NCBI GenBank assembly: GCA_030695945.1
Contig: JAUYOG010000064.1
Span: 62,001 to 126,000 of the forward strand
Length of the DNA: 64,000 bases
Reading direction: 5' to 3'
DNA from: Ramlibacter sp.
Lineage (GTDB): Bacteria > Pseudomonadota > Gammaproteobacteria > Burkholderiales > Burkholderiaceae_C
Shown here: piece after piece, positions 1 to 64,000 of the stretch
Position numbering within the stretch: position 1 is the first letter of the stretch
Layout: each line of letters opens with the position of its first letter
Translations under genes and position numbers: made by a program
Notes under the pieces: model-generated
The model's input: only the letters and a program-made list of their open reading frames with translations
What the model was told of the DNA's origin: nothing
The model's database searches: none

Positions 1-3000
1 GGTTCACGCTCAGGCGGAAGCCACCCGTGAAGCGGTCGGGCTGCAGCCGCGCCATCACGACGATCAGCTCGTCGTCCTTGAGCAGGTTGCGGTGGGCATT
101 GATCACGCTCTCGTCCGCCGTCGCCTCGATCGTGCCGCTCTTGTCGTCGAGCTTGAACAGCGCGAGCTTGCCGCGCTGGCCGTTGATCACGCGGAAATCG
201 CCCACGATGCCGGCCAGCAACTGCGGCTCGCGGCTGTCGATGAGGTCCTCGACCTGGCGCTTGACGAAGCGCCGCACCTCGTGCGCGACCTCGTCGAAAA
301 GGTGGCCCGAGAGGTAGAAGCCGATCGCCGTCTTCTCGAAGGTCAGGCGCTCCTTCACGCCCCAGGGCGTCGCCTCGACCAGCGGCGGCTCCTGCGTGCT
401 GGCCGCATGCGAGTCGCCCATGTCGAACAGGCCGCCCTGGTTGGCGTTGGCCGCGGTGGCGTTCGCGAAGTCGAAGGCGCGGTCTACCGATGCGATGAGC
501 GACGCCCGGTTGAGCTGCAGCGAATCGAAGGCGCCGGCCTTGATCAGCGCCTCCAACGTCCGCTTGTTGATGCGGGTGCGGTCGACCCGGACGCAGAAGT
601 CATAGAGGCTGGTGAAGGCGCCGCCCTCTTCCCGGGCCTTGACGATGGCGTCGATCGCCTGGTGGCCGGTGCCTTTCACGGCGCCGAGGCCGTAGCGGAT
701 CACCTTGCCCGAAATCGGCTCGAACCGGTACACGCCGCGGTTGACGTCCGGCGGCTCGAACGTCAACCCGAAATTCTTCTGCGCGTCCTCGAACAGGGCC
801 TTGAGCTTGTCCGTGTCGTCCATTTCCACGGTCATGTTGGCGCAGTAGAACTCCGCCGTGTAGTGCACCTTGCACCAGCCCGTGTGGTACGCCAGCAGCG
901 AGTAGGCGGCGGCGTGCGACTTGTTGAAGCCGTAGCCCGCGAACTTCTCCATCAGGTCGAAAATCTCGTCGGCCTTTTCCTCGCCGATCCCCTTCTTCGC
1001 GCCGCCGTCGCGGAAGATCTGCCGGTGTTCGGCCATTTCCTCGGCCTTCTTCTTGCCCATGGCGCGGCGCAGCAGGTCGGCGCCGCCGAGCGAGTAGCCC
1101 CCCAGCAGCTGGGCGGCCTGCATCACCTGCTCCTGGTACACCATGATTCCGTACGTCTCGGACAGCACGGGTTCCAGCAGCGGGTGCGGGTAGTGCACTT
1201 CCTCGCGCCCGTTCTTGCGCGCGCAGAAGCTCGGGATGTTCTCCATCGGGCCCGGCCGGAACATGGCGTTCAGCGCGATCAGGTCTTCCAGCCGCGACGG
1301 CCGCGCGTCGCGCAGCATGCCCTGCATGCCGCGGCTTTCGAACTGGAACACGGCCTCGGTCTTGCCGTCGGCAAACAGCCGGTACGTGTGCGGGTCGTCG
1401 AGCGGGATATTCTCGAACGCGAAGCCTTCCTGGCCGGGGTGGCGCTCGCGGATGAAATCCTTGGCGATCTCCAGGATCGTCAGCGTGGCCAGGCCCAGAA
1501 AGTCGAACTTCACCAGGCCGGCGGCCTCCACGTCGTCCTTGTCGTACTGGCTTACGGCCGAATCGCTGCCCGGCTGCTGGTACAGCGGCGTGAAGTCGGT
1601 GAGCTTGCCTGGAGCGATCAACACGCCGCCCGCGTGCATGCCGACGTTGCGCGTGAGGCCCTCGAGCTTTTGCGCGAGGCCCAGCAGCGTCTTGACTTCG
1701 TCCTCCCTGGCCAGGCGCTCCGCGAGCAGCGGCTCGACCTCGAGCGCGCCCGCGATCGTGATGTGCTGGCCCGGCTTGTTGGGGATCAGCTTGCTGATGC
1801 CGTCGCAGAACGTGTAGCTCATATCCAGCACCCGGCCCACGTCGCGAATGGCCGCGCGCGCCGCCATGGTGCCGAAAGTCGCGATCTGGCTCACGGCGTC
1901 CTTGCCGTACTTGTCCTTCACGTAGTCGATGACGCGGTCGCGGTTGGACTGGCAGAAGTCGATGTCGAAGTCGGGCATCGACACCCGCTCGGGGTTCAGG
2001 AAGCGCTCGAACAGCAGGTTGTACTGGAGCGGATCGAGATCGGTGATCTTGAGCGAATACGCCACCAGCGAGCCGGCTCCCGAGCCCCGGCCCGGCCCGA
2101 CCGGGCAGCCGTTCTTCTTGGCCCAGTTGATGAAGTCGCCGACGATCAGGAAGTAGCCGGGAAAGCCCATCTTCAGGATCGTGTTGATCTCGAACTCCAG
2201 CCGCTGCACGTAGCGCGGCACTTCCTTCTCGCGCTGCGCGGCATCGGGATACAGGTGGAGCATCCGCTCCTTCAGGCCTTCGTTCGAGGCGAAGCGGAAA
2301 TACTCCTCGATCGGCATGCCGTTGGGTGTCGGGTAGTCGGGGAGCCTCGGCTTGCCCAGCTCCAGCACCAGGTTGCAGCGTTTCGCGATCTCCAGCGTGT
2401 TGGCCACCGCGGACGGCAGGTCCGCGAACAGCTGCTCCATCGTCGCCTGCGGCTTGAAATACTGCTCGCGCGTGAACTTGCGCACGCGCCGCTGGTTGCC
2501 CAGGATCTCGCCTTCGGAAATGCAGACGCGCGCCTCGTGCGCCTCGTAGTCGTCCTCGCGCGTGAACTGCACCGGGTGCGTCGCGACCACGGGCAGGTTC
2601 AGGCGGGCGGCCAGCTGCGCCGCCGCGGCCACGTGCGCCTCGTCGTCGACGCGGCCGGCGCGCTGCACCTCGATGTAAAAGCGGTGCGGGAAGATCGATG
2701 CCAGCGCGAGCGCGGCCTCGGCGGCACGCCCCTCGTCGCCCTGGAGCAGTGCCTGGCCCACCGGGCCGGCCTGCGCGCCGGCGAGCGCGATCAGGCCTTC
2801 CCCGAGTTCGCGCAGCCATTCGAGCTTGCAGGCGCCTTGCGCCTTGACCACGTTGCGCGTCCAACCGCGTGCCAGCAGCTCGCACAGGTTCAGGTAGCCT
2901 TGCTTGTTCTGCACCAGCAGCACGATGCGGGAGAGCACGCCCGGATCCTTCGCCAGGCCCTGCAGCAGGATCTCGGTGCCGATGATCGGCTTGACACCGG

Positions 3001-3166
3001 CCGAGCGCGCTTCCTTGTAGAACTTGATCGCGCCGAAGAGGTTGTTGAGGTCGGTGATCGCCAGCGCGGGCTGGCGGTCGGCCGCGGCGGCCTTCACGGT
3101 TTCATCGATGCGGTTGGTGCCGTCGACGATGGAAAACTCGGTGTGCAGGCGCAGGTGAACGAACAT
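1..3166 (-). CDS. dnaE: DNA polymerase III alpha subunit (C-terminus cut by window edge)
   Basis: This is the replicative polymerase catalytic subunit, which adds nucleotides within the Pol III holoenzyme. About 1055 residues are visible and the C-terminus runs off the left edge; the family is usually about 1160 residues. The product begins MFVHLRLHTEFSIVDG, the start of a PHP domain. The catalytic loop PDFDIDF lies at about residues 398-404, so its aspartates fall at 401 and 403, the same numbers as in E. coli DnaE. The third acidic residue is probably in VKFDFLGL. The GPGRGSGAGS loop is also intact. A second alpha subunit, dnaE2, lies at 29-32 kb; this copy has the DnaE1 features and is taken as the replicative enzyme. 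Confidence 0.97.
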   Translation of the reverse strand, partial: MFVHLRLHTEFSIVDGTNRIDETVKAAAADRQPALAITDLNNLFGAIKFYKEARSAGVKPIIGTEILLQGLAKDPGVLSRIVLLVQNKQGYLNLCELLARGWTRNVVKAQGACKLEWLRELGEGLIALAGAQAGPVGQALLQGDEGRAAEAALALASIFPHRFYIEVQRAGRVDDEAHVAAAAQLAARLNLPVVATHPVQFTREDDYEAHEARVCISEGEILGNQRRVRKFTREQYFKPQATMEQLFADLPSAVANTLEIAKRCNLVLELGKPRLPDYPTPNGMPIEEYFRFASNEGLKERMLHLYPDAAQREKEVPRYVQRLEFEINTILKMGFPGYFLIVGDFINWAKKNGCPVGPGRGSGAGSLVAYSLKITDLDPLQYNLLFERFLNPERVSMPDFDIDFCQSNRDRVIDYVKDKYGKDAVSQIATFGTMAARAAIRDVGRVLDMSYTFCDGISKLIPNKPGQHITIAGALEVEPLLAERLAREDEVKTLLGLAQKLEGLTRNVGMHAGGVLIAPGKLTDFTPLYQQPGSDSAVSQYDKDDVEAAGLVKFDFLGLATLTILEIAKDFIRERHPGQEGFAFENIPLDDPHTYRLFADGKTEAVFQFESRGMQGMLRDARPSRLEDLIALNAMFRPGPMENIPSFCARKNGREEVHYPHPLLEPVLSETYGIMVYQEQVMQAAQLLGGYSLGGADLLRRAMGKKKAEEMAEHRQIFRDGGAKKGIGEEKADEIFDLMEKFAGYGFNKSHAAAYSLLAYHTGWCKVHYTAEFYCANMTVEMDDTDKLKALFEDAQKNFGLTFEPPDVNRGVYRFEPISGKVIRYGLGAVKGTGHQAIDAIVKAREEGGAFTSLYDFCVRVDRTRINKRTLEALIKAGAFDSLQLNRASLIASVDRAFDFANATAANANQGGLFDMGDSHAASTQEPPLVEATPWGVKERLTFEKTAIGFYLSGHLFDEVAHEVRRFVKRQVEDLIDSREPQLLAGIVGDFRVINGQRGKLALFKLDDKSGTIEATADESVINAHRNLLKDDELIVVMARLQPDRFTGGFRLSVN

Positions 3167-3220
3167 GCCTGCATTTTACGGGCGGGCCGCGCCAGCCGAC
3201 CGTGCGGCGGACGGGTTGAT

Positions 3221-4903
3221 TCAAACGAGGGTGATGCGCTTGCTTCCTTGGAGTGCGCGCGCAGGCTGCTCCATGCGATGCAACAGGCCCTTCAGGCCGC
3301 CGCTTTCCGGCGCGCAGCGCGTGAAGACGATGCGAAGGTCGAAGTCGCCCCAGGGCCCGAGTTCATCGGACAGGCGCGCGCTGCTCGCCAGGACCTTCGT
3401 GGCACCGGCTTTCACGGCGGGCGCGTCCATGCTGCGGTTGCTCACGGCCGCGAAGCGCGTCTTGGAAAGCCGGCCGATCGACCAGCTGTCGCCCAGCACC
3501 GATTGCAGCGCGGCCGCGAAGCGCACCAGCGCGCGCTCGGTGAGCACGAACCCGTGCTCGACGCTGGTCCGCTCGAGGCCGGGAAGGAGGAACAGAATCG
3601 CCCATGTGCGCTGGCCCTGGCTACCCTGCCGCAGCATGGCCTCGTCGTAGGCAAGCTGGAACCCGGCATACGACAGCAAGGCCGTCAGCGGGTCCCGGTT
3701 GGCACCGACGGCCGCGCGTCCGAGCACGTCGCGGCCGTAGCGTTCACGCATGAAGAGCATGTACCGGAACACGAGCACGCTGGCGAACACGAGAACGTCG
3801 GTCAGGGCATCGCTGAGGTCGATTTCGCTCACGATCTCGAAGTCGAACACGGCACTGGCCACCGCGAGCGCATAGCAGAGGTTGGCGGCCGCGACCAGGC
3901 GCACGTAACGACCGCCCGCCAGCGCGCTCGCGGCGCACAGCGCCAGGCCCGTCAGGCTCGTGAAGACGGCCCAGCCGAGGGCACCCAGCCCCCGCCAGTC
4001 GTGCGGCAGCCAGGCGGCCTGTACCCCGGCGTAGACCACGGCAGCGAGCGGCGCCGCGATGGCGACCAGGCGCGAGACGCGCCGGAAATAGCGCACGTCC
4101 AGTGTGAACGCGGTCATGCTCAGCACCAGGCCGCTGAGGATCACCGAACTGGCGTGCTTGCTGGCGTCGTTGAACCGGGGCCATTCGGGCGTGATCCACA
4201 TCGCCATGGATCCGTTCAGGCACAGGACGAACACGAGGGCCCAGGCGGCCACCACGGTGAGCATCAGGCTCGCGCCCCGGGCCAGCGACAAGGCGGAAAC
4301 CAGGCAGAGCAGCAGCACCATGATGCCCAGGCCGCCGACGAAGCCGGACACGGCGGCCTGGTGCGTATGGACCTTCCGGTAGCCGGCGTCGGGCAGCAGC
4401 AGGACCGGCGACGCGAGTCCGCCGTCGTTCACCAACGTGACGATCACCTGCGCCGGCTGATCGCCCAGCAGCACGGGAAATGCAGGCATGGGACCGACGA
4501 AGGTCCATTTCGACAACGGCACCATGTCGCCAGCCGTCGCGCCCTTCCAGGGGCCGGCGTCCCCGTAGCGGTACCACATGCGCACTTCGTCCATGCGCGC
4601 CGACGGCACCAGCACCACGAACGCTTCCAGATCGCGTCCTGTCTGCAGGACGACGCGGCCGACCACGCGCTGGCTGACGTCCACCTCCAGCTGCGGCTCG
4701 CGCGGCTGGGCCTGCGTGCGCACGGGACTCGCCCACAGGGCGTCGGGATCGGGAACCTCCTGGACGGGCAGGATGTCCACCGCCATTTGCGGGGCAAGGT
4801 TCACGACGGTATCGGTCGGCGCCAGCTGCACCGACGGGATGGCCGCGCCCGCCAGGCAAGGCGCCGCCAGCAGGACCCCGAGGAGGAGGCGCGCGATGAT
4901 CAC
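3221..4903 (-). CDS. 7TM-DISM sensor protein with degenerate GGDEF domain
   Basis: This is a 560-residue membrane protein. A signal peptide (residues 1-20) is followed by an extracellular beta-rich region (about 30-165) resembling 7TMR-DISMED2. Seven hydrophobic helices follow between about 185 and 380, and then a cytoplasmic GGDEF-like domain. The domain keeps a [12 protein letters not shown] stretch at the place of the usual DxLTGLxNRR. The catalytic GGDEF signature is replaced by [10 protein letters not shown] near residue 480. It is therefore unlikely to make c-di-GMP and may act as a receptor or effector-binding partner; that role is inference. It is divergent from trhO, with 73 bases between the starts. 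I see no frameshift: the frame is continuous and the helices are clear. Confidence 0.82.
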
Positions 4904-4976
4904 GTCGATAATTGGCGCATTGGCCGCGTCCAGAATGGTGGACCGCCATATTACGTCCAGCTCATCCAGACAACCC

Positions 4977-5732
4977 GTGCGACCCGTCCTGAATATTTCC
5001 GCCTACCGATTCGTGGCCCTGGACCACCCGTACGACCTGCGCGACCGGTTGCGGCAGGCGGCGGCGGGGCGCGCCCTGATGGGGACCATCCTGCTGGCCC
5101 CGGAGGGCATCAACCTGTTCCTGGCGGGCCCCGAAGCCGCGATCCGTGGCTTCCTGGACGAACTGCGCAGCGACGCGCGTTTCGACGGCCTGGAAGCCAA
5201 GGAAAGCTGGTCAGCGGAACAGCCGTTTCGCAAACTGCTGGTCAAGGTCAAGCGGGAGATCATCCGCATGAACCACCCGGCGATCCAGCCGGCCCAGGGC
5301 CGCGCCCCGGCCATCGACGCACCCACCGTCCGGCGCTGGCTGGACCAGGGCCATGACGACGAGGGCCGCCCGGTCGTCACGCTGGACACGCGCAACGCGT
5401 TCGAGGTCGATCACGGCACCTTCGAAGGCGCCGTTGACTGGCGATTGTCGAAATTCAGCGAGTTTCCCGATGCCCTGCAGGCCCACAAGGCGGATCTCCA
5501 TGGCAAGACCGTCGTGAGCTTCTGCACCGGCGGCATCCGCTGCGAGAAGGCCGCGATCTACATGCGCGAGGCCGGGCTCGAGCATGTGTGGCAGCTGGAA
5601 GGAGGCATCCTCAAGTACTTCGAGCAGGCCGGCGGCGCGCACTTCCGCGGCAACTGCTTCGTGTTCGACGAACGCGAGGCGCTCGATCCGGACCTGCGGC
5701 CCAATTTCAGGAAATCGGCTCCGGCGGCGTGA
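4977..5732 (+). CDS. trhO: tRNA uridine(34) hydroxylase, rhodanese family
   Basis: TrhO (YceA family) uses oxygen to hydroxylate U34 of certain tRNAs, forming 5-hydroxyuridine. The 251-residue product has the N-terminal ferredoxin-like UPF0176 domain ([10 protein letters not shown]...GINLFLAG) and a C-terminal rhodanese domain. The active-site loop [12 protein letters not shown] has cysteines at about residues 182 and 189. I chose the GTG at 4977 because homology begins at once with LNISAYRF and no ATG is nearby. The E. coli protein is longer (about 350 residues), but shorter forms are common outside Enterobacteria. The last 26 bases overlap the convergent pirin gene. Confidence 0.88.
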
Positions 5733-6603
5733 AGCGGGTCGGCGGCAGCGGGATGAACTCGTCGTCGCCAGGCACGCGGCCCATGCGCTGGGCCTCCCAA
5801 TCCCCGGCGGCCTGCAAAATCCGCTCCTTGCGGCTGGACACGAAGTTCCACCACATGTGGCGCGGCGCGTCCAGCGGATCGCCGCCGATCACGACAAACC
5901 GGGCGGCCTCGGCCGCGCTCACGTGCGTCGGCCCGCCAGGGTCCAGCACCGCCATGGCCTGCGCGGCCATCGGCCGGCCGTCCACCCAGGTCCGTCCCTG
6001 GACCGGGTACACGGCCATCTCGGCCGCCAGCGGCGGCAGCGTCACCGAGCCGCCACCGGGCAGTGAGATGTCGAGGTACAGCGTCGGAGCGAACGTGGCT
6101 ACCGGAGACTTGGCGCCGAACGCTTCGCCGATCAGCACACGCACCTGCGCGTCGCCGACGCGGACCTGCGGAATTGCCGAGGCCGGCGTGTGCGCGAACG
6201 ACGGCTCGTCCTCCTCATGCGCCAGCGGCAGCGCGGCCCACAGCTGCAGGCCGTGCACGACGTAGCTCTTGCCCTGCAGGCCCGGCGGCCGCCGCTCCGA
6301 ATGCACGATGCCGCGCCCCGAGGTCATCCAGTTGATCGCGCCGGGCTCGATCAACTGCCCGGTGCCCAGGCTGTCGCGATGCATCATCGCGCCGTCGAAA
6401 AGATAGGTGACCGTCGCCAGGCCGATGTGCGGATGCGGGCGCACGTCGTGGTTCACGCCGGGGGGCACCTCCACCGGACCGAAATGGTCGAAGAAGATGA
6501 AGGGACCGACGCTGCGTTGGCGCGCCGAGGGCAGCACCCTGCGAACGATGAAACCGCCGCCGAGGTCTTTCTCCTGGCCGGGCAGCTCGAGCTGGATCGC
6601 CAT
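5707..6603 (-). CDS. Pirin family protein (bicupin)
   Basis: A 298-residue pirin-fold protein. The N-terminal cupin contains [17 protein letters not shown], whose histidines would bind the metal, and the C-terminal domain carries [13 protein letters not shown], typical of pirin-like proteins. Some bacterial pirins have quercetinase activity or act as redox sensors; the substrate here is unknown. An AGGAGG Shine-Dalgarno lies about ten bases before the ATG. It is the last of four closely spaced minus-strand genes (pirin, doxX, flavodoxin, pirin), 20 bases after the flavodoxin gene. The two pirins differ greatly in sequence, so they are not a recent duplication. Confidence 0.88.
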
Positions 6604-6623
6604 GACGGGGCCCTCCTGTGAAA

Positions 6624-7178
6624 TCAGCCCTTGAACTTCGCGGCGATGTCCGCCACGCGCCGGCCGAACAGCCGGGCCGTGGCGAGGTCACCGGGCGCCA
6701 TGTCGCCCGTGCCGCCGTCAGACGGGGCCTGCGCGATCGCGCCGCTGTACGAGGTGAGGTAGTTGATGTCGTCGCGCCTCGCGTCCTTGGTGTTGGCGGG
6801 CATCAGGCCCTGACTCACCCAGATCATCGAGTGCTGCATCGCCAGAGTGAACAGCGTGTGCAGGGTGTGCAGCTTGTCGCCGTTCATGCCCGAGCTGCTG
6901 GTGAAGCCGGCCGCCACCTTGTCCTTCCATTCCTGGGCGAACCAGGGCTTGGACGAGGCGTCGGCGAACTTCTTGAACTGCCAGCTCACGCTGCCCATGT
7001 AGGTGGGCGAACCGAAGATGATGGCATGGGCCGCCTTGAGCGTCTCCCAGCCGCCGGGCGGCAGGTTGCCGTCCGCATCGATGGCGACGAGTTCCGCGTC
7101 CGCCCCTTCGGCCACGGCCTGGGCCATTCGGTGGGTATGGCCGTAGCCGGAGTGGAAGACGACCGCGATGTGGACCAT
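6624..7178 (-). CDS. Flavodoxin-family NAD(P)H quinone reductase-like protein
   Basis: A 184-residue WrbA/flavodoxin-like protein. The start HIAVVFHSGYGHTHRMA is the FMN-phosphate loop, and FGSPTYMGSVSWQFKKF is the second FMN contact typical of this group. Such proteins reduce quinones by two electrons and so avoid semiquinone radicals; assigning that activity here is inference. It sits between doxX (18 bases upstream) and the distal pirin (20 bases downstream), so co-transcription is likely. The neighbourhood suggests a response to quinones or electrophiles. Confidence 0.85.
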   Translation of the reverse strand: MVHIAVVFHSGYGHTHRMAQAVAEGADAELVAIDADGNLPPGGWETLKAAHAIIFGSPTYMGSVSWQFKKFADASSKPWFAQEWKDKVAAGFTSSSGMNGDKLHTLHTLFTLAMQHSMIWVSQGLMPANTKDARRDDINYLTSYSGAIAQAPSDGGTGDMAPGDLATARLFGRRVADIAAKFKG

Positions 7179-7196
7179 TCGCGGATTATGCGGTGG

Positions 7197-7655
7197 TCAG
7201 GCCTTCCCGCGCTTGCCGTCCAGGCTGATCCGTCCGGCGCCGAAGGCCGTGAGTGCCAGCAGGCCGCCCACCACCGCCAGGTTCTTGTTGAAGGCCTGCT
7301 GTTGCATCATCTGCTGCGCTTCCGGCACGGCCCAGTAGGCGTGGAAGATCGGCGTGATCACGGCGACGAAGATCGCCAGTCCCAGGGCGGCCCAGCGGGT
7401 CTGCCAGCCCACGAGCAGCAGCAGGCCCAGGCCCAGTTCGGCGGCGATGGCCAGCGCCGCGCAGAGCTCCGGAAACGGGATGCCCTTGGAGGCGATGTAG
7501 CCGGCGACGCCTGAGAAGCCGGCGATCTTTCCCCAGCCGGCCGGCACGAAGAGCCATGCCAGCAGCACACGGCCGACGAGCGCCAGGGTGTCCTGCAAGG
7601 CCGTGGTGGATACATCTGCGAACGCGGATCGGTTTTGGGTGGTGGTGACTGCCAT
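7197..7655 (-). CDS. DoxX family membrane protein
   Basis: A 152-residue DoxX/DoxD-like protein with four predicted membrane helices (about residues 22-42, 60-82, 87-107 and 120-140). The conserved PAGWGKIAGF motif follows the first helix. DoxX proteins are small inner-membrane proteins, often encoded with pirins and flavin reductases and linked to redox homeostasis; the exact chemistry is unsettled. The gene starts 39 bases after the YhaK-type pirin and is followed by the flavodoxin gene. Confidence 0.88.
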   Translation of the reverse strand: MAVTTTQNRSAFADVSTTALQDTLALVGRVLLAWLFVPAGWGKIAGFSGVAGYIASKGIPFPELCAALAIAAELGLGLLLLVGWQTRWAALGLAIFVAVITPIFHAYWAVPEAQQMMQQQAFNKNLAVVGGLLALTAFGAGRISLDGKRGKA

Positions 7656-7694
7656 GGGGATTCTCCGGTGTTGAAAGAAAAGAAAAGGAAGGGA

Positions 7695-8399
7695 TCAGTG
7701 GGGCGCCAGGTCGAAGACCAGCACCTCGGCGTTGTTTCCGTTGGTCAGTGAAATGGAGGATTCGTTCTCCAACTTGGCTGCATCGCCCGTAACCAGGCGT
7801 TTGCCGTTGACTTCGATCTCGCCGCGCGCCACGTGCACGTAGCCCTTGCGCGATGGCGAAAGCGCCAGGGTGGCGCTTTCGGCACCGTCGAACAGCCCTG
7901 CGTACACACGCGCGTCGGCATGGATCACTACCGAGCCTTCCGCCGCATCGGGCGAGGCCACGAGGCGCAGCCGGCCGCGCTTCTCGTCCTCCGAAAACGT
8001 CTTCTGCTCGTAACTGGCCGGGATGCCCGTGACGTTCGGCTCGATCCAGATCTGCAGGAAATGCGTGACCTGGTCGGGCGCATGGTTGAACTCGCTGTGC
8101 TGCACGCCGGTGCCCGCGCTCATGCGCTGCACATCCCCGGGGGGAATGCCCTTGACGTTGCCCAGCGTGTCCTTGTGCGCCAGGTTGCCTTCCAGCACGT
8201 AGCTGATGATTTCCATGTCGCGATGCCCGTGCGTGCCGAAGCCGGTGCCGGGGGCGATCCGGTCCTCGTTGATGACGCGCAAGTTGCCGAAGCCCATGTG
8301 CTGCGGGTCGTAATAGTTGGCGAATGAAAAGCTGTGGTACGACTTGAGCCAGCCGTGGTCGGCCCAGCCGCGGTCCTGGGAGTTGCGCAAAGTCAGCAT
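7695..8399 (-). CDS. Pirin family protein, YhaK/quercetinase-like
   Basis: This gene encodes a 234-residue pirin of the YhaK type. The product begins MLTLRNSQDRGWADHGWLKS, and the metal site is seen in GFGTHGHRDMEIISYVLEG and VQHSEFNH. I chose the ATG at 8399 because AAAGG lies at the right distance upstream and homology starts there; an upstream in-frame ATG at 8486 would run through the regulatory region. It is the first gene of the four-gene operon and is divergent from the LysR gene, which probably controls it. Confidence 0.88.
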   Translation of the reverse strand: MLTLRNSQDRGWADHGWLKSYHSFSFANYYDPQHMGFGNLRVINEDRIAPGTGFGTHGHRDMEIISYVLEGNLAHKDTLGNVKGIPPGDVQRMSAGTGVQHSEFNHAPDQVTHFLQIWIEPNVTGIPASYEQKTFSEDEKRGRLRLVASPDAAEGSVVIHADARVYAGLFDGAESATLALSPSRKGYVHVARGEIEVNGKRLVTGDAAKLENESSISLTNGNNAEVLVFDLAPH

Positions 8400-8470
8400 G
8401 TCGTGCCTTTCAACGGGATTCGAACGATGTATCCAATGTAGGGGCGGCAGGGCCGCCAGCCGATCACCCG

Positions 8471-8493
8471 TTTTTGATGGCATCATGCAAAAA
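8471..8493. promoter_or_regulatory. Putative LysR operator between the pirin operon and lysR
   Basis: An inverted repeat with arms TTTTTG and CAAAAA separated by exactly 11 bases. It lies in the 125-base gap between the divergent pirin and LysR genes. The spacing fits the T-N11-A rule for LysR-type regulators. The function is inferred from position and symmetry. Confidence 0.5.
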
Positions 8494-8524
8494 ATCTGAA
8501 CGATCTTTCACCGCCCCCCGATCC

Positions 8525-9457
8525 ATGCCCACGGCCCGTGACGTACTGACCCCCGAGGCGCTTTCGCTGCTCGAAGCGGTCGCCCAGGCGGGCAGCTTCG
8601 CCGCGGCGGCGCGCGAACTCAACCTGGTGCCCAGTGCCGTCACCTACCGCATTCGCCAGATCGAGGACGCCCTCGATGTCCTGCTGTTCGACCGCAGCTC
8701 GCGCCAGGCGCGCATGACCGAAGCCGGCAACGAACTGCTGCGCGAAGGCGGCCGGCTGCTGCAGGAAATCGATGCCGTCGCCAACCGCGTGCGGCGCGTG
8801 GCCACCGGCTGGGAATCGGAGCTGACGATCGCGGTGGACACCGTCGTGTCGCTCTCCACCGTGATGGAGCTCACCCAGGCGTTCTTCGAACTTGCGCCCG
8901 GCACCCGCCTGCGGATGCGCGACGAATCGCTGTCCGGCACGCTGGAGGCCTTGAGCTCGGGCCAGGCCGACCTCGCCGTGGGCCTGGCGCTGGAGCCCGG
9001 CACGACGGCGGGCATCCAGAGCAACGTGCTGGGGGAACTGAAATTCGTGTTCGCCGTCGCGCCGCACCATCCGCTCGCCGCGCTCAAGGGCCCGCTGAAG
9101 GACGAGGTCGTCTTCAAGCACCGCGCCGTCGCGGTGGCGGACTCCGTGCAGCGCGGCCAGCCGATCACGCGGGGCTTGCTCGCGGGGCAGGACGTGTTCA
9201 CCGTTCCCACGATGCGGGCGAAGCTCGACGCGCAGCTGCGCGGCCTCGGCGCCGGCTTCGTGCCCGAGCCCATGGCCCGCCCCTACATCGAGAGCGGCCG
9301 GCTCGTCGTCAAGGAGGTGCAGCGCAGCAACCGGCTGGTGCGCCTCAGTTATGCGTGGCGAAGCAGCTCCAGCCCCGGCCGGGCGCTTCAGTGGTGGCTG
9401 GTCCAGCTCGAAAGCGCGAAGACGCGCCGCGCGCTGCTCGAACGGCACCGCTCGTGA
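8525..9457 (+). CDS. LysR family transcriptional regulator
   Basis: A 310-residue LysR-type regulator. The N-terminal winged helix-turn-helix is clear (LLEAVAQAGSFAAAARELNLVPSAVTYRIRQIED), followed by a type 2 periplasmic-binding effector domain from about residue 95. The ATG at 8525 was preferred over in-frame starts at 8474 and 8477, because the helix-turn-helix then begins about 10 residues in and the operator-like repeat stays outside the gene. The divergent layout suggests it regulates the pirin-doxX-flavodoxin-pirin operon and itself. The inducer is unknown; quinone-like compounds are a guess from context. Confidence 0.88.
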   Translation: MPTARDVLTPEALSLLEAVAQAGSFAAAARELNLVPSAVTYRIRQIEDALDVLLFDRSSRQARMTEAGNELLREGGRLLQEIDAVANRVRRVATGWESELTIAVDTVVSLSTVMELTQAFFELAPGTRLRMRDESLSGTLEALSSGQADLAVGLALEPGTTAGIQSNVLGELKFVFAVAPHHPLAALKGPLKDEVVFKHRAVAVADSVQRGQPITRGLLAGQDVFTVPTMRAKLDAQLRGLGAGFVPEPMARPYIESGRLVVKEVQRSNRLVRLSYAWRSSSSPGRALQWWLVQLESAKTRRALLERHRS

Positions 9458-9490
9458 CCCGCCGCAGGCCTGCCCGCGCCGCATGCCACA

Positions 9491-10555
9491 ATGAACTACA
9501 AAATGGCTAAACAACCAAGAAACATCGCCGTCATCGGCGCGGGCATCGCGGGCCTGGCCTGCGCCCGGACCCTGGCGCAGGCCGGGCACCGCGTGACGGT
9601 GCTGGACAAGAACCCCGTCGTCGGGGGGCGCCTTGCCAGTTGCGACACGCCTTTCGGCACTTTCGATCATGGTGCGCAGTACTTCACCGTCCGCGATGCG
9701 CGCTTCCAGAAGGCGCTTGCGACCACGCCGGGCCTGTGCAAGCCGTGGAGCGCGAACGCCGTGCGCGTGCTGGACCCGCATGGCCGCGTCGCCGAGGCGG
9801 CCGTGCCCGCGCCGGAGCCGCACTGGGTCGCCGTGCCAGCCATGGACGCCCTGCCGCGCCACTGGGCGCAGCCGCTGGCGGCGGGCGCAAGCCTGGTGCT
9901 GGAGACCCGCGTCACGCGCATCGAGCGCGACACGCTCGATCACCAGCGCTGGCAATTGCAGACCAGCGGCCCGCAGGATTCCGTCCATGTGTACTCCGGG
10001 TTCGACGCTGTCGTTCTTGCCGTCCCGCAGGCGCTGGCCGCCGGCCTGCTGAACCAGTCGGCCGTCGCGCCGGGCATTTCCGGGCCCATGGCCCACGTCG
10101 AAGTCGCGCCGTGCTGGACGCTGATGCTCGCCTACCCGCAGGCGCAGCAGCCCACGCTCAACCACCTGGGCCCGCAGTGGAACGCGGCGATGAGCACGCA
10201 CCATCGCATCGCATGGCTCGCGCGCGAATCGTCCAAGCCCGGGCGCGGCGGCATCGAGCGCTGGACGGTGCAGGGCAGCCCCGCGTGGTCGCAGGAGCAC
10301 GTGAACGACGACGGTCCGCGAGTGCAGGCCAAGCTGCTCAAGGCTTTCGCGGAAGTGACGGGCATCTACGCCGAGCCGACGTTCGCGCAGGTGCACCGCT
10401 GGATGTGGGCCAAGACGATGACGCCGCTGGGCCGCAGCCATCTGTGGGATGCCAAGGCCGGCATCGGCGCCTGCGGCGACTGGTGCCTGGGCCACCGCGT
10501 CGAAGACGCTTTCATCTCTGGCCTGGAACTCGCGCTGGCGGTGCACAAGGGCTAG
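9491..10555 (+). CDS. NAD(P)/FAD-dependent oxidoreductase, renalase/amine oxidase-like
   Basis: A 354-residue flavoprotein. The dinucleotide-binding motif [19 protein letters not shown] is near the N-terminus, and the amine-oxidase-type FAD signature GGRLASC follows with [12 protein letters not shown]. The C-terminal GDWC motif is the typical FAD-closing segment of this family. Such proteins are annotated as renalase-like or deoxynivalenol-unrelated NAD(P)-binding Rossmann proteins in proteobacteria; the substrate is unknown. The ATG at 9491 is used, but the in-frame ATG at 9503 (MAKQPRN) is equally possible because neither has a convincing Shine-Dalgarno. The gluQRS gene follows 25 bases later. 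Confidence 0.82.
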
Positions 10556-10580
10556 AAAGGCGCGACACCGTGGGAGCCAC

Positions 10581-11537
10581 ATGAGCGCCGACGGGCCGCC
10601 CCAAGGCGCGAAGGCCCCCTCGGGGGGCAGCGCAGCTCACGAAGTGGCAAGCGTGGGGGCCACATACATCGGCCGGTTCGCTCCTTCGCCCACCGGGCTT
10701 TTGCATGCGGGCTCGCTCGTCGCGGCGCTCGCAAGCTGGCTCGACGCACGCGCCCGCGGCGGCCGCTGGCTGGTGCGCATCGAGGATGTCGATACGCCGC
10801 GCTGCGTGCCGGGCGCGGCGGAAACCATCCTCGAACAGCTGGCGGCCTGCTCTCTGATCCCCGACGAAGCGCCCGTGTGGCAATCGCGGCGCGGCGACTT
10901 CTACCAGCAGGCGCTCGACCGGCTGGTTGCCCGGGGCGACGCGTACCCGTGCGCCTGTTCCCGCAAGGACATCGAGCTGGCGCTGGCGGGGCAAGGCCGC
11001 TCGCACGAGCGCCATGCGGAGCTGGTGTACCCCGGCACCTGCCGCCATGGGCTCGGCGGGCGGCCGGCGCGGGCCTGGCGCTTCCGCACCCGCGATGAAA
11101 TCGTGACCTGGCAGGACCGCCGGCTCGGCCCGCAGCAGCAGGACGTCGGGCGCGAGGTCGGCGACTTCGTGCTCCGGCGTGCCGACGGGTTGTGGGCTTA
11201 CCAGCTCGCCGTGGTCGTGGACGACGGGCTGCAGGGCGTCACCCACGTCGTGCGGGGGGAGGACCTGGCGGACAACACGGCCCGGCAGATCCTGCTTCAG
11301 CGCGCGCTCGGCTTGCCCACGCCCGGCTACCTGCACACGCCGCTGGTGCTGGGCGCGAACGGCGAGAAACTCTCCAAACAGAACGGCGCGCTGCCGCTCG
11401 ATCTGCGCGACCCCTTGCACGCGCTCAACGCCGCGGCGCGCACGCTGGGCCTGGCCGAGGCGCAGGGACCCGTCACCCATGCCCTGGGTGCGTGGCAGGC
11501 GCGATGGCGCGACTCCTACAATCGGCCCGGTGACTGA
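10581..11537 (+). CDS. gluQRS: Glutamyl-Q tRNA(Asp) synthetase
   Basis: This enzyme activates glutamate and transfers it to queuosine at position 34 of tRNA(Asp). It resembles the catalytic half of GluRS without an anticodon-binding domain. The class I motifs are present: HAGS in [15 protein letters not shown] and KLSKQ for KMSKS. Likely zinc ligands are the cysteines in CACSRKD and YPGTC. The 318-residue product carries about 27 extra N-terminal residues before YIGRFAPSP, of which residues 5-27 come from a dispersed repeat. An alternative start beyond the repeat has no ATG or GTG close to the homology. Its 3' end overlaps trmB by 8 bases. Confidence 0.93.
10593..10661 (+). repeat. Repeat family A, copy 1 (inside gluQRS)
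   Basis: A GC-rich sequence running from GGGCCGCCCCAAG through the palindromic core CCCCCTCGGGGGG to AAGCGTGGGGG. Close copies lie at 55767-55829 (inside gcvT) and 63005-63073 (intergenic, other strand). Here it is translated as [13 protein letters not shown], the same frame used in gcvT. Confidence 0.85.
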
Positions 11538-12267
11538 CCCCGGCAATACCCCCTCCCCCTCCCCGACCTCGTCCCCCGGCGCCGCGCCGGAAGGCGTGGC
11601 TCACCCGCGCGCCATCCGCAGTTTCGTGCGCCGCGCCGGCCGCACCACCACCGGCCAGGCCAAGGCCTTCACCGAATGGGGCCCGCGCTTCCTGCTGCCC
11701 TATGAAGCCCGGCCACTCGACTTCAAGGCCGCCTTTGGCCGCGAGGCCCCCACAATCCTCGAGATCGGCTTCGGCATGGGCGAAGCCACCGCGCATATCG
11801 CGGCGCTGATGCCGGAGCACGACTTCCTGTGCTGCGAAGTGCACGAGCCCGGCGTGGGCGCCCTGCTCAAACGCATCGGCGAACAGGGGCTCGCGAATAT
11901 CCGCATCGTGCCGCACGACGCGGTGGAGGTTCTGGACCACATGCTGCCGGCGCACAGCCTGGCCGGCGTACATGTGTTCTTTCCCGATCCATGGCACAAG
12001 CTGCGCCACAACAAGCGCCGCCTGATCCAGCCGCCGCTGGTCGCGCGCCTGGTGTCGCGCCTGCGGCCCGGAGGCTACATCCATTGCGCCACCGACTGGC
12101 AACCCTATGCGCAGCAGATGCTCGAGGTGCTCTGCGCCGAGCCGCAACTGGAGAACACCGCCGAAGCTTATGCGGAACGCCCGCACTACCGGCCCCTGAC
12201 CAAGTTCGAGAACCGCGGCCTCAAGCTGGGCCACGGGGTGTGGGACCTGGTATTCCGACGGAAATAG
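11530..12267 (+). CDS. trmB: tRNA (guanine-N7-)-methyltransferase
   Basis: TrmB uses S-adenosylmethionine to form m7G46 in tRNA. The 245-residue product has the SAM-binding motif [11 protein letters not shown] at about residue 80 and the family hallmark [14 protein letters not shown] at about residue 155. [11 protein letters not shown] also matches the family. The start is a GTG at 11530 that overlaps the end of gluQRS, so the two tRNA-modification genes are probably translationally coupled. The first 30 residues are proline- and serine-rich and not conserved in what I know of the family. Confidence 0.93.
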
Positions 12268-12410
12268 CCGCCAAGTGCGGAATTGCTCGCCCGTATGCCC
12301 AACTTGCATGCCCTTGCCAGCGCGGGCGCTCCATCTCCCAATTGCCGGGGTATCGGGCGTGGGGTATCGTGCGGGCATGGCGCTTGCAGCGTTGAGGAGA
12401 GAAGTAGCGT

Positions 12411-13562
12411 ATGAGCAGAACAACAGGACGAAGGACCATCCTGCGGGCGGCGGTCGCCACCGGGTTGGCGGGGCTGGGTATCGGCCACGCGTGGGGACAG
12501 GCCAAGGGCGGCACGCGCAAGATCGTGCTGGGCCAGTCGGTGCCGCTCACGGGCGCAGCCAGCGAGATCGGCCTGGCTTTCGCCGCCGGCGCCAAGCTTT
12601 ACGTGGATGCGTTCAACGCCCGCAAGAACAACCCGGGCTACCACTTCGAGCTGCGCCAGCTCGATGACGGCTACGACCCGGCCAAGGCCGGCGCGAACGC
12701 GAAGAAGATGCTCGCGGACGGCGCCGACCTGCTGTTCGGCTTCGTCGGCACGGCCAGCAGCGATGCCGGTGCGGACGTCGCGACGAAGGAAGGCGCGATC
12801 TTCTTCGCGCCGTTCGCCGCCTCCGATACGTTGCGGGATGCCAGGCACGCCAACGTGTTCCACGTCCGCCCCAGCATGGCGGACGAGGCTTTCAAGATGG
12901 TGCGCCATTGCGCGACGCTGGGGCAGACCCGCATCGCCGTGCTGGCCGAGGATGACGCCATGGGCCGTGCCGGCCTGGCCGCCGTCAACCAGGCGCTCAC
13001 CGAGCAGAAGCTGCCGCCCCTGGTGGGCTCCGCCTTCGTGCCCGTGAACAGCGACAAGGTCGATGCCGCGGTGGCCACGCTGGCCAAGGGCAACCCGCAG
13101 GCCATCATCCAGGTATCCCTCTTCAACTCCACCGCCGCCTTCATCCGCAAGATGCGCAAGACGGGCTACGCGGGCGCGTTCCTCAATTTCTCCGTGGTCG
13201 GCATCGACCCGCTCTTCACCGCCCTGGGCAAGGAGATCGGCGGTGTCGTGGTGTCGCAGGTGGTGCCGTCGCCGCGCAGCTCGGCCACGCCCATCGTCAA
13301 GGAATACCTGGCCGCCATCGAGAACTCGGACCAGTCCCCCTCCTACGAGAGCCTGGAGGGCTTCATCGCCGCCAAGACGCTGGCCGAGGCCGTGCGCCGC
13401 GCCGGCAAGGGCACGGACCGGGCCGGCCTGCAAAGGGCAATGGGGACGATGACGGACTACGACGTCGGCGGCTTCCGCATCAACCTGCGCGCGGGCATCC
13501 GCGACTCCGTCCGCGCGATCGACCTGGTGACGATCACGCCGGACGGCAAGATCGTGCGCTAA
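12411..13562 (+). CDS. ABC transporter substrate-binding protein, Leu/Ile/Val (LivK) type
   Basis: A 383-residue periplasmic binding protein of the branched-chain amino acid (type 1) class. The N-terminus GRRTILRAAVATGLAGLGIGHAWG looks like a twin-arginine signal ending in an AWGQA-type cleavage site. The mature part has VLGQSVPLTGAASEIG, typical of the fold, and later YESLEGFIAAK. No permease or ATPase gene is next to it, so it is an orphan receptor of the kind common in Burkholderiales. The ligand is unknown. GAGGAGAGA precedes the ATG. It converges on the hydrolase gene with a 4-base overlap. Confidence 0.87.
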   Translation: MSRTTGRRTILRAAVATGLAGLGIGHAWGQAKGGTRKIVLGQSVPLTGAASEIGLAFAAGAKLYVDAFNARKNNPGYHFELRQLDDGYDPAKAGANAKKMLADGADLLFGFVGTASSDAGADVATKEGAIFFAPFAASDTLRDARHANVFHVRPSMADEAFKMVRHCATLGQTRIAVLAEDDAMGRAGLAAVNQALTEQKLPPLVGSAFVPVNSDKVDAAVATLAKGNPQAIIQVSLFNSTAAFIRKMRKTGYAGAFLNFSVVGIDPLFTALGKEIGGVVVSQVVPSPRSSATPIVKEYLAAIENSDQSPSYESLEGFIAAKTLAEAVRRAGKGTDRAGLQRAMGTMTDYDVGGFRINLRAGIRDSVRAIDLVTITPDGKIVR

Positions 13563-14395
13563 GGGCCGAACGCGTCGCGCAGCAACTCGCGCACGCGGTC
13601 GCCGGACTGCTGCGCAGCCTCCGGGTTGCGTCCCGAGTGCACGCCCTGCCCCGGGTTGGCGCCGTTGGGCACCTCCTTCAACAGGCGCACCTGGCCCACC
13701 GGGTTGTCGAAGCCGTGGTGACTGTCTGCATAGACGTGAACCTGCGCATCCACCGACCTGCCCAGTTCGATGCACGGGCCCGGCGGCGTCCAGTCGTCCT
13801 TCTCGCCCAGCAGCATCACGAGCCTGGTGGTGGGCCGGTAACCGGATTTCAGCGGCACGCCGCAGCCCGGATAGAACGCGATGGCGAGCACCGGCCGTGT
13901 CGGCTGCGCGCGAACGTCGCGCCGGCTGGCGTCGGTCGCGGACAGCACCGCGCTGCCGCCGTTCGACCAGCCGAGCAATGCGATGCGGTCCGGCCGCGCC
14001 CACGGCTGCGCAGCGACCCAGGCCATGGCGCCCAGCGCATCCGCGCGGCGCTCCGCCTGCGTGATGCGGCGGCTGCCGTTGCGCTGGGTGCAGATCTGGG
14101 TTTCGCCGCGCGGTGCCAGGCTGTCGGGGAAGACGACGGCATAGCCTTCGCCGGTCAGCATCCCGGCATACGCGCGGTGCCGCGCGCTGAGTTCGCCCTT
14201 GCGCGAGCCCGCGGTGGCGTACACCCCCCCGCAACCATGCAGCGCGACGACGGTGCCGCGCGGGGGCTGCCGGGCAGGCTGGAAGACATGCGCCCGGATC
14301 GGCGTCGCGTCCAGGCTCGGGAAGGTCACCTGCTCGGCGCGAGCCGACAGCGCAGTCAAAGCAAGGACCACAATGCCTGTCATGCCGGACTTCAT
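13559..14395 (-). CDS. Secreted alpha/beta hydrolase, dienelactone hydrolase-like
   Basis: A predicted exported hydrolase of about 278 residues. After the signal peptide (GIVVLALTALSARA) come VALHGCGG (oxyanion region), the nucleophile elbow LLGWSNGGSAV and the late histidine in DSHHGFDNP. This is an alpha/beta hydrolase or dienelactone hydrolase pattern; the substrate is unknown. Start codons at 14395 and 14383 both lie inside a palindromic repeat, so a repeat seems to supply the translation start and the first residues of the signal peptide. Reading further upstream to 14458 only adds repeat-encoded residues. It lies just downstream of alaS on the same strand. Confidence 0.75.
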   Translation of the reverse strand: MKSGMTGIVVLALTALSARAEQVTFPSLDATPIRAHVFQPARQPPRGTVVALHGCGGVYATAGSRKGELSARHRAYAGMLTGEGYAVVFPDSLAPRGETQICTQRNGSRRITQAERRADALGAMAWVAAQPWARPDRIALLGWSNGGSAVLSATDASRRDVRAQPTRPVLAIAFYPGCGVPLKSGYRPTTRLVMLLGEKDDWTPPGPCIELGRSVDAQVHVYADSHHGFDNPVGQVRLLKEVPNGANPGQGVHSGRNPEAAQQSGDRVRELLRDAFGP

Positions 14396-14453
14396 CCGGC
14401 ATCCATGGCCGCCCGCACGCCACCATGGGTTGCGGGTCGAGCCCGCAATGACA
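14379..14453. repeat. Repeat family B, copy 1 (paired palindromes at alaS 3' end)
   Basis: Two inverted repeats, one with a GTCATGCCGGA...TCCGGCAT stem and one with TTGCGGGTCGAGCCCGCAA. They fill the gap between alaS and the hydrolase and contain the hydrolase start codons. Related copies are at 27601, 29934, 32775, 57046 and 60032. Confidence 0.85.
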
Positions 14454-14457
14454 GCCA

Positions 14458-17082
<2,625 letters not shown>

Positions 17083-17250
17083 GTCGTACTTTGGGGTGCG
17101 TGCGGCCGGCCCACGGCGCGGGCGCGCGTAAATGCTTGATTCAGCTCAACTTTTGATTATAAGTTTGGCTCGCCCCGGCGGCTGGCAAAGCCTCGTGAAA
17201 GCGCTATCCTCATATGTTGGCTTTCCTCCCACCCACTGGAGATTTCTTCC

Positions 17251-18729
17251 ATGGACATGAAAACTTCCCCCCTCGCCCTGCTGAAAGACCCCACCCTGCT
17301 CAAGACCGACGCCCTGATCAACGGCGAATGGGTCAAGGGAGAGTCACGCTTCGACGTCAATGACCCGAGCAATGGCGCCAAGCTGGCCGACGTGGCCAAC
17401 CTCGGCGAAATGGAGGCCGAGGCCGCCATCGCCGCGGCCAACGCCGCCTGGCCGGCCTGGCGCACCAAGACGGCCAAGGAGCGCAGCATCATCCTGCGCA
17501 AGTGGTACGACCTGCTGATGGCCAACCAGGAGGACCTGGGCCGCATCATGACCGCCGAGCAGGGCAAGCCCTTTGCCGAAGCCAAGGGCGAGGTCGCCTA
17601 CGGCGCGAGCTTCGTGGAATGGTTTGCCGAAGAGGCCAAGCGCGTCAACGGCGAGACCCTCCCCCAGTTCGACAACAACCGCCGCCTGATGGTGATCCGC
17701 CAGCCGATCGGTGTGTGCGCGGCCATCACGCCCTGGAACTTCCCGCTGGCGATGATCACACGCAAGGTCGCTCCGGCACTGGCCGCAGGATGCCCGGTCG
17801 TCATCAAGCCGGCCGAGCTCACGCCCCTCACGGCGCTGGCCGCGGCCGAACTGGCGATGCGCGCCGGCATTCCCCCCGGCGTGCTGAGCCTGCTCACCGC
17901 CGACGGCCCCAACAGCATTGCCGTGGGCAAGGTGTTCTGCGCCAGTGACGTCGTGCGCCACATCAGCTTCACCGGCTCCACCGAGGTCGGCCGCATCCTG
18001 ATGGCGCAGAGCGCACCGACGGTCAAGAAGCTCAGCCTGGAGCTGGGCGGCAACGCGCCTTTCATCGTGTTCGACGACGCCGACGTCGACTCCGCCGTCG
18101 AAGGCGCGATGGCCAGCAAGTACCGCAACGCCGGCCAGACCTGCGTGTGCGCCAACCGCATCTACGTGCAGGAAGGCGTGTACGACCAGTTCGTCAAGAA
18201 GTTCTCGGCCAAGGTCGAGGCGCTGAAGGTCGGCAACGGCTTCGAAGAGGGCGTGGTGCAAGGACCGTTGATCGAGGACGCAGCCGTCGAGAAGGTGCAG
18301 CGCCATGTCGCGGACGCCCTCGCCAAGGGCGGCCGGGTGACGGTGGGCGGCAAGAAGCTGCAGGGCCAGTTCTTCCAGCCCACGGTGATCGCCGATGCCA
18401 CCGGCAACATGCTGTGCGCGAAGGAAGAAACCTTCGGCCCGGTCGCACCCGTCTTCAGGTTCAAGACCGAGCAGGAAGCGATCCAGGCTGCGAACGACAC
18501 CGAGTTCGGCCTGGCCAGCTACTTCTACAGCCGCGACGTGGGCCGCATCTTCCGCGTGAGCGAGGCGCTGGAATACGGCATGGTCGGCATCAACGTGGGC
18601 ATCATCGCGACCGAGCACGTGCCTTTCGGCGGCGTCAAGCAATCCGGCCTGGGCCGCGAAGGCTCGCACCACGGCATGGACGAATACGTCGAGATGAAGT
18701 ACCTGTGCATCGGGGATGTGCTGAAGTAG
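17251..18729 (+). CDS. gabD: NAD(P)-dependent succinate-semialdehyde dehydrogenase
   Basis: This enzyme oxidises succinate semialdehyde to succinate, usually the last step of GABA use. The 492-residue protein is an aldehyde dehydrogenase with the cofactor-binding PWNFPLAMITRK, the general-base glutamate in LELGGNAPF and the catalytic cysteine in NAGQTCVCANR. The C-terminal GVKQSGLGREGS is typical of the GabD branch. GGAGA lies ahead of the ATG. No GABA transaminase gene is adjacent, so other semialdehydes are possible. Confidence 0.92.
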   Translation: MDMKTSPLALLKDPTLLKTDALINGEWVKGESRFDVNDPSNGAKLADVANLGEMEAEAAIAAANAAWPAWRTKTAKERSIILRKWYDLLMANQEDLGRIMTAEQGKPFAEAKGEVAYGASFVEWFAEEAKRVNGETLPQFDNNRRLMVIRQPIGVCAAITPWNFPLAMITRKVAPALAAGCPVVIKPAELTPLTALAAAELAMRAGIPPGVLSLLTADGPNSIAVGKVFCASDVVRHISFTGSTEVGRILMAQSAPTVKKLSLELGGNAPFIVFDDADVDSAVEGAMASKYRNAGQTCVCANRIYVQEGVYDQFVKKFSAKVEALKVGNGFEEGVVQGPLIEDAAVEKVQRHVADALAKGGRVTVGGKKLQGQFFQPTVIADATGNMLCAKEETFGPVAPVFRFKTEQEAIQAANDTEFGLASYFYSRDVGRIFRVSEALEYGMVGINVGIIATEHVPFGGVKQSGLGREGSHHGMDEYVEMKYLCIGDVLK

Positions 18730-18791
18730 AACTCGCGTATTCACCTCGAATCCGCGGCTAAACTGCCGCGGATGTCGACGCGAGCGCTCGT

Positions 18792-20012
18792 TTGAAAATC
18801 TTCTACGGATGGAAGATCGTCGGCGCCGCCGCGGGCATCCAGTTGCTGATTGGCGGCCTGCTGCTGCAGGCTTTCGGCGCCTATGTGGCGGTGCTGTCCG
18901 ACGAAAAGGGCTGGAGCAAGACGGCCCTGTCCGGCGGCGCCGCGCTGCAATCGATCGAAGGCGCGCTGCTCGGCCCTGCGCTGGGCTGGATCATCGACCG
19001 CTTCGGCCCCCGCGCCATCGTGCAAGCCGGCATCGTGCTCCTCGGCCTCGGGTTCATGGCGCTCAGCCAGATCGACACGATCGGCGGCTTCTACGGCGCC
19101 ATCGTGCTGATCGCCGTGGGCGCAAGCCTCGGCGGCTACTTTCCCCTCACCGTCGCGGTGGTCCACTGGTTCCATCGGAAACGGGCGCGCGCGCTGTCCA
19201 CCATGAGCCTGGGCCTGGCGCTGGGCGGTGTCGTCGTGCCGCTCGTGGGTTGGGTCATGCAGACCTATGGCTGGCGGATCACCGCCTTCGGCTCGGGTGT
19301 GCTGATCCTCGCGGCCGGGCTTCCGCTGGCCCGCGTGGTGCGCCGCTCACCCGCCGAAATGGGCGAAACGGTGGATGGCATGCCGCCCGCACCGCCTGGC
19401 GAGGACGACGCGGCCGGCGACGAGCCTGTGCAACGAGAGTTCAGCGCGCGCGAAGCATTGCGCACCCGAGCTTTCTGGCTGCTGGGCCTGGCGCACGGCT
19501 TTGCCCTGCTGGTGGTGACCGCGGTGAACGTCCACGCCATTTCGCACATGAAGGAAGGCCTGGGTTACTCGGTGGCGCAAGCCTCGCTCGTCATCACGCT
19601 CATGACGGCGGCGCAGGCAGCCGGCATGCTGGCGGGCGCCGCCATCGGCGACCGGTTCGACAAGCGCTATGTTGCTGCGGCCTGCATGCTCGGCCACATG
19701 ATCGGCCTGCTGCTGCTCACCTACGGCTCGCACCCGCTGCTGGTCGGGGGCTTCGCCGTGGTGCATGGCGTGGCGTGGGGCCTGCGCGGCCCGTTCATGC
19801 AGGCCATGCGCGCGGACTATTTCGGCCTGCAGGCCATCGGCATGATCATGGGGCTGTCGGCATTCATCATCGCGATAGGCCAGGTCGCCGGCCCGATGGT
19901 GGCCGGCATGTTCGCCGACGCCACCGGCAACTACCGCACCGGTTTCACGGTGCTTGCCTTGGTGGCGGGGTCGGGGTCGGTGCTGTTCATGCTGGCCAGA
20001 AAGCCGCAGTAG
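18792..20012 (+). CDS. MFS transporter
   Basis: A 406-residue major facilitator superfamily protein with about 12 hydrophobic helices. The first begins at FYGWKIVGAAAGIQLL, a pattern seen in oxalate/formate-antiporter-like and monocarboxylate carriers. A charged loop near residues 190-220 separates the two halves. The start is TTG at 18792, because the only nearby ATG, at 18771, runs into a stop after eight codons. The transported compound is unknown. The gene ends just before the tRNA-Gly promoter. Confidence 0.85.
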   Translation: MKIFYGWKIVGAAAGIQLLIGGLLLQAFGAYVAVLSDEKGWSKTALSGGAALQSIEGALLGPALGWIIDRFGPRAIVQAGIVLLGLGFMALSQIDTIGGFYGAIVLIAVGASLGGYFPLTVAVVHWFHRKRARALSTMSLGLALGGVVVPLVGWVMQTYGWRITAFGSGVLILAAGLPLARVVRRSPAEMGETVDGMPPAPPGEDDAAGDEPVQREFSAREALRTRAFWLLGLAHGFALLVVTAVNVHAISHMKEGLGYSVAQASLVITLMTAAQAAGMLAGAAIGDRFDKRYVAAACMLGHMIGLLLLTYGSHPLLVGGFAVVHGVAWGLRGPFMQAMRADYFGLQAIGMIMGLSAFIIAIGQVAGPMVAGMFADATGNYRTGFTVLALVAGSGSVLFMLARKPQ

Positions 20013-20027
20013 GCCGGGCCACTCTCC

Positions 20028-20033
20028 TATAAT
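20028..20033 (+). promoter_or_regulatory. -10 element of the tRNA-Gly gene
   Basis: A perfect TATAAT lies 11 bases upstream of the tRNA 5' end and 15 bases after the MFS stop codon. No good -35 box is visible. Confidence 0.6.
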
Positions 20034-20044
20034 CCGCGCTGAAC

Positions 20045-20118
20045 GCGGGTGTAGTTCAATGGTAGAACGGCAGCTTCCCAAGCTTTAGACGTGGGTTCGA
20101 TTCCCATCACCCGCTCCA
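20045..20118 (+). tRNA. tRNA-Gly (anticodon CCC)
   Basis: A complete cloverleaf can be folded. The acceptor stem pairs GCGGGTG with CACCCGC, the D-arm contains AGTTCAATGGTAGAAC, the anticodon loop is TTCCCAA with anticodon CCC, and the T-arm contains the TTCGATT loop. The CCA end is encoded in the genome (20116-20118). Confidence 0.96.
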
Positions 20119-20120
20119 CG

Positions 20121-20330
20121 TCACCGCTCCATCGCGGCTGCCGTGGCAAACCAGGCCAGCATGCCGAGCCCGACGAAGGGCAAGAGGATTGCGTACAGCA
20201 GCCCGATGAACGGGGCCAGCAGGAACACCATCATGTTCCCGAGCGTCGCCCGAGTCGCCGCCTTTTCCAACACGACCGGTGCCCATGCCGGACCCGCTTC
20301 CAGGGCCAATGCGGTGTGAAGTACTCTCAT
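20121..20330 (-). CDS. Small two-helix membrane protein of unknown function
   Basis: A 69-residue protein starting MRVLHTALALEAGPAWAPVV. It has one long hydrophobic region (about residues 30-62) that could form two membrane helices, and no motif I recognise. The ATG at 20330 has a GGAG eight bases upstream, which favours it over an in-frame start at 20426. It follows the oxidase operon on the same strand after about 240 bases, and so could be linked to respiration, but this is only context. The 243-base gap between it and ctaD has no convincing gene. Confidence 0.6.
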   Translation of the reverse strand: MRVLHTALALEAGPAWAPVVLEKAATRATLGNMMVFLLAPFIGLLYAILLPFVGLGMLAWFATAAAMER

Positions 20331-20573
20331 GATGATCTCCTGTGGCTCGTGGTTTTCTTGTCTCGCCAAGGTCAATGCATCAGTCGTGCCAGCACCGCGC
20401 TGGCTTGAATTTTCCTTTCGAAACAAGGTGTTGAAAACATTCGATGCGCGACGCTCGCAGCAGGCGAAGGCCCGAAGTACACGGATCTCATGCGGGCCCG
20501 CGAGCTGTCCGAAGAAACCGCCGCGAAATCAACGAGTTGCGCGTTTCCGGGCTCACGGTCTTTTTTATGCACC

Positions 20574-23096
20574 TCACCCCAGGGTCAACGGCAACAGGCG
20601 CACCAGCAGCATCCCGATCACCCCCTGCGCCGTGACGTAGTGCCACATCAGGGCGGTGTTGTCCAGGGTCGCGCGGGCATCCGGGCGCAGGCGGCCGCTT
20701 GCGGACCGGACCACGACGTACAGGCCCATAACCAGCACGATCGCCGCATGGAAGCCCTGCCAGCTGAGTAGCGCGGCCACTGTCGCAGCCCACGCGGTTG
20801 CGTGGGGCTGCAGTCCGGCAAGCACGTGGCCGGCCAGGTCCAGCACAAAAGACAACACGACGCAGGCGACGGCCGCCACCACGGCGAGCATCAGCTTTAC
20901 CTGCGCGCCCTTGTCCAGTTGCCGCGCGGCCCAGGCGATCGCGAGCGAGCCCGCCACCAGCAGCGCGCCCGATCCCCACGCCCAGCCACCCGCCGGCAGC
21001 GCCGCGCCCGGCGGTGGGCACACGTCCAGCGCCATTGACAAGTGGATGTGCGCGAATGCCAGCGACGCGAAGACGCTCGCATCGACGCACAGCAAGACGA
21101 TCATCGCCCACCAGGAATGTGACGCCCGGCCGCGTGCGCCTACAGGCACCGAGACGCCTTCCCCGATCTCCGCCCGCGCCTTCGGGGGCGGTTGATCCGA
21201 CCCCCACAGCCACGCGACGATCGCGCCCAGTGACAGCAAGCCGAACGCGAATGCGGGAACCACCCACGACACGGTGAGCAGCAGGAAGAAGCCGGCGGTG
21301 CCGATCGCCGCAACGAACGGCAGCCAGCCGTCGGTCGGCAAGCGCAGCAGATGCCGGATCTCCGCCCTGCGCGGGCTGGTGACCAGCGTTTCGCGGCCGC
21401 CGAAGACCGTGCCCGGCAACCAATAGCGGCCCTCCTCCACTTCGTTCGCCAGCGCGGGCCGGTCCCACAACGGCTCGCGCGACGCGATCTGCGGGATGCT
21501 GCGCACGGCATAGTCCTCCTGCGGCAACCACTCCAGCGTCGGCGCGTTCCACGGGTTGCCGTGCGGCTGCTCCGGGCGGCGCAATACCCGGACCAGGTCG
21601 AAGAAGCACACCAGCACACCCGCCGCGAATATGAACGCGCCGACCGTGGACAGAGCGTTCCACACCGTCCAGCCCAGGCCGTCCGCATACGTGTAGACGC
21701 GGCGCGGCATGCCCGCCAGCCCGGCGATGTGCATGGGGAAGAACGCCAGGTTGAAGCCGACGAACATCAGGCCGAAGGCCCAGCGCCCTGCCCGCTCCGA
21801 GAGCCGATGGCCCTTGTACACCGGTGCCCAGTAGTAGAGGCCCGCGAACACCGGGAAGACCATGCCGCCGATCAGCACGTAATGCAGGTGCGCCACGATG
21901 AAGTACGTGTCATGCACCTGCCAGTCGAACGGCAGCACGGCCACCATCACGCCCGTGAGCCCGCCCAGCACGAAGATGAAGTGGAAGCCCAGCAGGAAGA
22001 GCGTGGGCGCGTTGATCTCCACCCGCCCCGTCCAGAACGTCGCGATCCACGCGAACACCTGCACCGCGCTGGGGATCGCGACCGCGAAGCTGGCCGCCGA
22101 CGTCAGGTACAACGCGAGCGGGCCCAGGCCCGCCGTGAACATGTGGTGAATCCACAGCAGGAAGCTGATCACGCCGACGGCCGCCAGCGCCCACACCACC
22201 GCGCGATAACCCACCAGCGGCGTGCGGGCCAGTGCGGGCACCATCATCGACACCATGCCGGCAGCGGGCAGGAAAATGATGTACACCTCCGGGTGGCCGA
22301 AGAACCAGAACAGGTGCTGCCACACCAGCGGGTCGCCACCGCGCGCCGGGATGAAGAAGGGCCAGTCGAAAGCGCGCTCCAGCTCCAGCAGGATGGTGCC
22401 GGCGATGATCGCCGGGAAGGCGAAGACGATCATGAACGCCGTGACCAGCATCGCCCACGCGAACACCGGCATGCGGCCCAGCGTCATGCCCGGCGCGCGC
22501 GTGAAGAGGATGCCGATGATCCGCTCGCGGGCGCCCGCGATGGCCGAGATCTCGATGAAGCCGATGCCCAGCAGCCACCAGTCCGCGCCGATGCCGGGCG
22601 AATGCTCCTTGCCCGTGAGCGGCGGGTACATGAACCAGCCGCCGTCCGGCGAGGCGCCGAAGAAAATGGTGCAGAAGAAGGCCAGCCCGCCGATGGCATA
22701 GGCCCAGAACGCGTAGGCCGACAGGCGCGGGAACGGCAGGTCGCGCGCGCCGAGCATGTTGGGCAGCAGGTACACCGCCACGGCCTCCACCACCGGCACC
22801 GCGAACAGGAACATCATCACCGTGCCATGCATGGTGAAGAGCTGGTTGTAGAGGTTGGGGCCGACCAGCGTGTTGCCCGGCAGCGCGAGTTGCGCGCGCA
22901 TCACCAGCGCCAGCACGCCCGCCAGCACGAAGAACACCAGCGCGGTGGCAATGTAGAAGATGCCGATGTGCGTGTTGTTGACGGCGGAGAGGCGCCGCCA
23001 GCCGCCCGGTGCGGTCCACGCTCGCTCCAGGGCTTCGCGCTCACCCGCGGGGCGGGGCAGCTTGTTGGGAAAGGCGTTGGGCTGCCCGTCCGTCAT
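20574..23096 (-). CDS. ctaD: caa3-type cytochrome c oxidase subunit I fused to a subunit III domain
   Basis: The catalytic core of a heme-copper oxidase that reduces oxygen to water and pumps protons. The 840-residue product is longer than a normal subunit I (about 530). The first part has heme and CuB ligands in HGTVMMF, WFFGHPEVYIIFLP (with the cross-linked Tyr), HHMF and HLHYVL. From about residue 640 a further set of five helices resembles subunit III, ending in WQGFHAAIVL and ALMWHYV. Such I-III fusions occur in caa3-type enzymes, as in Thermus. The start overlaps the ctaC stop by 4 bases. No separate ctaG or subunit III gene is present in the cluster. Confidence 0.92.
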   Translation of the reverse strand: MTDGQPNAFPNKLPRPAGEREALERAWTAPGGWRRLSAVNNTHIGIFYIATALVFFVLAGVLALVMRAQLALPGNTLVGPNLYNQLFTMHGTVMMFLFAVPVVEAVAVYLLPNMLGARDLPFPRLSAYAFWAYAIGGLAFFCTIFFGASPDGGWFMYPPLTGKEHSPGIGADWWLLGIGFIEISAIAGARERIIGILFTRAPGMTLGRMPVFAWAMLVTAFMIVFAFPAIIAGTILLELERAFDWPFFIPARGGDPLVWQHLFWFFGHPEVYIIFLPAAGMVSMMVPALARTPLVGYRAVVWALAAVGVISFLLWIHHMFTAGLGPLALYLTSAASFAVAIPSAVQVFAWIATFWTGRVEINAPTLFLLGFHFIFVLGGLTGVMVAVLPFDWQVHDTYFIVAHLHYVLIGGMVFPVFAGLYYWAPVYKGHRLSERAGRWAFGLMFVGFNLAFFPMHIAGLAGMPRRVYTYADGLGWTVWNALSTVGAFIFAAGVLVCFFDLVRVLRRPEQPHGNPWNAPTLEWLPQEDYAVRSIPQIASREPLWDRPALANEVEEGRYWLPGTVFGGRETLVTSPRRAEIRHLLRLPTDGWLPFVAAIGTAGFFLLLTVSWVVPAFAFGLLSLGAIVAWLWGSDQPPPKARAEIGEGVSVPVGARGRASHSWWAMIVLLCVDASVFASLAFAHIHLSMALDVCPPPGAALPAGGWAWGSGALLVAGSLAIAWAARQLDKGAQVKLMLAVVAAVACVVLSFVLDLAGHVLAGLQPHATAWAATVAALLSWQGFHAAIVLVMGLYVVVRSASGRLRPDARATLDNTALMWHYVTAQGVIGMLLVRLLPLTLG

Positions 23097-24013
23097 TTCA
23101 GTGAGCCCAGCCAGTCGGAGATCGCGGCCAGCGTTGCGGCGTCCAGCCGCTCGTACGAAGGCATGCGCGCGCCGGGCTTGTGCTGCTGCGCATGCGCGAT
23201 CCAGTCGGCGCGGCCCTGCGGCGTGTTGGGCACGGTGCCCGCGGCCAGTTGCATCCGGCTGCCGACATGCGTGAGGTCGGGGCCGAGCTTTGCATCGGCC
23301 GTGACGCCCCGCACCGTGTGGCAGGCGTCGCAGCGCTGGGCCAGGAAGGCGTCGCGACCCAAGGCCTGCTGCGGTGTGGCGACGGCCACAGCGGGCCGCG
23401 CCTGCTCCGCGCGCCACGCCGCGAACTCGTCGGGCAACTGGGCGACGACGTTCAACGCCATCAGCGCATGCTGCTCGCCGCAGTACTCCGCGCACTGGCC
23501 CCGGTACACGCCGGGCTTGTCGGCGGAGAGCAGCAGGTGTTGCAGGCGGCCGGGCAGCATGTCCGTCTTGCCGGCCAGCTGCGGCACCCAGAAGCTGTGG
23601 ATCACCTCGGTGCTGGTGAGCGCAAGGTACACCGCCTGCCCGGTGGGGATGCGGATCTCGTTGGCCGTGCGGAACTCGCTGCCCGTCGCCGTGTCGCGGT
23701 AGCGCACCTCCCACCACCACATGCGGCCGGTGACGCTGATCACCAGCGCACCCGGCGGCGGCAGCGGCTTCCACGCAGGCGCCATCGGCAGGCTCCACGC
23801 CATCAGTGCGGCCAGCACCACCCCCGGGAAGAGGATGCCGCCGCCCGCGATCCACAGCGCCGGCCGCACCGCGCCGCCGCGCCTGCGCAGCGCCCAGGCC
23901 AGCAGCAGCATCACGCCGATGAAGACGACGGCGCCGCCCGCGAACAGTACCCAGCCGACGGTGGCGATCGATTGCGCCGCGGGCCCGGCCGCCTGCATCA
24001 CGCCGCCGCTCAT
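23093..24013 (-). CDS. ctaC: Cytochrome c oxidase subunit II with C-terminal cytochrome c domain
   Basis: The subunit that takes electrons from cytochrome c. The 306-residue product has two N-terminal membrane helices (about residues 15-37 and 52-72) and a cupredoxin domain with the CuA motif CAEYCGEQHALM. A cytochrome c domain follows, with CDACH for heme attachment and a distal methionine probably in GARMPSY. The fused cytochrome marks a caa3-type oxidase. Its start overlaps the stop of the upstream lipoprotein cytochrome gene by 4 bases, so the three minus-strand genes form one tightly coupled operon. Confidence 0.93.
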   Translation of the reverse strand: MSGGVMQAAGPAAQSIATVGWVLFAGGAVVFIGVMLLLAWALRRRGGAVRPALWIAGGGILFPGVVLAALMAWSLPMAPAWKPLPPPGALVISVTGRMWWWEVRYRDTATGSEFRTANEIRIPTGQAVYLALTSTEVIHSFWVPQLAGKTDMLPGRLQHLLLSADKPGVYRGQCAEYCGEQHALMALNVVAQLPDEFAAWRAEQARPAVAVATPQQALGRDAFLAQRCDACHTVRGVTADAKLGPDLTHVGSRMQLAAGTVPNTPQGRADWIAHAQQHKPGARMPSYERLDAATLAAISDWLGSLK

Positions 24014-24375
24014 CTGAGAGACGACAGGTAAGCCGCCATGGCGCGCGCGTCGTCGAACGACGCGCCCATGTCGGGCATGGCGGTGCCGGGCACCAGGGCC
24101 TGCGGCGATTCGATCCATTGCGCCAGCACATCGGGCCGGTTGGCCATGCGCCCCGCGATGTAGCTGCGCTGCCCGAACGATGCCAGCGAAGGCCCCACTT
24201 GGCCGCGCGACGCAGGCACGCCGGGAATGGTGTGGCAGCTGCCGCACTGGTACTGCGCCATCAGCCGGCGGCCGCGCTCGCTGTCCGCGTTGTCGACAGC
24301 GCGCGCGCCGCAGCCCGACAGTAGCGATGCCGCGGCCGCGGCAGCCAGCGCCGCGCGGTGGAAGGGGCAGGACAT
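24010..24375 (-). CDS. Lipoprotein cytochrome c (monoheme)
   Basis: A 121-residue exported cytochrome c. The N-terminus AALAAAAAASLLSGCGA ends in a lipobox (LSGC), so it is probably a membrane-anchored lipoprotein. Heme binding is at CGSCH, and the axial methionine is probably in GTAMPDM. It is the first gene of the oxidase operon and may pass electrons to CtaC. The start at 24375 was chosen because the signal sequence begins there. It is divergent from the diheme cytochrome gene, with 52 bases between the starts. Confidence 0.87.
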   Translation of the reverse strand: MSCPFHRAALAAAAAASLLSGCGARAVDNADSERGRRLMAQYQCGSCHTIPGVPASRGQVGPSLASFGQRSYIAGRMANRPDVLAQWIESPQALVPGTAMPDMGASFDDARAMAAYLSSLR

Positions 24376-24427
24376 GCGGGGAATTCTGGCCCACGCACCG
24401 CGAGCCGTGGGCGAGAATGACCGGCCG

Positions 24428-25294
24428 ATGCAAAAAAGAACAGTGCTGCTTGCGGTGGCCGCGACCACGGTCGCGCTGGGCGTGGGCGCGGCCCTCGTCG
24501 CGGCGGCCGTGGTCTATGGCGGCCTGTACAACATCGCGGCCACGGAGCGGCATTTCCAGCCCATCCACACGATGCTGGAGAAGGCGATGCGCCAATCGGT
24601 GAGGCTGCGCGCGCGAACGATCGAGCAGCCGCCGCTCGCGGATGAGCGCATGCAATTGCGCGGCGCGGCGTGCTTTCGCGCGAAGTGCGAGCAATGCCAC
24701 GGCGCGCCCGGCGTGGCGCAGGGCGACATCGGCAAGAGCATGCAGCCCCTGCCCGGCCCGCTGGTCGACGCGCGCCGCCACTGGCGCCCGCGCGAGCTCT
24801 ACTGGCTGACGCGCCACGGCATCCGGATGAGCGGCATGCCGGCGTGGGAGTTTCGCCTGGCCGACCAGGAGCTGTGGGACGTGGTGGCTTTCATGCAGCG
24901 GCTGCCGGATTTGAATGCGGCGCAATACCAGGAGTGGATCGCCAGGACGGCGGGGATGCCGGCTTGCGGACGGGAGCCATCAGCGATTGGCGGGTCGGTC
25001 GTGGCGTCAACGCCGCCGGATGCCAAGCGCGGACATGAGGCGCTGTCCCAATACGCCTGCAACGCCTGCCACATCATCCCGGGCGTGACCGGGTCGGACG
25101 TGCACGTGGGGCCGACCCTGGACGGCATAGGCTCGCGCAAGTTGATCGCGGGCACGCTCGCCAACACGCCGGAGAACCTGGCGCGCTGGCTGCGCGAAAC
25201 GCAGAAGGTGAAGCCGGGCACGGCGATGCCGCAGCTCGGGGTGGTGGACGAGGATGCGCGGGATATCGCGGCGTACCTGGGGACACTGCGGTAG
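24428..25294 (+). CDS. Membrane-anchored diheme cytochrome c
   Basis: A 288-residue protein with an uncleaved N-terminal helix (about residues 8-33) and two cytochrome c domains. The heme sites are CEQCH and CNACH, with likely axial methionines in SGMPAW and GTAMPQL. The second domain resembles the lipoprotein cytochrome next door (both have CHxIPGV and a GTAMP segment), which suggests an old domain duplication. Its location divergent from the oxidase operon suggests it feeds electrons to the caa3-type oxidase. The donor is unknown. Confidence 0.87.
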   Translation: MQKRTVLLAVAATTVALGVGAALVAAAVVYGGLYNIAATERHFQPIHTMLEKAMRQSVRLRARTIEQPPLADERMQLRGAACFRAKCEQCHGAPGVAQGDIGKSMQPLPGPLVDARRHWRPRELYWLTRHGIRMSGMPAWEFRLADQELWDVVAFMQRLPDLNAAQYQEWIARTAGMPACGREPSAIGGSVVASTPPDAKRGHEALSQYACNACHIIPGVTGSDVHVGPTLDGIGSRKLIAGTLANTPENLARWLRETQKVKPGTAMPQLGVVDEDARDIAAYLGTLR

Positions 25295-25322
25295 GTCATC
25301 GACCCCCGCAGGACCAGGTGCA

Positions 25323-25715
25323 CTATTCGGTGGTGCCCCCGTCGAAGTGCTCCTGGTCGGCTTCAGCCTCGGCGCGTGTGTGGTGCACGGTTCCGTCCTT
25401 GTGGTGCGGGGGCGCATAGAGCGTGTAGAGCTTCAGTGCCTCCGAGCCAGTGTTGACGATGTTGTGGCGCGCGCCGGCAGGCACCACCAGTGCGAACCCG
25501 GATTGCACGGCCGTTCGCACGCCATCGATGACGGCCTCACCCGCACCCTCTTCCACCCGGAAGAACTGGTCGACGTCATGGACCTCCATACCGATCTCTT
25601 CGCCTGGCCGCAAAGCCATCACCACAAGCTGGCAGTGGTGGGCGGTGTAGAGCACCCGACGGAACTCGTCGTTTTCGACCGCAACCTTCTCGATGTCCTG
25701 AACGAAGCCTTTCAT
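25323..25715 (-). CDS. Small cupin-domain protein
   Basis: A 130-residue single-domain cupin. The two cupin motifs are visible as GEEIGMEVHDVDQFFRVEEG and VVPAGARHNIVNTG, with histidines and a glutamate placed to bind a metal. The product ends in an acidic, histidine-rich tail (HHKDGTVHH...). The role is unknown; similar proteins are annotated as mannose-6-phosphate-isomerase-like cupins. It ends 28 bases after the convergent cytochrome gene. The start at 25715 was chosen at the onset of homology. Confidence 0.8.
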   Translation of the reverse strand: MKGFVQDIEKVAVENDEFRRVLYTAHHCQLVVMALRPGEEIGMEVHDVDQFFRVEEGAGEAVIDGVRTAVQSGFALVVPAGARHNIVNTGSEALKLYTLYAPPHHKDGTVHHTRAEAEADQEHFDGGTTE

Positions 25716-25765
25716 GATCCACCAGCCTTTCCATTGCCAATTCCAATATCCGCCGACACATTGCC

Positions 25766-26851
25766 CTACATTGCCGGCCGCCCGGCAGGGGCCCAGTGCG
25801 CGTCCCTCGCGCCTGCGGCCGCATTCTTGCCGCCGCCTTGCTGCGGTCGCGAGGCGTGCGCCCGTGTTTCCGGAGCCGGCGTCGGCATCGTGTCCGCCTC
25901 GGCACCTTCCACCCACCTGCCGCCCACCAGCTCATCCAGCACCCTCAAGCGAACCGGGGCCAACGGATCGTCTGGAAACTTGCGCGCGAAATAGGCATCC
26001 GACCTGGCCAGTTGTTCGACCTGATCCTCGGCGATTTCGCCGGTGTGGGCCTCGTTGTATGTCTGGATGAAGTGATTCAGCGGCCCCCGCTTCACGCCGA
26101 CGTGCGTCAACAAGGTGGGAAACAGGAACTCCTCCGGGATGCGCAGCCGGCTGAAGTAGCGCCGTACGCCGGGGGCATCGAAGGCATCCACCATTCCCGC
26201 GACAACGTGACGGCGGGCGCCGAACCACGCCGACCCGTAGTACGGCCTGAATGTCTCGCCAAAGATGTGGCGGCCGATCGCAGGCCGGGCCAGCGCCTGG
26301 GTGGCGAGGAGCGCGGCCAGCGAAGCGATGCCGGCGCCACCGCCACTGCGCAGCCAGATGCCGGCCTCGTTGCGCCTGCCGGACACGGCCCCGAAGTAGG
26401 TGCTCGACAGGCGCCTGAACACCCGGTGCCGAAATGACTTCTCCGGGGTGAACGCCCGGTACCCGACAGACATCAATGCATCGCGGTCCCGCAGCAGGTC
26501 GATGCAGTCGAAATGCGCCTCCTCGGGGCCGGAAACATGCACCTCGAACTGGCGGACGGGCCTGATGGGCAGGCAGGTGGGGCTGAGCAGCTGGAAGTAG
26601 TCGAACTCCAGGTGCTCCAGCGCATGCCGTAGCGAATGAAAGATGCCGTCCACGAAACCGAAGAACGCCCAGCCCGTGCGCCGCGGGTCGGGCACCCACA
26701 CGACATTGGGCGCGGTGAGATGGAAGTCCCGCGTCTGCGAAAAATCGTGATGCACCAGCACCACATGCGGCGCCAGGGCACGGGCCAATTGGTCGATCGT
26801 GGCAGGCTTGCTGACCGCGGACATCACCAGGAAGACGATTCTCGGTTTCAT
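25766..26851 (-). CDS. Core-2/I-branching type glycosyltransferase (GT14-like)
   Basis: A 361-residue protein that resembles beta-1,6-N-acetylglucosaminyltransferases of family GT14. It begins RIVFLVMSAVSKPATIDQLARAL, then HHDF, FFGFVDGIFHSLRHAL, and the hallmark DYFQLLSPTCLPIRP. Later come YYGSAWFGARRHVV and FFPTLLTH-like EEFLFPTLL. The N-terminus has no membrane anchor, unlike animal relatives. The final 50 residues are alanine- and proline-rich and look disordered. It stands alone, not in a polysaccharide cluster, so its acceptor is unknown. The 275 bases between its start and the next gene hold no gene I can support. Confidence 0.78.
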   Translation of the reverse strand: MKPRIVFLVMSAVSKPATIDQLARALAPHVVLVHHDFSQTRDFHLTAPNVVWVPDPRRTGWAFFGFVDGIFHSLRHALEHLEFDYFQLLSPTCLPIRPVRQFEVHVSGPEEAHFDCIDLLRDRDALMSVGYRAFTPEKSFRHRVFRRLSSTYFGAVSGRRNEAGIWLRSGGGAGIASLAALLATQALARPAIGRHIFGETFRPYYGSAWFGARRHVVAGMVDAFDAPGVRRYFSRLRIPEEFLFPTLLTHVGVKRGPLNHFIQTYNEAHTGEIAEDQVEQLARSDAYFARKFPDDPLAPVRLRVLDELVGGRWVEGAEADTMPTPAPETRAHASRPQQGGGKNAAAGARDAHWAPAGRPAM

Positions 26852-27126
26852 TTGCGCTCAATACTGGTTGTCGTCGAGCTGGCCCGGGCGGGCGCCGGGG
26901 TCATGGCCGTCGTTTCTCCAGGCAGTTGTCACTGCTGCCCTCCATGTATACATTCAGCGCGGCCACGGCGCGGAGGAATCCGGTCAGATTTCTGCTCTGG
27001 ATCAATACTCGTGTGGCCAGAAGTGCCCGAGCGGTATTGATGACTTGTACGTTTCGCGTCCAGTGGCGTCGACGGCGGGCGCCCTTTGGCCTGGCTCCGA
27101 AGGCCAAGTGGGTATATTCCGAGGCG

Positions 27127-27597
27127 ATGACTTCAAGAAGAACCTTCCAGACCGCCGCGCTGGCCCTCGCACTGGCCCTGTCCTCCACCGCCTCCGCCCA
27201 AGACATCCGCTCCAAGTTCGACCCTTCCCGCGACGCCGCCAAGGACGTCGCCGCCGCCGTGGCTACGGCCAAGGCGCAAGGCAAGCGCGTGATCGTGGAC
27301 GTGGGTGGCGAATGGTGCCCCTGGTGCCACATCCTGGACCGATTCGTGCTGTCCAATGCCGACGTCAAGGCGCTGGTCGATTCGAACTACGTGTGGGTGA
27401 AGGTGAACTTCTCGCGCGAGAACAAGAACGAGGCGGTGTTGTCGAAGTGGCCGACGGTCAAGGGCTACCCGCACCTGTTCGTGCTGGACGCGGATGGCAA
27501 GCTGCTGCACTCGCAGGACACAGGCTCGCTGGAGGCGGCCAAGGATTACGACAAGGCGAAGTTCGTGGCTTTCCTCAGGAAGTATGGAAACACCTAG
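27127..27597 (+). CDS. Exported thioredoxin-fold protein
   Basis: A 156-residue protein with a signal peptide (MTSRRTFQTAALALALALSS, cleavage after TASAQ) and a thioredoxin fold. The redox site is WCPWC in GGEWCPWCHILD, followed by the cis-proline region KGYPHLFVLD. It resembles the thioredoxin-like DUF255/DsbD-gamma group and probably acts in periplasmic disulfide reduction; this is inference. The ATG at 27127 gives a proper signal peptide, whereas the open frame upstream to 26926 has none. Its end overlaps the amidase start by 14 bases. Confidence 0.82.
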   Translation: MTSRRTFQTAALALALALSSTASAQDIRSKFDPSRDAAKDVAAAVATAKAQGKRVIVDVGGEWCPWCHILDRFVLSNADVKALVDSNYVWVKVNFSRENKNEAVLSKWPTVKGYPHLFVLDADGKLLHSQDTGSLEAAKDYDKAKFVAFLRKYGNT

Positions 27598-29176
27598 GGG
27601 CCATGGATTGCGGGTCAAGCCCGCAATGGCTGCGATTGCCGCGATGACGGCAGCGCTGATGCTCCTGGGCGCCGGCGCTGTCCACGCGGGTGCGACGGTG
27701 GTCGAGGCCTCCGTAGAAAAGCTCCAGCGTGACATGGCCGCCGGCCGCGCGACTTCGCAATCCATCACGCAGGACAGCCTGGCCCGCATTCGCCGGCTGG
27801 ATCGCGCGGGGCCACGCATCAACGCCGTGCTGGAGACCAACCCCGACGCCCTGGCGATCGCCCGATCGCTGGACCGGGAGCGCAAGGCGGGCAAGGTGCG
27901 CGGGCCGCTGCATGGCATCCCGGTGCTGCTCAAGGACAACATCGATACCGGCGACCGCATGATGACCACGGCCGGGTCGCTGGCGTTGATGGGTGCGCCG
28001 GCCCCGCGCGATGCGTTCATCGTCAAGCGATTGCGCGAGGCGGGCGCGGTGGTCATCGGCAAGACGAACCTTTCCGAGTGGGCGAACATCCGCGCCAGCA
28101 AGTCCACCAGCGGCTGGAGCGCGCGCGGCGGGCAGACGAAGAACCCCTATGCGCTCGCGCGCAACCCCTGCGGCTCCAGCTCGGGCACCGGCGCGGCGAT
28201 CGCGTCCAGCTTCGCAGTGGTGGGCGTGGGCACCGAGACGGATGGCTCCATCGTGTGCCCCAGCAGCGCGGCGGGCCTGGTGGGCGTCAAGCCGACCGTG
28301 GGGCTGGTGAGCCGCAGCGGCATCATCCCCATCTCGCACTCGCAGGACACGGCCGGGCCGATGACGCGGAGCGTGGCCGATGCGGCCGCGGTGCTCACGG
28401 CGATCGCGGGCGTCGACCCGGAAGACCCGGCCACGCAGGCCGCGCAAGGGCGTGTGGCGGCGGACTATCGCAGCTTCCTCAAGGCCGACGGGCTCAAGGG
28501 CGCGCGCATCGGCATCGCGCGCAAGCGCGTCACGGGCTACAACGCGCACACCGACAGGCTGTTCGGGCAGGCCATCGCCGATTTGAAGCGGCTGGGCGCG
28601 GAGATCGTGGACCCGGCCGATTTCGGCAACATGGGCGACTACGACGAGGAAGAACTCGAAGTGCTGCTGTACGAGCTGAAGGCCGGCCTCGACGCGTACC
28701 TGGGGCGGCGCGCCGGCGCGCCCGTGCGCACGCTGGAGGACGTGATTGCCTTCAACGAGCGGAACGGCCTGCGCGAGATGCCGTGGTTCGGGCAGGATTT
28801 GTTCATCAAGGCGCAGGCCAAGGGGCCGTTGACCGACGAGGCCTACCTGAAGGCGGCGGAGAAGGCGCGGCGCCTGGCGCGCACGGGCATCGACGACGTG
28901 CTGGCGCAGCACAAGCTGGATGCCATCGTCGCACCGACCGGCTCACCGGCGTGGCTGACGGATCACGTGAATGGCGACGCGTTCCAGGGATCGAGCTCCT
29001 CCCCCGCTGCGGTGGCGGGCTACCCGAACATCACGGTGCCCATGGGATTGGCCAGGGGGCTGCCGGTGGGGTTGTCTTTCGTGGGGACGGCGTGGTCGGA
29101 GGGTAAGCTGCTGGGGCTGGCTTATTCGTACGAGCAGGGGACGAGGCACCGGCGGGCGCCGAAGTTGCCGCGCTAG
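27584..29176 (+). CDS. Exported amidase (amidase signature family)
   Basis: A 530-residue amidase signature enzyme that would hydrolyse a carboxamide. The Ser-cisSer-Lys triad is present: Lys in GIPVLLKDNID, the cis-serine in GSSSGTGAA and the nucleophile in TDGSIVCPS. A signal peptide (MAAIAAMTAALMLLGAGAVHA) makes it periplasmic. Two starts are possible. The ATG at 27584 has AGGA four bases upstream and would add 14 residues, partly repeat-encoded (HGLRVKPAM); the ATG at 27626 is the last codon of that repeat. The gene follows the thioredoxin-like gene, so they may form an operon. Confidence 0.85.
   Translation: METPRGHGLRVKPAMAAIAAMTAALMLLGAGAVHAGATVVEASVEKLQRDMAAGRATSQSITQDSLARIRRLDRAGPRINAVLETNPDALAIARSLDRERKAGKVRGPLHGIPVLLKDNIDTGDRMMTTAGSLALMGAPAPRDAFIVKRLREAGAVVIGKTNLSEWANIRASKSTSGWSARGGQTKNPYALARNPCGSSSGTGAAIASSFAVVGVGTETDGSIVCPSSAAGLVGVKPTVGLVSRSGIIPISHSQDTAGPMTRSVADAAAVLTAIAGVDPEDPATQAAQGRVAADYRSFLKADGLKGARIGIARKRVTGYNAHTDRLFGQAIADLKRLGAEIVDPADFGNMGDYDEEELEVLLYELKAGLDAYLGRRAGAPVRTLEDVIAFNERNGLREMPWFGQDLFIKAQAKGPLTDEAYLKAAEKARRLARTGIDDVLAQHKLDAIVAPTGSPAWLTDHVNGDAFQGSSSSPAAVAGYPNITVPMGLARGLPVGLSFVGTAWSEGKLLGLAYSYEQGTRHRRAPKLPR
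27601..27629. repeat. Repeat family B, copy 2 (amidase N-terminus)
   Basis: A single palindrome with arms ATTGCGGG and CCCGCAAT around TCAAG, flanked by CCATGG. It overlaps the amidase start region and encodes LRVKPAM, the same peptide as in ImuB. Confidence 0.8.
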
Positions 29177-32100
29177 TGAAAATCCCGGCTCTTGCTCGGC
29201 TGCTGCCCCAGCCGACCTAGCAGCGGCGTCAGATCCTCCATGCGCTCGGCGATCAGGTGGCGCACCTGGCCGCCGCTTTCCACGTCGCGCTGCCACTTGC
29301 CGTACACGGCGAGCAGGCGCGACTTGAGCAGGGCCTCGCGCTGCTCCTCGCGGACGGATTTCCAGACGATCACGTTGACGGGGCCGGTCTCGTCTTCCAG
29401 CGTGACGAAGATCGTGCCCTTGGCCGTCTGCGGCTGCTGGCGCATGGTGACGATGCCGCAGGCGCCCACTTTCCTGCCGCTGGGCATGTCGTGCAACTGG
29501 CCGGCGCTGAGGATCTTCATGCGCGCGAGGCGCGGGCGCAGCAGGGCCAGCGGGTGGCGGCGCAGCGTGAGGCCGAGCGACGCGTAGTCGAACACGATCT
29601 CCTCGCCTTCCGGCGCCGCGGGGAGTTCCAGCGCTTCCTCGTTCACCGGCGCGCCTTGCAGAAGCTCGGGCGCGCGGCGTTGCGCGGCGGCGTCCCACAC
29701 CTGCTGGCGCCGGTGGCCGGAGAGGGATTGCAGCGCGTCGCCGGCGGCCAGGGCGTTGAGGTCCTTCATGTCCAGCTCGGCGCGCATCGCCATGTCTTCG
29801 GTGCTGGTGAAGGGCGCTTGCTCGCGCGCGGCCACGATGCGCTTGGCCCCTGCTTCGCTCAGGCTGCCGACGAGGCGCAGGCCGAGGCGGACCGGCGGGC
29901 GAAATAAATTGGAATCTGACCCCAATTGTTTTTCCGGATCGAGTCCGGCATGACAAGGCTCCAGCGTGCTGTCCCAGTCGCTGTGGGAGACGTCGGGGGG
30001 CAGCACGGTGATGCCGTGGCGCTTGCCGTCCTGCACCAGTTGCGAGGGCGTGTAGAAGCCCATGGGTTGCGAGTTGAGCATGGCGGCCAGGAAGCATTGG
30101 GGCTCGTGGCATTTCAGCCAGCTGCTCGCATAGGCCAGCAGCGCGAAGCTGTAGGCGTGGCTCTCGGGGAAGCCATATTCGCCGAAGCCCATGATCTGCT
30201 TGAAGATGGCCTCGGCGAACTCCTGGCGGTAGCCGTTGGCCAGCATGCCGTCGATGATCGGGCCGTAGAAGCGCTGCACGCCGCCCTTGCGCTTCCACGC
30301 GGCCATGGAGCGGCGCAGCGCGTCGGCCTCGGTGGCGGAGAAGCCGGCCGCGATCATCGCGATCTGCATCACCTGCTCCTGGAAGATGGGCACGCCCAGC
30401 GTGCGGCCCAGGGCGCTCTCCAGCTCGGGCTTCTCGTAGTCGATCTTCTCGCCGCGCGCCAGCCGCTCGCGCGACTTGAGGTAGGGGTGCACCATGCCGC
30501 CCGCGATGGGGCCGGGCCGCACGATGGCCACCTCGATCACCAGGTCGTAGAACTTGCGCGGCTTCAGGCGCGGCAGCATCGACATCTGCGCCCTGCTCTC
30601 GATCTGGAACACGCCCACGGTGTCGGCCTTGCAGATCATGTCGTAGGTGGCCGGGTCCTCGCGCGGGATGTCGGCGAGATCCCAGTGGCCGCCGCGCAGC
30701 TGGTTGCGGAAATCCAGGCAGCGGCGGATGGCGGTGAGCATGCCCAGCGCCAGCACGTCCACCTTCATCAGGCCCATGTCCTCCAGGTCGTCCTTGTCCC
30801 ACTGGATGACGGAGCGGTCCTTCATCGACGCGTTCTCCACCGGCACCAGGCGCGTGAGCTTTGTTTGCGTCAACACGAAGCCGCCCACGTGCTGGCTCAG
30901 GTGCCGCGGAAAGCCCATGAGTTCGTCGGTGAGGTCCAGCCACAGGCTTGCCTGGTATTCCTGGAGCTCGCAGCCGGCTGCCCGTGCGAGCTCGTGCAGG
31001 CGCCCGGCGGCCAGCTTGTCGTCGAACCATTGGTGGTCCTTCGCGAAGATGTCCACCAGCGCGTCGGGCAGGCCCAGCGCCTTGCCGACGTCGCGGATGG
31101 CGCTGCGCGTGCGGTAGCCGATGACGACGGCGGCGATGGCCGAGCGTTCGCGCCCGTACTTGCCGTAGATGTACTGGATCACCTCCTCGCGCCGCTCGTG
31201 CTCGAAATCCACGTCGATGTCGGGCGGCTCGTTGCGGCGCTCCTTGCTGATGAAGCGCTCCAGCAGCGGGTTGGAATCCTCCGGGTTGGCGGCGGTGATG
31301 GCCAGGCAATAGCAGACGACCGAGTTGGCGGCGGAGCCGCGGCCCTGACAGAGGATGTGCCGGCTGCGCGCGAAGCGCACGATGTCGTGCACCGTCAGGA
31401 AGAACATCTCGTAGTTGCACTCGGCGATGAGCTTGAGTTCCTTCTCCAGCCAGGCCTCGATCTGCGCCGGCACGCCGTGGGGGAAGCGCTCCGCCGCGCC
31501 TTCGTAGGTGAGTTGGCGCAGGGCCTGCGTGGGCGTCATGCCGGGGGGCACCGTCTCCAGCGGGTAGTCGTACTTGATCTCGTCCAGGCTGAACTCGCAG
31601 CGGCGCATCACTTCCAGCGTGGCAGCGAGCAATTCAGGCGGATAGGTGGCCGCCACGCGCTTGCGCTGGCGCAGGTGCCGCTCGGCATTGCCTTGCAATT
31701 CCATCCCGCAATCGGCCACGGGTTGGCCCATGCGCACGGCAGTGATGACGTCCTGCAGGCGCTTTCGCGAGCGCACGTGCATGCACACGTCGCCGGCCGC
31801 CACCAGCGGCACGCCCGTGCGCTCGCCGGCCTGCCGCAGCGTGGCGAGCCACAGGTCGTCGTCGATCAGGTGCAGCAGCTCCACCGCCAGCCACAGGTGG
31901 CCGTCGAACAGGGTCTTGCATTGTTGGATGCGGGTGCAGAGGGTGTCGACGTCCAGCGTCCCGCCGGATTGGCGGATCGGCGCGAGCAGGATCTCGCAGC
32001 CCTGCAGCATCGTGAAATCGCTGTGCTCCCAGCTCACGTTGTACTCGCCCTTGGGTGCGGTGGTGCGCGCGGCGGTGATGAATTCGCACAGGCCCCCCCA

Positions 32101-32493
32101 GCCGTGCAGGTCACGCGCGATGGCCACCAGCCGGAAGCCTTCCAGCAGGAACTCGCTGCCGTACAAGAGCTTGAAGGGCCGCGAGCGGCGCTGCTGCGGA
32201 TATTCATCCTCGAGCTTCCGGATCATGGCGTAGTGGTCGTTCAGGCCCGAGTACGCGCGCACCACGCCGGCCACCGAGCATTCGTCGGTGAGGGCCAGCG
32301 CCTCGTAGCCGAGGTTGTAGGCGCGCTGCACCAGCTCCTGCGGGTGCGACGCGCCGCGCTGGAAGCTGAAGTTGCTGATGCAATGCAGCTCCGCGTAGGC
32401 AGGCAGCATGTCGGGCCCGCTGCCCAGCACCGGCGGCAGGCCGTCTTCTTCCGCCAGGCCTGGCGGAAGCGACTGTGCGTGGCCTTCAGGCAT
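29173..32493 (-). CDS. dnaE2: Error-prone DNA polymerase DnaE2 (ImuC)
   Basis: DnaE2 is the catalytic polymerase of the SOS mutasome and copies damaged DNA with ImuA and ImuB. The 1106-residue product starts AYAELHCISNFSFQRGASHP after a short leader (PHP domain) and has the catalytic loop PDIDVDFEHERREEV. Helix-hairpin-helix and OB-fold parts follow. The family is usually about 1030-1080 residues. Part of the excess lies at residues 847-863, where two repeats are translated as CHAGLDPEKQLGSDSNLF between the conserved SDWDSTLEP and RLGLRLVGSL. The ATG at 32493 overlaps the imuB stop by 8 bases. The stop overlaps the end of the amidase gene. Confidence 0.95.
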   Translation of the reverse strand: MPEGHAQSLPPGLAEEDGLPPVLGSGPDMLPAYAELHCISNFSFQRGASHPQELVQRAYNLGYEALALTDECSVAGVVRAYSGLNDHYAMIRKLEDEYPQQRRSRPFKLLYGSEFLLEGFRLVAIARDLHGWGGLCEFITAARTTAPKGEYNVSWEHSDFTMLQGCEILLAPIRQSGGTLDVDTLCTRIQQCKTLFDGHLWLAVELLHLIDDDLWLATLRQAGERTGVPLVAAGDVCMHVRSRKRLQDVITAVRMGQPVADCGMELQGNAERHLRQRKRVAATYPPELLAATLEVMRRCEFSLDEIKYDYPLETVPPGMTPTQALRQLTYEGAAERFPHGVPAQIEAWLEKELKLIAECNYEMFFLTVHDIVRFARSRHILCQGRGSAANSVVCYCLAITAANPEDSNPLLERFISKERRNEPPDIDVDFEHERREEVIQYIYGKYGRERSAIAAVVIGYRTRSAIRDVGKALGLPDALVDIFAKDHQWFDDKLAAGRLHELARAAGCELQEYQASLWLDLTDELMGFPRHLSQHVGGFVLTQTKLTRLVPVENASMKDRSVIQWDKDDLEDMGLMKVDVLALGMLTAIRRCLDFRNQLRGGHWDLADIPREDPATYDMICKADTVGVFQIESRAQMSMLPRLKPRKFYDLVIEVAIVRPGPIAGGMVHPYLKSRERLARGEKIDYEKPELESALGRTLGVPIFQEQVMQIAMIAAGFSATEADALRRSMAAWKRKGGVQRFYGPIIDGMLANGYRQEFAEAIFKQIMGFGEYGFPESHAYSFALLAYASSWLKCHEPQCFLAAMLNSQPMGFYTPSQLVQDGKRHGITVLPPDVSHSDWDSTLEPCHAGLDPEKQLGSDSNLFRPPVRLGLRLVGSLSEAGAKRIVAAREQAPFTSTEDMAMRAELDMKDLNALAAGDALQSLSGHRRQQVWDAAAQRRAPELLQGAPVNEEALELPAAPEGEEIVFDYASLGLTLRRHPLALLRPRLARMKILSAGQLHDMPSGRKVGACGIVTMRQQPQTAKGTIFVTLEDETGPVNVIVWKSVREEQREALLKSRLLAVYGKWQRDVESGGQVRHLIAERMEDLTPLLGRLGQQPSKSRDFH
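29906..29954. repeat. Composite repeat in dnaE2: family D (29906-29927) plus family B copy 3 (29934-29954)
   Basis: The first part is AAATTGGAATCTGACCCCA, also found at 56623 after gcvT. The second is a CCGGATCGAGTCCGG palindrome with the family B end GCATGAC. Together they add about 17 in-frame codons to dnaE2. Confidence 0.8.
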
Positions 32494-33838
32494 ACAGGCC
32501 CTGCAGGTACCAGCGGAATTCCTCCGCTTGCTCCAGGCCCTGCGCCAGTTGCAGCGGCCGTTCGCGATAGATCCACACCAGGCCGGCCTCTTCGCTGCGG
32601 GCGATGAAGTAGTCGCGCAGCGCGGGTTTGCTTCCTTCCCACCAGCCGGTCTCCACGCGGTAGAGGCGCGCCAGACGGCGCAAGGGGCCGCAGTAGTGGG
32701 GGACGCTGTTGTGGACTTCGAGGGGGAGCGGACGCGCAAGGAGCCATGGCGGATAAAGCGCATCGGTTGGTTTTGTCATTGCGGGCTTGACCCGCAAATC
32801 GCCGCGCCGTGCCGGCATGGATGCCGGGTCAAGCCCGGCATGACAAGATCGCGCCGGCACCCACTTCTGCATCCTCTCCGGCCGATGGTCCTCATGCGCC
32901 TGCGCCACCAGCACATTGCCCTCCCCCAGCCGCACGCTGAGGCGCTCCACCAGCTGGTGCAGGCGCTCGCCTTTCACGTTGTCCTCGGGCAGCAGGCTCT
33001 TGTCGGCGCCGCCCCAGGGTAGCGTCTCGATCGACCGCAGCCGCAAATGATTGGCCGGCGCCGACAGCGTGGAACGCGAGAGATGCTCGCCCACCAAGCG
33101 CCGCAAATGCGAGATGTCCTGCGTGGGCTGCGCGGTGCGCACCGTGAGCTGCTCGTGGCTCGGCAGGCGCACGCCGTTCAGGCGCCGCAGGTCCAATGTC
33201 CACTCCAGCTCCAGCGCCAGCACGCCGCGGTGGCGCGCCTGCAGCCACACCTGCAGCTGCGTGAGCAGGCGCTGGGCGCTCCACATCAGCTCGGGCGCGG
33301 TGGTGGCCAGCGCGGCGAGCTCGAACTTCATGTCGAATGCCTCGGGCAATTGCAGCCAGTCGTAGCGCTCGGGCCGATCGCCATACCCCGCATCCAGCGC
33401 GTCGAGCAAGGCCGCACCGAAGCGCCGCGCCACGCCGGCGCGCGGCAAGGCGCGCAGGTCACCCCAGGTGCGGCAACCGGTGCGCTCCAGCGTCGGGACA
33501 TGCTCGCGCGCGGCGGTGAGCGCATCCAGCGGCAAGTCCTGCGGCAAGTTCTGTTGTAGATGTGCGGGCGGCGCCTCGCCGCGCAGCTTCAGTCGCAGCA
33601 GGGCCAGCGCGACGAGCGACGTGGCGCCGTGCGCCCATTGCGCGCCGGAGAGCGGCTCGCAGCCCTGCACCAGGCTGCACAGCAGGCGCTTGCGCCCGCC
33701 CCACAGGCGCTCCGAGCCCGACACCTCGAGCAGCAGCGCTTCATCCACCTGCGCCACGCGCGGCGTGAACTGCAATGCGCGCCAGCCCCAGGCGGTGCGC
33801 TCTTCTTCATGAAATGGCAGCAGTGCGATCCAGTACAT
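32486..33838 (-). CDS. imuB: ImuB, Y-family polymerase-like SOS mutasome adaptor
   Basis: ImuB is a catalytically dead Y-family homologue that links ImuA and DnaE2 to the beta clamp. The 450-residue product begins MYWIALLPF, lacking the aspartate that Y-family enzymes need at this position, but retains QVDEALLLEVSGSERLWGG. Residues 332-355 are a translated family B repeat (SCHAGLDPASMPARRGDLRV) between QKWVPA and the conserved ALYPPWLLARPLPL. The ATG at 33838 was chosen by homology; it lies within the end of imuA (32-base overlap). Its stop overlaps the dnaE2 start. Confidence 0.93.
   Translation of the reverse strand: MYWIALLPFHEEERTAWGWRALQFTPRVAQVDEALLLEVSGSERLWGGRKRLLCSLVQGCEPLSGAQWAHGATSLVALALLRLKLRGEAPPAHLQQNLPQDLPLDALTAAREHVPTLERTGCRTWGDLRALPRAGVARRFGAALLDALDAGYGDRPERYDWLQLPEAFDMKFELAALATTAPELMWSAQRLLTQLQVWLQARHRGVLALELEWTLDLRRLNGVRLPSHEQLTVRTAQPTQDISHLRRLVGEHLSRSTLSAPANHLRLRSIETLPWGGADKSLLPEDNVKGERLHQLVERLSVRLGEGNVLVAQAHEDHRPERMQKWVPARSCHAGLDPASMPARRGDLRVKPAMTKPTDALYPPWLLARPLPLEVHNSVPHYCGPLRRLARLYRVETGWWEGSKPALRDYFIARSEEAGLVWIYRERPLQLAQGLEQAEEFRWYLQGLYA
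32775..32844. repeat. Repeat family B, copy 4 (inside imuB)
   Basis: Two palindromes, GTCATTGCGGGCTTGACCCG-type and ATGCCGGGTCAAGCCCGGCAT-type, joined by a GC-rich spacer and bounded by GTCAT and ATGAC. It has the full two-hairpin architecture, like the intergenic copy at 60032-60105, and is read through in frame by imuB. Confidence 0.88.
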
Positions 33839-34559
33839 GCGATCTCCTGTGCAAGGGGGTGACGGATGCCGGTGCGGGCGTGGGTGCGGGGCCCTTGCGC
33901 GCATCGAGCAATGCCGCCACGCGCTGCGACCAGGCCGGCAGCACGAGCGGTCTTTCCAGCGGCGGGCCGCGGCGCTTGAGGATGTGCAGCCGCAGCGAAT
34001 CCACGCCTTCGGCCAGCAGGCGCACGCGGGCCGGCGATGAATCCTGCCGCGCGTTCAGCCCGCGGAAGACGAACAGCAGCTTGTCGTGCTGCTGCGCCGC
34101 CATGTGCAGGCGGCGCAGCTCGGCGCTTTTGGCCTGCGGCAGCCAGGCCAGCACGGCCACGACGTCGGCGCAGCGCAGGCACTGCTCGGCGGCCCAGAGC
34201 CGCGGGGCCGGCTTGTCGGCCTTGACGCAGAGCAGGCGATTGCCCGGCAGGCCCTGCGCACCGAGGCTGGGGCCGAACGGGTCGAATGGCGAACCCACCA
34301 GCGCCACCGGCCCCGCCTGCTTCTGCACGGCCTGCGCCAGGCCGGGCAGCAGCAACTGCCACACGTGCGGGCCGGAGCGCGCCTGCAGCACTTCCACCAT
34401 ACTGCCCACCGGCCAGCCGCCGCCGGGCAACTGCGCGTCCAACGCCGCGTGGCCCGTGGGCACGACCACCTCCTGCGCCCGCGCAAGCTCGGGCACCCGC
34501 CACACATTGGGCAGGGATGCAGGTTCGATGAGGCGCAGGTGGGCAGGCACGGGGGGCAC
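33807..34559 (-). CDS. imuA: ImuA, RecA-like SOS mutasome protein
   Basis: ImuA (also annotated SulA-like or ImuA family translesion protein) is a RecA/SulA-related factor that works with ImuB and DnaE2. The 250-residue product has a RecA-like beginning with TGHAALDAQLPGGGWPVGSMVEVL, then LLPGLAQAVQ and a LLCVKADKPAPRLWAAEQCLR segment. It is the first gene of the imuA-imuB-dnaE2 operon, and all junctions overlap. A LexA box lies 14 bases upstream of the start codon, so expression should rise with DNA damage. Confidence 0.92.
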   Translation of the reverse strand: MPPVPAHLRLIEPASLPNVWRVPELARAQEVVVPTGHAALDAQLPGGGWPVGSMVEVLQARSGPHVWQLLLPGLAQAVQKQAGPVALVGSPFDPFGPSLGAQGLPGNRLLCVKADKPAPRLWAAEQCLRCADVVAVLAWLPQAKSAELRRLHMAAQQHDKLLFVFRGLNARQDSSPARVRLLAEGVDSLRLHILKRRGPPLERPLVLPAWSQRVAALLDARKGPAPTPAPASVTPLHRRSHVLDRTAAIS

Positions 34560-34572
34560 TTCGGCTACGATA

Positions 34573-34588
34573 CTGTTTCTTTATACAG
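34573..34588 (-). promoter_or_regulatory. LexA (SOS) box of the imuA operon
   Basis: On the minus strand the sequence is CTGTATAAAGAAACAG, which fits CTG-N10-CAG and is close to the E. coli consensus. It lies 14-29 bases upstream of the imuA start codon, where LexA would block transcription. Confidence 0.9.
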
Positions 34589-34642
34589 TGTTTTTCCAGT
34601 TGCAGGAAGCCGTCGTTCTTCGTAAATGCCTCTTTAAACGCG

Positions 34643-34659
34643 AGTCCCAAATTGGGACT
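34643..34659. promoter_or_regulatory. Perfect palindrome, probable HigA operator
   Basis: AGTCCCAAATTGGGACT is a 17-base perfect inverted repeat with a central A. It ends 8 bases before the higB start codon. Autoregulation by a HigA dimer is typical of this toxin-antitoxin family. No separate Shine-Dalgarno is visible before higB. Confidence 0.75.
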
Positions 34660-34667
34660 AAAATCAA

Positions 34668-34970
34668 ATGCGTGTGATTGCCCTCAAGAACATTCGCGAG
34701 TTTTGTGCCCAGCAACCCGCGGCAGCTCCGGCTCTGCGGGCCTGGACCGAGGAAGCTCGAAACGCTTCCTGGAAAACGCCCCAGGACATCAAGAACCGAT
34801 ACAGCAGCGCCAGTTTCCTGAAGGGCAACCGGGTGGTGTTCAACATCAAGGGCAATGAGTACCGGTTGGTCGTGGCAGTGGCCTATCGTTTCGAAGCGGT
34901 CTACGTCAAGTTCATCGGCACCCACGCCCAATACGACGCGATCGACGCACAAACGATCGAAATGGAGTAA
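34668..34970 (+). CDS. higB: Type II toxin HigB (mRNA interferase)
   Basis: A 100-residue HigB-type RNase that cuts mRNA on the ribosome. Family features are RVIALKNIREFCAQQP, the WKTPQDIKNRYSSASFLK stretch and the core RVVFNIKGNEYRLVVAV...FIGTHAQYDAID. As in other higBA loci the toxin gene comes first, and the antitoxin follows 3 bases later. The pair is divergent from imuA; the two starts are 108 bases apart, so the SOS and toxin promoters share a short control region. Confidence 0.93.
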   Translation: MRVIALKNIREFCAQQPAAAPALRAWTEEARNASWKTPQDIKNRYSSASFLKGNRVVFNIKGNEYRLVVAVAYRFEAVYVKFIGTHAQYDAIDAQTIEME

Positions 34971-34973
34971 GCC

Positions 34974-35336
34974 ATGAACGTGCGACCCATCCATAGCGAA
35001 GCCGATTACAAGGCAGCCCTCAAGGCTGCATCCCGGTACTTCGACAATGAGCCTGAGCCGGGCACCGAGGACGCGGATCAGTTCGAGATCCTCCTCACGC
35101 TGATCCAGGCGTGGGAAAGCAAGCACTTTCCCATTGACTTACCCGATCCCATTGAGGCGATCAAATTCCGCATGGAGCAATCAGGCCTCGCCATCAAGGA
35201 CCTCGAGCCGATGATCGGCAAATCCAACCGCGTTTATGAAGTGCTCAACCGCAAGCGTCCGCTCACGTTGGCCATGATCCGCCGCCTGCATCGCGGCTTG
35301 GGCATTCCCGCCGAAGTGCTGGTCGCCGAAACCTGA
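34974..35336 (+). CDS. higA: Antitoxin HigA with HTH domain
   Basis: A 120-residue antitoxin that should bind HigB and repress the operon. The N-terminal half is acidic (FDNEPEPGTEDADQFEILL). The C-terminal half is an Xre-type helix-turn-helix, seen as FRMEQSGLAIKDLEPMIGKSNRVYEVLNRKRPLTLAMIRRL, with the usual GIPAEVLV end. It begins 3 bases after higB, and AATGGAG overlaps the end of higB as a ribosome-binding site. The ABC transporter gene begins 17 bases downstream. Confidence 0.93.
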   Translation: MNVRPIHSEADYKAALKAASRYFDNEPEPGTEDADQFEILLTLIQAWESKHFPIDLPDPIEAIKFRMEQSGLAIKDLEPMIGKSNRVYEVLNRKRPLTLAMIRRLHRGLGIPAEVLVAET

Positions 35337-35353
35337 AATCATCTGGAGCCCGT

Positions 35354-37210
35354 TTGTTCCCCTTCTTCGAAAAACTCCTTCATCCCTACCCCGAAGCCGA
35401 GCCGCCGCTGCCCCCCAAGGGCTTTTTCGCATTCGTCTGGGCCTGCACGCGCGGCCTGCGCGGCTACATCGCCTTGCTGGCGCTGCTGAGCGCCGCCATC
35501 GCCGCCTACGAAGCCTGGCTGTTCGCCCTGCTCGGCCGCATCGTGGACTGGCTGGGCAAGGTGGAGCCAGCGCGGCTGTGGGACGAGCAGGGGCCGATGA
35601 TGCTGGGCCTGGCGAGCGTGCTGGTCGCCAGCACCTTCGTCGTCGCGCTGCAGACGTTCGTCAAGCACCAGACGCTCGCCATCAACTTTCCGCTGCGGCT
35701 GCGCTGGAATTTCCACCGCCTGATGCTGGGCCAGAGCATGGCGTTCTACTCGGACGAGTTCGCCGGCCGCATCACCACCAAGGTGATGCAGACCGGGCTG
35801 GCGGTGCGCGAAATGGTGTTCACCATCACCGAGGTGGTGATCGGCATCGGCATCTACTTCATCACGATCGTCGCGCTGGCGGGCGGCTTCGACGCGCAGC
35901 TCATGCTCCCCTTCCTGGGCTGGTTCCTGCTCTACTCGATCTCGGTCGTCTACTTCGTGCCGCGCCTGGGCCGCATCGGCAAGAAGCAGGCCGACGCGCG
36001 CGCGATGATGACGGGCCGCATCACCGACGCCTACACCAACATCTCCACCGTCAAGCTGTTCTCGCACACGCACCGCGAGGCCGGCTTTGCACGTGCGGCG
36101 ATGACGGAGTTCATGACCATGGGTTACCGCCAGATGCGGCTGGTGAGCTCGTTCGAGGTGGTCAACCACGCGCTGGTGGTGGCGCTCATCCTCTCGACCT
36201 GCGGCTACTCGATGCTGCTGTGGTCGCAGGGGCAGGTCGGCATCGGCGCGGTGGCGGCCGTCACGGCGATGGCGCTGCGCATCAGCGGCATGTCGCACTG
36301 GGTGATGTGGGAGATGGCCTCGCTGTTCGAGAACATCGGCACCATCCAGGACGGTATCGCCACGCTCACGCGGCCGCGGGTCGTGGTGGACAAGCCCGAT
36401 GCCGTGGCATTGCAGGTGCCGCGCGGCGAGGTGAGGTTCGAGCACGCGAACTTCAGCTACGGCAAGCCGACGCCGGTGATCGCCGACTTCGCCCTCACCG
36501 TGAAGCCGGGCGAGAAGATCGGCCTGATCGGCCGCTCGGGCGCCGGCAAGTCCACGCTCGTCAACCTGCTGCTGCGCTTCTACGACCTCGACTCCGGCCG
36601 CATCCTCATCGACGGCCAGGACATCGCGACCGTCACGCAGGACAGCCTGCGCGCGCACATCGGCATGGTGTCGCAGGACACCTCGCTGCTGCACCGCTCC
36701 GTGCGCGACAACATCGCCTACGGCCGGCCGACAGCGGCCGAGGAAGAAGTGCTGGAGGCCGCCCGGCGCGCCGAGGCCCACGACTTCATCGGGCGCCTGT
36801 CGGACCTGCACGGCCGGACGGGTTACGACGCCCACGTGGGCGAGCGCGGCGTCAAGCTTTCGGGGGGCCAACGCCAGCGCATCGCCATCGCCCGCGTGAT
36901 GCTCAAAGACGCACCGATCCTGCTGCTGGACGAAGCCACCAGCGCGCTCGATTCCGAAGTGGAAGCCGCCATCCAGTCCAGCCTGGACACGCTGATGCAG
37001 GGCAAGACGGTGATCGCCATCGCGCACCGCCTCTCCACCATCGCGGCCATGGACCGCCTGATCGTGATGGACGACGGGCGCATCGTCGAGGAAGGCGATC
37101 ACCGCAGCCTGCTCGCGCAAGGCGGCCTGTACGCACGGCTGTGGGCGCACCAGAGCGGCGGCTTCCTGGGCGAAAGCACGGATGAAGAGGAAGCCGAGCT
37201 TGCCGCTTAG
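35354..37210 (+). CDS. ABC exporter, fused permease and ATPase (multidrug/lipid type)
   Basis: A 618-residue half-transporter that would work as a homodimer. Six membrane helices occupy about residues 30-330, and the ATPase domain follows. It has Walker [10 protein letters not shown], the signature LSGGQRQR, Walker [10 protein letters not shown] and the switch histidine in IAHRLST. It resembles MsbA-like and multidrug exporters common in proteobacteria; the cargo is unknown. The start is TTG at 35354 with GGAG six bases upstream. The gene is close to higA but probably has its own role. It overlaps the glycosylase gene by 29 bases. Confidence 0.9.
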
Positions 37211-37760
37211 GGGCGCCGATTTCCGCGGCCGCTCGGATGAGGTGGCGCGCGCGCTGATCGGCGCCACGCTGCTCGTCGATGGCGTGGGCGGGCGCATCGT
37301 CGAGACCGAGGCGTACGACCATGAGGACCCGGCGTCGCACAGCTTCTCCGGCCCCACGCCGCGCAACGCCGCGATGTTCGGGCCGCCCGGCCACGCCTAC
37401 GTGTACCGCTCCTACGGCATCCACTGGTGCCTGAACATGGTCTGCAGCGAAGCGGGACACGGCGCGGGGGTGCTGATCCGGGCGATCGAGCCGACGCATG
37501 GCATCGATGTGATGCGTGAGCGGCGCGGATTGCATGACCTGCGCCTGCTCTGCTCGGGGCCCGGCCGCGTGGGCCAGGCGCTGGGCATCACGCGCGAGCA
37601 CAACGGGCTGCGGCTGGACCGCGCCCCCTTCAAGGTGCTGGCGGCCCCGCCCGGTGTGGAGATCGTCAGCGGCCCGCGCATCGGCATCTCCAAGGCGATG
37701 GATGTGCCGTGGCGCTTCGGGCTGGCCGGCTCGCGTTTCGTCAGCCGGCGCTTCGCGTAA
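37182..37760 (+). CDS. DNA-3-methyladenine glycosylase (AAG/MPG family)
   Basis: A base-excision repair enzyme that removes alkylated purines. The 192-residue product matches the Aag family: [19 protein letters not shown] carries the catalytic glutamate, followed by [26 protein letters not shown] and [13 protein letters not shown]. It starts inside the 3' end of the ABC exporter gene (29-base overlap), which implies coupling. Together with imuABC nearby it gives this region a DNA-damage theme, though it has no LexA box of its own that I can see. Confidence 0.92.
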
Positions 37761-37763
37761 GGC

Positions 37764-38519
37764 TCAGCGCGGCGCGGGGCCGAGCCGCCGGGTGTGGCCG
37801 GCACCCACGATCGCCGTGGTCACCTGCGGGTCGCCCCAGTAATCGATGTCGCCGGAGCCGGCAATGGCGGCGCTGAGCGACTTGGCGGCCCATACCGTGA
37901 CGTCGCCGGAGCCGCCGATGTTCACGTTCACGTCTTCGGCCTTGAGCTGGCCGGCCTTCACGTCGCCCGAGCCGCCGATGGACACCGTGAGCTTGCGCGT
38001 GGTGCCGCCCAGTTTCACGTCGCCGCTGCCGCCCACCGCGGTGGCGACCGCCTCGGACTCCAGGCCGCTCACGTCGATGGAGCCGGCGCCGCCGATGTCG
38101 AGGTCGAGCTTCGGCGCCTTCAGCGCCGCCGCCTTGATGGAGCCCCCGCCGCCGATCGCCAGGTGGCCGATCTGCCGGGCCTGCACCACCACCTTGAGGG
38201 TGCGAGGCTGCAGGCTCAGGTTCCGCCTGGCGGGACGGATGTGCAAGGTGCCCTTCTCGACCACCGTTTCCACCAGGGGGAGGATGTTCGCGTCGGTGTC
38301 GATGGTGACGCTCTCCACGTTGCCCATGCGCACTTCCACCTGCGCCGGCACGCCGAGCGCGATGCCCTTGAAATTGCCCAGGGCCCGAGTCTCCTGGGTC
38401 ATGGCGCCGTTGCCCTTGACGGTGTCACCCCGCGCCCATGCCGCCCCCGAACCGAACGCCAGCGCGGCCAAGGCCGCCCAGATGATGACGAGCCGCCGGG
38501 GTTGGGATTTGGGGTTCAT
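37764..38519 (-). CDS. Exported GIN-domain (DUF2807) protein
   Basis: A 251-residue secreted protein. The signal peptide is RLVIIWAALAALAFGSGAAWA. The rest is a putative auto-transporter adhesin head GIN domain made of repeating beta strands. The short unit SGSGDV/GGSGDV recurs (AVGGSGDVKLGG, SIGGSGDVKAGQ, NIGGSGDVTVW, AIAGSGDIDYW), consistent with a right-handed beta-helix. The function of such proteins is unknown; they often occur near sensory or sigma-factor systems, not seen here. Its stop is 4 bases from the convergent glycosylase stop. Confidence 0.85.
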   Translation of the reverse strand: MNPKSQPRRLVIIWAALAALAFGSGAAWARGDTVKGNGAMTQETRALGNFKGIALGVPAQVEVRMGNVESVTIDTDANILPLVETVVEKGTLHIRPARRNLSLQPRTLKVVVQARQIGHLAIGGGGSIKAAALKAPKLDLDIGGAGSIDVSGLESEAVATAVGGSGDVKLGGTTRKLTVSIGGSGDVKAGQLKAEDVNVNIGGSGDVTVWAAKSLSAAIAGSGDIDYWGDPQVTTAIVGAGHTRRLGPAPR

Positions 38520-38657
38520 GGTTGCGCCTTCGGAGGGGTTGTGGGTCCGGATCGCATGGTAAGGAAAGCGCCGGCTCCCTGCAGGGCCATGCGACGGGCT
38601 GCCGGAAATCCGGGACAGGCTGCGGGCGGCCGGGACAGCCCGCAGCAGTCGCCAGCT

Positions 38658-39935
38658 TCAGGCGCCTTCGATGAAGAGCAGGGCCGGGTGTTCCAGCATG
38701 GCGCGCAGCGCCTGCACGAATTCGGCGCCCACGTGGCCGTCCACCACGCGATGGTCGAAGGAGGACGACAGGTTCATCATCTGCCGCGGCACGACGGCGC
38801 CGCCGACGATCATGGGCCGCAGCACCATCCGGTTGACGCCGACGATCGCCACCTCCGGCTGGTTGATGATCGGCGTCGAGACGATGCCGCCCAGCGCGCC
38901 CAGGCTGGTGATGGTGATCGTCGAGCCCGACAGTTCCTCGCGCGTCGCCTTGCCGTTGCGCGCGGCCTCGGCCACGCGCGCCACTTCGGCCGCGCTGCCC
39001 CACCGGTCGAGCTCCTGCGCATGCCGCACCACGGGCACCATCAAGCCGGCGCCGGTGGCCGTCGCGATGCCGATGTGCACGGCGCCATGGCGCTTGAGCA
39101 CGCCGGCCGTGTCGTCGAAGTGCGAGTTGATCTGCGGAAAGTCGCGCAGCGCCACGACCATCGCGCGCATCAGGAACGGCAGCAGCGTCAGGCGCGTGCG
39201 GTCCTTCTTCGCGTTCAGGCGCCCGCGCAGCGCCTCCAGCTCGGTGACGTCCACTTCCTCGACGTACGTGAAGTGCGGGATGTTGCGCTTGGCCTCCTGC
39301 ATCCGCTGCGCAATCTTGCGGCGCATGCCGATGATGGGAATATTCTCGACGTCGTCGCGGCCCAGGCCGGCCATGGGGGGCGCGCGCTGTGGCTGCGGCG
39401 CGCGCGCCGGGGCCGTCGCGGCGGCATCCACGTCCGCATGCATGATGCGGCCGGCCGGGCCCGTGCCGCGCACCTTGGCCAGGTCGATGCCGAGCTCCGA
39501 TGCGTGGCGGCGCACGGAGGGCGACGCGATCGGTTTGCCGACCGCGGTCACGTCGGCTTCGACGCGTGCAGCCTGCGGAGCTTCGCTCCTTCCCCCTCCG
39601 GGGGAAGGTTGGGATGGGGGCAGCGGCGGTGTAGGCGCAGGTGAGGCTTGCCCCCTCCCCTGCCCTCCCCCGGTGGGGGAGGGAGATGAAGACCCTTCCA
39701 CCTCGATGCGGATCAGCTCCGAGCCGACGGCCATCAGCTGCCCGATCTCTCCGCCGACCGACAGCACCTTGCCCGCCACGGGGGACGGGATCTCCACCGT
39801 CGCCTTGTCGGTCATCACGTCGGCGAGGCTCTGGTCCTCCACCACCGTGTCGCCGGGCTTCACATGCCACGCGACGAGTTCGACTTCCGCGATGCCTTCG
39901 CCGATGTCCGGGATCTTGATGACGTGGACGCCCAA
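38658..39935 (-). CDS. bkdB: Branched-chain 2-oxoacid dehydrogenase E2 (lipoamide acyltransferase)
   Basis: E2 moves the acyl group from E1 to CoA through a swinging lipoyl arm. The product of about 425 residues has one N-terminal lipoyl domain (lysine in DVMTDKATVEI), a peripheral subunit-binding domain (SPSVRRHASELGIDLAKVRGTGPAGRI) and a catalytic domain ending in the SFDHRVVDG motif. Residues 84-116 of the linker come from a repeat. The start is TTG at 39935, two bases after the E1-beta stop, with GGAGAA upstream; no ATG or GTG is available. No E3 gene follows, so the complex must use one encoded elsewhere. AcoC-type E2 is an alternative. Confidence 0.88.
   Translation of the reverse strand: MGVHVIKIPDIGEGIAEVELVAWHVKPGDTVVEDQSLADVMTDKATVEIPSPVAGKVLSVGGEIGQLMAVGSELIRIEVEGSSSPSPTGGGQGRGQASPAPTPPLPPSQPSPGGGRSEAPQAARVEADVTAVGKPIASPSVRRHASELGIDLAKVRGTGPAGRIMHADVDAAATAPARAPQPQRAPPMAGLGRDDVENIPIIGMRRKIAQRMQEAKRNIPHFTYVEEVDVTELEALRGRLNAKKDRTRLTLLPFLMRAMVVALRDFPQINSHFDDTAGVLKRHGAVHIGIATATGAGLMVPVVRHAQELDRWGSAAEVARVAEAARNGKATREELSGSTITITSLGALGGIVSTPIINQPEVAIVGVNRMVLRPMIVGGAVVPRQMMNLSSSFDHRVVDGHVGAEFVQALRAMLEHPALLFIEGA
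39588..39684. repeat. Repeat family C in the bkdB linker
   Basis: Two hairpins, CCTTCCCCCTCCGGGGGAAGG-type at 39588-39608 and CCCTCCCCCGGTGGGGGAGGG-type at 39663-39683, separated by 54 bases. They encode a proline-, serine- and glycine-rich stretch in the E2 linker. The sequence looks like a dispersed intergenic repeat, but only this copy is in the window. Confidence 0.65.
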
Positions 39936-39937
39936 AA

Positions 39938-42273
<2,336 letters not shown>

Positions 42274-42451
42274 TCAAATGGGGTGCATGGCTGCGGGCTG
42301 GCACCCTGGGCTTGTGGCTTGGGGTCCGCAACTGGGGCGAGTATATGTACGCAAATGCTGTTTTGATTGTGCAAACGCATCTTTTTTGTATTTGGTGTCA
42401 GCGAATGCTGCCGAATGAATCAGCCGAGCCTTGCCGGCGTAGCATCCGTCG

Positions 42452-42718
42452 ATGGAACGAATCAGCGGCCCGTACAAGGGCTACTTCATCGCGGCATACA
42501 CCGTGGGCAACGAACCGAACTTCGTTGGTTACGCGAAGATCTGCATGACCGAGCCGCTGGACGTCTGGAATGCGGCAACCGTGGAAAAGCTGCTCAGCGC
42601 CACGGGGTTCCGCACCGAGCAGGAGGCCCTGGCGGCAGCGGAGCGCAAGGCCCGCCATACCATTGCCGAGATCGTCGGCAGCTGGGACCACGTCACCGGC
42701 GCCGGCGCGCTGGAATAG
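42452..42718 (+). CDS. Small protein of unknown function
   Basis: An 88-residue soluble protein that I do not recognise. It begins MERISGPYKGYFIAAYTVGNEPNFVGYAKIC and ends in an alanine-rich helix (EQEALAAAERKARHTIAEIVGSW). It looks like a compact alpha-beta domain with no signal peptide or membrane helix. Codon use matches the neighbours, and the start codon follows an AT-rich region, so the gene is probably real. It converges on the next gene with a 5-base gap. Confidence 0.65.
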   Translation: MERISGPYKGYFIAAYTVGNEPNFVGYAKICMTEPLDVWNAATVEKLLSATGFRTEQEALAAAERKARHTIAEIVGSWDHVTGAGALE

Positions 42719-42723
42719 CCGGC

Positions 42724-43248
42724 TCAGCGGCGCGGCGCCGGGCCCGCGCCCATCATTCGCGTCGAATCCACGGGCCTGCGCCCGGTCGTCTCCACCGTCG
42801 TTCCCTGGGGCGCGCGCCATTCGGTGATCACCGTTTCACGGCTGGGGCCTGGCGCCGCCGCAAAGTTGGTGGAAGGCACGACGGTCAGGCCCGGCCTCAT
42901 GGCATCCGCGCGCGGCTGGACAAGCGCGATACCGCCCGCCATGGTCGTGTACGGGACGCGCATGGCCTGCGCAGTGTGCTGGTCCGTGAGCAGCGGCGCG
43001 CCGCCCGGCACCGGCGCCGGCCTCGCCGCAACGACGTCCTGGCAGCCGGTCGCGCTGTCGAACACCATGTGGCCGCCGGGGAAGCGGCCGGCCACCGTCT
43101 GGTGAAGGGGTTGGCTCATGTCCACCGGCGGCTCTTCGCCCTGGTACATCACCCGGTTGGAACGGTCGTACACCGTGTAGCAGGCCATCGCCTGCAGCGA
43201 GGCGGCCGCGAGCAACGAGCCGGACAGGACGCGTGTGAGGTGTTTCAC
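42724..43248 (-). CDS. Secreted protein of unknown function
   Basis: A 174-residue protein with a signal peptide (HLTRVLSGSLLAAASLQAMA, cleavage before CYTVYD). The mature start CYTVYDRSNRVMYQGEEPPVDMS resembles a family of Burkholderiales exported proteins, but I cannot name a function. The rest is low in structure and rich in Pro, Ala and Arg. The GTG at 43248 is preferred over an ATG at 43266 because AGGGAG lies six bases before it and the signal peptide is then standard. Confidence 0.7.
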   Translation of the reverse strand: MKHLTRVLSGSLLAAASLQAMACYTVYDRSNRVMYQGEEPPVDMSQPLHQTVAGRFPGGHMVFDSATGCQDVVAARPAPVPGGAPLLTDQHTAQAMRVPYTTMAGGIALVQPRADAMRPGLTVVPSTNFAAAPGPSRETVITEWRAPQGTTVETTGRRPVDSTRMMGAGPAPRR

Positions 43249-43361
43249 GAAAATCTCCCTGCGCAAGCTGTGCGCTTTACAGGGATCGTGGGCCGGGCCA
43301 CGGGCCGGGTTTGAAGGCGCGCGCGCCTACTGCGTGTCAGCGGCTTTCGCCTCCAGACACA

Positions 43362-43997
43362 TCAATGGAGCTTGACGCCCGTCTTGGCCTGCAGCGTTTC
43401 CATCGTGACGCCCGGGGCCAGCTCGACCACCTTCAGGCCCTGCGGCGTGACGTCCATGACGGCCAGGTCGGTGATGATGCGGTCCACCACGCCGACACCC
43501 GTCAGCGGCAGCGTGCACTTCGGCAGGATCTTGAGGTCCTCGGTGCCGTCCTTCTTGCGGGCGACGTGCTCCATCAGCACGATCACGCGCTTGACGCCGG
43601 CCACCAGGTCCATCGCGCCGCCCATGCCCTTGACCATCTTGCCCGGGATCATCCAGTTGGCCAGGTCACCGTGCTCGCTCACCTGCATCGCGCCGAGGAT
43701 CGAGAGGTTGATCTTGCCGCCGCGGATCATCGCGAAGCTGTCGTGGCTGCCGAAGATGGACGAGCCGGCGATGGTGGTGACGGTCTGCTTGCCCGCGTTG
43801 ATCAGGTCGGCATCGACTTGGGTCTCGGTCGGGAACGGGCCGATGCCCAGCATGCCGTTCTCGGACTGCAGCCACACTTCCTTGGTGCCGGTGTAATTGG
43901 CCACCAGCGTCGGGATGCCGATGCCCAGGTTCACGTAAAAGCCGTCTTCGAGTTCCTGCGCCGCGCGCGCGGCCATCTGGTCTTGGGTCCAAGGCAT
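43362..43997 (-). CDS. scoB: 3-oxoacid CoA-transferase subunit B
   Basis: Subunit B carries the catalytic glutamate of the enzyme that moves CoA from succinyl-CoA to a 3-oxoacid. The 211-residue product has [17 protein letters not shown] and the active-site [12 protein letters not shown]. The [19 protein letters not shown] stretch also fits the family. The ATG at 43997 starts the homology. It is 50 bases downstream of scoA. Whether the acceptor is acetoacetate (Sco/Ato) or 3-oxoadipate (PcaJ) cannot be fixed by eye; pcaC and a PcaD-like gene occur elsewhere in the window. Confidence 0.9.
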
Positions 43998-44047
43998 GTT
44001 CAGTCTCCAGTCAGTTGGGGACAGAGCTGAAGGTCTGTCCCGCAAAG

Positions 44048-44749
44048 TCATTTAGATTCGGTGATCGTCCGCTTTTCGATGCGCTTCTCGGGATTCGGGT
44101 TGTGCACGATGCGGTGCACGTAGATGCCCGGCAGGTGGACGTCGTCGGGCAGCAGCTCGCCAGTCTCGACAATGTGCTCCACCTCGACGATGCAGATCTT
44201 GCCGGCCATCGCGGCCGCGGGGTTGAAGTTGCGGGCCGTCAGGCGAAACCGCAGGTTGCCGGACTTGTCGGCCACATGGGCCTTGACCAGCGACACCTCG
44301 GGCACCAGCGAGCGTTCCATGACGTAGGTTTCGCCGTCGAACTCGCGCAGCTCCTTGCCTTCGGCCACGATCGTGCCCACGCCCGTCTTGGTGAAGAAGG
44401 CGGGGATCCCCGCGCCGCCGGCGCGCAGCTTCTCGGCCAGCGTGCCCTGCGGCGTGAACTCCAGCTCCAGCTCGTGGTTCAGGTACTGGCGCTCGAACTC
44501 CTTGTTCTCGCCCACGTAGCTGGAGATCATTTTCTTGATCTGGCGCGTTTCCAGCAGCTTGCCGAGGCCGAAGCCGTCGACGCCCGCGTTGTTGGAGATC
44601 ACGGTGAGGTCCTTGACGCCGGTGTCCTTCAGCGCCTCGATCAGCGTCTCGGGGATGCCGCACAGGCCGAAGCCGCCGACGGCCAGCAGCTGGCCGTCCC
44701 TCACCACGCCGTCGAGGGCCGCCTTCGCGGAGGGATAGAGCTTGTTCAA
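44048..44749 (-). CDS. scoA: 3-oxoacid CoA-transferase subunit A
   Basis: Subunit A of the same transferase. The 233-residue product starts [34 protein letters not shown], which holds the CoA-transferase family I motif [38 protein letters not shown] is also typical. It is divergent from a PAS-LuxR regulator, with a 22-base palindrome between them, a layout suggesting that the regulator controls scoAB. Confidence 0.92.
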
Positions 44750-44801
44750 GAAAGTCTCCTGTGAGAAACCCGGGGTGGCACCCGCCGGAATGCCGTTACG
44801 A

Positions 44802-44823
44802 TACTACCTAATGAGTTACGTAG
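44802..44823. promoter_or_regulatory. Near-perfect palindrome between scoA and the PAS-LuxR gene
   Basis: Arms ACTACCTAA and TTACGTAGT flank the spacer TGAG. The arms are inverted copies except for one base. It lies 22 bases before the LuxR-type start and 53 bases before scoA, a plausible operator for the regulator. Confidence 0.6.
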
Positions 44824-44844
44824 TTCTTCGTAAAGGTTAGCCCG

Positions 44845-45390
44845 ATGGACGTTGACTATCGCCTTGCCTTCAACCTGGCGCCGGTGGGTCTGTGCCTGTC
44901 GCGCAACCGCTCCATTGTGGACTGCAACCAGCAGCTGTGCGACATGTTCGGGGCCTCGCGCGAGCTGCTGATCGGCCAGTCCTTCCAGGTGCTCTACCCC
45001 AGCGCCGACGAGTACGAGCGGCTGGGCGCGCGGATGGCGCCGATCCTGAATGCCAAGGGCCATTACGCCGACGACCGCATCATGAAGCGCGCGAGCGGCG
45101 AGGTGTTCTGGTGCCACGTGACGGGGCGTGCGCTCAATCGCGACGCCCCGCACGAATCGGGCATCTGGGCCTTCGAGGACCTCAGTTCGCAGCGGCCCGT
45201 GAAGGCCGAGCTCACGGCGCGCGAGCGCGAAGTCGCGGCACGCCTCCTCGACGGCATGACGTCGAAGGAGATCGGCAAGGCCCTCACCATCAGCCACCGC
45301 ACGGTGGAAATCTACCGCGCCCGCCTCATGCGCAAGTACAAGGCCAGCACCACCGCCGACCTGGTGCACAAGCTCATGGCCGGAGCATAG
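44845..45390 (+). CDS. PAS domain LuxR-type transcriptional regulator
   Basis: A 181-residue one-component regulator. The PAS domain covers about residues 5-115 (FNLAPVGLCLSRNRSIVDCNQQLCDMFG...), and a LuxR/NarL helix-turn-helix follows (LTAREREVAARLLDGMTSKEIGKALTISHRTVEIYRARLMRK). The PAS pocket would sense a small ligand or redox state, which is unknown. It is divergent from scoAB and is probably their regulator. The gene ends 67 bases before the peptidase-like gene. Confidence 0.9.
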   Translation: MDVDYRLAFNLAPVGLCLSRNRSIVDCNQQLCDMFGASRELLIGQSFQVLYPSADEYERLGARMAPILNAKGHYADDRIMKRASGEVFWCHVTGRALNRDAPHESGIWAFEDLSSQRPVKAELTAREREVAARLLDGMTSKEIGKALTISHRTVEIYRARLMRKYKASTTADLVHKLMAGA

Positions 45391-45457
45391 TGAACCACCC
45401 CCGAAGCGCCTTCGGCGATGCCCCCTCGGGCGTTGCCCTCTCCCCCTCGATATCACC

Positions 45458-46609
45458 ATGACACACAAGAAAAGTACCATCCAGCTGCCCACGATGACGC
45501 CCGGCACCTCGCGCGGCATCGCCGTCCACCGCTTCGGCAAGCCCGGCGCGCGGCCCAAGGTGTACCTGCAAGCCGCGATCCACGCCAATGAACTGCCGGG
45601 CGCGATGGCGCTGCACCACCTGATGCCGATGCTGGTGGAGGCGGACCGCAAGGGCCTGGTCAAGGGCGAAGTGATCGTCGTGCCGACGGTCAACCCGATC
45701 GGCCTCGCGCAACTCTCGGGCAACAACCACCTGGGCCGCTACGACTTCCTCGGGCTGTCCAACTTCAACCGCAACTGGCTCGACCTGTCGGGTGCGGTAG
45801 CGGACAGCGTGGGCAAGCAACTCGGCGCGGATGCGCAGAAGAACGTCGCTCTGATCCGCGGCGCTGCGCAAAAGGCGCTGGCCGCGATGAAGCCTCAGAA
45901 CGAGCTGCAGACCCTGCGTGTCGAGATCATGAAGTTGTCGGTGGACGCCGACATCGTGCTCGACCTGCATTGCGACATGGACGCGGTGCTTCACCTGTTC
46001 ATCTCGCGCCGCGACTGGCCCGGCAACGCGCAAACGCTGGCGGCGGACCTGGGCGCGGAGGCGACGCTGTACAACGACCCGTATCCGGAGGCGCTGACGT
46101 TCTCGGGCGTGAACGGCGCGCTGTGGGCGCGGCTCGCCGACCGGTTCCCGGAGGCCGCGATCCCTCAGGCCTGCACGTCCGCCACGGTGGAATACCGCAG
46201 CCAGCACGACGTGAGCCACGAGCTCGGCGAGTCGGACGCGCGCAACCTGTACCGGCACCTCGTGCGGCGCGGGATCATCTCCGGGCGCGCCGGCAAGCCA
46301 CCGCAATTGAGGGCCGACGCAACGCCGATCGCCGGCATGGACGTCGGCTACTCACCCGCGACGGGCATCCTCGTCTATCACGTGCCCAAGGGCGCGATGG
46401 TGCGCAGGGGCACGGCCGTTTGCGAGGTGATCGACCCCGCCGATCCGCGCGGCCCGAAGGCGCGCAAGCAAATCGTCGCGCGCAGCGACGGCATCCTGTT
46501 TTCCGGCAAGCAGAACGGCAAACTGGCATGGCCGGGCGCCGTGGTCTTTCGTATTGCCGGGCCCAAGGTGCTGGCGCACCGCAAGGGCATGAGCGGCCTG
46601 GACGACTAG
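45458..46609 (+). CDS. Succinylglutamate desuccinylase/aspartoacylase family protein
   Basis: A 383-residue zinc carboxypeptidase-like (M14) protein. Zinc ligands fit HANE in LQAAIHANELPG and the histidine in DLHCDMDAV; NFNRNW supports the AstE/AspA group. The C-terminus is a lipoyl/barrel-sandwich-like domain seen in these proteins (GILVYHVPKGAMVRRG...). The substrate, an N-acyl amino acid, is unknown. No Shine-Dalgarno precedes the ATG; the 67 bases upstream contain a hairpin-like CCCCCGAAGCGCCTTCGGCG sequence that may itself be a repeat. The TAG stop lies in the terminal repeat of the element at 46606. Confidence 0.85.
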   Translation: MTHKKSTIQLPTMTPGTSRGIAVHRFGKPGARPKVYLQAAIHANELPGAMALHHLMPMLVEADRKGLVKGEVIVVPTVNPIGLAQLSGNNHLGRYDFLGLSNFNRNWLDLSGAVADSVGKQLGADAQKNVALIRGAAQKALAAMKPQNELQTLRVEIMKLSVDADIVLDLHCDMDAVLHLFISRRDWPGNAQTLAADLGAEATLYNDPYPEALTFSGVNGALWARLADRFPEAAIPQACTSATVEYRSQHDVSHELGESDARNLYRHLVRRGIISGRAGKPPQLRADATPIAGMDVGYSPATGILVYHVPKGAMVRRGTAVCEVIDPADPRGPKARKQIVARSDGILFSGKQNGKLAWPGAVVFRIAGPKVLAHRKGMSGLDD

Positions 46610-46857
46610 GGTCTGTTCACACGGTCTGGCGGCCCAGCGCAAAACAACTCACCTCCACTGCGTTGCGAAGGCGAGTTGTTTCGCCCGGGTCGCGGGCTCG
46701 CCCGGCGCAAGGCATCCGGTGTCGCTGCGAAGCAGCCACACCGGACGCCGTAGCCATCGCGCCGTAGCCCGCCCACGCGCAACTTTGCCGCGAGGTATCG
46801 GCCAGCCGTTGCTCCGACTACCTTCGCGCCACCACCACTAGTGTGAAAAGGCCCTAG
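46606..46857. repeat. MITE-like element with 17-base terminal inverted repeats
   Basis: A 252-base non-coding element bounded by CTAGGGTCTGTTCACAC and the inverse of CTAGGGCCTTTTCACAC (15 of 17 match). Inside are two hairpins: AAACAACTC...GAGTTGTTT and GGCATCCGGTGT...ACACCGGACGCC. It fills the gap between two convergent genes, and the CTAG at each end includes both stop codons. It encodes no protein I can support. Confidence 0.7.
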
Positions 46858-47240
46858 GCTTTCGGCGCCTCGATCACCTCGGCGGCGGAGCGAAAGGCGT
46901 CGACCGCCGCCGGGAAGCCGCAATACACGCTCGCATGCAGGAAGATCTCCTGCAGCTCCTCCTTCGTCACGCCGTTGTTCAGGGCGCCGCGCACATGGAT
47001 CTTCAGCTCGTGCATGCGGCCGAGCGCCACCAGCATCGACACCGTGACGATGCTGCGCGTGCGCAGGTCGATCCCCTTGCGCTGCCAGGTATTGCCCCAG
47101 GCGTGGCGCGTCACGAGCTCCTGCAGGGGCGCGGTGAAATCGGTGGCGCGATCGAGCGCGCCCTGCACGTATTCGGTGCCGAGCACGGCGCGGCGGGTGG
47201 CGAGGCCGGCCTGGAGTTCAGGATCGTTGGGCAGTTGCAT
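46854..47240 (-). CDS. pcaC: 4-carboxymuconolactone decarboxylase
   Basis: PcaC decarboxylates 4-carboxymuconolactone in the protocatechuate branch of the beta-ketoadipate pathway. The 128-residue product has the AhpD-like fold with RRAVLGTEYVQGAL, the WQRKGIDLRTRSIVTVSMLVALGR helix and GVTKEELQEIFLHASVYCGFPAAVDAF. These match PcaC more closely than AhpD, since there is no CxxC. The ATG at 47240 has AAGGAG upstream. It is not next to other pca genes, so the pathway assignment rests on sequence; it may act on a related lactone. Confidence 0.85.
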   Translation of the reverse strand: MQLPNDPELQAGLATRRAVLGTEYVQGALDRATDFTAPLQELVTRHAWGNTWQRKGIDLRTRSIVTVSMLVALGRMHELKIHVRGALNNGVTKEELQEIFLHASVYCGFPAAVDAFRSAAEVIEAPKA

Positions 47241-47296
47241 GGGATCTCCTTGGTTTGTTGGCGGAAGCATAATCATTCGAGCCCCAGGAGAACATC

Positions 47297-47878
47297 ATGA
47301 CCCGCTATCCCGCCCCCGAACTCAAGGACGTCCCCGAGGACATCCGCGCCCGCATCCTGGAAGTCCAGGAGAAAGCGGGCTTCGTGCCCAACGTCTTCCT
47401 CGCGCTCGCGCGCCGGCCCGCCGAGTGGCGCGCCTTCTTCGCGTACCACGACGCGCTGATGCTCAAGGAGGAAGGATCGCTCACCAAGGGCGACCGCGAG
47501 ATGATCGTCACCACCACGAGCGCGGCCAACCAGTGCCTCTACTGTGTCGTGGCGCACGGCGCGATCCTGCGCATTTACGAGAAAAAGCCGCTCGTCGCCG
47601 ACCAGGTGGCCGTGAACTACCGCAAGGCCGACATCACGCCGCGCCAGCGCGCGATGCTGGATTTCGCCATGAAGGTGTGCCTGCATTCGAGCGAGATCGC
47701 GGACGCCGACTTCGAGGCGCTCTATCCGCACGGCTTCACCGACGAGGACATCTGGGACATCGCCGCGATCACGGCGTTCTTCGGCCTGTCCAACCGCATG
47801 GCGAGCTTCTCGAACATGCAGCCCAACCCGGAGTTCTACCTGATGGGCCGGGTGCCGAAGGCCAAGCCGGCCGCCTAG
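47297..47878 (+). CDS. Peroxidase-related AhpD-fold enzyme
   Basis: A 193-residue carboxymuconolactone-decarboxylase-fold protein of the uncharacterised peroxidase-related type. The AhpD redox signature is intact: E in DREMIVTTTSAANQC, then CLYCVVAHG (CxxC with a following histidine). It would reduce peroxides through the CxxC pair, if active. It is divergent from pcaC with 56 bases between the starts, although the two share only the fold. The ATG at 47297 follows AGGAGAAC. A palindromic element follows the stop. Confidence 0.87.
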   Translation: MTRYPAPELKDVPEDIRARILEVQEKAGFVPNVFLALARRPAEWRAFFAYHDALMLKEEGSLTKGDREMIVTTTSAANQCLYCVVAHGAILRIYEKKPLVADQVAVNYRKADITPRQRAMLDFAMKVCLHSSEIADADFEALYPHGFTDEDIWDIAAITAFFGLSNRMASFSNMQPNPEFYLMGRVPKAKPAA

Positions 47879-47881
47879 GAG

Positions 47882-48188
47882 GCTGGGCGGCAGAATTGGG
47901 TGTGCCAGCATCGTTGGCGGGACCTGGACGGCGGGGCACTCTGCTCCGCGAATGTCCCCCGTCGCCCTTGCGGGCTACCTCCTCCTTTATTTCGCTGCGC
48001 AGAGCGCCCCACCGTCCAGGCCTGCGGTCTTCATGGGCGTTCGAGCGTCGCAACCCGGGTCAAGGGCGTCGGGTGGCCAACGCAGCGAAATAAAGGCGGA
48101 GGAAGCGGGCGTGCCCGCGCCGGGGGACATTCGCGGAGTTGGCCGCCCGGCGTCCTTGACCAGCGCACACTTTCTTCCTGCCGCCCAG
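47882..48188. repeat. Nested palindromic element of about 307 bases
   Basis: The outer ends CTGGGCGGCAG and CTGCCGCCCAG are inverse copies. Further in, CGCGAATGTCCCCCG is inverted as CGGGGGACATTCGCGG, and CCTCCTTTATTTCGCTGCG as CGCAGCGAAATAAAGGCGG. A third inverted pair, GGTCAAGGGCGTCGGGTGGCCAAC and its near-inverse at 48138-48161, lies in the right half. It fills the region between the peroxidase-like gene and the thioesterase gene, with no supported gene. Confidence 0.7.
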
Positions 48189-48204
48189 GCACCTGACCGA
48201 GGAC

Positions 48205-48624
48205 CTACGTGACGAGCGCGCGGAGCCAGTCCGGCAGCGGCCTGGACTTCTGCGCCTTGTAGTCCACCCACACCGTCGTCGCGCCGCCGGCTGCGTTGAG
48301 CAGGCCGGGACTGTCGGCGCGCTCCATCGTCACCCAGGTCTCGAAGCTGCTGCTGCCGGGGTCGCTCGCGTACATCTTCAACAGCACGTCGCCGGGGTAC
48401 TCGAGCTGCCGGTAAAAATTACAGAACGCATTGATGATCACGACGCCCTCGCCCTGCGGGTCCATCGACGCGCCGGTGGAACGAATCCAGTCGATGCGGC
48501 AGGTCTCCATGTAGCGGAAATACGTGGTGTTGTTGAGATGGTTCATCGCATCCATGTCGCCCCATCGGATCGGGATGCTCATCTCGTAGACCAGCTTCTT
48601 CTTTTCGGGGATTGCAATCTTCAT
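48205..48624 (-). CDS. Acyl-CoA thioesterase, 4-hydroxybenzoyl-CoA thioesterase type
   Basis: A 139-residue hotdog-fold thioesterase that would hydrolyse acyl-CoA. The active-site segment is RWGDMDAMNHLNNTTYFRYME, where the second aspartate and the histidine fit the YbgC/4HBT-II pattern. The chain length used cannot be told. Its start overlaps the stop of the DMT transporter gene by 4 bases, so the two are probably co-transcribed with the SDR gene upstream. Confidence 0.88.
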   Translation of the reverse strand: MKIAIPEKKKLVYEMSIPIRWGDMDAMNHLNNTTYFRYMETCRIDWIRSTGASMDPQGEGVVIINAFCNFYRQLEYPGDVLLKMYASDPGSSSFETWVTMERADSPGLLNAAGGATTVWVDYKAQKSRPLPDWLRALVT

Positions 48625-49514
48625 CGGTGCGCCTTGATGGAAGCGAGGATACCCATTGTGAACAGCACGCAGGCGGCGGCTTGCGCCGCGCTAGGCCAGC
48701 GTCCATCCCAAGCGAAGGAGTACAAAAGTGCGAACAGCGTCTCGCTGACGATCAGTTGGCCGCACAGGCTGGCCGACAAGCGCTGGCTCGCGACGTTCCA
48801 GAGGATCGTGGCCAGCCACGCCGAGCCGAACCCCGTCCCGACGCACAGCAGGACGAACAGCGCGAGGCCTTCACGGCCCGCCATGTCCGCGGCCGGCGTG
48901 CCCGCGAAGGCCCACAGCAGCAGCGCGCCGATGCCGGTGGCCACGCCCAGCCAGTTGGCCCAGTCGGTGGCGTTAACCTCCGGGTGGCGCTTGAGCCAGG
49001 CGGAGTTCAGGATCGCGAACGCGGTCCAGCACACCAGCGATGCGGTCGCGAACGCGATGCCGCGCCAATAGGACGCCGGCAATCCGGCCGATCCGTCGCC
49101 ATGGGGCGAACCCATCATCAGTGCCAGCCCGCCGAGCGTGAGCGCGAGACCCGGGATGAGTGCGCGCCAGCGCAGGTGCTCGGGTTTCCCGAGCAGCATG
49201 ACCCAGATCGGGATCGTGCCGATGACCAGCGTGGGCACTTCGGTGCCGGCATCGCGAATCGCCAGCACGAGCAGCAGGTAGTAGCCGGTGAACCCGAGCA
49301 GGCTCATGACGACGGCCGAGCCGGCCTGGCGCCACGTGGGCAGGCGGCGGGTTCGCATGCCCAGCAGCATGACGGCCGAGGCCACGAGGCCGTAGGCGAC
49401 GAAACGGCCCGCTGTGAGATCCACCGAAGAGTAGTCGCCCGCCATGCGCGGCGCCACGAACACCAGGCCCCACAGCGCGCCGCCCGCGAGCCCTGCCAGG
49501 ATGCCCCTCAGCAC
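48621..49514 (-). CDS. DMT family transporter (EamA domains)
   Basis: A 297-residue inner-membrane protein with about ten helices in two EamA repeats. The first repeat begins ILAGLAGGALWGLVFVAPRMAG and the second ASLVCWTAFAILNS. Family members export amino acids or other metabolites; the cargo here is unknown. It follows the SDR gene by 4 bases and overlaps the thioesterase gene by 4 bases, forming a compact minus-strand operon. Confidence 0.88.
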   Translation of the reverse strand: MLRGILAGLAGGALWGLVFVAPRMAGDYSSVDLTAGRFVAYGLVASAVMLLGMRTRRLPTWRQAGSAVVMSLLGFTGYYLLLVLAIRDAGTEVPTLVIGTIPIWVMLLGKPEHLRWRALIPGLALTLGGLALMMGSPHGDGSAGLPASYWRGIAFATASLVCWTAFAILNSAWLKRHPEVNATDWANWLGVATGIGALLLWAFAGTPAADMAGREGLALFVLLCVGTGFGSAWLATILWNVASQRLSASLCGQLIVSETLFALLYSFAWDGRWPSAAQAAACVLFTMGILASIKAHR

Positions 49515-49518
49515 CCGC

Positions 49519-50301
49519 TCAAACGCCGAAGCCGTCGTCGGCCGCGATCACGGCGCCGTTGATGAAGTGGCTCTGGCTCGAGGCCAGCAGCACGACCAGC
49601 GCGTCGAGGTCCTCGGGCTGGCCCACGCGCTTGCGCGGCAGCATCTGCATCAGCTTCTGGCCCTGCTCGGTGGACCAGTGGTGGTGGTTGATCTCGGTGT
49701 CGATGTAGCCGGGGCAGATGGCATTGACGTTGATCTCGAAGCGGCCCCACTCCAGCGCCATCGCTTTGGTCATCTGCACCACGGCCGCCTTGCTCATGGC
49801 GTACGCGCCGATCTGCGGCAGCACTTTCAGCCCGGCCATCGACGCGATGTTGATGATGCGCCCGCCGGTGTAGGTGCCTGGTGCCGCGCCGCGCGCGCGC
49901 GCCAGCATCCGCTTGCCGACCTCCTGCGCCACGAAGAAGGCGCCCTTGACGTTGGTGTCGAAGATGTAGTCGTAATCCTCCTCGGTAACATCCTGGATGC
50001 GCTGCGTGGTGCTGACACCCGAGTTGTTGACCAGGATGTCGATCGAACCGACTTCGGTCTCGGCGTGAGCGACAGCGGACTTGATGCTGTCCAGGGACGT
50101 GACGTCCAGCTGAGTCACATGCGCGTCACCCCCTTCGGCCTCGATCTGCGCGCGCAGGTCCTTGAGCTTTTCGACACGGCGGCTGGCCAGCACCACGGCG
50201 GCGCCCGCGCGCGAGAGCGTTCTCGCGAACTGGGCGCCCAAGCCGCTGGAAGCGCCCGTCACGAAGGCGACGCGGCCGGAGAGATCGATGCTGTAACTCA
50301 C
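49519..50301 (-). CDS. Short-chain dehydrogenase/reductase
   Basis: A 260-residue SDR. The cofactor motif is TGASSGLGAQFA, followed by NNSG and the catalytic S-Y-K in NIASMAG...AYAMSKAA. The strand 2 sequence ASRRVEKL suggests NADP preference. The product fits a 3-oxoacyl reductase or 3-hydroxyacyl dehydrogenase, common next to acyl-CoA thioesterases, but the substrate is unknown. It is divergent from the ETF-QO gene across 139 bases that hold a palindrome, suggesting joint control of fatty-acid-related genes. Confidence 0.88.
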   Translation of the reverse strand: MSYSIDLSGRVAFVTGASSGLGAQFARTLSRAGAAVVLASRRVEKLKDLRAQIEAEGGDAHVTQLDVTSLDSIKSAVAHAETEVGSIDILVNNSGVSTTQRIQDVTEEDYDYIFDTNVKGAFFVAQEVGKRMLARARGAAPGTYTGGRIINIASMAGLKVLPQIGAYAMSKAAVVQMTKAMALEWGRFEINVNAICPGYIDTEINHHHWSTEQGQKLMQMLPRKRVGQPEDLDALVVLLASSQSHFINGAVIAADDGFGV

Positions 50302-50336
50302 GAGGGACTCCTACCTAAAATAGGCCTGAAAAATAA

Positions 50337-50348
50337 GAACGGTCGTTC
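50337..50348. promoter_or_regulatory. Palindrome resembling a TetR-type operator
   Basis: GAACGGTCGTTC is a 12-base inverted repeat with arms GAACG and CGTTC. It lies 36 bases before the SDR start and 93 before the ETF-QO start. Acyl-CoA-responsive TetR regulators often use such sites, but no regulator gene is present here. Confidence 0.45.
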
Positions 50349-50440
50349 GCTTTTATAGGCGCGCCGAATAGAATCATTGCCATCCGCGACGCCGCATCGG
50401 CCGCAACCCGTTCGTCAAAACCATTATCAACGGAACCCCT

Positions 50441-52138
50441 ATGACCCACGAAGAAATACTGGCGCAGTACGGACCGCGCGAAGCGATGGAATACGACGTC
50501 GTCGTCGTGGGCGGCGGACCGGCCGGCCTGTCGGCCGCCATCAAGCTCAAGCAGCTGGCGGCGGAACACGGCAAGGAGATTTCGGTCGTCGTGCTCGAAA
50601 AGGGTTCGGAGCCCGGCGCGCACATCCTGGCCGGCACGGTGATGGACCCGCGTGCGCTGTACGAGCTGTTCCCGAACTGGAAGGAACTCGGCGCGCCGCT
50701 GAACCAGCCGGTGACGGACGACGCGATGGTGTTCCTCTCGGAAACGGGCGGCATGCGCACGCCCAACTTCCTGCTGCCGGAATGCTTCCAGAACCACGGC
50801 AACTATGTGATCAGCCTGGCCAACTTCACCCGCTGGCTGGCCCAGCAGGCCGAAGCCATCGGCGTCGAGATCTTCCCCGGCTTTCCGGCCGCCGAAGTGC
50901 TCTACAACGAGAACGGCTCGGTCAAGGGCGTGGCCACCGGCAATATGGGAGTCGGCAAGGATGGCGAGCCGACGGAGGCCTTCCAGCTGGGCATGGAGCT
51001 GCATGCCAAGTACACGCTTTTCGCCGAGGGTTCGCGCGGCCACCTGGGCCGCCAGCTGATCTCGCGGTTCAAGCTCGACGACGGCAAGGACCCGCAGGGC
51101 TATGCGCTGGGCATCAAGGAGCTGTGGGAGATCGACCCGAAGCGCCACCAGCCCGGCTTCGTGATGCACACCGCGGGCTGGCCGCTGGACAACGACACTT
51201 ATGGCGGCTCGTTCCTGTACCACATGGAAAACAACCAGGTGGCGCTGGGCTTCATCACCGGCCTGAACTATTCCAACCCGTACCTGAGCCCGTTCGAGGA
51301 GTTCCAGCGGTGGAAGACGCACCCCAACATCCGCTGGTACCTCGAAGGCGACGAGAGCAAGGGCATCCAGCCCGGCAAGCGCGTGTCGTACGGCGCACGC
51401 GCCATCACGGCAGGCGGGTTGCTCAGCCTGCCCAAGACGGTGTTCCCGGGCGGTGCGCTGATCGGCTGCGATGCGGGCTTCCTGAACGCCTCGCGCATCA
51501 AGGGCAGCCATGCCGCGATCAAGACCGGCATGCTGGCCGCCCAGGCCGCGTACGAGGCTGTGACACACGGCCGCCAGCACGACGAGCTGGAGGCCTACCC
51601 CGAGGCCTTCCAGCATTCGTGGCTGTACGAGGAGCTGAACAAGGCGCGCAACTTCAAGGCCTGGTTCAAGTGGGGGCTGCTGCCCGCCTCGTTCATGAAC
51701 GGGCTGGAGCAGTTCCTGCTGCGCGGGCGCATGCCCTGGACGGTGCACCGCGACAAGCCGGACCACGCCTACCTGAAGCCCGCGTCGGAGTGCAAGCCGA
51801 TCGTGTATCCCAAGCCCGACGGCAAGATCACCTTCGACCGGCTCTCCTCGGTGTTCGTCTCGAACACCAATCATTCCGAGGAGCAGCCGGCCCACCTCAC
51901 GCTCAAGGACGCATCGGTCCCGGTGCAGGTGAACCTGGCGAAGTACGCCGGCCCTGAAAGCCGCTACTGCCCGGCAGGCGTTTACGAGTTCGTGAAGACC
52001 ACGGACAACCAGGACAGGCTGCAGATCAACGCCTCGAACTGCGTGCATTGCAAGACCTGCGATATCAAGGACCCGACGCAGAACATCGTCTGGGTGACGC
52101 CGGAAGGCGGCGGCGGGCCGAACTACGGCAGCATGTGA
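50441..52138 (+). CDS. Electron transfer flavoprotein-ubiquinone oxidoreductase
   Basis: ETF-QO passes electrons from ETF (acyl-CoA dehydrogenases) to ubiquinone at the inner membrane. The 565-residue length is typical. The FAD motif VVVVGGGPAGLSAAIKLKQLA is near the N-terminus. The quinone-binding part follows, and the C-terminal 4Fe-4S cluster uses CPAGVYEF and CVHCKTCDIKDP. An alternative start at residue 16 (MEYDVVVVGG) is possible. It links beta-oxidation and branched-chain amino acid breakdown (bkd genes) to respiration. Confidence 0.96.
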   Translation: MTHEEILAQYGPREAMEYDVVVVGGGPAGLSAAIKLKQLAAEHGKEISVVVLEKGSEPGAHILAGTVMDPRALYELFPNWKELGAPLNQPVTDDAMVFLSETGGMRTPNFLLPECFQNHGNYVISLANFTRWLAQQAEAIGVEIFPGFPAAEVLYNENGSVKGVATGNMGVGKDGEPTEAFQLGMELHAKYTLFAEGSRGHLGRQLISRFKLDDGKDPQGYALGIKELWEIDPKRHQPGFVMHTAGWPLDNDTYGGSFLYHMENNQVALGFITGLNYSNPYLSPFEEFQRWKTHPNIRWYLEGDESKGIQPGKRVSYGARAITAGGLLSLPKTVFPGGALIGCDAGFLNASRIKGSHAAIKTGMLAAQAAYEAVTHGRQHDELEAYPEAFQHSWLYEELNKARNFKAWFKWGLLPASFMNGLEQFLLRGRMPWTVHRDKPDHAYLKPASECKPIVYPKPDGKITFDRLSSVFVSNTNHSEEQPAHLTLKDASVPVQVNLAKYAGPESRYCPAGVYEFVKTTDNQDRLQINASNCVHCKTCDIKDPTQNIVWVTPEGGGGPNYGSM

Positions 52139-52280
52139 GGGATGTGATGCCGGAGCGGGGTCCGGCGCGCCGGCCCCCGGGGGGCGACCGCGTGTTTCCC
52201 CTACCTCCAAAGTTGTATGACAACTTTTGAAAATCTGGCAGAATCCCGGAGGTCGCAATTTTTCTAAACGGAGACTGACA

Positions 52281-53252
52281 GTGAAACTCTCGCAATTGGC
52301 CCTGGGCGCAGCCCTCGCATTCGGTTTCGTGGCGGGCGCCGCCGCGCAGACGGTCATGAAGATCAACATCTCCACGGCCCAGACTTCCCACCAGGGCGTC
52401 GGCATCGACGTCTTCGCCCGCGAGGTCGAAAAGCGCACGAACGGCCGCTACAAGATCCAGACCTTCTACAACGCCTCGCTCGGCAGCGAGCGCGAGTCGA
52501 TCGAAGCCGTGCAGCTGGGCACGCAGGAGCTGACGCTCACCTCCACCGGCCCGGTGCCCAACTTCGTCCCGGAGACGAAGATCCTGGACGTGCCCTTCCT
52601 GTTCCGCGACAAGGCCCACGCCCGCGCCGTCCTGGACGGCCCGATCGGCGCCGAGCTGCTGACGAAATTCGACGCCAAGGGATTCAAGGCCCTGGCCTGG
52701 GCCGAGAATGGCTTTCGCCACATGACCAACAGCAAGCGCTCGGTGAACACGCCGGACGACCTGAAAGGCCTGAAGATGCGGACGATGGAGAACCCCGTTC
52801 ACGTCGCCGCCTACAAGGGCTTCGGGATCGTCACCACGCCGATGGCCTTCGCGGAAGTCTTCACGGCGCTGCAGCAAGGCACCGTGGACGGCCAGGAGAA
52901 CCCGCTGTCCGTGATCATCGCGTCCAAGTTCGACCAGGTGCAAAAGCACCTGTCCCTCACGGGCCACGTGTACTCGCCCTGCCTGTTCCTCATGAACAAG
53001 GCCGCGTTCGACAAGCTCAGCCCCGCCGACAAGCAGGCTTTCCTGGAAGCCGCCAAGGAGGGCACCAAGGCCAACCGCGCCAAGGTGGACGAGGATGACG
53101 CCAAGGGCGTGGCCGACCTGCGCGCCAAGGGCATGACGGTGGTCGAAACCGTGGACAAGTCCAAGTTCGTGGCCGCCCTCGCCCCGGTGAACGCCGAGTT
53201 CGAAAAGCAGTTCGGCAAGGCCAACCTGGACAAGATCCGCAACTACAAGTAA
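52281..53252 (+). CDS. dctP: TRAP transporter solute-binding protein DctP
   Basis: The periplasmic receptor of a TRAP uptake system. The 323-residue product has a signal peptide (LSQLALGAALAFGFVAGAAAQ). Family features follow: FNASLGSERE-like FYNASLGSERESIEAVQLG, the conserved arginine region GLKMRTMENPVHVAAYKGFG, and VDGQENPLSVI. The start is GTG at 52281, 9 bases after GGAGA. A rho-independent terminator stands between it and dctQ, so receptor mRNA may exceed permease mRNA. The ligand is probably a carboxylic acid. Confidence 0.92.
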   Translation: MKLSQLALGAALAFGFVAGAAAQTVMKINISTAQTSHQGVGIDVFAREVEKRTNGRYKIQTFYNASLGSERESIEAVQLGTQELTLTSTGPVPNFVPETKILDVPFLFRDKAHARAVLDGPIGAELLTKFDAKGFKALAWAENGFRHMTNSKRSVNTPDDLKGLKMRTMENPVHVAAYKGFGIVTTPMAFAEVFTALQQGTVDGQENPLSVIIASKFDQVQKHLSLTGHVYSPCLFLMNKAAFDKLSPADKQAFLEAAKEGTKANRAKVDEDDAKGVADLRAKGMTVVETVDKSKFVAALAPVNAEFEKQFGKANLDKIRNYK

Positions 53253-53277
53253 TCGCCCCCGTTCCGGACGGCACCAG

Positions 53278-53313
53278 ACGCCCGCAAGTCAAACGACTTC
53301 CGGGCGTTTTTTT
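53278..53313 (+). terminator. Rho-independent terminator after dctP
   Basis: A 13-base stem, ACGCCCGCAAGTC against GACTTCCGGGCGT with one mismatch, has an AAAC loop and a run of seven T. Confidence 0.88.
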
Positions 53314-53345
53314 GGGTTCATGATGTCACTGCCGCGCGCCCGCCA

Positions 53346-53840
53346 ATGAAACAAGCCTTCCTCAAGTTCGAACGCTGGACCAGCCTGTTCTCGATGGCTG
53401 CCGCGTGCGCCATGATGGTCGTCGCGGCCAGCCTGGCGGTGTTCCAGATCGTCACCCGCTTCGTGCTGGAGCAGCCGGCCGAATGGTCGGAAATCCTCAT
53501 CCGCTTCGCCCTGATCTGGATGGTCTTCCTGGGCATCCCCACGGCGTTCCGCCAGGGCGCGATGGTCAGTGTGGACGTGCTCTACCGCTGGAGCCCGCCC
53601 AGGATCAAGCGGGTATTGGACTGGGTCGTCTGCCTGGCGGCGTTGACCCTGATCGCCATCATCATCTGGTGGGGCTGGGACTACACCCAGCGGGGCAGCG
53701 TGCAATCGATGGCGGGGCTGGAGAGCATCTCCATGTTCTGGGCCTACCTGGCGATGCCCGTGGGCGGCATCTTCTGCGTGATCGGGATCATCGGCAACCT
53801 GCTGGACCCGATGCGCCATGAACTGGAGACCGCGCAATGA
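53346..53840 (+). CDS. dctQ: TRAP transporter small permease DctQ
   Basis: The small membrane subunit of the TRAP system, which binds the large permease. The 164-residue product has four helices (about residues 15-38, 50-70, 90-112 and 130-152). The family motif is visible in WSEILIRFALIWMVFLGIPTAFRQGAMVSVD. The stop overlaps the dctM start by 4 bases, so the permease subunits are made together. It lies 32 bases after the terminator that separates it from dctP. Confidence 0.92.
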   Translation: MKQAFLKFERWTSLFSMAAACAMMVVAASLAVFQIVTRFVLEQPAEWSEILIRFALIWMVFLGIPTAFRQGAMVSVDVLYRWSPPRIKRVLDWVVCLAALTLIAIIIWWGWDYTQRGSVQSMAGLESISMFWAYLAMPVGGIFCVIGIIGNLLDPMRHELETAQ

Positions 53841-55114
53841 GCACCATCATGCTGGGCACGATGGTGCTGTGTTTCGCGCTGACCATTTCGGTGGCGGTGT
53901 CCATCGGGCTGGCGGCGATCCTGGGCATCCAGGCGTCGAACGCGCACATGTTGATCTCCGTCAAGGAGATGTTCAACTCCATCAACAAGTTTCCGCTGGC
54001 CGCCATCCCGTTCTTCATCCTGGCCGGCAACCTGATGGAAACCGGCGGCATCTCGCGCCGGCTCGTCGAATTCGCCAAGAGCATCGTGGGCGGCGTCCAG
54101 GGCGGCCTGCCCATGACCTGCGTGCTCACCTGCATGATCTTCGCGGCGGTGTCGGGCTCGTCCGTGGCGACGACGTTCGCGATCGGCGCGATCCTGATCC
54201 CCGCGCTGATCAAGCACGGCTATCCCACCGAATACGCCGCGGCGCTGCAGGCCACGAGCGCCGAACTCGGCGTGATCATCCCGCCCTCGATCCCCATGAT
54301 CCTGTACGGCGTGAGCGCCGAAGTGTCGATCGGCGAGCTGTTCATCGCCGGCGTCGGTCCCGGCATCCTGATCGGTGTCGCGCTGATGGCCTTCGTCCAC
54401 ATCTACTGCCGCATCAAGGGCTGGGGCAAGGCCGACGGCGACGGGCGCCTGCCCTTCGGCAAGGCCACGCTGCAGGCCGGCTGGGCGCTGCTGATGCCGG
54501 TGATCATCCTCGGCGGCATCTACGGCGGCATCTTCACGCCCACCGAGGCTTCCGCGGTGGCGGTGCTGTACGCGCTGATCATCGGCGTGGTGATCTACCG
54601 CGAGATCCAGGTACCGGACCTGTGGAACATCCTGCGCAAGTCGGTGATCTCGTCGGCGGTGATCATGTTCATCATCGCCAACGCCGGGCTGTTCGCCTTC
54701 CTGCTGACCCGCGCCGGCGTGCCCGATGCCATCGGCCGCTGGCTGGAAGCGGTGTTGCAAAGCCCTGCCCTCTTCCTGCTGGGCGTGAACGCCGCGCTGT
54801 TCGTCATCGGCATGTTCATCGAGACCAGCGCCGCGATCATCGTGCTCGCGCCCATCCTGGCTCCGGTCGCAATGCACTTCGGCATCGACCCGGTGCACTT
54901 CGGGATGATCATGGTGGTGAACCTGGCGCTCGGCATGATCACGCCGCCGTTCGGCGTGAACCTGTTCGCGGCCTGCACCGTGGCGCGCATTTCGCTGGAC
55001 CGCATCATCCCGCGGCTGCTGCCCTTCGTGGCCGTGGTGCTGGCCTGCCTGATGGTCATCACCTACATGCCCTGGATCTCGCTCACGCTGCGCGACCTCG
55101 TGTACGCGAAATGA
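53837..55114 (+). CDS. dctM: TRAP transporter large permease DctM
   Basis: The ion-coupled permease of the TRAP system. The 425-residue product has about 12 helices and the family landmarks FPLAAIPFFILAGNLM, VSGSSVATTFAIGAILIPAL, LGVIIPPSIPMILYG and MITPPFGVNLFA. These repeat the elevator-type (IT superfamily) halves. It ends the dctPQM cluster; the glycine riboswitch and gcv operon follow after a short gap. Confidence 0.95.
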   Translation: MSTIMLGTMVLCFALTISVAVSIGLAAILGIQASNAHMLISVKEMFNSINKFPLAAIPFFILAGNLMETGGISRRLVEFAKSIVGGVQGGLPMTCVLTCMIFAAVSGSSVATTFAIGAILIPALIKHGYPTEYAAALQATSAELGVIIPPSIPMILYGVSAEVSIGELFIAGVGPGILIGVALMAFVHIYCRIKGWGKADGDGRLPFGKATLQAGWALLMPVIILGGIYGGIFTPTEASAVAVLYALIIGVVIYREIQVPDLWNILRKSVISSAVIMFIIANAGLFAFLLTRAGVPDAIGRWLEAVLQSPALFLLGVNAALFVIGMFIETSAAIIVLAPILAPVAMHFGIDPVHFGMIMVVNLALGMITPPFGVNLFAACTVARISLDRIIPRLLPFVAVVLACLMVITYMPWISLTLRDLVYAK

Positions 55115-55128
55115 TCCGGCGCTGACGT

Positions 55129-55134
55129 TACAAT
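55129..55134 (+). promoter_or_regulatory. -10 element of the gcv operon
   Basis: TACAAT lies 15 bases after the dctM stop and just before the riboswitch. No clear -35 box is seen. Position is the main support. Confidence 0.5.
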
Positions 55135-55143
55135 CGTCCGGGT

Positions 55144-55342
55144 CAGGAGAGAGTTCCCCCCGGGAGCCGCCGAAGGCGCAGGCGCTTTAGCCGAACGCTC
55201 AGGCACCAAGGACTGACACAGCGTCCCGATCGTGGGGCGCTTCCTTGCTGGAGAGAGGCTGCCGCCCGGATGGGCAGGCCGCCCACCGAAGGAGCAAGCC
55301 CGGGTAACGGGTGAATCTCTCAGGTAAAGCGGACAGCAGGGG
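55144..55342 (+). ncRNA. Tandem glycine riboswitch
   Basis: Two glycine aptamers in series precede gcvT. The first runs about 55144-55220 (GGAGAGAG, GCCGAAGG, ACGCTCAGGCACCAAGGACTGA). The second runs about 55243-55342 (GCTGGAGAGAGGC, CACCGAAGGAGC, AATCTCTCAGGTAAAGCGGACAGCAGG). Both have the class signatures CCGAAGG and CTCAGG. The layout and the downstream gcvTHP operon fit the known riboswitch, which usually turns glycine breakdown on when glycine is high. Confidence 0.95.
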
Positions 55343-55406
55343 CCGCCCATGGTGTGTACCATGGTTCCCGGCCCGCCGCGGCGGGCCTTGATTGCCGCCC
55401 CTGGAG
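55337..55406 (+). promoter_or_regulatory. Expression platform of the glycine riboswitch
   Basis: The 3' strand of aptamer II P1 (CAGCAGGG, 55334-55341) overlaps CAGGGGC (55337-55343). That segment is exactly complementary to GCCCCTG (55397-55403), which abuts the GGAG Shine-Dalgarno of gcvT. Ligand-bound P1 would therefore free the ribosome site. Between them lie a CCATGGT/ACCATGG hairpin and the perfect hairpin GGCCCGCCGCGGCGGGCC at 55370-55387. Confidence 0.6.
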
Positions 55407-55412
55407 AGCCTT

Positions 55413-56624
55413 TTGTCCGCCACGCAAGACCCACAACTTCTCCACACGCCGCTGCATGGGCTGCACCTGGAACTGGGCGCCCGCATGGTGCCCTTCGCCG
55501 GGTACTCGATGCCGGTGCAGTACCCCGCCGGCCTGATGGCCGAGCATCACCAGACGCGCGAATCCGCGGGCCTCTTCGACGTCTCCCACATGGGACAGTT
55601 GCGCCTCGTCGGCCCCGATGCCGCCGCCGCCTTCGAAACGCTCATGCCGGTGGACGTGATCGACCTGCCGGTGGGCAAGCAACGCTACGGGCTGCTGCTG
55701 ACCGACGAGGGCACGATCATCGACGACCTGATGTTCGTGAATTGCGGCGAGGACATGAGCTTCGCCGGGCCGCCCCAAGAAGCGAAGGCCCCCTCGGGGG
55801 GCAGCGAGCCTTCAAGCGAGCGTGGGGGCACTATCTTCGTGATCGTGAACGGCGCCTGCAAGCTGGGCGACATCGCCCACATCCAGGGGCGCATCGGCTC
55901 GCGCTGCCAGGTGATCCCCATGCCCGAACGCGGCCTGCTCGCGCTGCAGGGGCCCAAGGCCGTGCAAGCCCTGGTGCGGCTCGTGCCCGGCGTGGACAAG
56001 CTGGTGTTCATGACCGGCGGGCGCTTCCCCTGGAACGGCGGCGAGCTGTTCATCACTCGCAGCGGCTACACCGGCGAGGACGGCTTCGAGATTTCCGTGC
56101 ATGAATCGCAGGCCGACGCCCTCGCCCGCGCGCTGTTGGCGCAGCCGGAGGTCAAGCCCATCGGACTGGGTGCGCGCAACTCGCTGCGGCTCGAAGCAGG
56201 CCTGTGCCTCTACGGCAACGACATCGACACGACCACCACGCCGGTGGAAGCGGCGCTGAACTGGGCGATCCAGAAGGTACGCCGCACCGGCGGCGCGCGC
56301 GCCGGCGGCTTCCCCGGCGCCGCGAAGGTGCTGGGCCAGCTCGATGGCACCGTGCCGCTGGAGCGAAAGCGGGTCGGCCTGGCCGCGCTGGAGCGCGTGC
56401 CGGTGCGAGAGCACACCGAGCTGCAGGACACCAACGGGGCGCGCATCGGCGAAGTCACCAGCGGCCTCCTGGGCCCGACGATCAACCGGCCGGTGGCGAT
56501 GGGCTACGTCAACCCGCTGCTGGCCACGATCGGCACCCGCGTCCACGCCCTGGTGCGCGGCAAGCCGGTGGCGATGGAAGTTTCGGCGATGCCGTTCGTG
56601 CCGAACCGCTACTGGCGCGGTTAA
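55413..56624 (+). CDS. gcvT: Glycine cleavage system T protein (aminomethyltransferase)
   Basis: GcvT moves the aminomethyl carbon from lipoylated GcvH to tetrahydrofolate, releasing ammonia. The 403-residue product begins [29 protein letters not shown], with the active-site [11 protein letters not shown] and [22 protein letters not shown]. Normal length is about 365-375; residues 119-139 are an in-frame repeat ([21 protein letters not shown]) inserted between the conserved FVNCGED and [10 protein letters not shown] chose the TTG at 55413, since GGAG lies 6-7 bases upstream; another TTG at 55392 sits too near the hairpin. Glycine should induce it through the riboswitch. Confidence 0.95.
55767..55829 (+). 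repeat. Repeat family A, copy 2 (inside gcvT)
   Basis: GGGCCGCCCCAAGAAGCGAA and the core CCCCCTCGGGGGG match the copies at 10593 and 63005, ending at CGTGGGGGC. It is translated as [13 protein letters not shown], in the same frame as in gluQRS. Confidence 0.87.
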
Positions 56625-56645
56625 ATTGGAATCTGACCCCACTTT
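56623..56645. repeat. Repeat family D, copy 2 (between gcvT and gcvH)
   Basis: AAATTGGAATCTGACCCCA begins at the last base but one of the gcvT stop codon and shares 19 bases with the element inside dnaE2 at 29906. It is the short spacer before the gcvH Shine-Dalgarno AGGAGAG. Confidence 0.75.
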
Positions 56646-56657
56646 AGGAGAGAAGCG

Positions 56658-57032
56658 ATGACCGTCAAATACACCGAAGAGCACGAGTGGATCCAGCTCG
56701 AAGACCACGAAGCCGCCGTCGTCGGCATCACCCTGCATGCGCAGGACGCGCTGGGCGACGTGGTGTTCGTCGAGCTGCCGGAAGTCGGGCGGGTCTACAA
56801 GAAGGGCGAGGTGTCGGGCGTGGTCGAGTCGGTCAAGGCCGCCGCCGACGTCTACATGCCGATCGCCGGCGAAGTGACGGAAGTCAACGAAGAGCTGCGC
56901 GCCGACCCGGCGCTGGCCAACCGCGACCCGATGGGCAACGGCTGGTTCTTCAAGATCCTGATCAAGGACATGGCCGAGTTCGACGAACTGATGGACGAGC
57001 CGGCCTACGCGAAGTTCACGAAAAGCCACTGA
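56658..57032 (+). CDS. gcvH: Glycine cleavage system H protein
   Basis: GcvH is the lipoylated shuttle between GcvP, GcvT and the L protein. The 124-residue product has the lipoyl attachment site VVESVKAAADVY, with the lysine at position 60. EEHEWIQLE at the start and GNGWFFKI near the end are typical. AGGAGAG precedes the ATG. It is the second gene of the operon; a family B repeat separates it from gcvP. Confidence 0.97.
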   Translation: MTVKYTEEHEWIQLEDHEAAVVGITLHAQDALGDVVFVELPEVGRVYKKGEVSGVVESVKAAADVYMPIAGEVTEVNEELRADPALANRDPMGNGWFFKILIKDMAEFDELMDEPAYAKFTKSH

Positions 57033-57045
57033 CCTGCCTCCCGAT

Positions 57046-57110
57046 GTCATCCCGGACCTGATCCGGGATCCACGGCAGCCGATGGATTGCGGATCGAGTC
57101 CGCAATGACA
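57046..57110. repeat. Repeat family B, copy 5 (between gcvH and gcvP)
   Basis: Two palindromes, ATCCCGGACCTGATCCGGGAT-type and TTGCGGATCGAGTCCGCAA, bounded by GTCAT and ATGAC. It fills almost the whole gap ahead of the gcvP start, so its hairpins would be in the operon mRNA. Confidence 0.87.
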
Positions 57111-57134
57111 GTCCCTGATTTGACGGAGTTCTCC

Positions 57135-60026
<2,892 letters not shown>

Positions 60027-60031
60027 GTCTT

Positions 60032-60105
60032 GTCATTGCGGGCTTGACCCGCAATCCATGGTGGTGTGCCGGCCAACATGGATGCCGGATCAAGTCCGGC
60101 GTGAC
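60032..60105. repeat. Repeat family B, copy 6 (after gcvP)
   Basis: A full two-hairpin copy (TCATTGCGGGCTTGACCCG and GCCGGATCAAGTCCGGC) just after the gcvP stop and 9 bases before the TauE-family start. It could act as a terminator or mRNA-stabilising structure. Confidence 0.87.
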
Positions 60106-60113
60106 GGGCCCTG

Positions 60114-60863
60114 ATGGAACTAACCTTCATCGTCGTCGTCGGGGCGGTCCTGGCCGGGTTCGTGCAGGGCCTCTCCGGCTTCGGCTTCGGCCTCACGGCG
60201 ATGTCCCTCTGGGCGTGGACCCTGGAGCCGCAACTGGCCGCCGCGCTGGCGGTGTTCGGCGGCCTGACGGGCCAGGTCATCGCGGCCGTCTCGGTGAGGC
60301 GCGGCTTCAACCTGCCTCGCCTGCTGCCCTTCGTGCTGGGCGGGCTCTGCGGGCTGCCGCTGGGCATCTATATCCTGCCGCGCCTGGACATCCCTTTGTT
60401 CAAGGGCCTGCTGGGCCTGCTGCTCGTGGTGATGTGCCCATTGATGTTCTTCGCCGCGAAGCTGCCGCGCATCACGCACGGGGGGCGCGCCGCGGACGCG
60501 GTGGCCGGCGCCGCGGGCGGGATGATGGGCGGGCTCGGCGGGTTCACCGGCGTGATCCCCACCCTTTGGTGCACGGTGCGCGGCTTCGAGAAGGACGTGC
60601 AGCGCGCCGTGATCCAGAACTTCAACCTGGCGATGCTCACCGTGACCTTCACCACCTACGTGGCCACGGGCATCGCGACGCGCGAGATGGTGCCGCTGTT
60701 CGCCATCGTCGCGCCGGCCATGCTGATCCCCTCGCTCCTGGGAGCACGGCTGTACCTCGGGATCGGGGAAACCGCTTTCCGCAAGGTGGTCCTGGGCCTG
60801 CTGACCGCATCCGGGCTAGCCATGCTGGTCGCCGCGGTGCCGGTGCTCATCCACAGGTGGTGA
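60114..60863 (+). CDS. Sulfite exporter TauE/SafE family protein
   Basis: A 249-residue inner-membrane protein with about eight helices in two repeated halves. The family pattern is seen in GAVLAGFVQGLSGFGFGLTAMSLWAW and the second-half GGMMGGLGGFTGVIPTLW. Members export sulfite, sulfoacetate or related anions; which one here is unknown. It is on the same strand as gcvP but separated by a repeat, so co-transcription is uncertain. Confidence 0.88.
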   Translation: MELTFIVVVGAVLAGFVQGLSGFGFGLTAMSLWAWTLEPQLAAALAVFGGLTGQVIAAVSVRRGFNLPRLLPFVLGGLCGLPLGIYILPRLDIPLFKGLLGLLLVVMCPLMFFAAKLPRITHGGRAADAVAGAAGGMMGGLGGFTGVIPTLWCTVRGFEKDVQRAVIQNFNLAMLTVTFTTYVATGIATREMVPLFAIVAPAMLIPSLLGARLYLGIGETAFRKVVLGLLTASGLAMLVAAVPVLIHRW

Positions 60864-60883
60864 GGCGCCCGCGCGGCCGACCC

Positions 60884-60911
60884 CTTGAAAAACCGGGACA
60901 GCGCCGCTAAT
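60884..60911 (+). promoter_or_regulatory. Sigma-32-like heat-shock promoter
   Basis: CTTGAAA and CCGCTAAT are separated by 13 bases, close to the sigma-32 pattern CTTGAAA-N13-CCCCATNT. It lies about 60 bases upstream of the first Hsp20 gene, as expected for a heat-shock gene. Confidence 0.6.
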
Positions 60912-60972
60912 TCGAAGATCGCGGGCGGCGATGCCGCTTCGCACCCAACCCTGAATGCAAAGGAGACCTGTG

Positions 60973-61422
60973 ATGATGAATGCATCCTTCAGGCCCGCGG
61001 CGGATGTCCTTTCGGAACTCAACCGCCTGCAGGGTGTGCTTGACCAGATGTTCCGGCCGTCCGAACGGTCGAGCATCCGCGCGCTGGCGGGCGCGGCCTT
61101 TCCCGTCATCAATGTCGGCACCACGCCGGACACCATCGAGGTCATGGCGCTCGCGCCGGGGCTCGATCCCGCCGCGATCCAGTTGAGCGTCGATCGTGGC
61201 CTGCTGGTGATCGCCGGCGAGCGCAAGAGCCAGCTGCCCGAGGCGGGCGACAGCATCAGCGTGTACGCCCAGGAGCGCTTCGCCGGCAATTTCCGCCGGG
61301 TCGTGAGCCTGCCGGATGACGCAGACCCGGGCCAGGTGAACGCCAGCTACCGCGACGGCATCCTGCGGGTGACCGTGGCCAAGCGCGAGTCGTCCAAGCC
61401 GCGGCGCATCGAAGTCAGTTGA
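60973..61422 (+). CDS. Small heat shock protein (Hsp20/alpha-crystallin)
   Basis: A 149-residue holdase chaperone that binds unfolding proteins. The alpha-crystallin domain runs from about residue 48 (FPVINVGTTPDTIEVMALAPGLD) to the end, with NASYRDGILRVTVAKRE as the conserved C-terminal strand. The AxxxGVL-type motif appears as YRDGILRV. There is no clear IxI tail. Two ATGs are adjacent (60973 and 60976), with AAAGGAG before them. It heads a two-gene Hsp20 operon behind a sigma-32-like promoter. Confidence 0.92.
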   Translation: MMNASFRPAADVLSELNRLQGVLDQMFRPSERSSIRALAGAAFPVINVGTTPDTIEVMALAPGLDPAAIQLSVDRGLLVIAGERKSQLPEAGDSISVYAQERFAGNFRRVVSLPDDADPGQVNASYRDGILRVTVAKRESSKPRRIEVS

Positions 61423-61455
61423 CGCCTGCATGTTCCAAGGAAAGGAGAGACTGCC

Positions 61456-61860
61456 ATGAACACCGAACTCGAGACCACCGACCGCCGGGAGCCGCAGGTG
61501 CGCAGCGGCGACGGGAAGGACCGCGACCAGCCTTTCGTGGTGCCGCCGGTCGACGTGTACGAAGACGAAGCCGGCATCACCTTGCTGGCGGACGTGCCAG
61601 GTGTTTCGCGCGACCGGCTGGGCGTTCGCGTGGACGGCGACAGCCTGGTGCTCGAGGCCACCGCGTCCACAGCGCAGCCGGAAGGCATGCAGCTGGTCTA
61701 TGGGGAGGCCCGGTTCCCGTCCTACCGGCGCGAGTTCACGCTCAGCCGCGAACTCGACGCGTCGCGCATCGAGGCCAGCCTCAAGGATGGGGTACTCAGG
61801 CTCGCGATCCCCAAGCTGGAAGAGGCCAAGCCCCGGCGCATCGAAGTGCGCGTGGACTGA
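61456..61860 (+). CDS. Small heat shock protein (Hsp20/alpha-crystallin), second copy
   Basis: A 134-residue Hsp20. The alpha-crystallin domain begins at VDVYEDEAGITLLADVPGVSRDRLGVRVDGDSLVLEA and ends in EASLKDGVLRLAIPKLEEAKPRRIEV, with the GVL motif intact. It is 33 bases after the first Hsp20 and has GGAGAG before its ATG, so they are co-transcribed. The two proteins share only the fold and the KPRRIEV end, so they may form hetero-oligomers rather than being a recent duplication. Confidence 0.93.
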   Translation: MNTELETTDRREPQVRSGDGKDRDQPFVVPPVDVYEDEAGITLLADVPGVSRDRLGVRVDGDSLVLEATASTAQPEGMQLVYGEARFPSYRREFTLSRELDASRIEASLKDGVLRLAIPKLEEAKPRRIEVRVD

Positions 61861-61996
61861 CTGCCACCCTACCGGTCCCCGGCCGCCCACCCGGGCTCCA
61901 TAAAAAGTGCGCGGCCCAGCCCCGCGCCGGGCCGCACGGAGGTAAAGTCCGTGCGATCATGGCGAAAGCTGTCTGGCGGCGGCAAGGAGACCGGAG

Positions 61997-62383
61997 TTGG
62001 CCCTGAAAGCGTTCGTGGTGGAGGACAATGTCTCGATTCGCGAGAGCCTGATCGAAGCCCTGGCGGAGCTCGCCGACATCCAGACCGGTGGCGTCGCCAG
62101 CAACGAGCGAGCCGCCATCGCCTGGCTCACCAACCCGGACAACGAGTGGGACATCGCCATCGTCGACCTGATCCTCGAGCCCGGCGGCAGCGGCTTTGGC
62201 GTTCTCAGGGCGCTGCAGGGCCGCAAGCCCGGCCGCAAGATGGTCGTGCTCACGGGAGCCGCCAACCCGGAGGTGCGGCACCAATGCGAAGCGCTGGGCA
62301 GCGACGGCGTTTTCGACAAGTCGATCGAAACCGACGCCCTGATGGACTACTGCCTGCGGCTGTCGCAAGCGGCGGCGGGCTGA
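61997..62383 (+). CDS. Single-domain response regulator
   Basis: A 128-residue receiver domain without an output domain. It begins ALKAFVVEDNVSIRESLIEAL (acidic pocket ED), with the phosphate acceptor aspartate in IAIVDLILEPGG near residue 56, the conserved threonine in VVLTGAA, and the lysine in FDKSIETD. The start is TTG at 61997 with GGAG immediately upstream. No histidine kinase is adjacent, so its partner is unknown. The 136 bases before it hold a GCGGCCC/GGGCCGC hairpin but no gene. Confidence 0.88.
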   Translation: MALKAFVVEDNVSIRESLIEALAELADIQTGGVASNERAAIAWLTNPDNEWDIAIVDLILEPGGSGFGVLRALQGRKPGRKMVVLTGAANPEVRHQCEALGSDGVFDKSIETDALMDYCLRLSQAAAG

Positions 62384-62464
62384 GCCGGTTGCCGTCGGCG
62401 CGATGCCGGCCGCGGGAACCGGGTGGTACCCATGCCGCGGGGACGCTGTGCGAAAATATATTTA

Positions 62465-62517
62465 CAGCCGCGCCCGCCCGAAGAGGCGGAAAGCGGCTGG
62501 ACAGGGAGAGTCCGGCC
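62465..62517 (+). other. Structured leader before the second response regulator
   Basis: Two stem-loops follow an AT-rich AAAATATATTTA stretch. The first pairs CAGCCGC with GCGGCTG around a GCC/GGC inner stem. The second has the stem GGCTGGAC/GTCCGGCC (one G-U) with the loop AGGGAGA, which looks like a Shine-Dalgarno sequence held in a loop. They share a few bases, so the two may be alternative folds. Confidence 0.4.
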
Positions 62518-62549
62518 AACAGCCGGAGTGGAACCTTTCGTTGGGCCCG

Positions 62550-62999
62550 ATGATGAACCACGCCGCGATTCTCGTGGTGGATGACAACCCCGATCACCTC
62601 GAGCTGACCGTGATGGCGCTCGGCGACTGTTGCGACCCGAAAGATATCGCCACCGCGACCGACGGCGTGGAGGCGCTGGACTACCTGTTCGGCCGAGGCG
62701 CGCACGCGGGGCGTGACCCCAGCCAGCAGCCGCAGCTGATCATCCTGGACATGAAGCTCGTGCGCCTGCACGGGCTGGACGTCCTCAAGGCCGTCCGCCA
62801 CGATCCCCGCACCGCCACCATTCCCGTCGTCATGCACTCGTCGTCGACCGAAAAGGGCGACATCGCGGCCTGCTATGCCAGCGGCGCCAACAGCTACGTG
62901 CGCAAGGCCACCGACTACGACGAGCTGCGCCGCAAGATGCGCCAGGTGCACGATTTCTGGATGACCGTCAACGAGCGCTACCGCCCCGCGGGCGGCTGA
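62550..62999 (+). CDS. Single-domain response regulator, Rcp1-like
   Basis: A 149-residue receiver of the Rcp1 type, the group usually paired with phytochrome-like histidine kinases. Features are AILVVDDNPDHLELTVMAL (acidic pocket), the acceptor aspartate in LIILDMKLVRLHGLDVLK at about residue 67, SSS in VVMHSSSTEKGD and the lysine in YVRKATDYDEL. Two ATGs (62550, 62553) are available, and a TTG at 62541 is also possible because no Shine-Dalgarno is well placed. A structured leader precedes the gene. No kinase is nearby. Confidence 0.85.
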   Translation: MMNHAAILVVDDNPDHLELTVMALGDCCDPKDIATATDGVEALDYLFGRGAHAGRDPSQQPQLIILDMKLVRLHGLDVLKAVRHDPRTATIPVVMHSSSTEKGDIAACYASGANSYVRKATDYDELRRKMRQVHDFWMTVNERYRPAGG

Positions 63000-63004
63000 A
63001 CATG

Positions 63005-63073
63005 GCGCCCACGCTTGTCACTTCGTGTACTTCGCTGCCCCCCGAGGGGGCTTCAGTCGCCTTGGGGCGGCCC
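63005..63073 (-). repeat. Repeat family A, copy 3 (intergenic)
   Basis: Read on the minus strand it runs from GGGCCGCCCCAAGGCGACTGA through CCCCCTCGGGGGGCAGCG to AAGTGACAAGCGTGGGCGC. It lies between the Rcp1-like gene and frnE, downstream of both. Confidence 0.88.
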
Positions 63074-63095
63074 GGCGCCGCCTGACGCACCGCCC

Positions 63096-63746
63096 TCAGG
63101 CTCCTTCCGCGATCTGGCGCAGCGCCTGCTCGAACACCTCGGGCGGCTGGCCACCCTGGATCAGGTGGCGGTCGTTCACGATCACCGCCGGCACGGCGTG
63201 GATGCCCTGGTCCAGGTAGAACTGCTCGCGCTCCCGGACCTCGCTTGCGAACTCGTCGCCCGCGAGGATTTCACGTGCGCGGGCGGTGTCGAGGCCGGCC
63301 TCCGCCGCGGCCCGCACCAGCACGTCGTGGTCGCCGGGGCTGCGGCCGTCGGTGAAATAGGCCTTGAGCAACGCCTTCTTCAGCGCGTGCTGGCGCTCAC
63401 CACCCTCCAGGGCCGCCCAATGCAGGAGGCGATGCGCATCGAAGGTGTTATAGACCCGGCCACGCCCCTCCTTGCGGAATTCGAAACCCACGGCCGCGCC
63501 CCTTTCCCGGATCGCCTCTCGCGCCTGGGCCTGCTGCCCGGGCGTCGTGCGGTATTTCTGCGTGAGGTGTTCGGTGATGTCCTGGCCGGCCGGGGGCATC
63601 GCGGGATTGAGCTCGAACGGCTGGAAGTGCAACTCGGGTTTCACGTCGCCGGCCAGGCGCTCGAGCGCGCGCTCGAGCGACGCCAGGCCGATGGCGCACC
63701 ACGGGCAGGAGACATCGGAGACGAAATCGATCTTGAGGGCTTTCAT
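63096..63746 (-). CDS. DsbA family oxidoreductase, FrnE type
   Basis: A 216-residue cytoplasmic DsbA-fold protein. It has no signal peptide and begins KALKIDFVSDVSCPWCAIGLASLERAL, with CPWC as the redox site. The helical insert follows, and the cis-proline loop is GIHAVPAVIVNDRHLIQGGQPPEVFEQAL, typical of FrnE and 2-hydroxychromene-2-carboxylate isomerase relatives. Its role may be in disulfide or polyketide chemistry; the substrate is unknown. The ATG at 63746 was chosen at the start of homology. Confidence 0.9.
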   Translation of the reverse strand: MKALKIDFVSDVSCPWCAIGLASLERALERLAGDVKPELHFQPFELNPAMPPAGQDITEHLTQKYRTTPGQQAQAREAIRERGAAVGFEFRKEGRGRVYNTFDAHRLLHWAALEGGERQHALKKALLKAYFTDGRSPGDHDVLVRAAAEAGLDTARAREILAGDEFASEVREREQFYLDQGIHAVPAVIVNDRHLIQGGQPPEVFEQALRQIAEGA

Positions 63747-63797
63747 GCAAGGCACTGCAGTGGCTTTCCACGCCCTTTGCAGGCGCGCTGAAAGACC

Positions 63798-64000
63798 TCA
63801 GAGGCTCCGGATGAAGCCCGCCACCAGTCCCGCGAATTCGGCCGGCTTTTCGACGGCGCTCAGGTGCGCCGTATCGATGGTGGCCAGCTCGGCGCCCGAG
63901 ATCGCCTGGCAGATCGCCTCCGACATCGCAAGGGGCGAGGCCTCGTCACGCAGGCCGGCAATGACGAGCGTGGGGCAGGCAACGAGCGGGTTCGTGGTTC
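63798..64000 (-). CDS. Alpha/beta hydrolase C-terminus, PcaD-like (cut by window edge)
   Basis: Only the last 67 residues are in the window. They read NPLVACPTLVIAGLRDEASP, then DTAHLSAVEKPAEFAGLVAGFI before the stop. The acid residue in GLRDEASP and the catalytic histidine in AHLS fit an alpha/beta hydrolase of the 3-oxoadipate enol-lactonase (PcaD) type. The nucleophile lies outside the window, so the substrate is uncertain. It would be upstream of frnE on the same strand, 51 bases away. Confidence 0.6.
   Translation of the reverse strand, partial: TTNPLVACPTLVIAGLRDEASPLAMSEAICQAISGAELATIDTAHLSAVEKPAEFAGLVAGFIRSL

Follow-up and report, generated by a model that had tools for sequence, protein, structure and literature searches.

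In-frame palindromic repeats in the linkers of ImuB and DnaE2, and the recurrence of unrelated palindrome families at the same sites in related bacteria

The window, that is, the whole stretch of 64,000 nucleotides that was analysed, carries a mutasome operon two of whose products share the peptide CHAGLDP, which starts at residue 332 of ImuB and at residue 847 of the error-prone polymerase DnaE2, and for which a literature search returned no occurrence. How did the same peptide come to lie in two different proteins? The original prediction ascribed it to a two-hairpin palindromic repeat translated in both genes. The peptide is indeed common to both, and the palindrome pair proposed for ImuB residues 332–355 lies there in frame: both units were located and the reading frame is intact. 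The genes and repeats concerned are the following.

33807..34559, minus strand: imuA, at the head of the mutasome operon (NCBIfam ImuA_translesion, 2.4e-59, above cut-off)
32486..33838, minus strand: imuB, 450 aa; a linker in its C-terminal part contains a CGTC REP inverted pair in frame (translation; homologs named ImuB by their sources)
32774..32798 (C44:94774-94798), plus strand: CGTC REP unit 1 in imuB, 1 mismatch
32821..32845 (C44:94821-94845), minus strand: CGTC REP unit 2 in imuB, 0 mismatches
29173..32493, minus strand: dnaE2 (imuC), 1106 aa (NCBIfam error-prone DNA polymerase, 1398.9 bits, cut-off 939; Pfam domains)
29931..29955 (C44:91931-91955), minus strand: CGTC REP unit in dnaE2, 1 mismatch, with no tail left where the next palindrome adjoins
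29907..29927 (C44:91907-91927), minus strand: RAYT-flank palindrome AATTGGGGTCAGATTCCAATT in dnaE2, peptide LGSDSN, 0 mismatches

The ImuB insert is an inverted pair of 72 bp (32774–32845). Its design is that of the CGTC REPs, which, in the available sections of Di Nocera et al. 2013 (PMC3733652), have an unpaired CGTC (or TGTC/CCTC) tag, a stem of 8–9 bp starting with AT, a loop of 4–5 nt and a short unpaired tail, mostly CCA, occur mostly as inverted dimers, fall into four published consensus families and possess no transposase of their own. The repeats described here share the TGTC/CGTC tag, an 8-bp stem starting with AT, a 5-nt loop and the inverted dimers. Unit 2 of imuB shows the whole set, with a TGTC tag, an 8-bp stem, the loop CTTGA and the CCA tail, which is also seen in L157; unit 1 has the same tag and loop, seven perfect stem pairs and a degenerate tail. 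The stem arms are ATGCCGGG/CCCGGCAT in imuB unit 2 and ATTGCGGG/CCCGCAAT in a copy at the start of an amidase gene, with 5 nt between them in both cases.

The DnaE2 linker (residues 843–864) is differently built: its CGTC unit is followed, 3 nt further on, by AATTGGGGTCAGATTCCAATT, a palindrome unrelated to CGTC. The proposal that DnaE2 carries part of the two-hairpin repeat thus holds for a single CGTC unit, and the adjoining palindrome, which had been overlooked, rules out an insert consisting merely of half a CGTC repeat. AATTGGGGTCAGATTCCAATT belongs to the family flanking the one Y1 transposase gene found in the 79-percent-complete assembly of the genome (locus L001), a 239-aa stretch of which scores 84.0, above the NCBIfam REP_Tyr_transpos cut-off of 80; inverted copies lie on either side of this RAYT gene, at 1083–1103 and 1897–1917, and no CGTC unit is listed at that locus. 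The genome holds 14 such palindromes, with 0 matches in the backward control. As in the TIRs of TIRYT/RAYT described in the consulted part of PMC3733652, the copies form inverted flanks of a RAYT gene, occur singly and in pairs, and carry GGGGTCAG, which fits GGGGWSAS; unlike those TIRs, they recur at fixed intragenic sites, and 3 of the 14 abut a CGTC unit, which points to some target preference.

Both kinds of repeat are multi-copy. Allowing up to 3 mismatches, the CGTC unit pattern was matched 87 times in the 3.75 Mb genome, against none for the pattern read backward; the matches at C1:133218, C1:133222, C46:31930 and C53:97110 have 3 mismatches each. A loose pattern admitting up to 4 substitutions was dropped, its matches being almost all due to chance. 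Most units begin with TGTC or CGTC, a count biased towards the former by a search pattern that asks for TGTC. Opposed pairs make up most of the 50 CGTC clusters looked at in the genome, and 46 of the 50 do not lie wholly within a scored ORF; gene calling relied on a codon score trained on the GC-rich window, so that some genes may go undetected in lower-GC genomes of the family. The further copies in the window are these.

14378..14453, no strand assigned: CGTC REP inverted pair, 18 nt of which overlap a predicted gene at its 5' edge (pattern match)
27607..27631, minus strand: single CGTC unit spanning the probable start codon of the amidase (pattern match; start as we infer it)
56624..56644, minus strand: RAYT-flank palindrome at a predicted gene's 3' edge, 1 mismatch (pattern match)
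57045..57110, no strand assigned: CGTC REP inverted pair, intergenic (pattern match)
60031..60106, no strand assigned: CGTC REP inverted pair, intergenic (pattern match)

At the amidase gene, a protein begun at the ATG at 27626, which lies within the repeat, would open with the signal-peptide-like sequence MAAIAAMTAALMLLGAGAVHAG, and on this choice of start the CGTC copy is probably untranslated. The predicted overlap with the amidase start stands, and the peptide LRVKPAM, said to be shared with ImuB, is encoded only if translation begins upstream of this ATG.

Are the two mutasome genes intact? That they are decaying and tolerate anything, or that the inserts are assembly errors, is scarcely credible: the assembly comprises 73 contigs and is 79 percent complete, but the imuB and dnaE2 ORFs are long and unbroken, DnaE2 keeps its Pfam domains, and a relative in a separate record, L002, has a similar ImuB insert. 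The dN/dS values against the nearest relatives are 0.105 for DnaE2 (L157) and 0.107 for ImuB (L002), rising at longer distances to 0.29–0.38 and 0.13–0.36, respectively. Purifying selection acts on both proteins, and no frameshift hidden by a sequencing error was seen in these full-length frames. The DnaE2 insert site aligns with a short turn in E. coli Pol III alpha. The ImuB product matched no Pfam or NCBIfam model in the profile search, and a search of solved structures at E up to 1 gave no relative, the best match being a peroxidase at E 0.19.

Relatives with empty insertion sites, looked for in both genes, were found in both. Insert-free DnaE2 linkers measure 24–27 nt (L162–L164, L168, L169, L173, L176, L177, L183) compared with 69 nt here, and the ImuB linker measures 36–45 nt in many relatives compared with 90 nt here. 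Of the 120 ImuB homologs listed, the best of 3326, a single one has a CHAGLDP-like peptide. This rarity and the common insert-free linkers contradict the reading in which these peptides belong to the normal conserved sequence of the ImuB and DnaE2 families; nothing was found in its favour and we regard it as virtually untenable. The inserts are multi-copy repeats, in frame, and many relatives lack them in the corresponding linker.

The linkers are not reserved for one family of repeats. Of the 58 genus genomes in which DnaE2 was found, 51 were retrieved and 50 entered the set, which omits L233, whose linker is not readable, as well as second dnaE2 matches in G250, G267 and G281. The RAYT palindrome is present in 25 of the 50 linkers, as a forward copy or as forward-reverse or reverse-forward doublets, a CGTC unit in 2/50 and a CCCTCTCCC-type repeat in 2/50; outside the genus, 2 of 67 family sequences carry a GTTCGCCCTGAGC-type repeat. 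The ImuB linker holds a CGTC insert in 3/48 cases and a dRS3-like repeat in 3/48, the latter multi-copy in all three genomes. Linker repeats were confirmed as multi-copy in G302, G288 and G164, and the CCCTCTCCC-type pattern lies at 6 sites in G278 (row L181), none of them on the contig with the dnaE2 match; a resembling family linker, L018 (G176), is not supported, as its genome gave 0 matches to the GTTCGCCCTGAGC-type pattern. In other species, then, both linkers host palindrome families unrelated to one another, and they do so in more than one arrangement.

Linker content follows genome content. Genomes whose dnaE2 holds a RAYT palindrome have more other copies of it (Mann-Whitney 3.5e-6; on independent pairs, median p 0.125, 0.016 and 0.031 at thresholds 3, 4 and 5), and dnaE2 sequences lacking it are mostly in genomes poor in that palindrome. 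Likewise, CGTC content is higher in the four genomes in which either linker carries a CGTC unit than in the 46 others (one-sided p 0.003, the four being few).

We consider it likely that putatively mobile palindromes pile up in a few tolerant linkers, including those of DnaE2 and ImuB. The inserts would be non-autonomous mobile palindromes that became read into two proteins, ImuB having acquired a CGTC-tagged REP inverted pair and DnaE2 a CGTC unit plus a palindrome of the same family as those bordering the one RAYT gene found in the genome. Insertions may land widely, most intragenic ones being purged, while a few short linkers able to tolerate 10–30 extra residues would accumulate them; the RAYT single-strand transposase would copy the RAYT palindromes. 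The dnaE2 RAYT palindrome may be old in the genus, kept sharp by ongoing re-insertion or by conversion from other copies, and would decay where the family is rare.

Could each site instead descend from one ancient insertion, inherited vertically with many losses and no later mobility? In the part of the dnaE2 tree that spans 43 rows, each of the three subclades contains the RAYT palindrome, for the most part in a single orientation and frame, and the UvrA and carboxylase insert sites are common to several species, as such descent would have it. The same DnaE2 linker, however, holds reverse-first and forward-first doublets, CGTC-only inserts and other families, with at least 15 changes of full arrangement over the 50 rows (quick tree with 14 open forks). 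Among the 23 sequences with the peptide SDSN, moreover, the codons TCA-GAT-TCC-AAT are kept in 87/92 cases against 98/280 for GAT, AAT and TCC elsewhere in DnaE2. Purely vertical descent is therefore unlikely.

Such inserts are not confined to the mutasome. Mutasome proteins were predicted as the targets, and ImuB and DnaE2 do carry inserts; PutA, a carboxylase and UvrA carry them too in the same genome, and genes for an acyl-CoA dehydrogenase, OCD, a Rieske oxygenase and a histidine kinase do so elsewhere in the genus, which rules out mutasome-only targeting and makes the mutasome a favoured target, not a unique one. Across 26 genus genomes, the dnaE2 linker accounts for 17 of the 161 RAYT-flank palindromes, a tally that omits G269, whose palindrome is about 77 nt past a cut dnaE2 match. 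UvrA holds 13 of 26 further intragenic ones, a set from which dnaE2 copies and transposase-flank pairs were deliberately excluded; one UvrA palindrome (L202 and L290) is present in two of the surveys.

These shares bear on the question of selection. A role of the inserts in mutagenesis is possible, and the consulted part of Di Nocera et al. 2013 (PMC3733652) speculates that such proteins were altered by REP insertions in a way that favoured mutators. If selected, the dnaE2, imuB and uvrA palindromes would alter mutasome or repair activity or serve as DNA or RNA control elements; the large share of DNA-repair genes in the counts above, the identical 12 nt in 19 of the 23 SDSN sequences and the presence of DnaE2 and Uvr genes among the targets in that paper would fit. 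Yet family, length and orientation vary between relatives, many of which have no insert, dnaE2 without the RAYT palindrome is mostly found in palindrome-poor genomes, and metabolic genes have recurrent sites as well, so that we judge selection quite improbable. More doubtful still, the DnaE2, ImuB and UvrA linkers could be maintained docking sites at which palindromes in DNA-repair genes are recognised by the RAYT and the CGTC mover. Element activity would then be coupled to error-prone repair, for instance because the transposase would bind the dnaE2 palindrome in mRNA or single-stranded DNA, or because element-directed conversion would keep the coding-region palindrome perfect.

Two observations go beyond what tolerance alone predicts: the large share of DNA-repair genes (dnaE2, imuB, uvrA) and the nucleotide-perfect identity of the dnaE2 palindrome between species.

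By sequence comparison, the host is related to Ramlibacter, which is free-living. In the available account of Rickettsia palindromic elements (PMC10969869), palindromic repeats likewise lie in frame in many unrelated genes and are translated as extra peptides. Those elements measure about 150 bp and encode a conserved peptide, whereas the repeats here span ~21–72 bp, the CGTC unit is read in several frames and the host is akin to a free-living genus; the inserts thus fall outside that class as defined by length and peptide and are RPE-like in working only. REPINs with RAYT resemble them in their inverted pairs of short palindromes alongside a RAYT gene, and the portion of the REPIN literature surveyed does not mention intragenic hot linkers.

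Intragenic CGTC REP units, with DnaE2 and uvrA named as targets, are already described in the accessible part of PMC3733652, so the kind of insertion has been known since 2013. ImuB does not occur in the main text of that paper, and no later work on CGTC mobilisation was found in a literature search. There, as far as the consulted sections go, insertions take different sites within a functional category, except for recB of two Xanthomonas species, whereas here several families return to a single linker in DnaE2 and a single one in ImuB. What looks new is this pattern, the same few linkers being refilled by unrelated families that track the genome's repeat content. Short intragenic palindromes are usually seen as scattered accidents. 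The insert-bearing and insert-free orthologs form a natural series in which to test whether REP peptides in repair enzymes are neutral or alter mutagenesis, and a palindrome that stays nucleotide-perfect within a coding linker would point to a live family and may help to date element activity.

In the genome analysed here, an acyl-CoA dehydrogenase gene (L086) holds a match to the palindrome with 3 mismatches. Chance was set aside as an explanation, given that L258, L282, L284 and L288 have a palindrome with at most 1 mismatch at the same site, and the L086 palindrome is likely a decayed copy.

The imuA-imuB-dnaE2 operon carries palindromic inserts in two of its genes. The imuA and dnaE2 genes are identified by NCBIfam models over cut-off. 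The product of imuB has no match among Pfam or NCBIfam models; its name rests on the gene's position in the operon and on homologs that their sources call ImuB. The inserts lie in a DnaE2 linker (residues 843-864) and in a linker of the C-terminal part of ImuB, and consist of CGTC units, the palindromic units of a two-hairpin repeat, and of a RAYT palindrome.

33807-34559, minus strand, imuA
32486-33838, minus strand, imuB
32774-32798 and 32821-32845, inverted pair of palindromic units in the ImuB insert, stems 7-8 bp, loops 5 nt
29173-32493, minus strand, dnaE2
29931-29955, single CGTC unit in the DnaE2 insert
29907-29927, RAYT palindrome AATTGGGGTCAGATTCCAATT in the DnaE2 insert, 3 nt past the CGTC unit
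27607-27631, CGTC copy at the amidase start

As originally predicted, the repeat-encoded peptide CHAGLDP occurs in both proteins, starting at residue 332 of ImuB and 847 of DnaE2. The DnaE2 insert indeed holds one unit of this repeat, but the adjoining second, different palindrome had been overlooked. The amidase copy does overlap the start region; the likely start codon, at 27626, lies within it, and the peptide LRVKPAM, said to be shared with ImuB, is therefore probably untranslated there. With this exception the observation was sound, and its interpretation was broadly right, though too narrow.

Across the entire assembly (3.75 Mb in 73 contigs, 79 percent complete), the CGTC unit gave 87 matches at up to three mismatches and the RAYT palindrome 14, while the backward-read patterns gave none. 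The CGTC unit resembles the CGTC-tagged REPs as described in the text of Di Nocera et al. 2013 (PMC3733652), with a TGTC/CGTC tag, an 8-bp stem beginning AT, a 5-nt loop and inverted dimers; the CCA tail of those REPs is present in the second imuB unit (32821-32845) and in L157, degenerate in the first imuB unit and lost in dnaE2. Inverted copies of the RAYT palindrome flank the one Y1 transposase gene that the assembly yielded (in locus L001, G000:C52:54943-58272); a 239-aa stretch of it reaches 84.0 with the NCBIfam model for REP-associated tyrosine transposase, whose cut-off is 80. The palindrome's GGGGTCAG fits GGGGWSAS, the motif given for the TIRs of such transposases in that text. Many other genomes carry two opposed AATTGGGGTCAGATTCCAATT copies about 760-855 bp apart, the size of the unit of RAYT gene and flanks.

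The linkers were compared with those of relatives, drawn from named records of Ramlibacter, Caenimonas and further Burkholderiales and from 60 genus genomes, 58 of which had DnaE2 at the threshold used. The DnaE2 linker measures 24-27 nt in many relatives versus 69 nt here, and the ImuB linker 36-45 nt versus 90 nt. Short linkers being this common, the peptides are insertions, and the alternative that they are ordinary features of the two families is ruled out. Outside the linker, dN/dS is 0.105 for DnaE2 (versus L157) and 0.107 for ImuB (versus L002), both relatives carrying CGTC inserts at the site; DnaE2 and ImuB are thus under constraint. At longer distances (versus L160 and L162) the ratio reaches 0.29 and 0.38 in DnaE2, and 0.13 and 0.36 in ImuB. 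An alignment to E. coli Pol III alpha (5fku) places the DnaE2 linker between YHFHVNDDG and EIVYGIGAI, an interval that we interpret as a short turn preceding the HhH region. For ImuB, no relative of solved structure was found; a computational study (PMC6511836) considers its C-terminal domain the likely DnaE2-binding part.

The DnaE2 linker is occupied by several palindrome families. Of the 50 genus rows whose linker could be read (51 of the 58 genomes having been fetched), 25 hold the RAYT palindrome at up to two mismatches, two the CGTC unit (our genome and its nearest relative, L157) and two a CCCTCTCCC-type palindrome. The RAYT palindrome is single and forward in 17 rows, including one that also has CGTC, and forms doublets in forward-reverse (six rows) or reverse-forward order (two rows). 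The 67 other family rows contain the RAYT palindrome four times, a GTTCGCCCTGAGC-type twice, and a CCCCTCGGGGGGCAGCG-type and a CCCTCTCCC-type once each. These are multi-copy elements in three of the genomes checked: the GTTCGCCCTGAGC-type has 26 matches in G164, one in dnaE2, and the CCCTCTCCC-type has 7 sites in G302 and 17 in G288, with a single dnaE2 site in each genome; in the fourth, G176 (L018), the pattern had no match. By our tally, 17 of 161 RAYT palindromes (up to one mismatch; 26 genus genomes) lie in the DnaE2 linker, from 13 genomes, against about 0.1 expected in the whole dnaE2 gene under uniform spread, an excess inflated by shared descent and so no measure of independent events.

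The ImuB linker is shared likewise, with the CGTC unit in three, a dRS3-like repeat in three and a CCCTCTCCC-type match in one of 48 genus rows, and none of these patterns in 60 family rows. Matches to the dRS3-like repeat number 215 in G253, 22 in G262 and 7 in G277; in each genome one of them lies at imuB, some hundreds of bases upstream of dnaE2. Among the best 120 of 3326 ImuB homologs, 48 carry at least one signature: CGTC-repeat peptides in forward frame b (20) or the reverse frame (23), the CHAGLDP-frame peptide (one) and PLPKG/LPSGER peptides (17). That one family is read in different frames implies separate insertions or later shifts.

The original prediction singled out the mutasome; imuB and dnaE2 are both hit, but so are other genes. 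Four of the 50 CGTC clusters examined in our genome lie wholly inside a scored ORF, in imuB, dnaE2, PutA and a carboxylase (Pfam Carboxyl_trans) that we take to be the methylcrotonyl-CoA carboxylase beta subunit. The PutA copy is an in-frame pair in the aldehyde dehydrogenase part (L062 1533-1593, G000:C43). That two of the four genes share one 5.4-kb operon has by our arithmetic a chance of about 1e-5 if the hits were uniform, a figure flattered by the operon having been noticed beforehand. RAYT-palindrome loci scored inside a gene number two of the 30 first listed in other family genomes and seven of 30 in the genus (three dnaE2, one uvrA). In a further 60 genus loci, chosen without dnaE2 and transposase-flank pairs, 26 of 71 RAYT palindromes are intragenic: 13 in UvrA, where three sites recur, 4 each in the carboxylase and acyl-CoA dehydrogenase, 3 in OCD-like genes and 1 each in Rieske oxygenase and histidine kinase genes, one representative of each being Pfam-checked and the others assigned by like context. 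Recurrent insertion sites are therefore not confined to the mutasome, and repair genes are prominent. Our UvrA gene (L083 830-4801, G000:C2) has two RAYT palindromes and also encodes another insert-like peptide, SPSPSGGGQGWG. Both palindrome sites are found again in other species, with a third in use elsewhere.

A quick maximum-likelihood tree was built from the 50 DnaE2 rows with the linker removed; 14 of its forks are weak. It requires at least 11 changes in whether the RAYT palindrome is present and at least 15 in the full arrangement. All three subclades in the larger part of this tree contain the palindrome, which makes at least one old insertion probable. The sequence of the palindrome is nevertheless preserved: TCAGATTCCAAT is identical in 19 of 23 rows with the peptide SDSN, and 15 nt are identical in all nine rows with LESDP. 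The SDSN rows kept 87 of 92 codons, against 98 of 280 for GAT, AAT and TCC at other DnaE2 positions with an unchanged amino acid (38/107, 13/20 and 47/153), TCA having no comparable case and the comparison rows being picked by palindrome match. Genomes with the dnaE2 palindrome have 2-16 other copies versus 0-12 in those without (Mann-Whitney p 3.5e-6, ignoring kinship); with 11 independent, kinship-aware pairs, the median p is 0.125 when the threshold is set at 3 other copies, 0.016 at 4 and 0.031 at 5. It is thus mainly in genomes rich in its family that the palindrome seems to stay sharp, a pattern that would fit re-insertion or conversion better than selection on the peptide. Intragenic REPs are already known, even in DnaE2: PMC3733652 reports REPs within genes and lists DnaE2 and Uvr proteins among the targets, with no occurrence of ImuB in its main text. 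Searches of the open-access literature, read mostly as titles and abstract openings, yielded neither recurrence of several unrelated palindrome families at the DnaE2/ImuB linkers nor nucleotide-level preservation there.

Three of our genome's 14 RAYT palindromes adjoin a CGTC unit at its tail end, in dnaE2, in the carboxylase and at an intergenic site in L081, against 0.003 expected under uniform spread; in the carboxylase a dRS3-like unit is also present some 26 nt off on the other side. Since L157 (dS 0.235) has at the dnaE2 site a CGTC unit with tail and no RAYT palindrome, that junction formed or was resolved after the two genomes parted. Elsewhere the RAYT palindrome lies 6 nt from the tag side of a CGTC unit (G251, C10:50396-50416 and 50423-50447) or of a dRS3-like unit (G253, C6:10161-10181 and 10130-10154); the 30 genus RAYT-palindrome loci list no CGTC unit. 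Either one palindrome targets the other, or tolerant places collect both. In the carboxylase (L070 1440-1570, G000:C48), the dRS3-like unit, RAYT palindrome and CGTC-like unit stand in a row, all in frame, and the same place in G251 (L236) has a CGTC unit and a RAYT palindrome in the other orientation. A further repeat family with CCCCCTCGGGGGGCAGCG occurs in the window at 10579-10674, 55753-55806 and 62991-63051, and the DnaE2 linker of another locus, L017, holds a similar repeat. Inverted repeats are also nested at 47931-48151, with arms of 35 and 39 nt set 151 and 55 nt apart.
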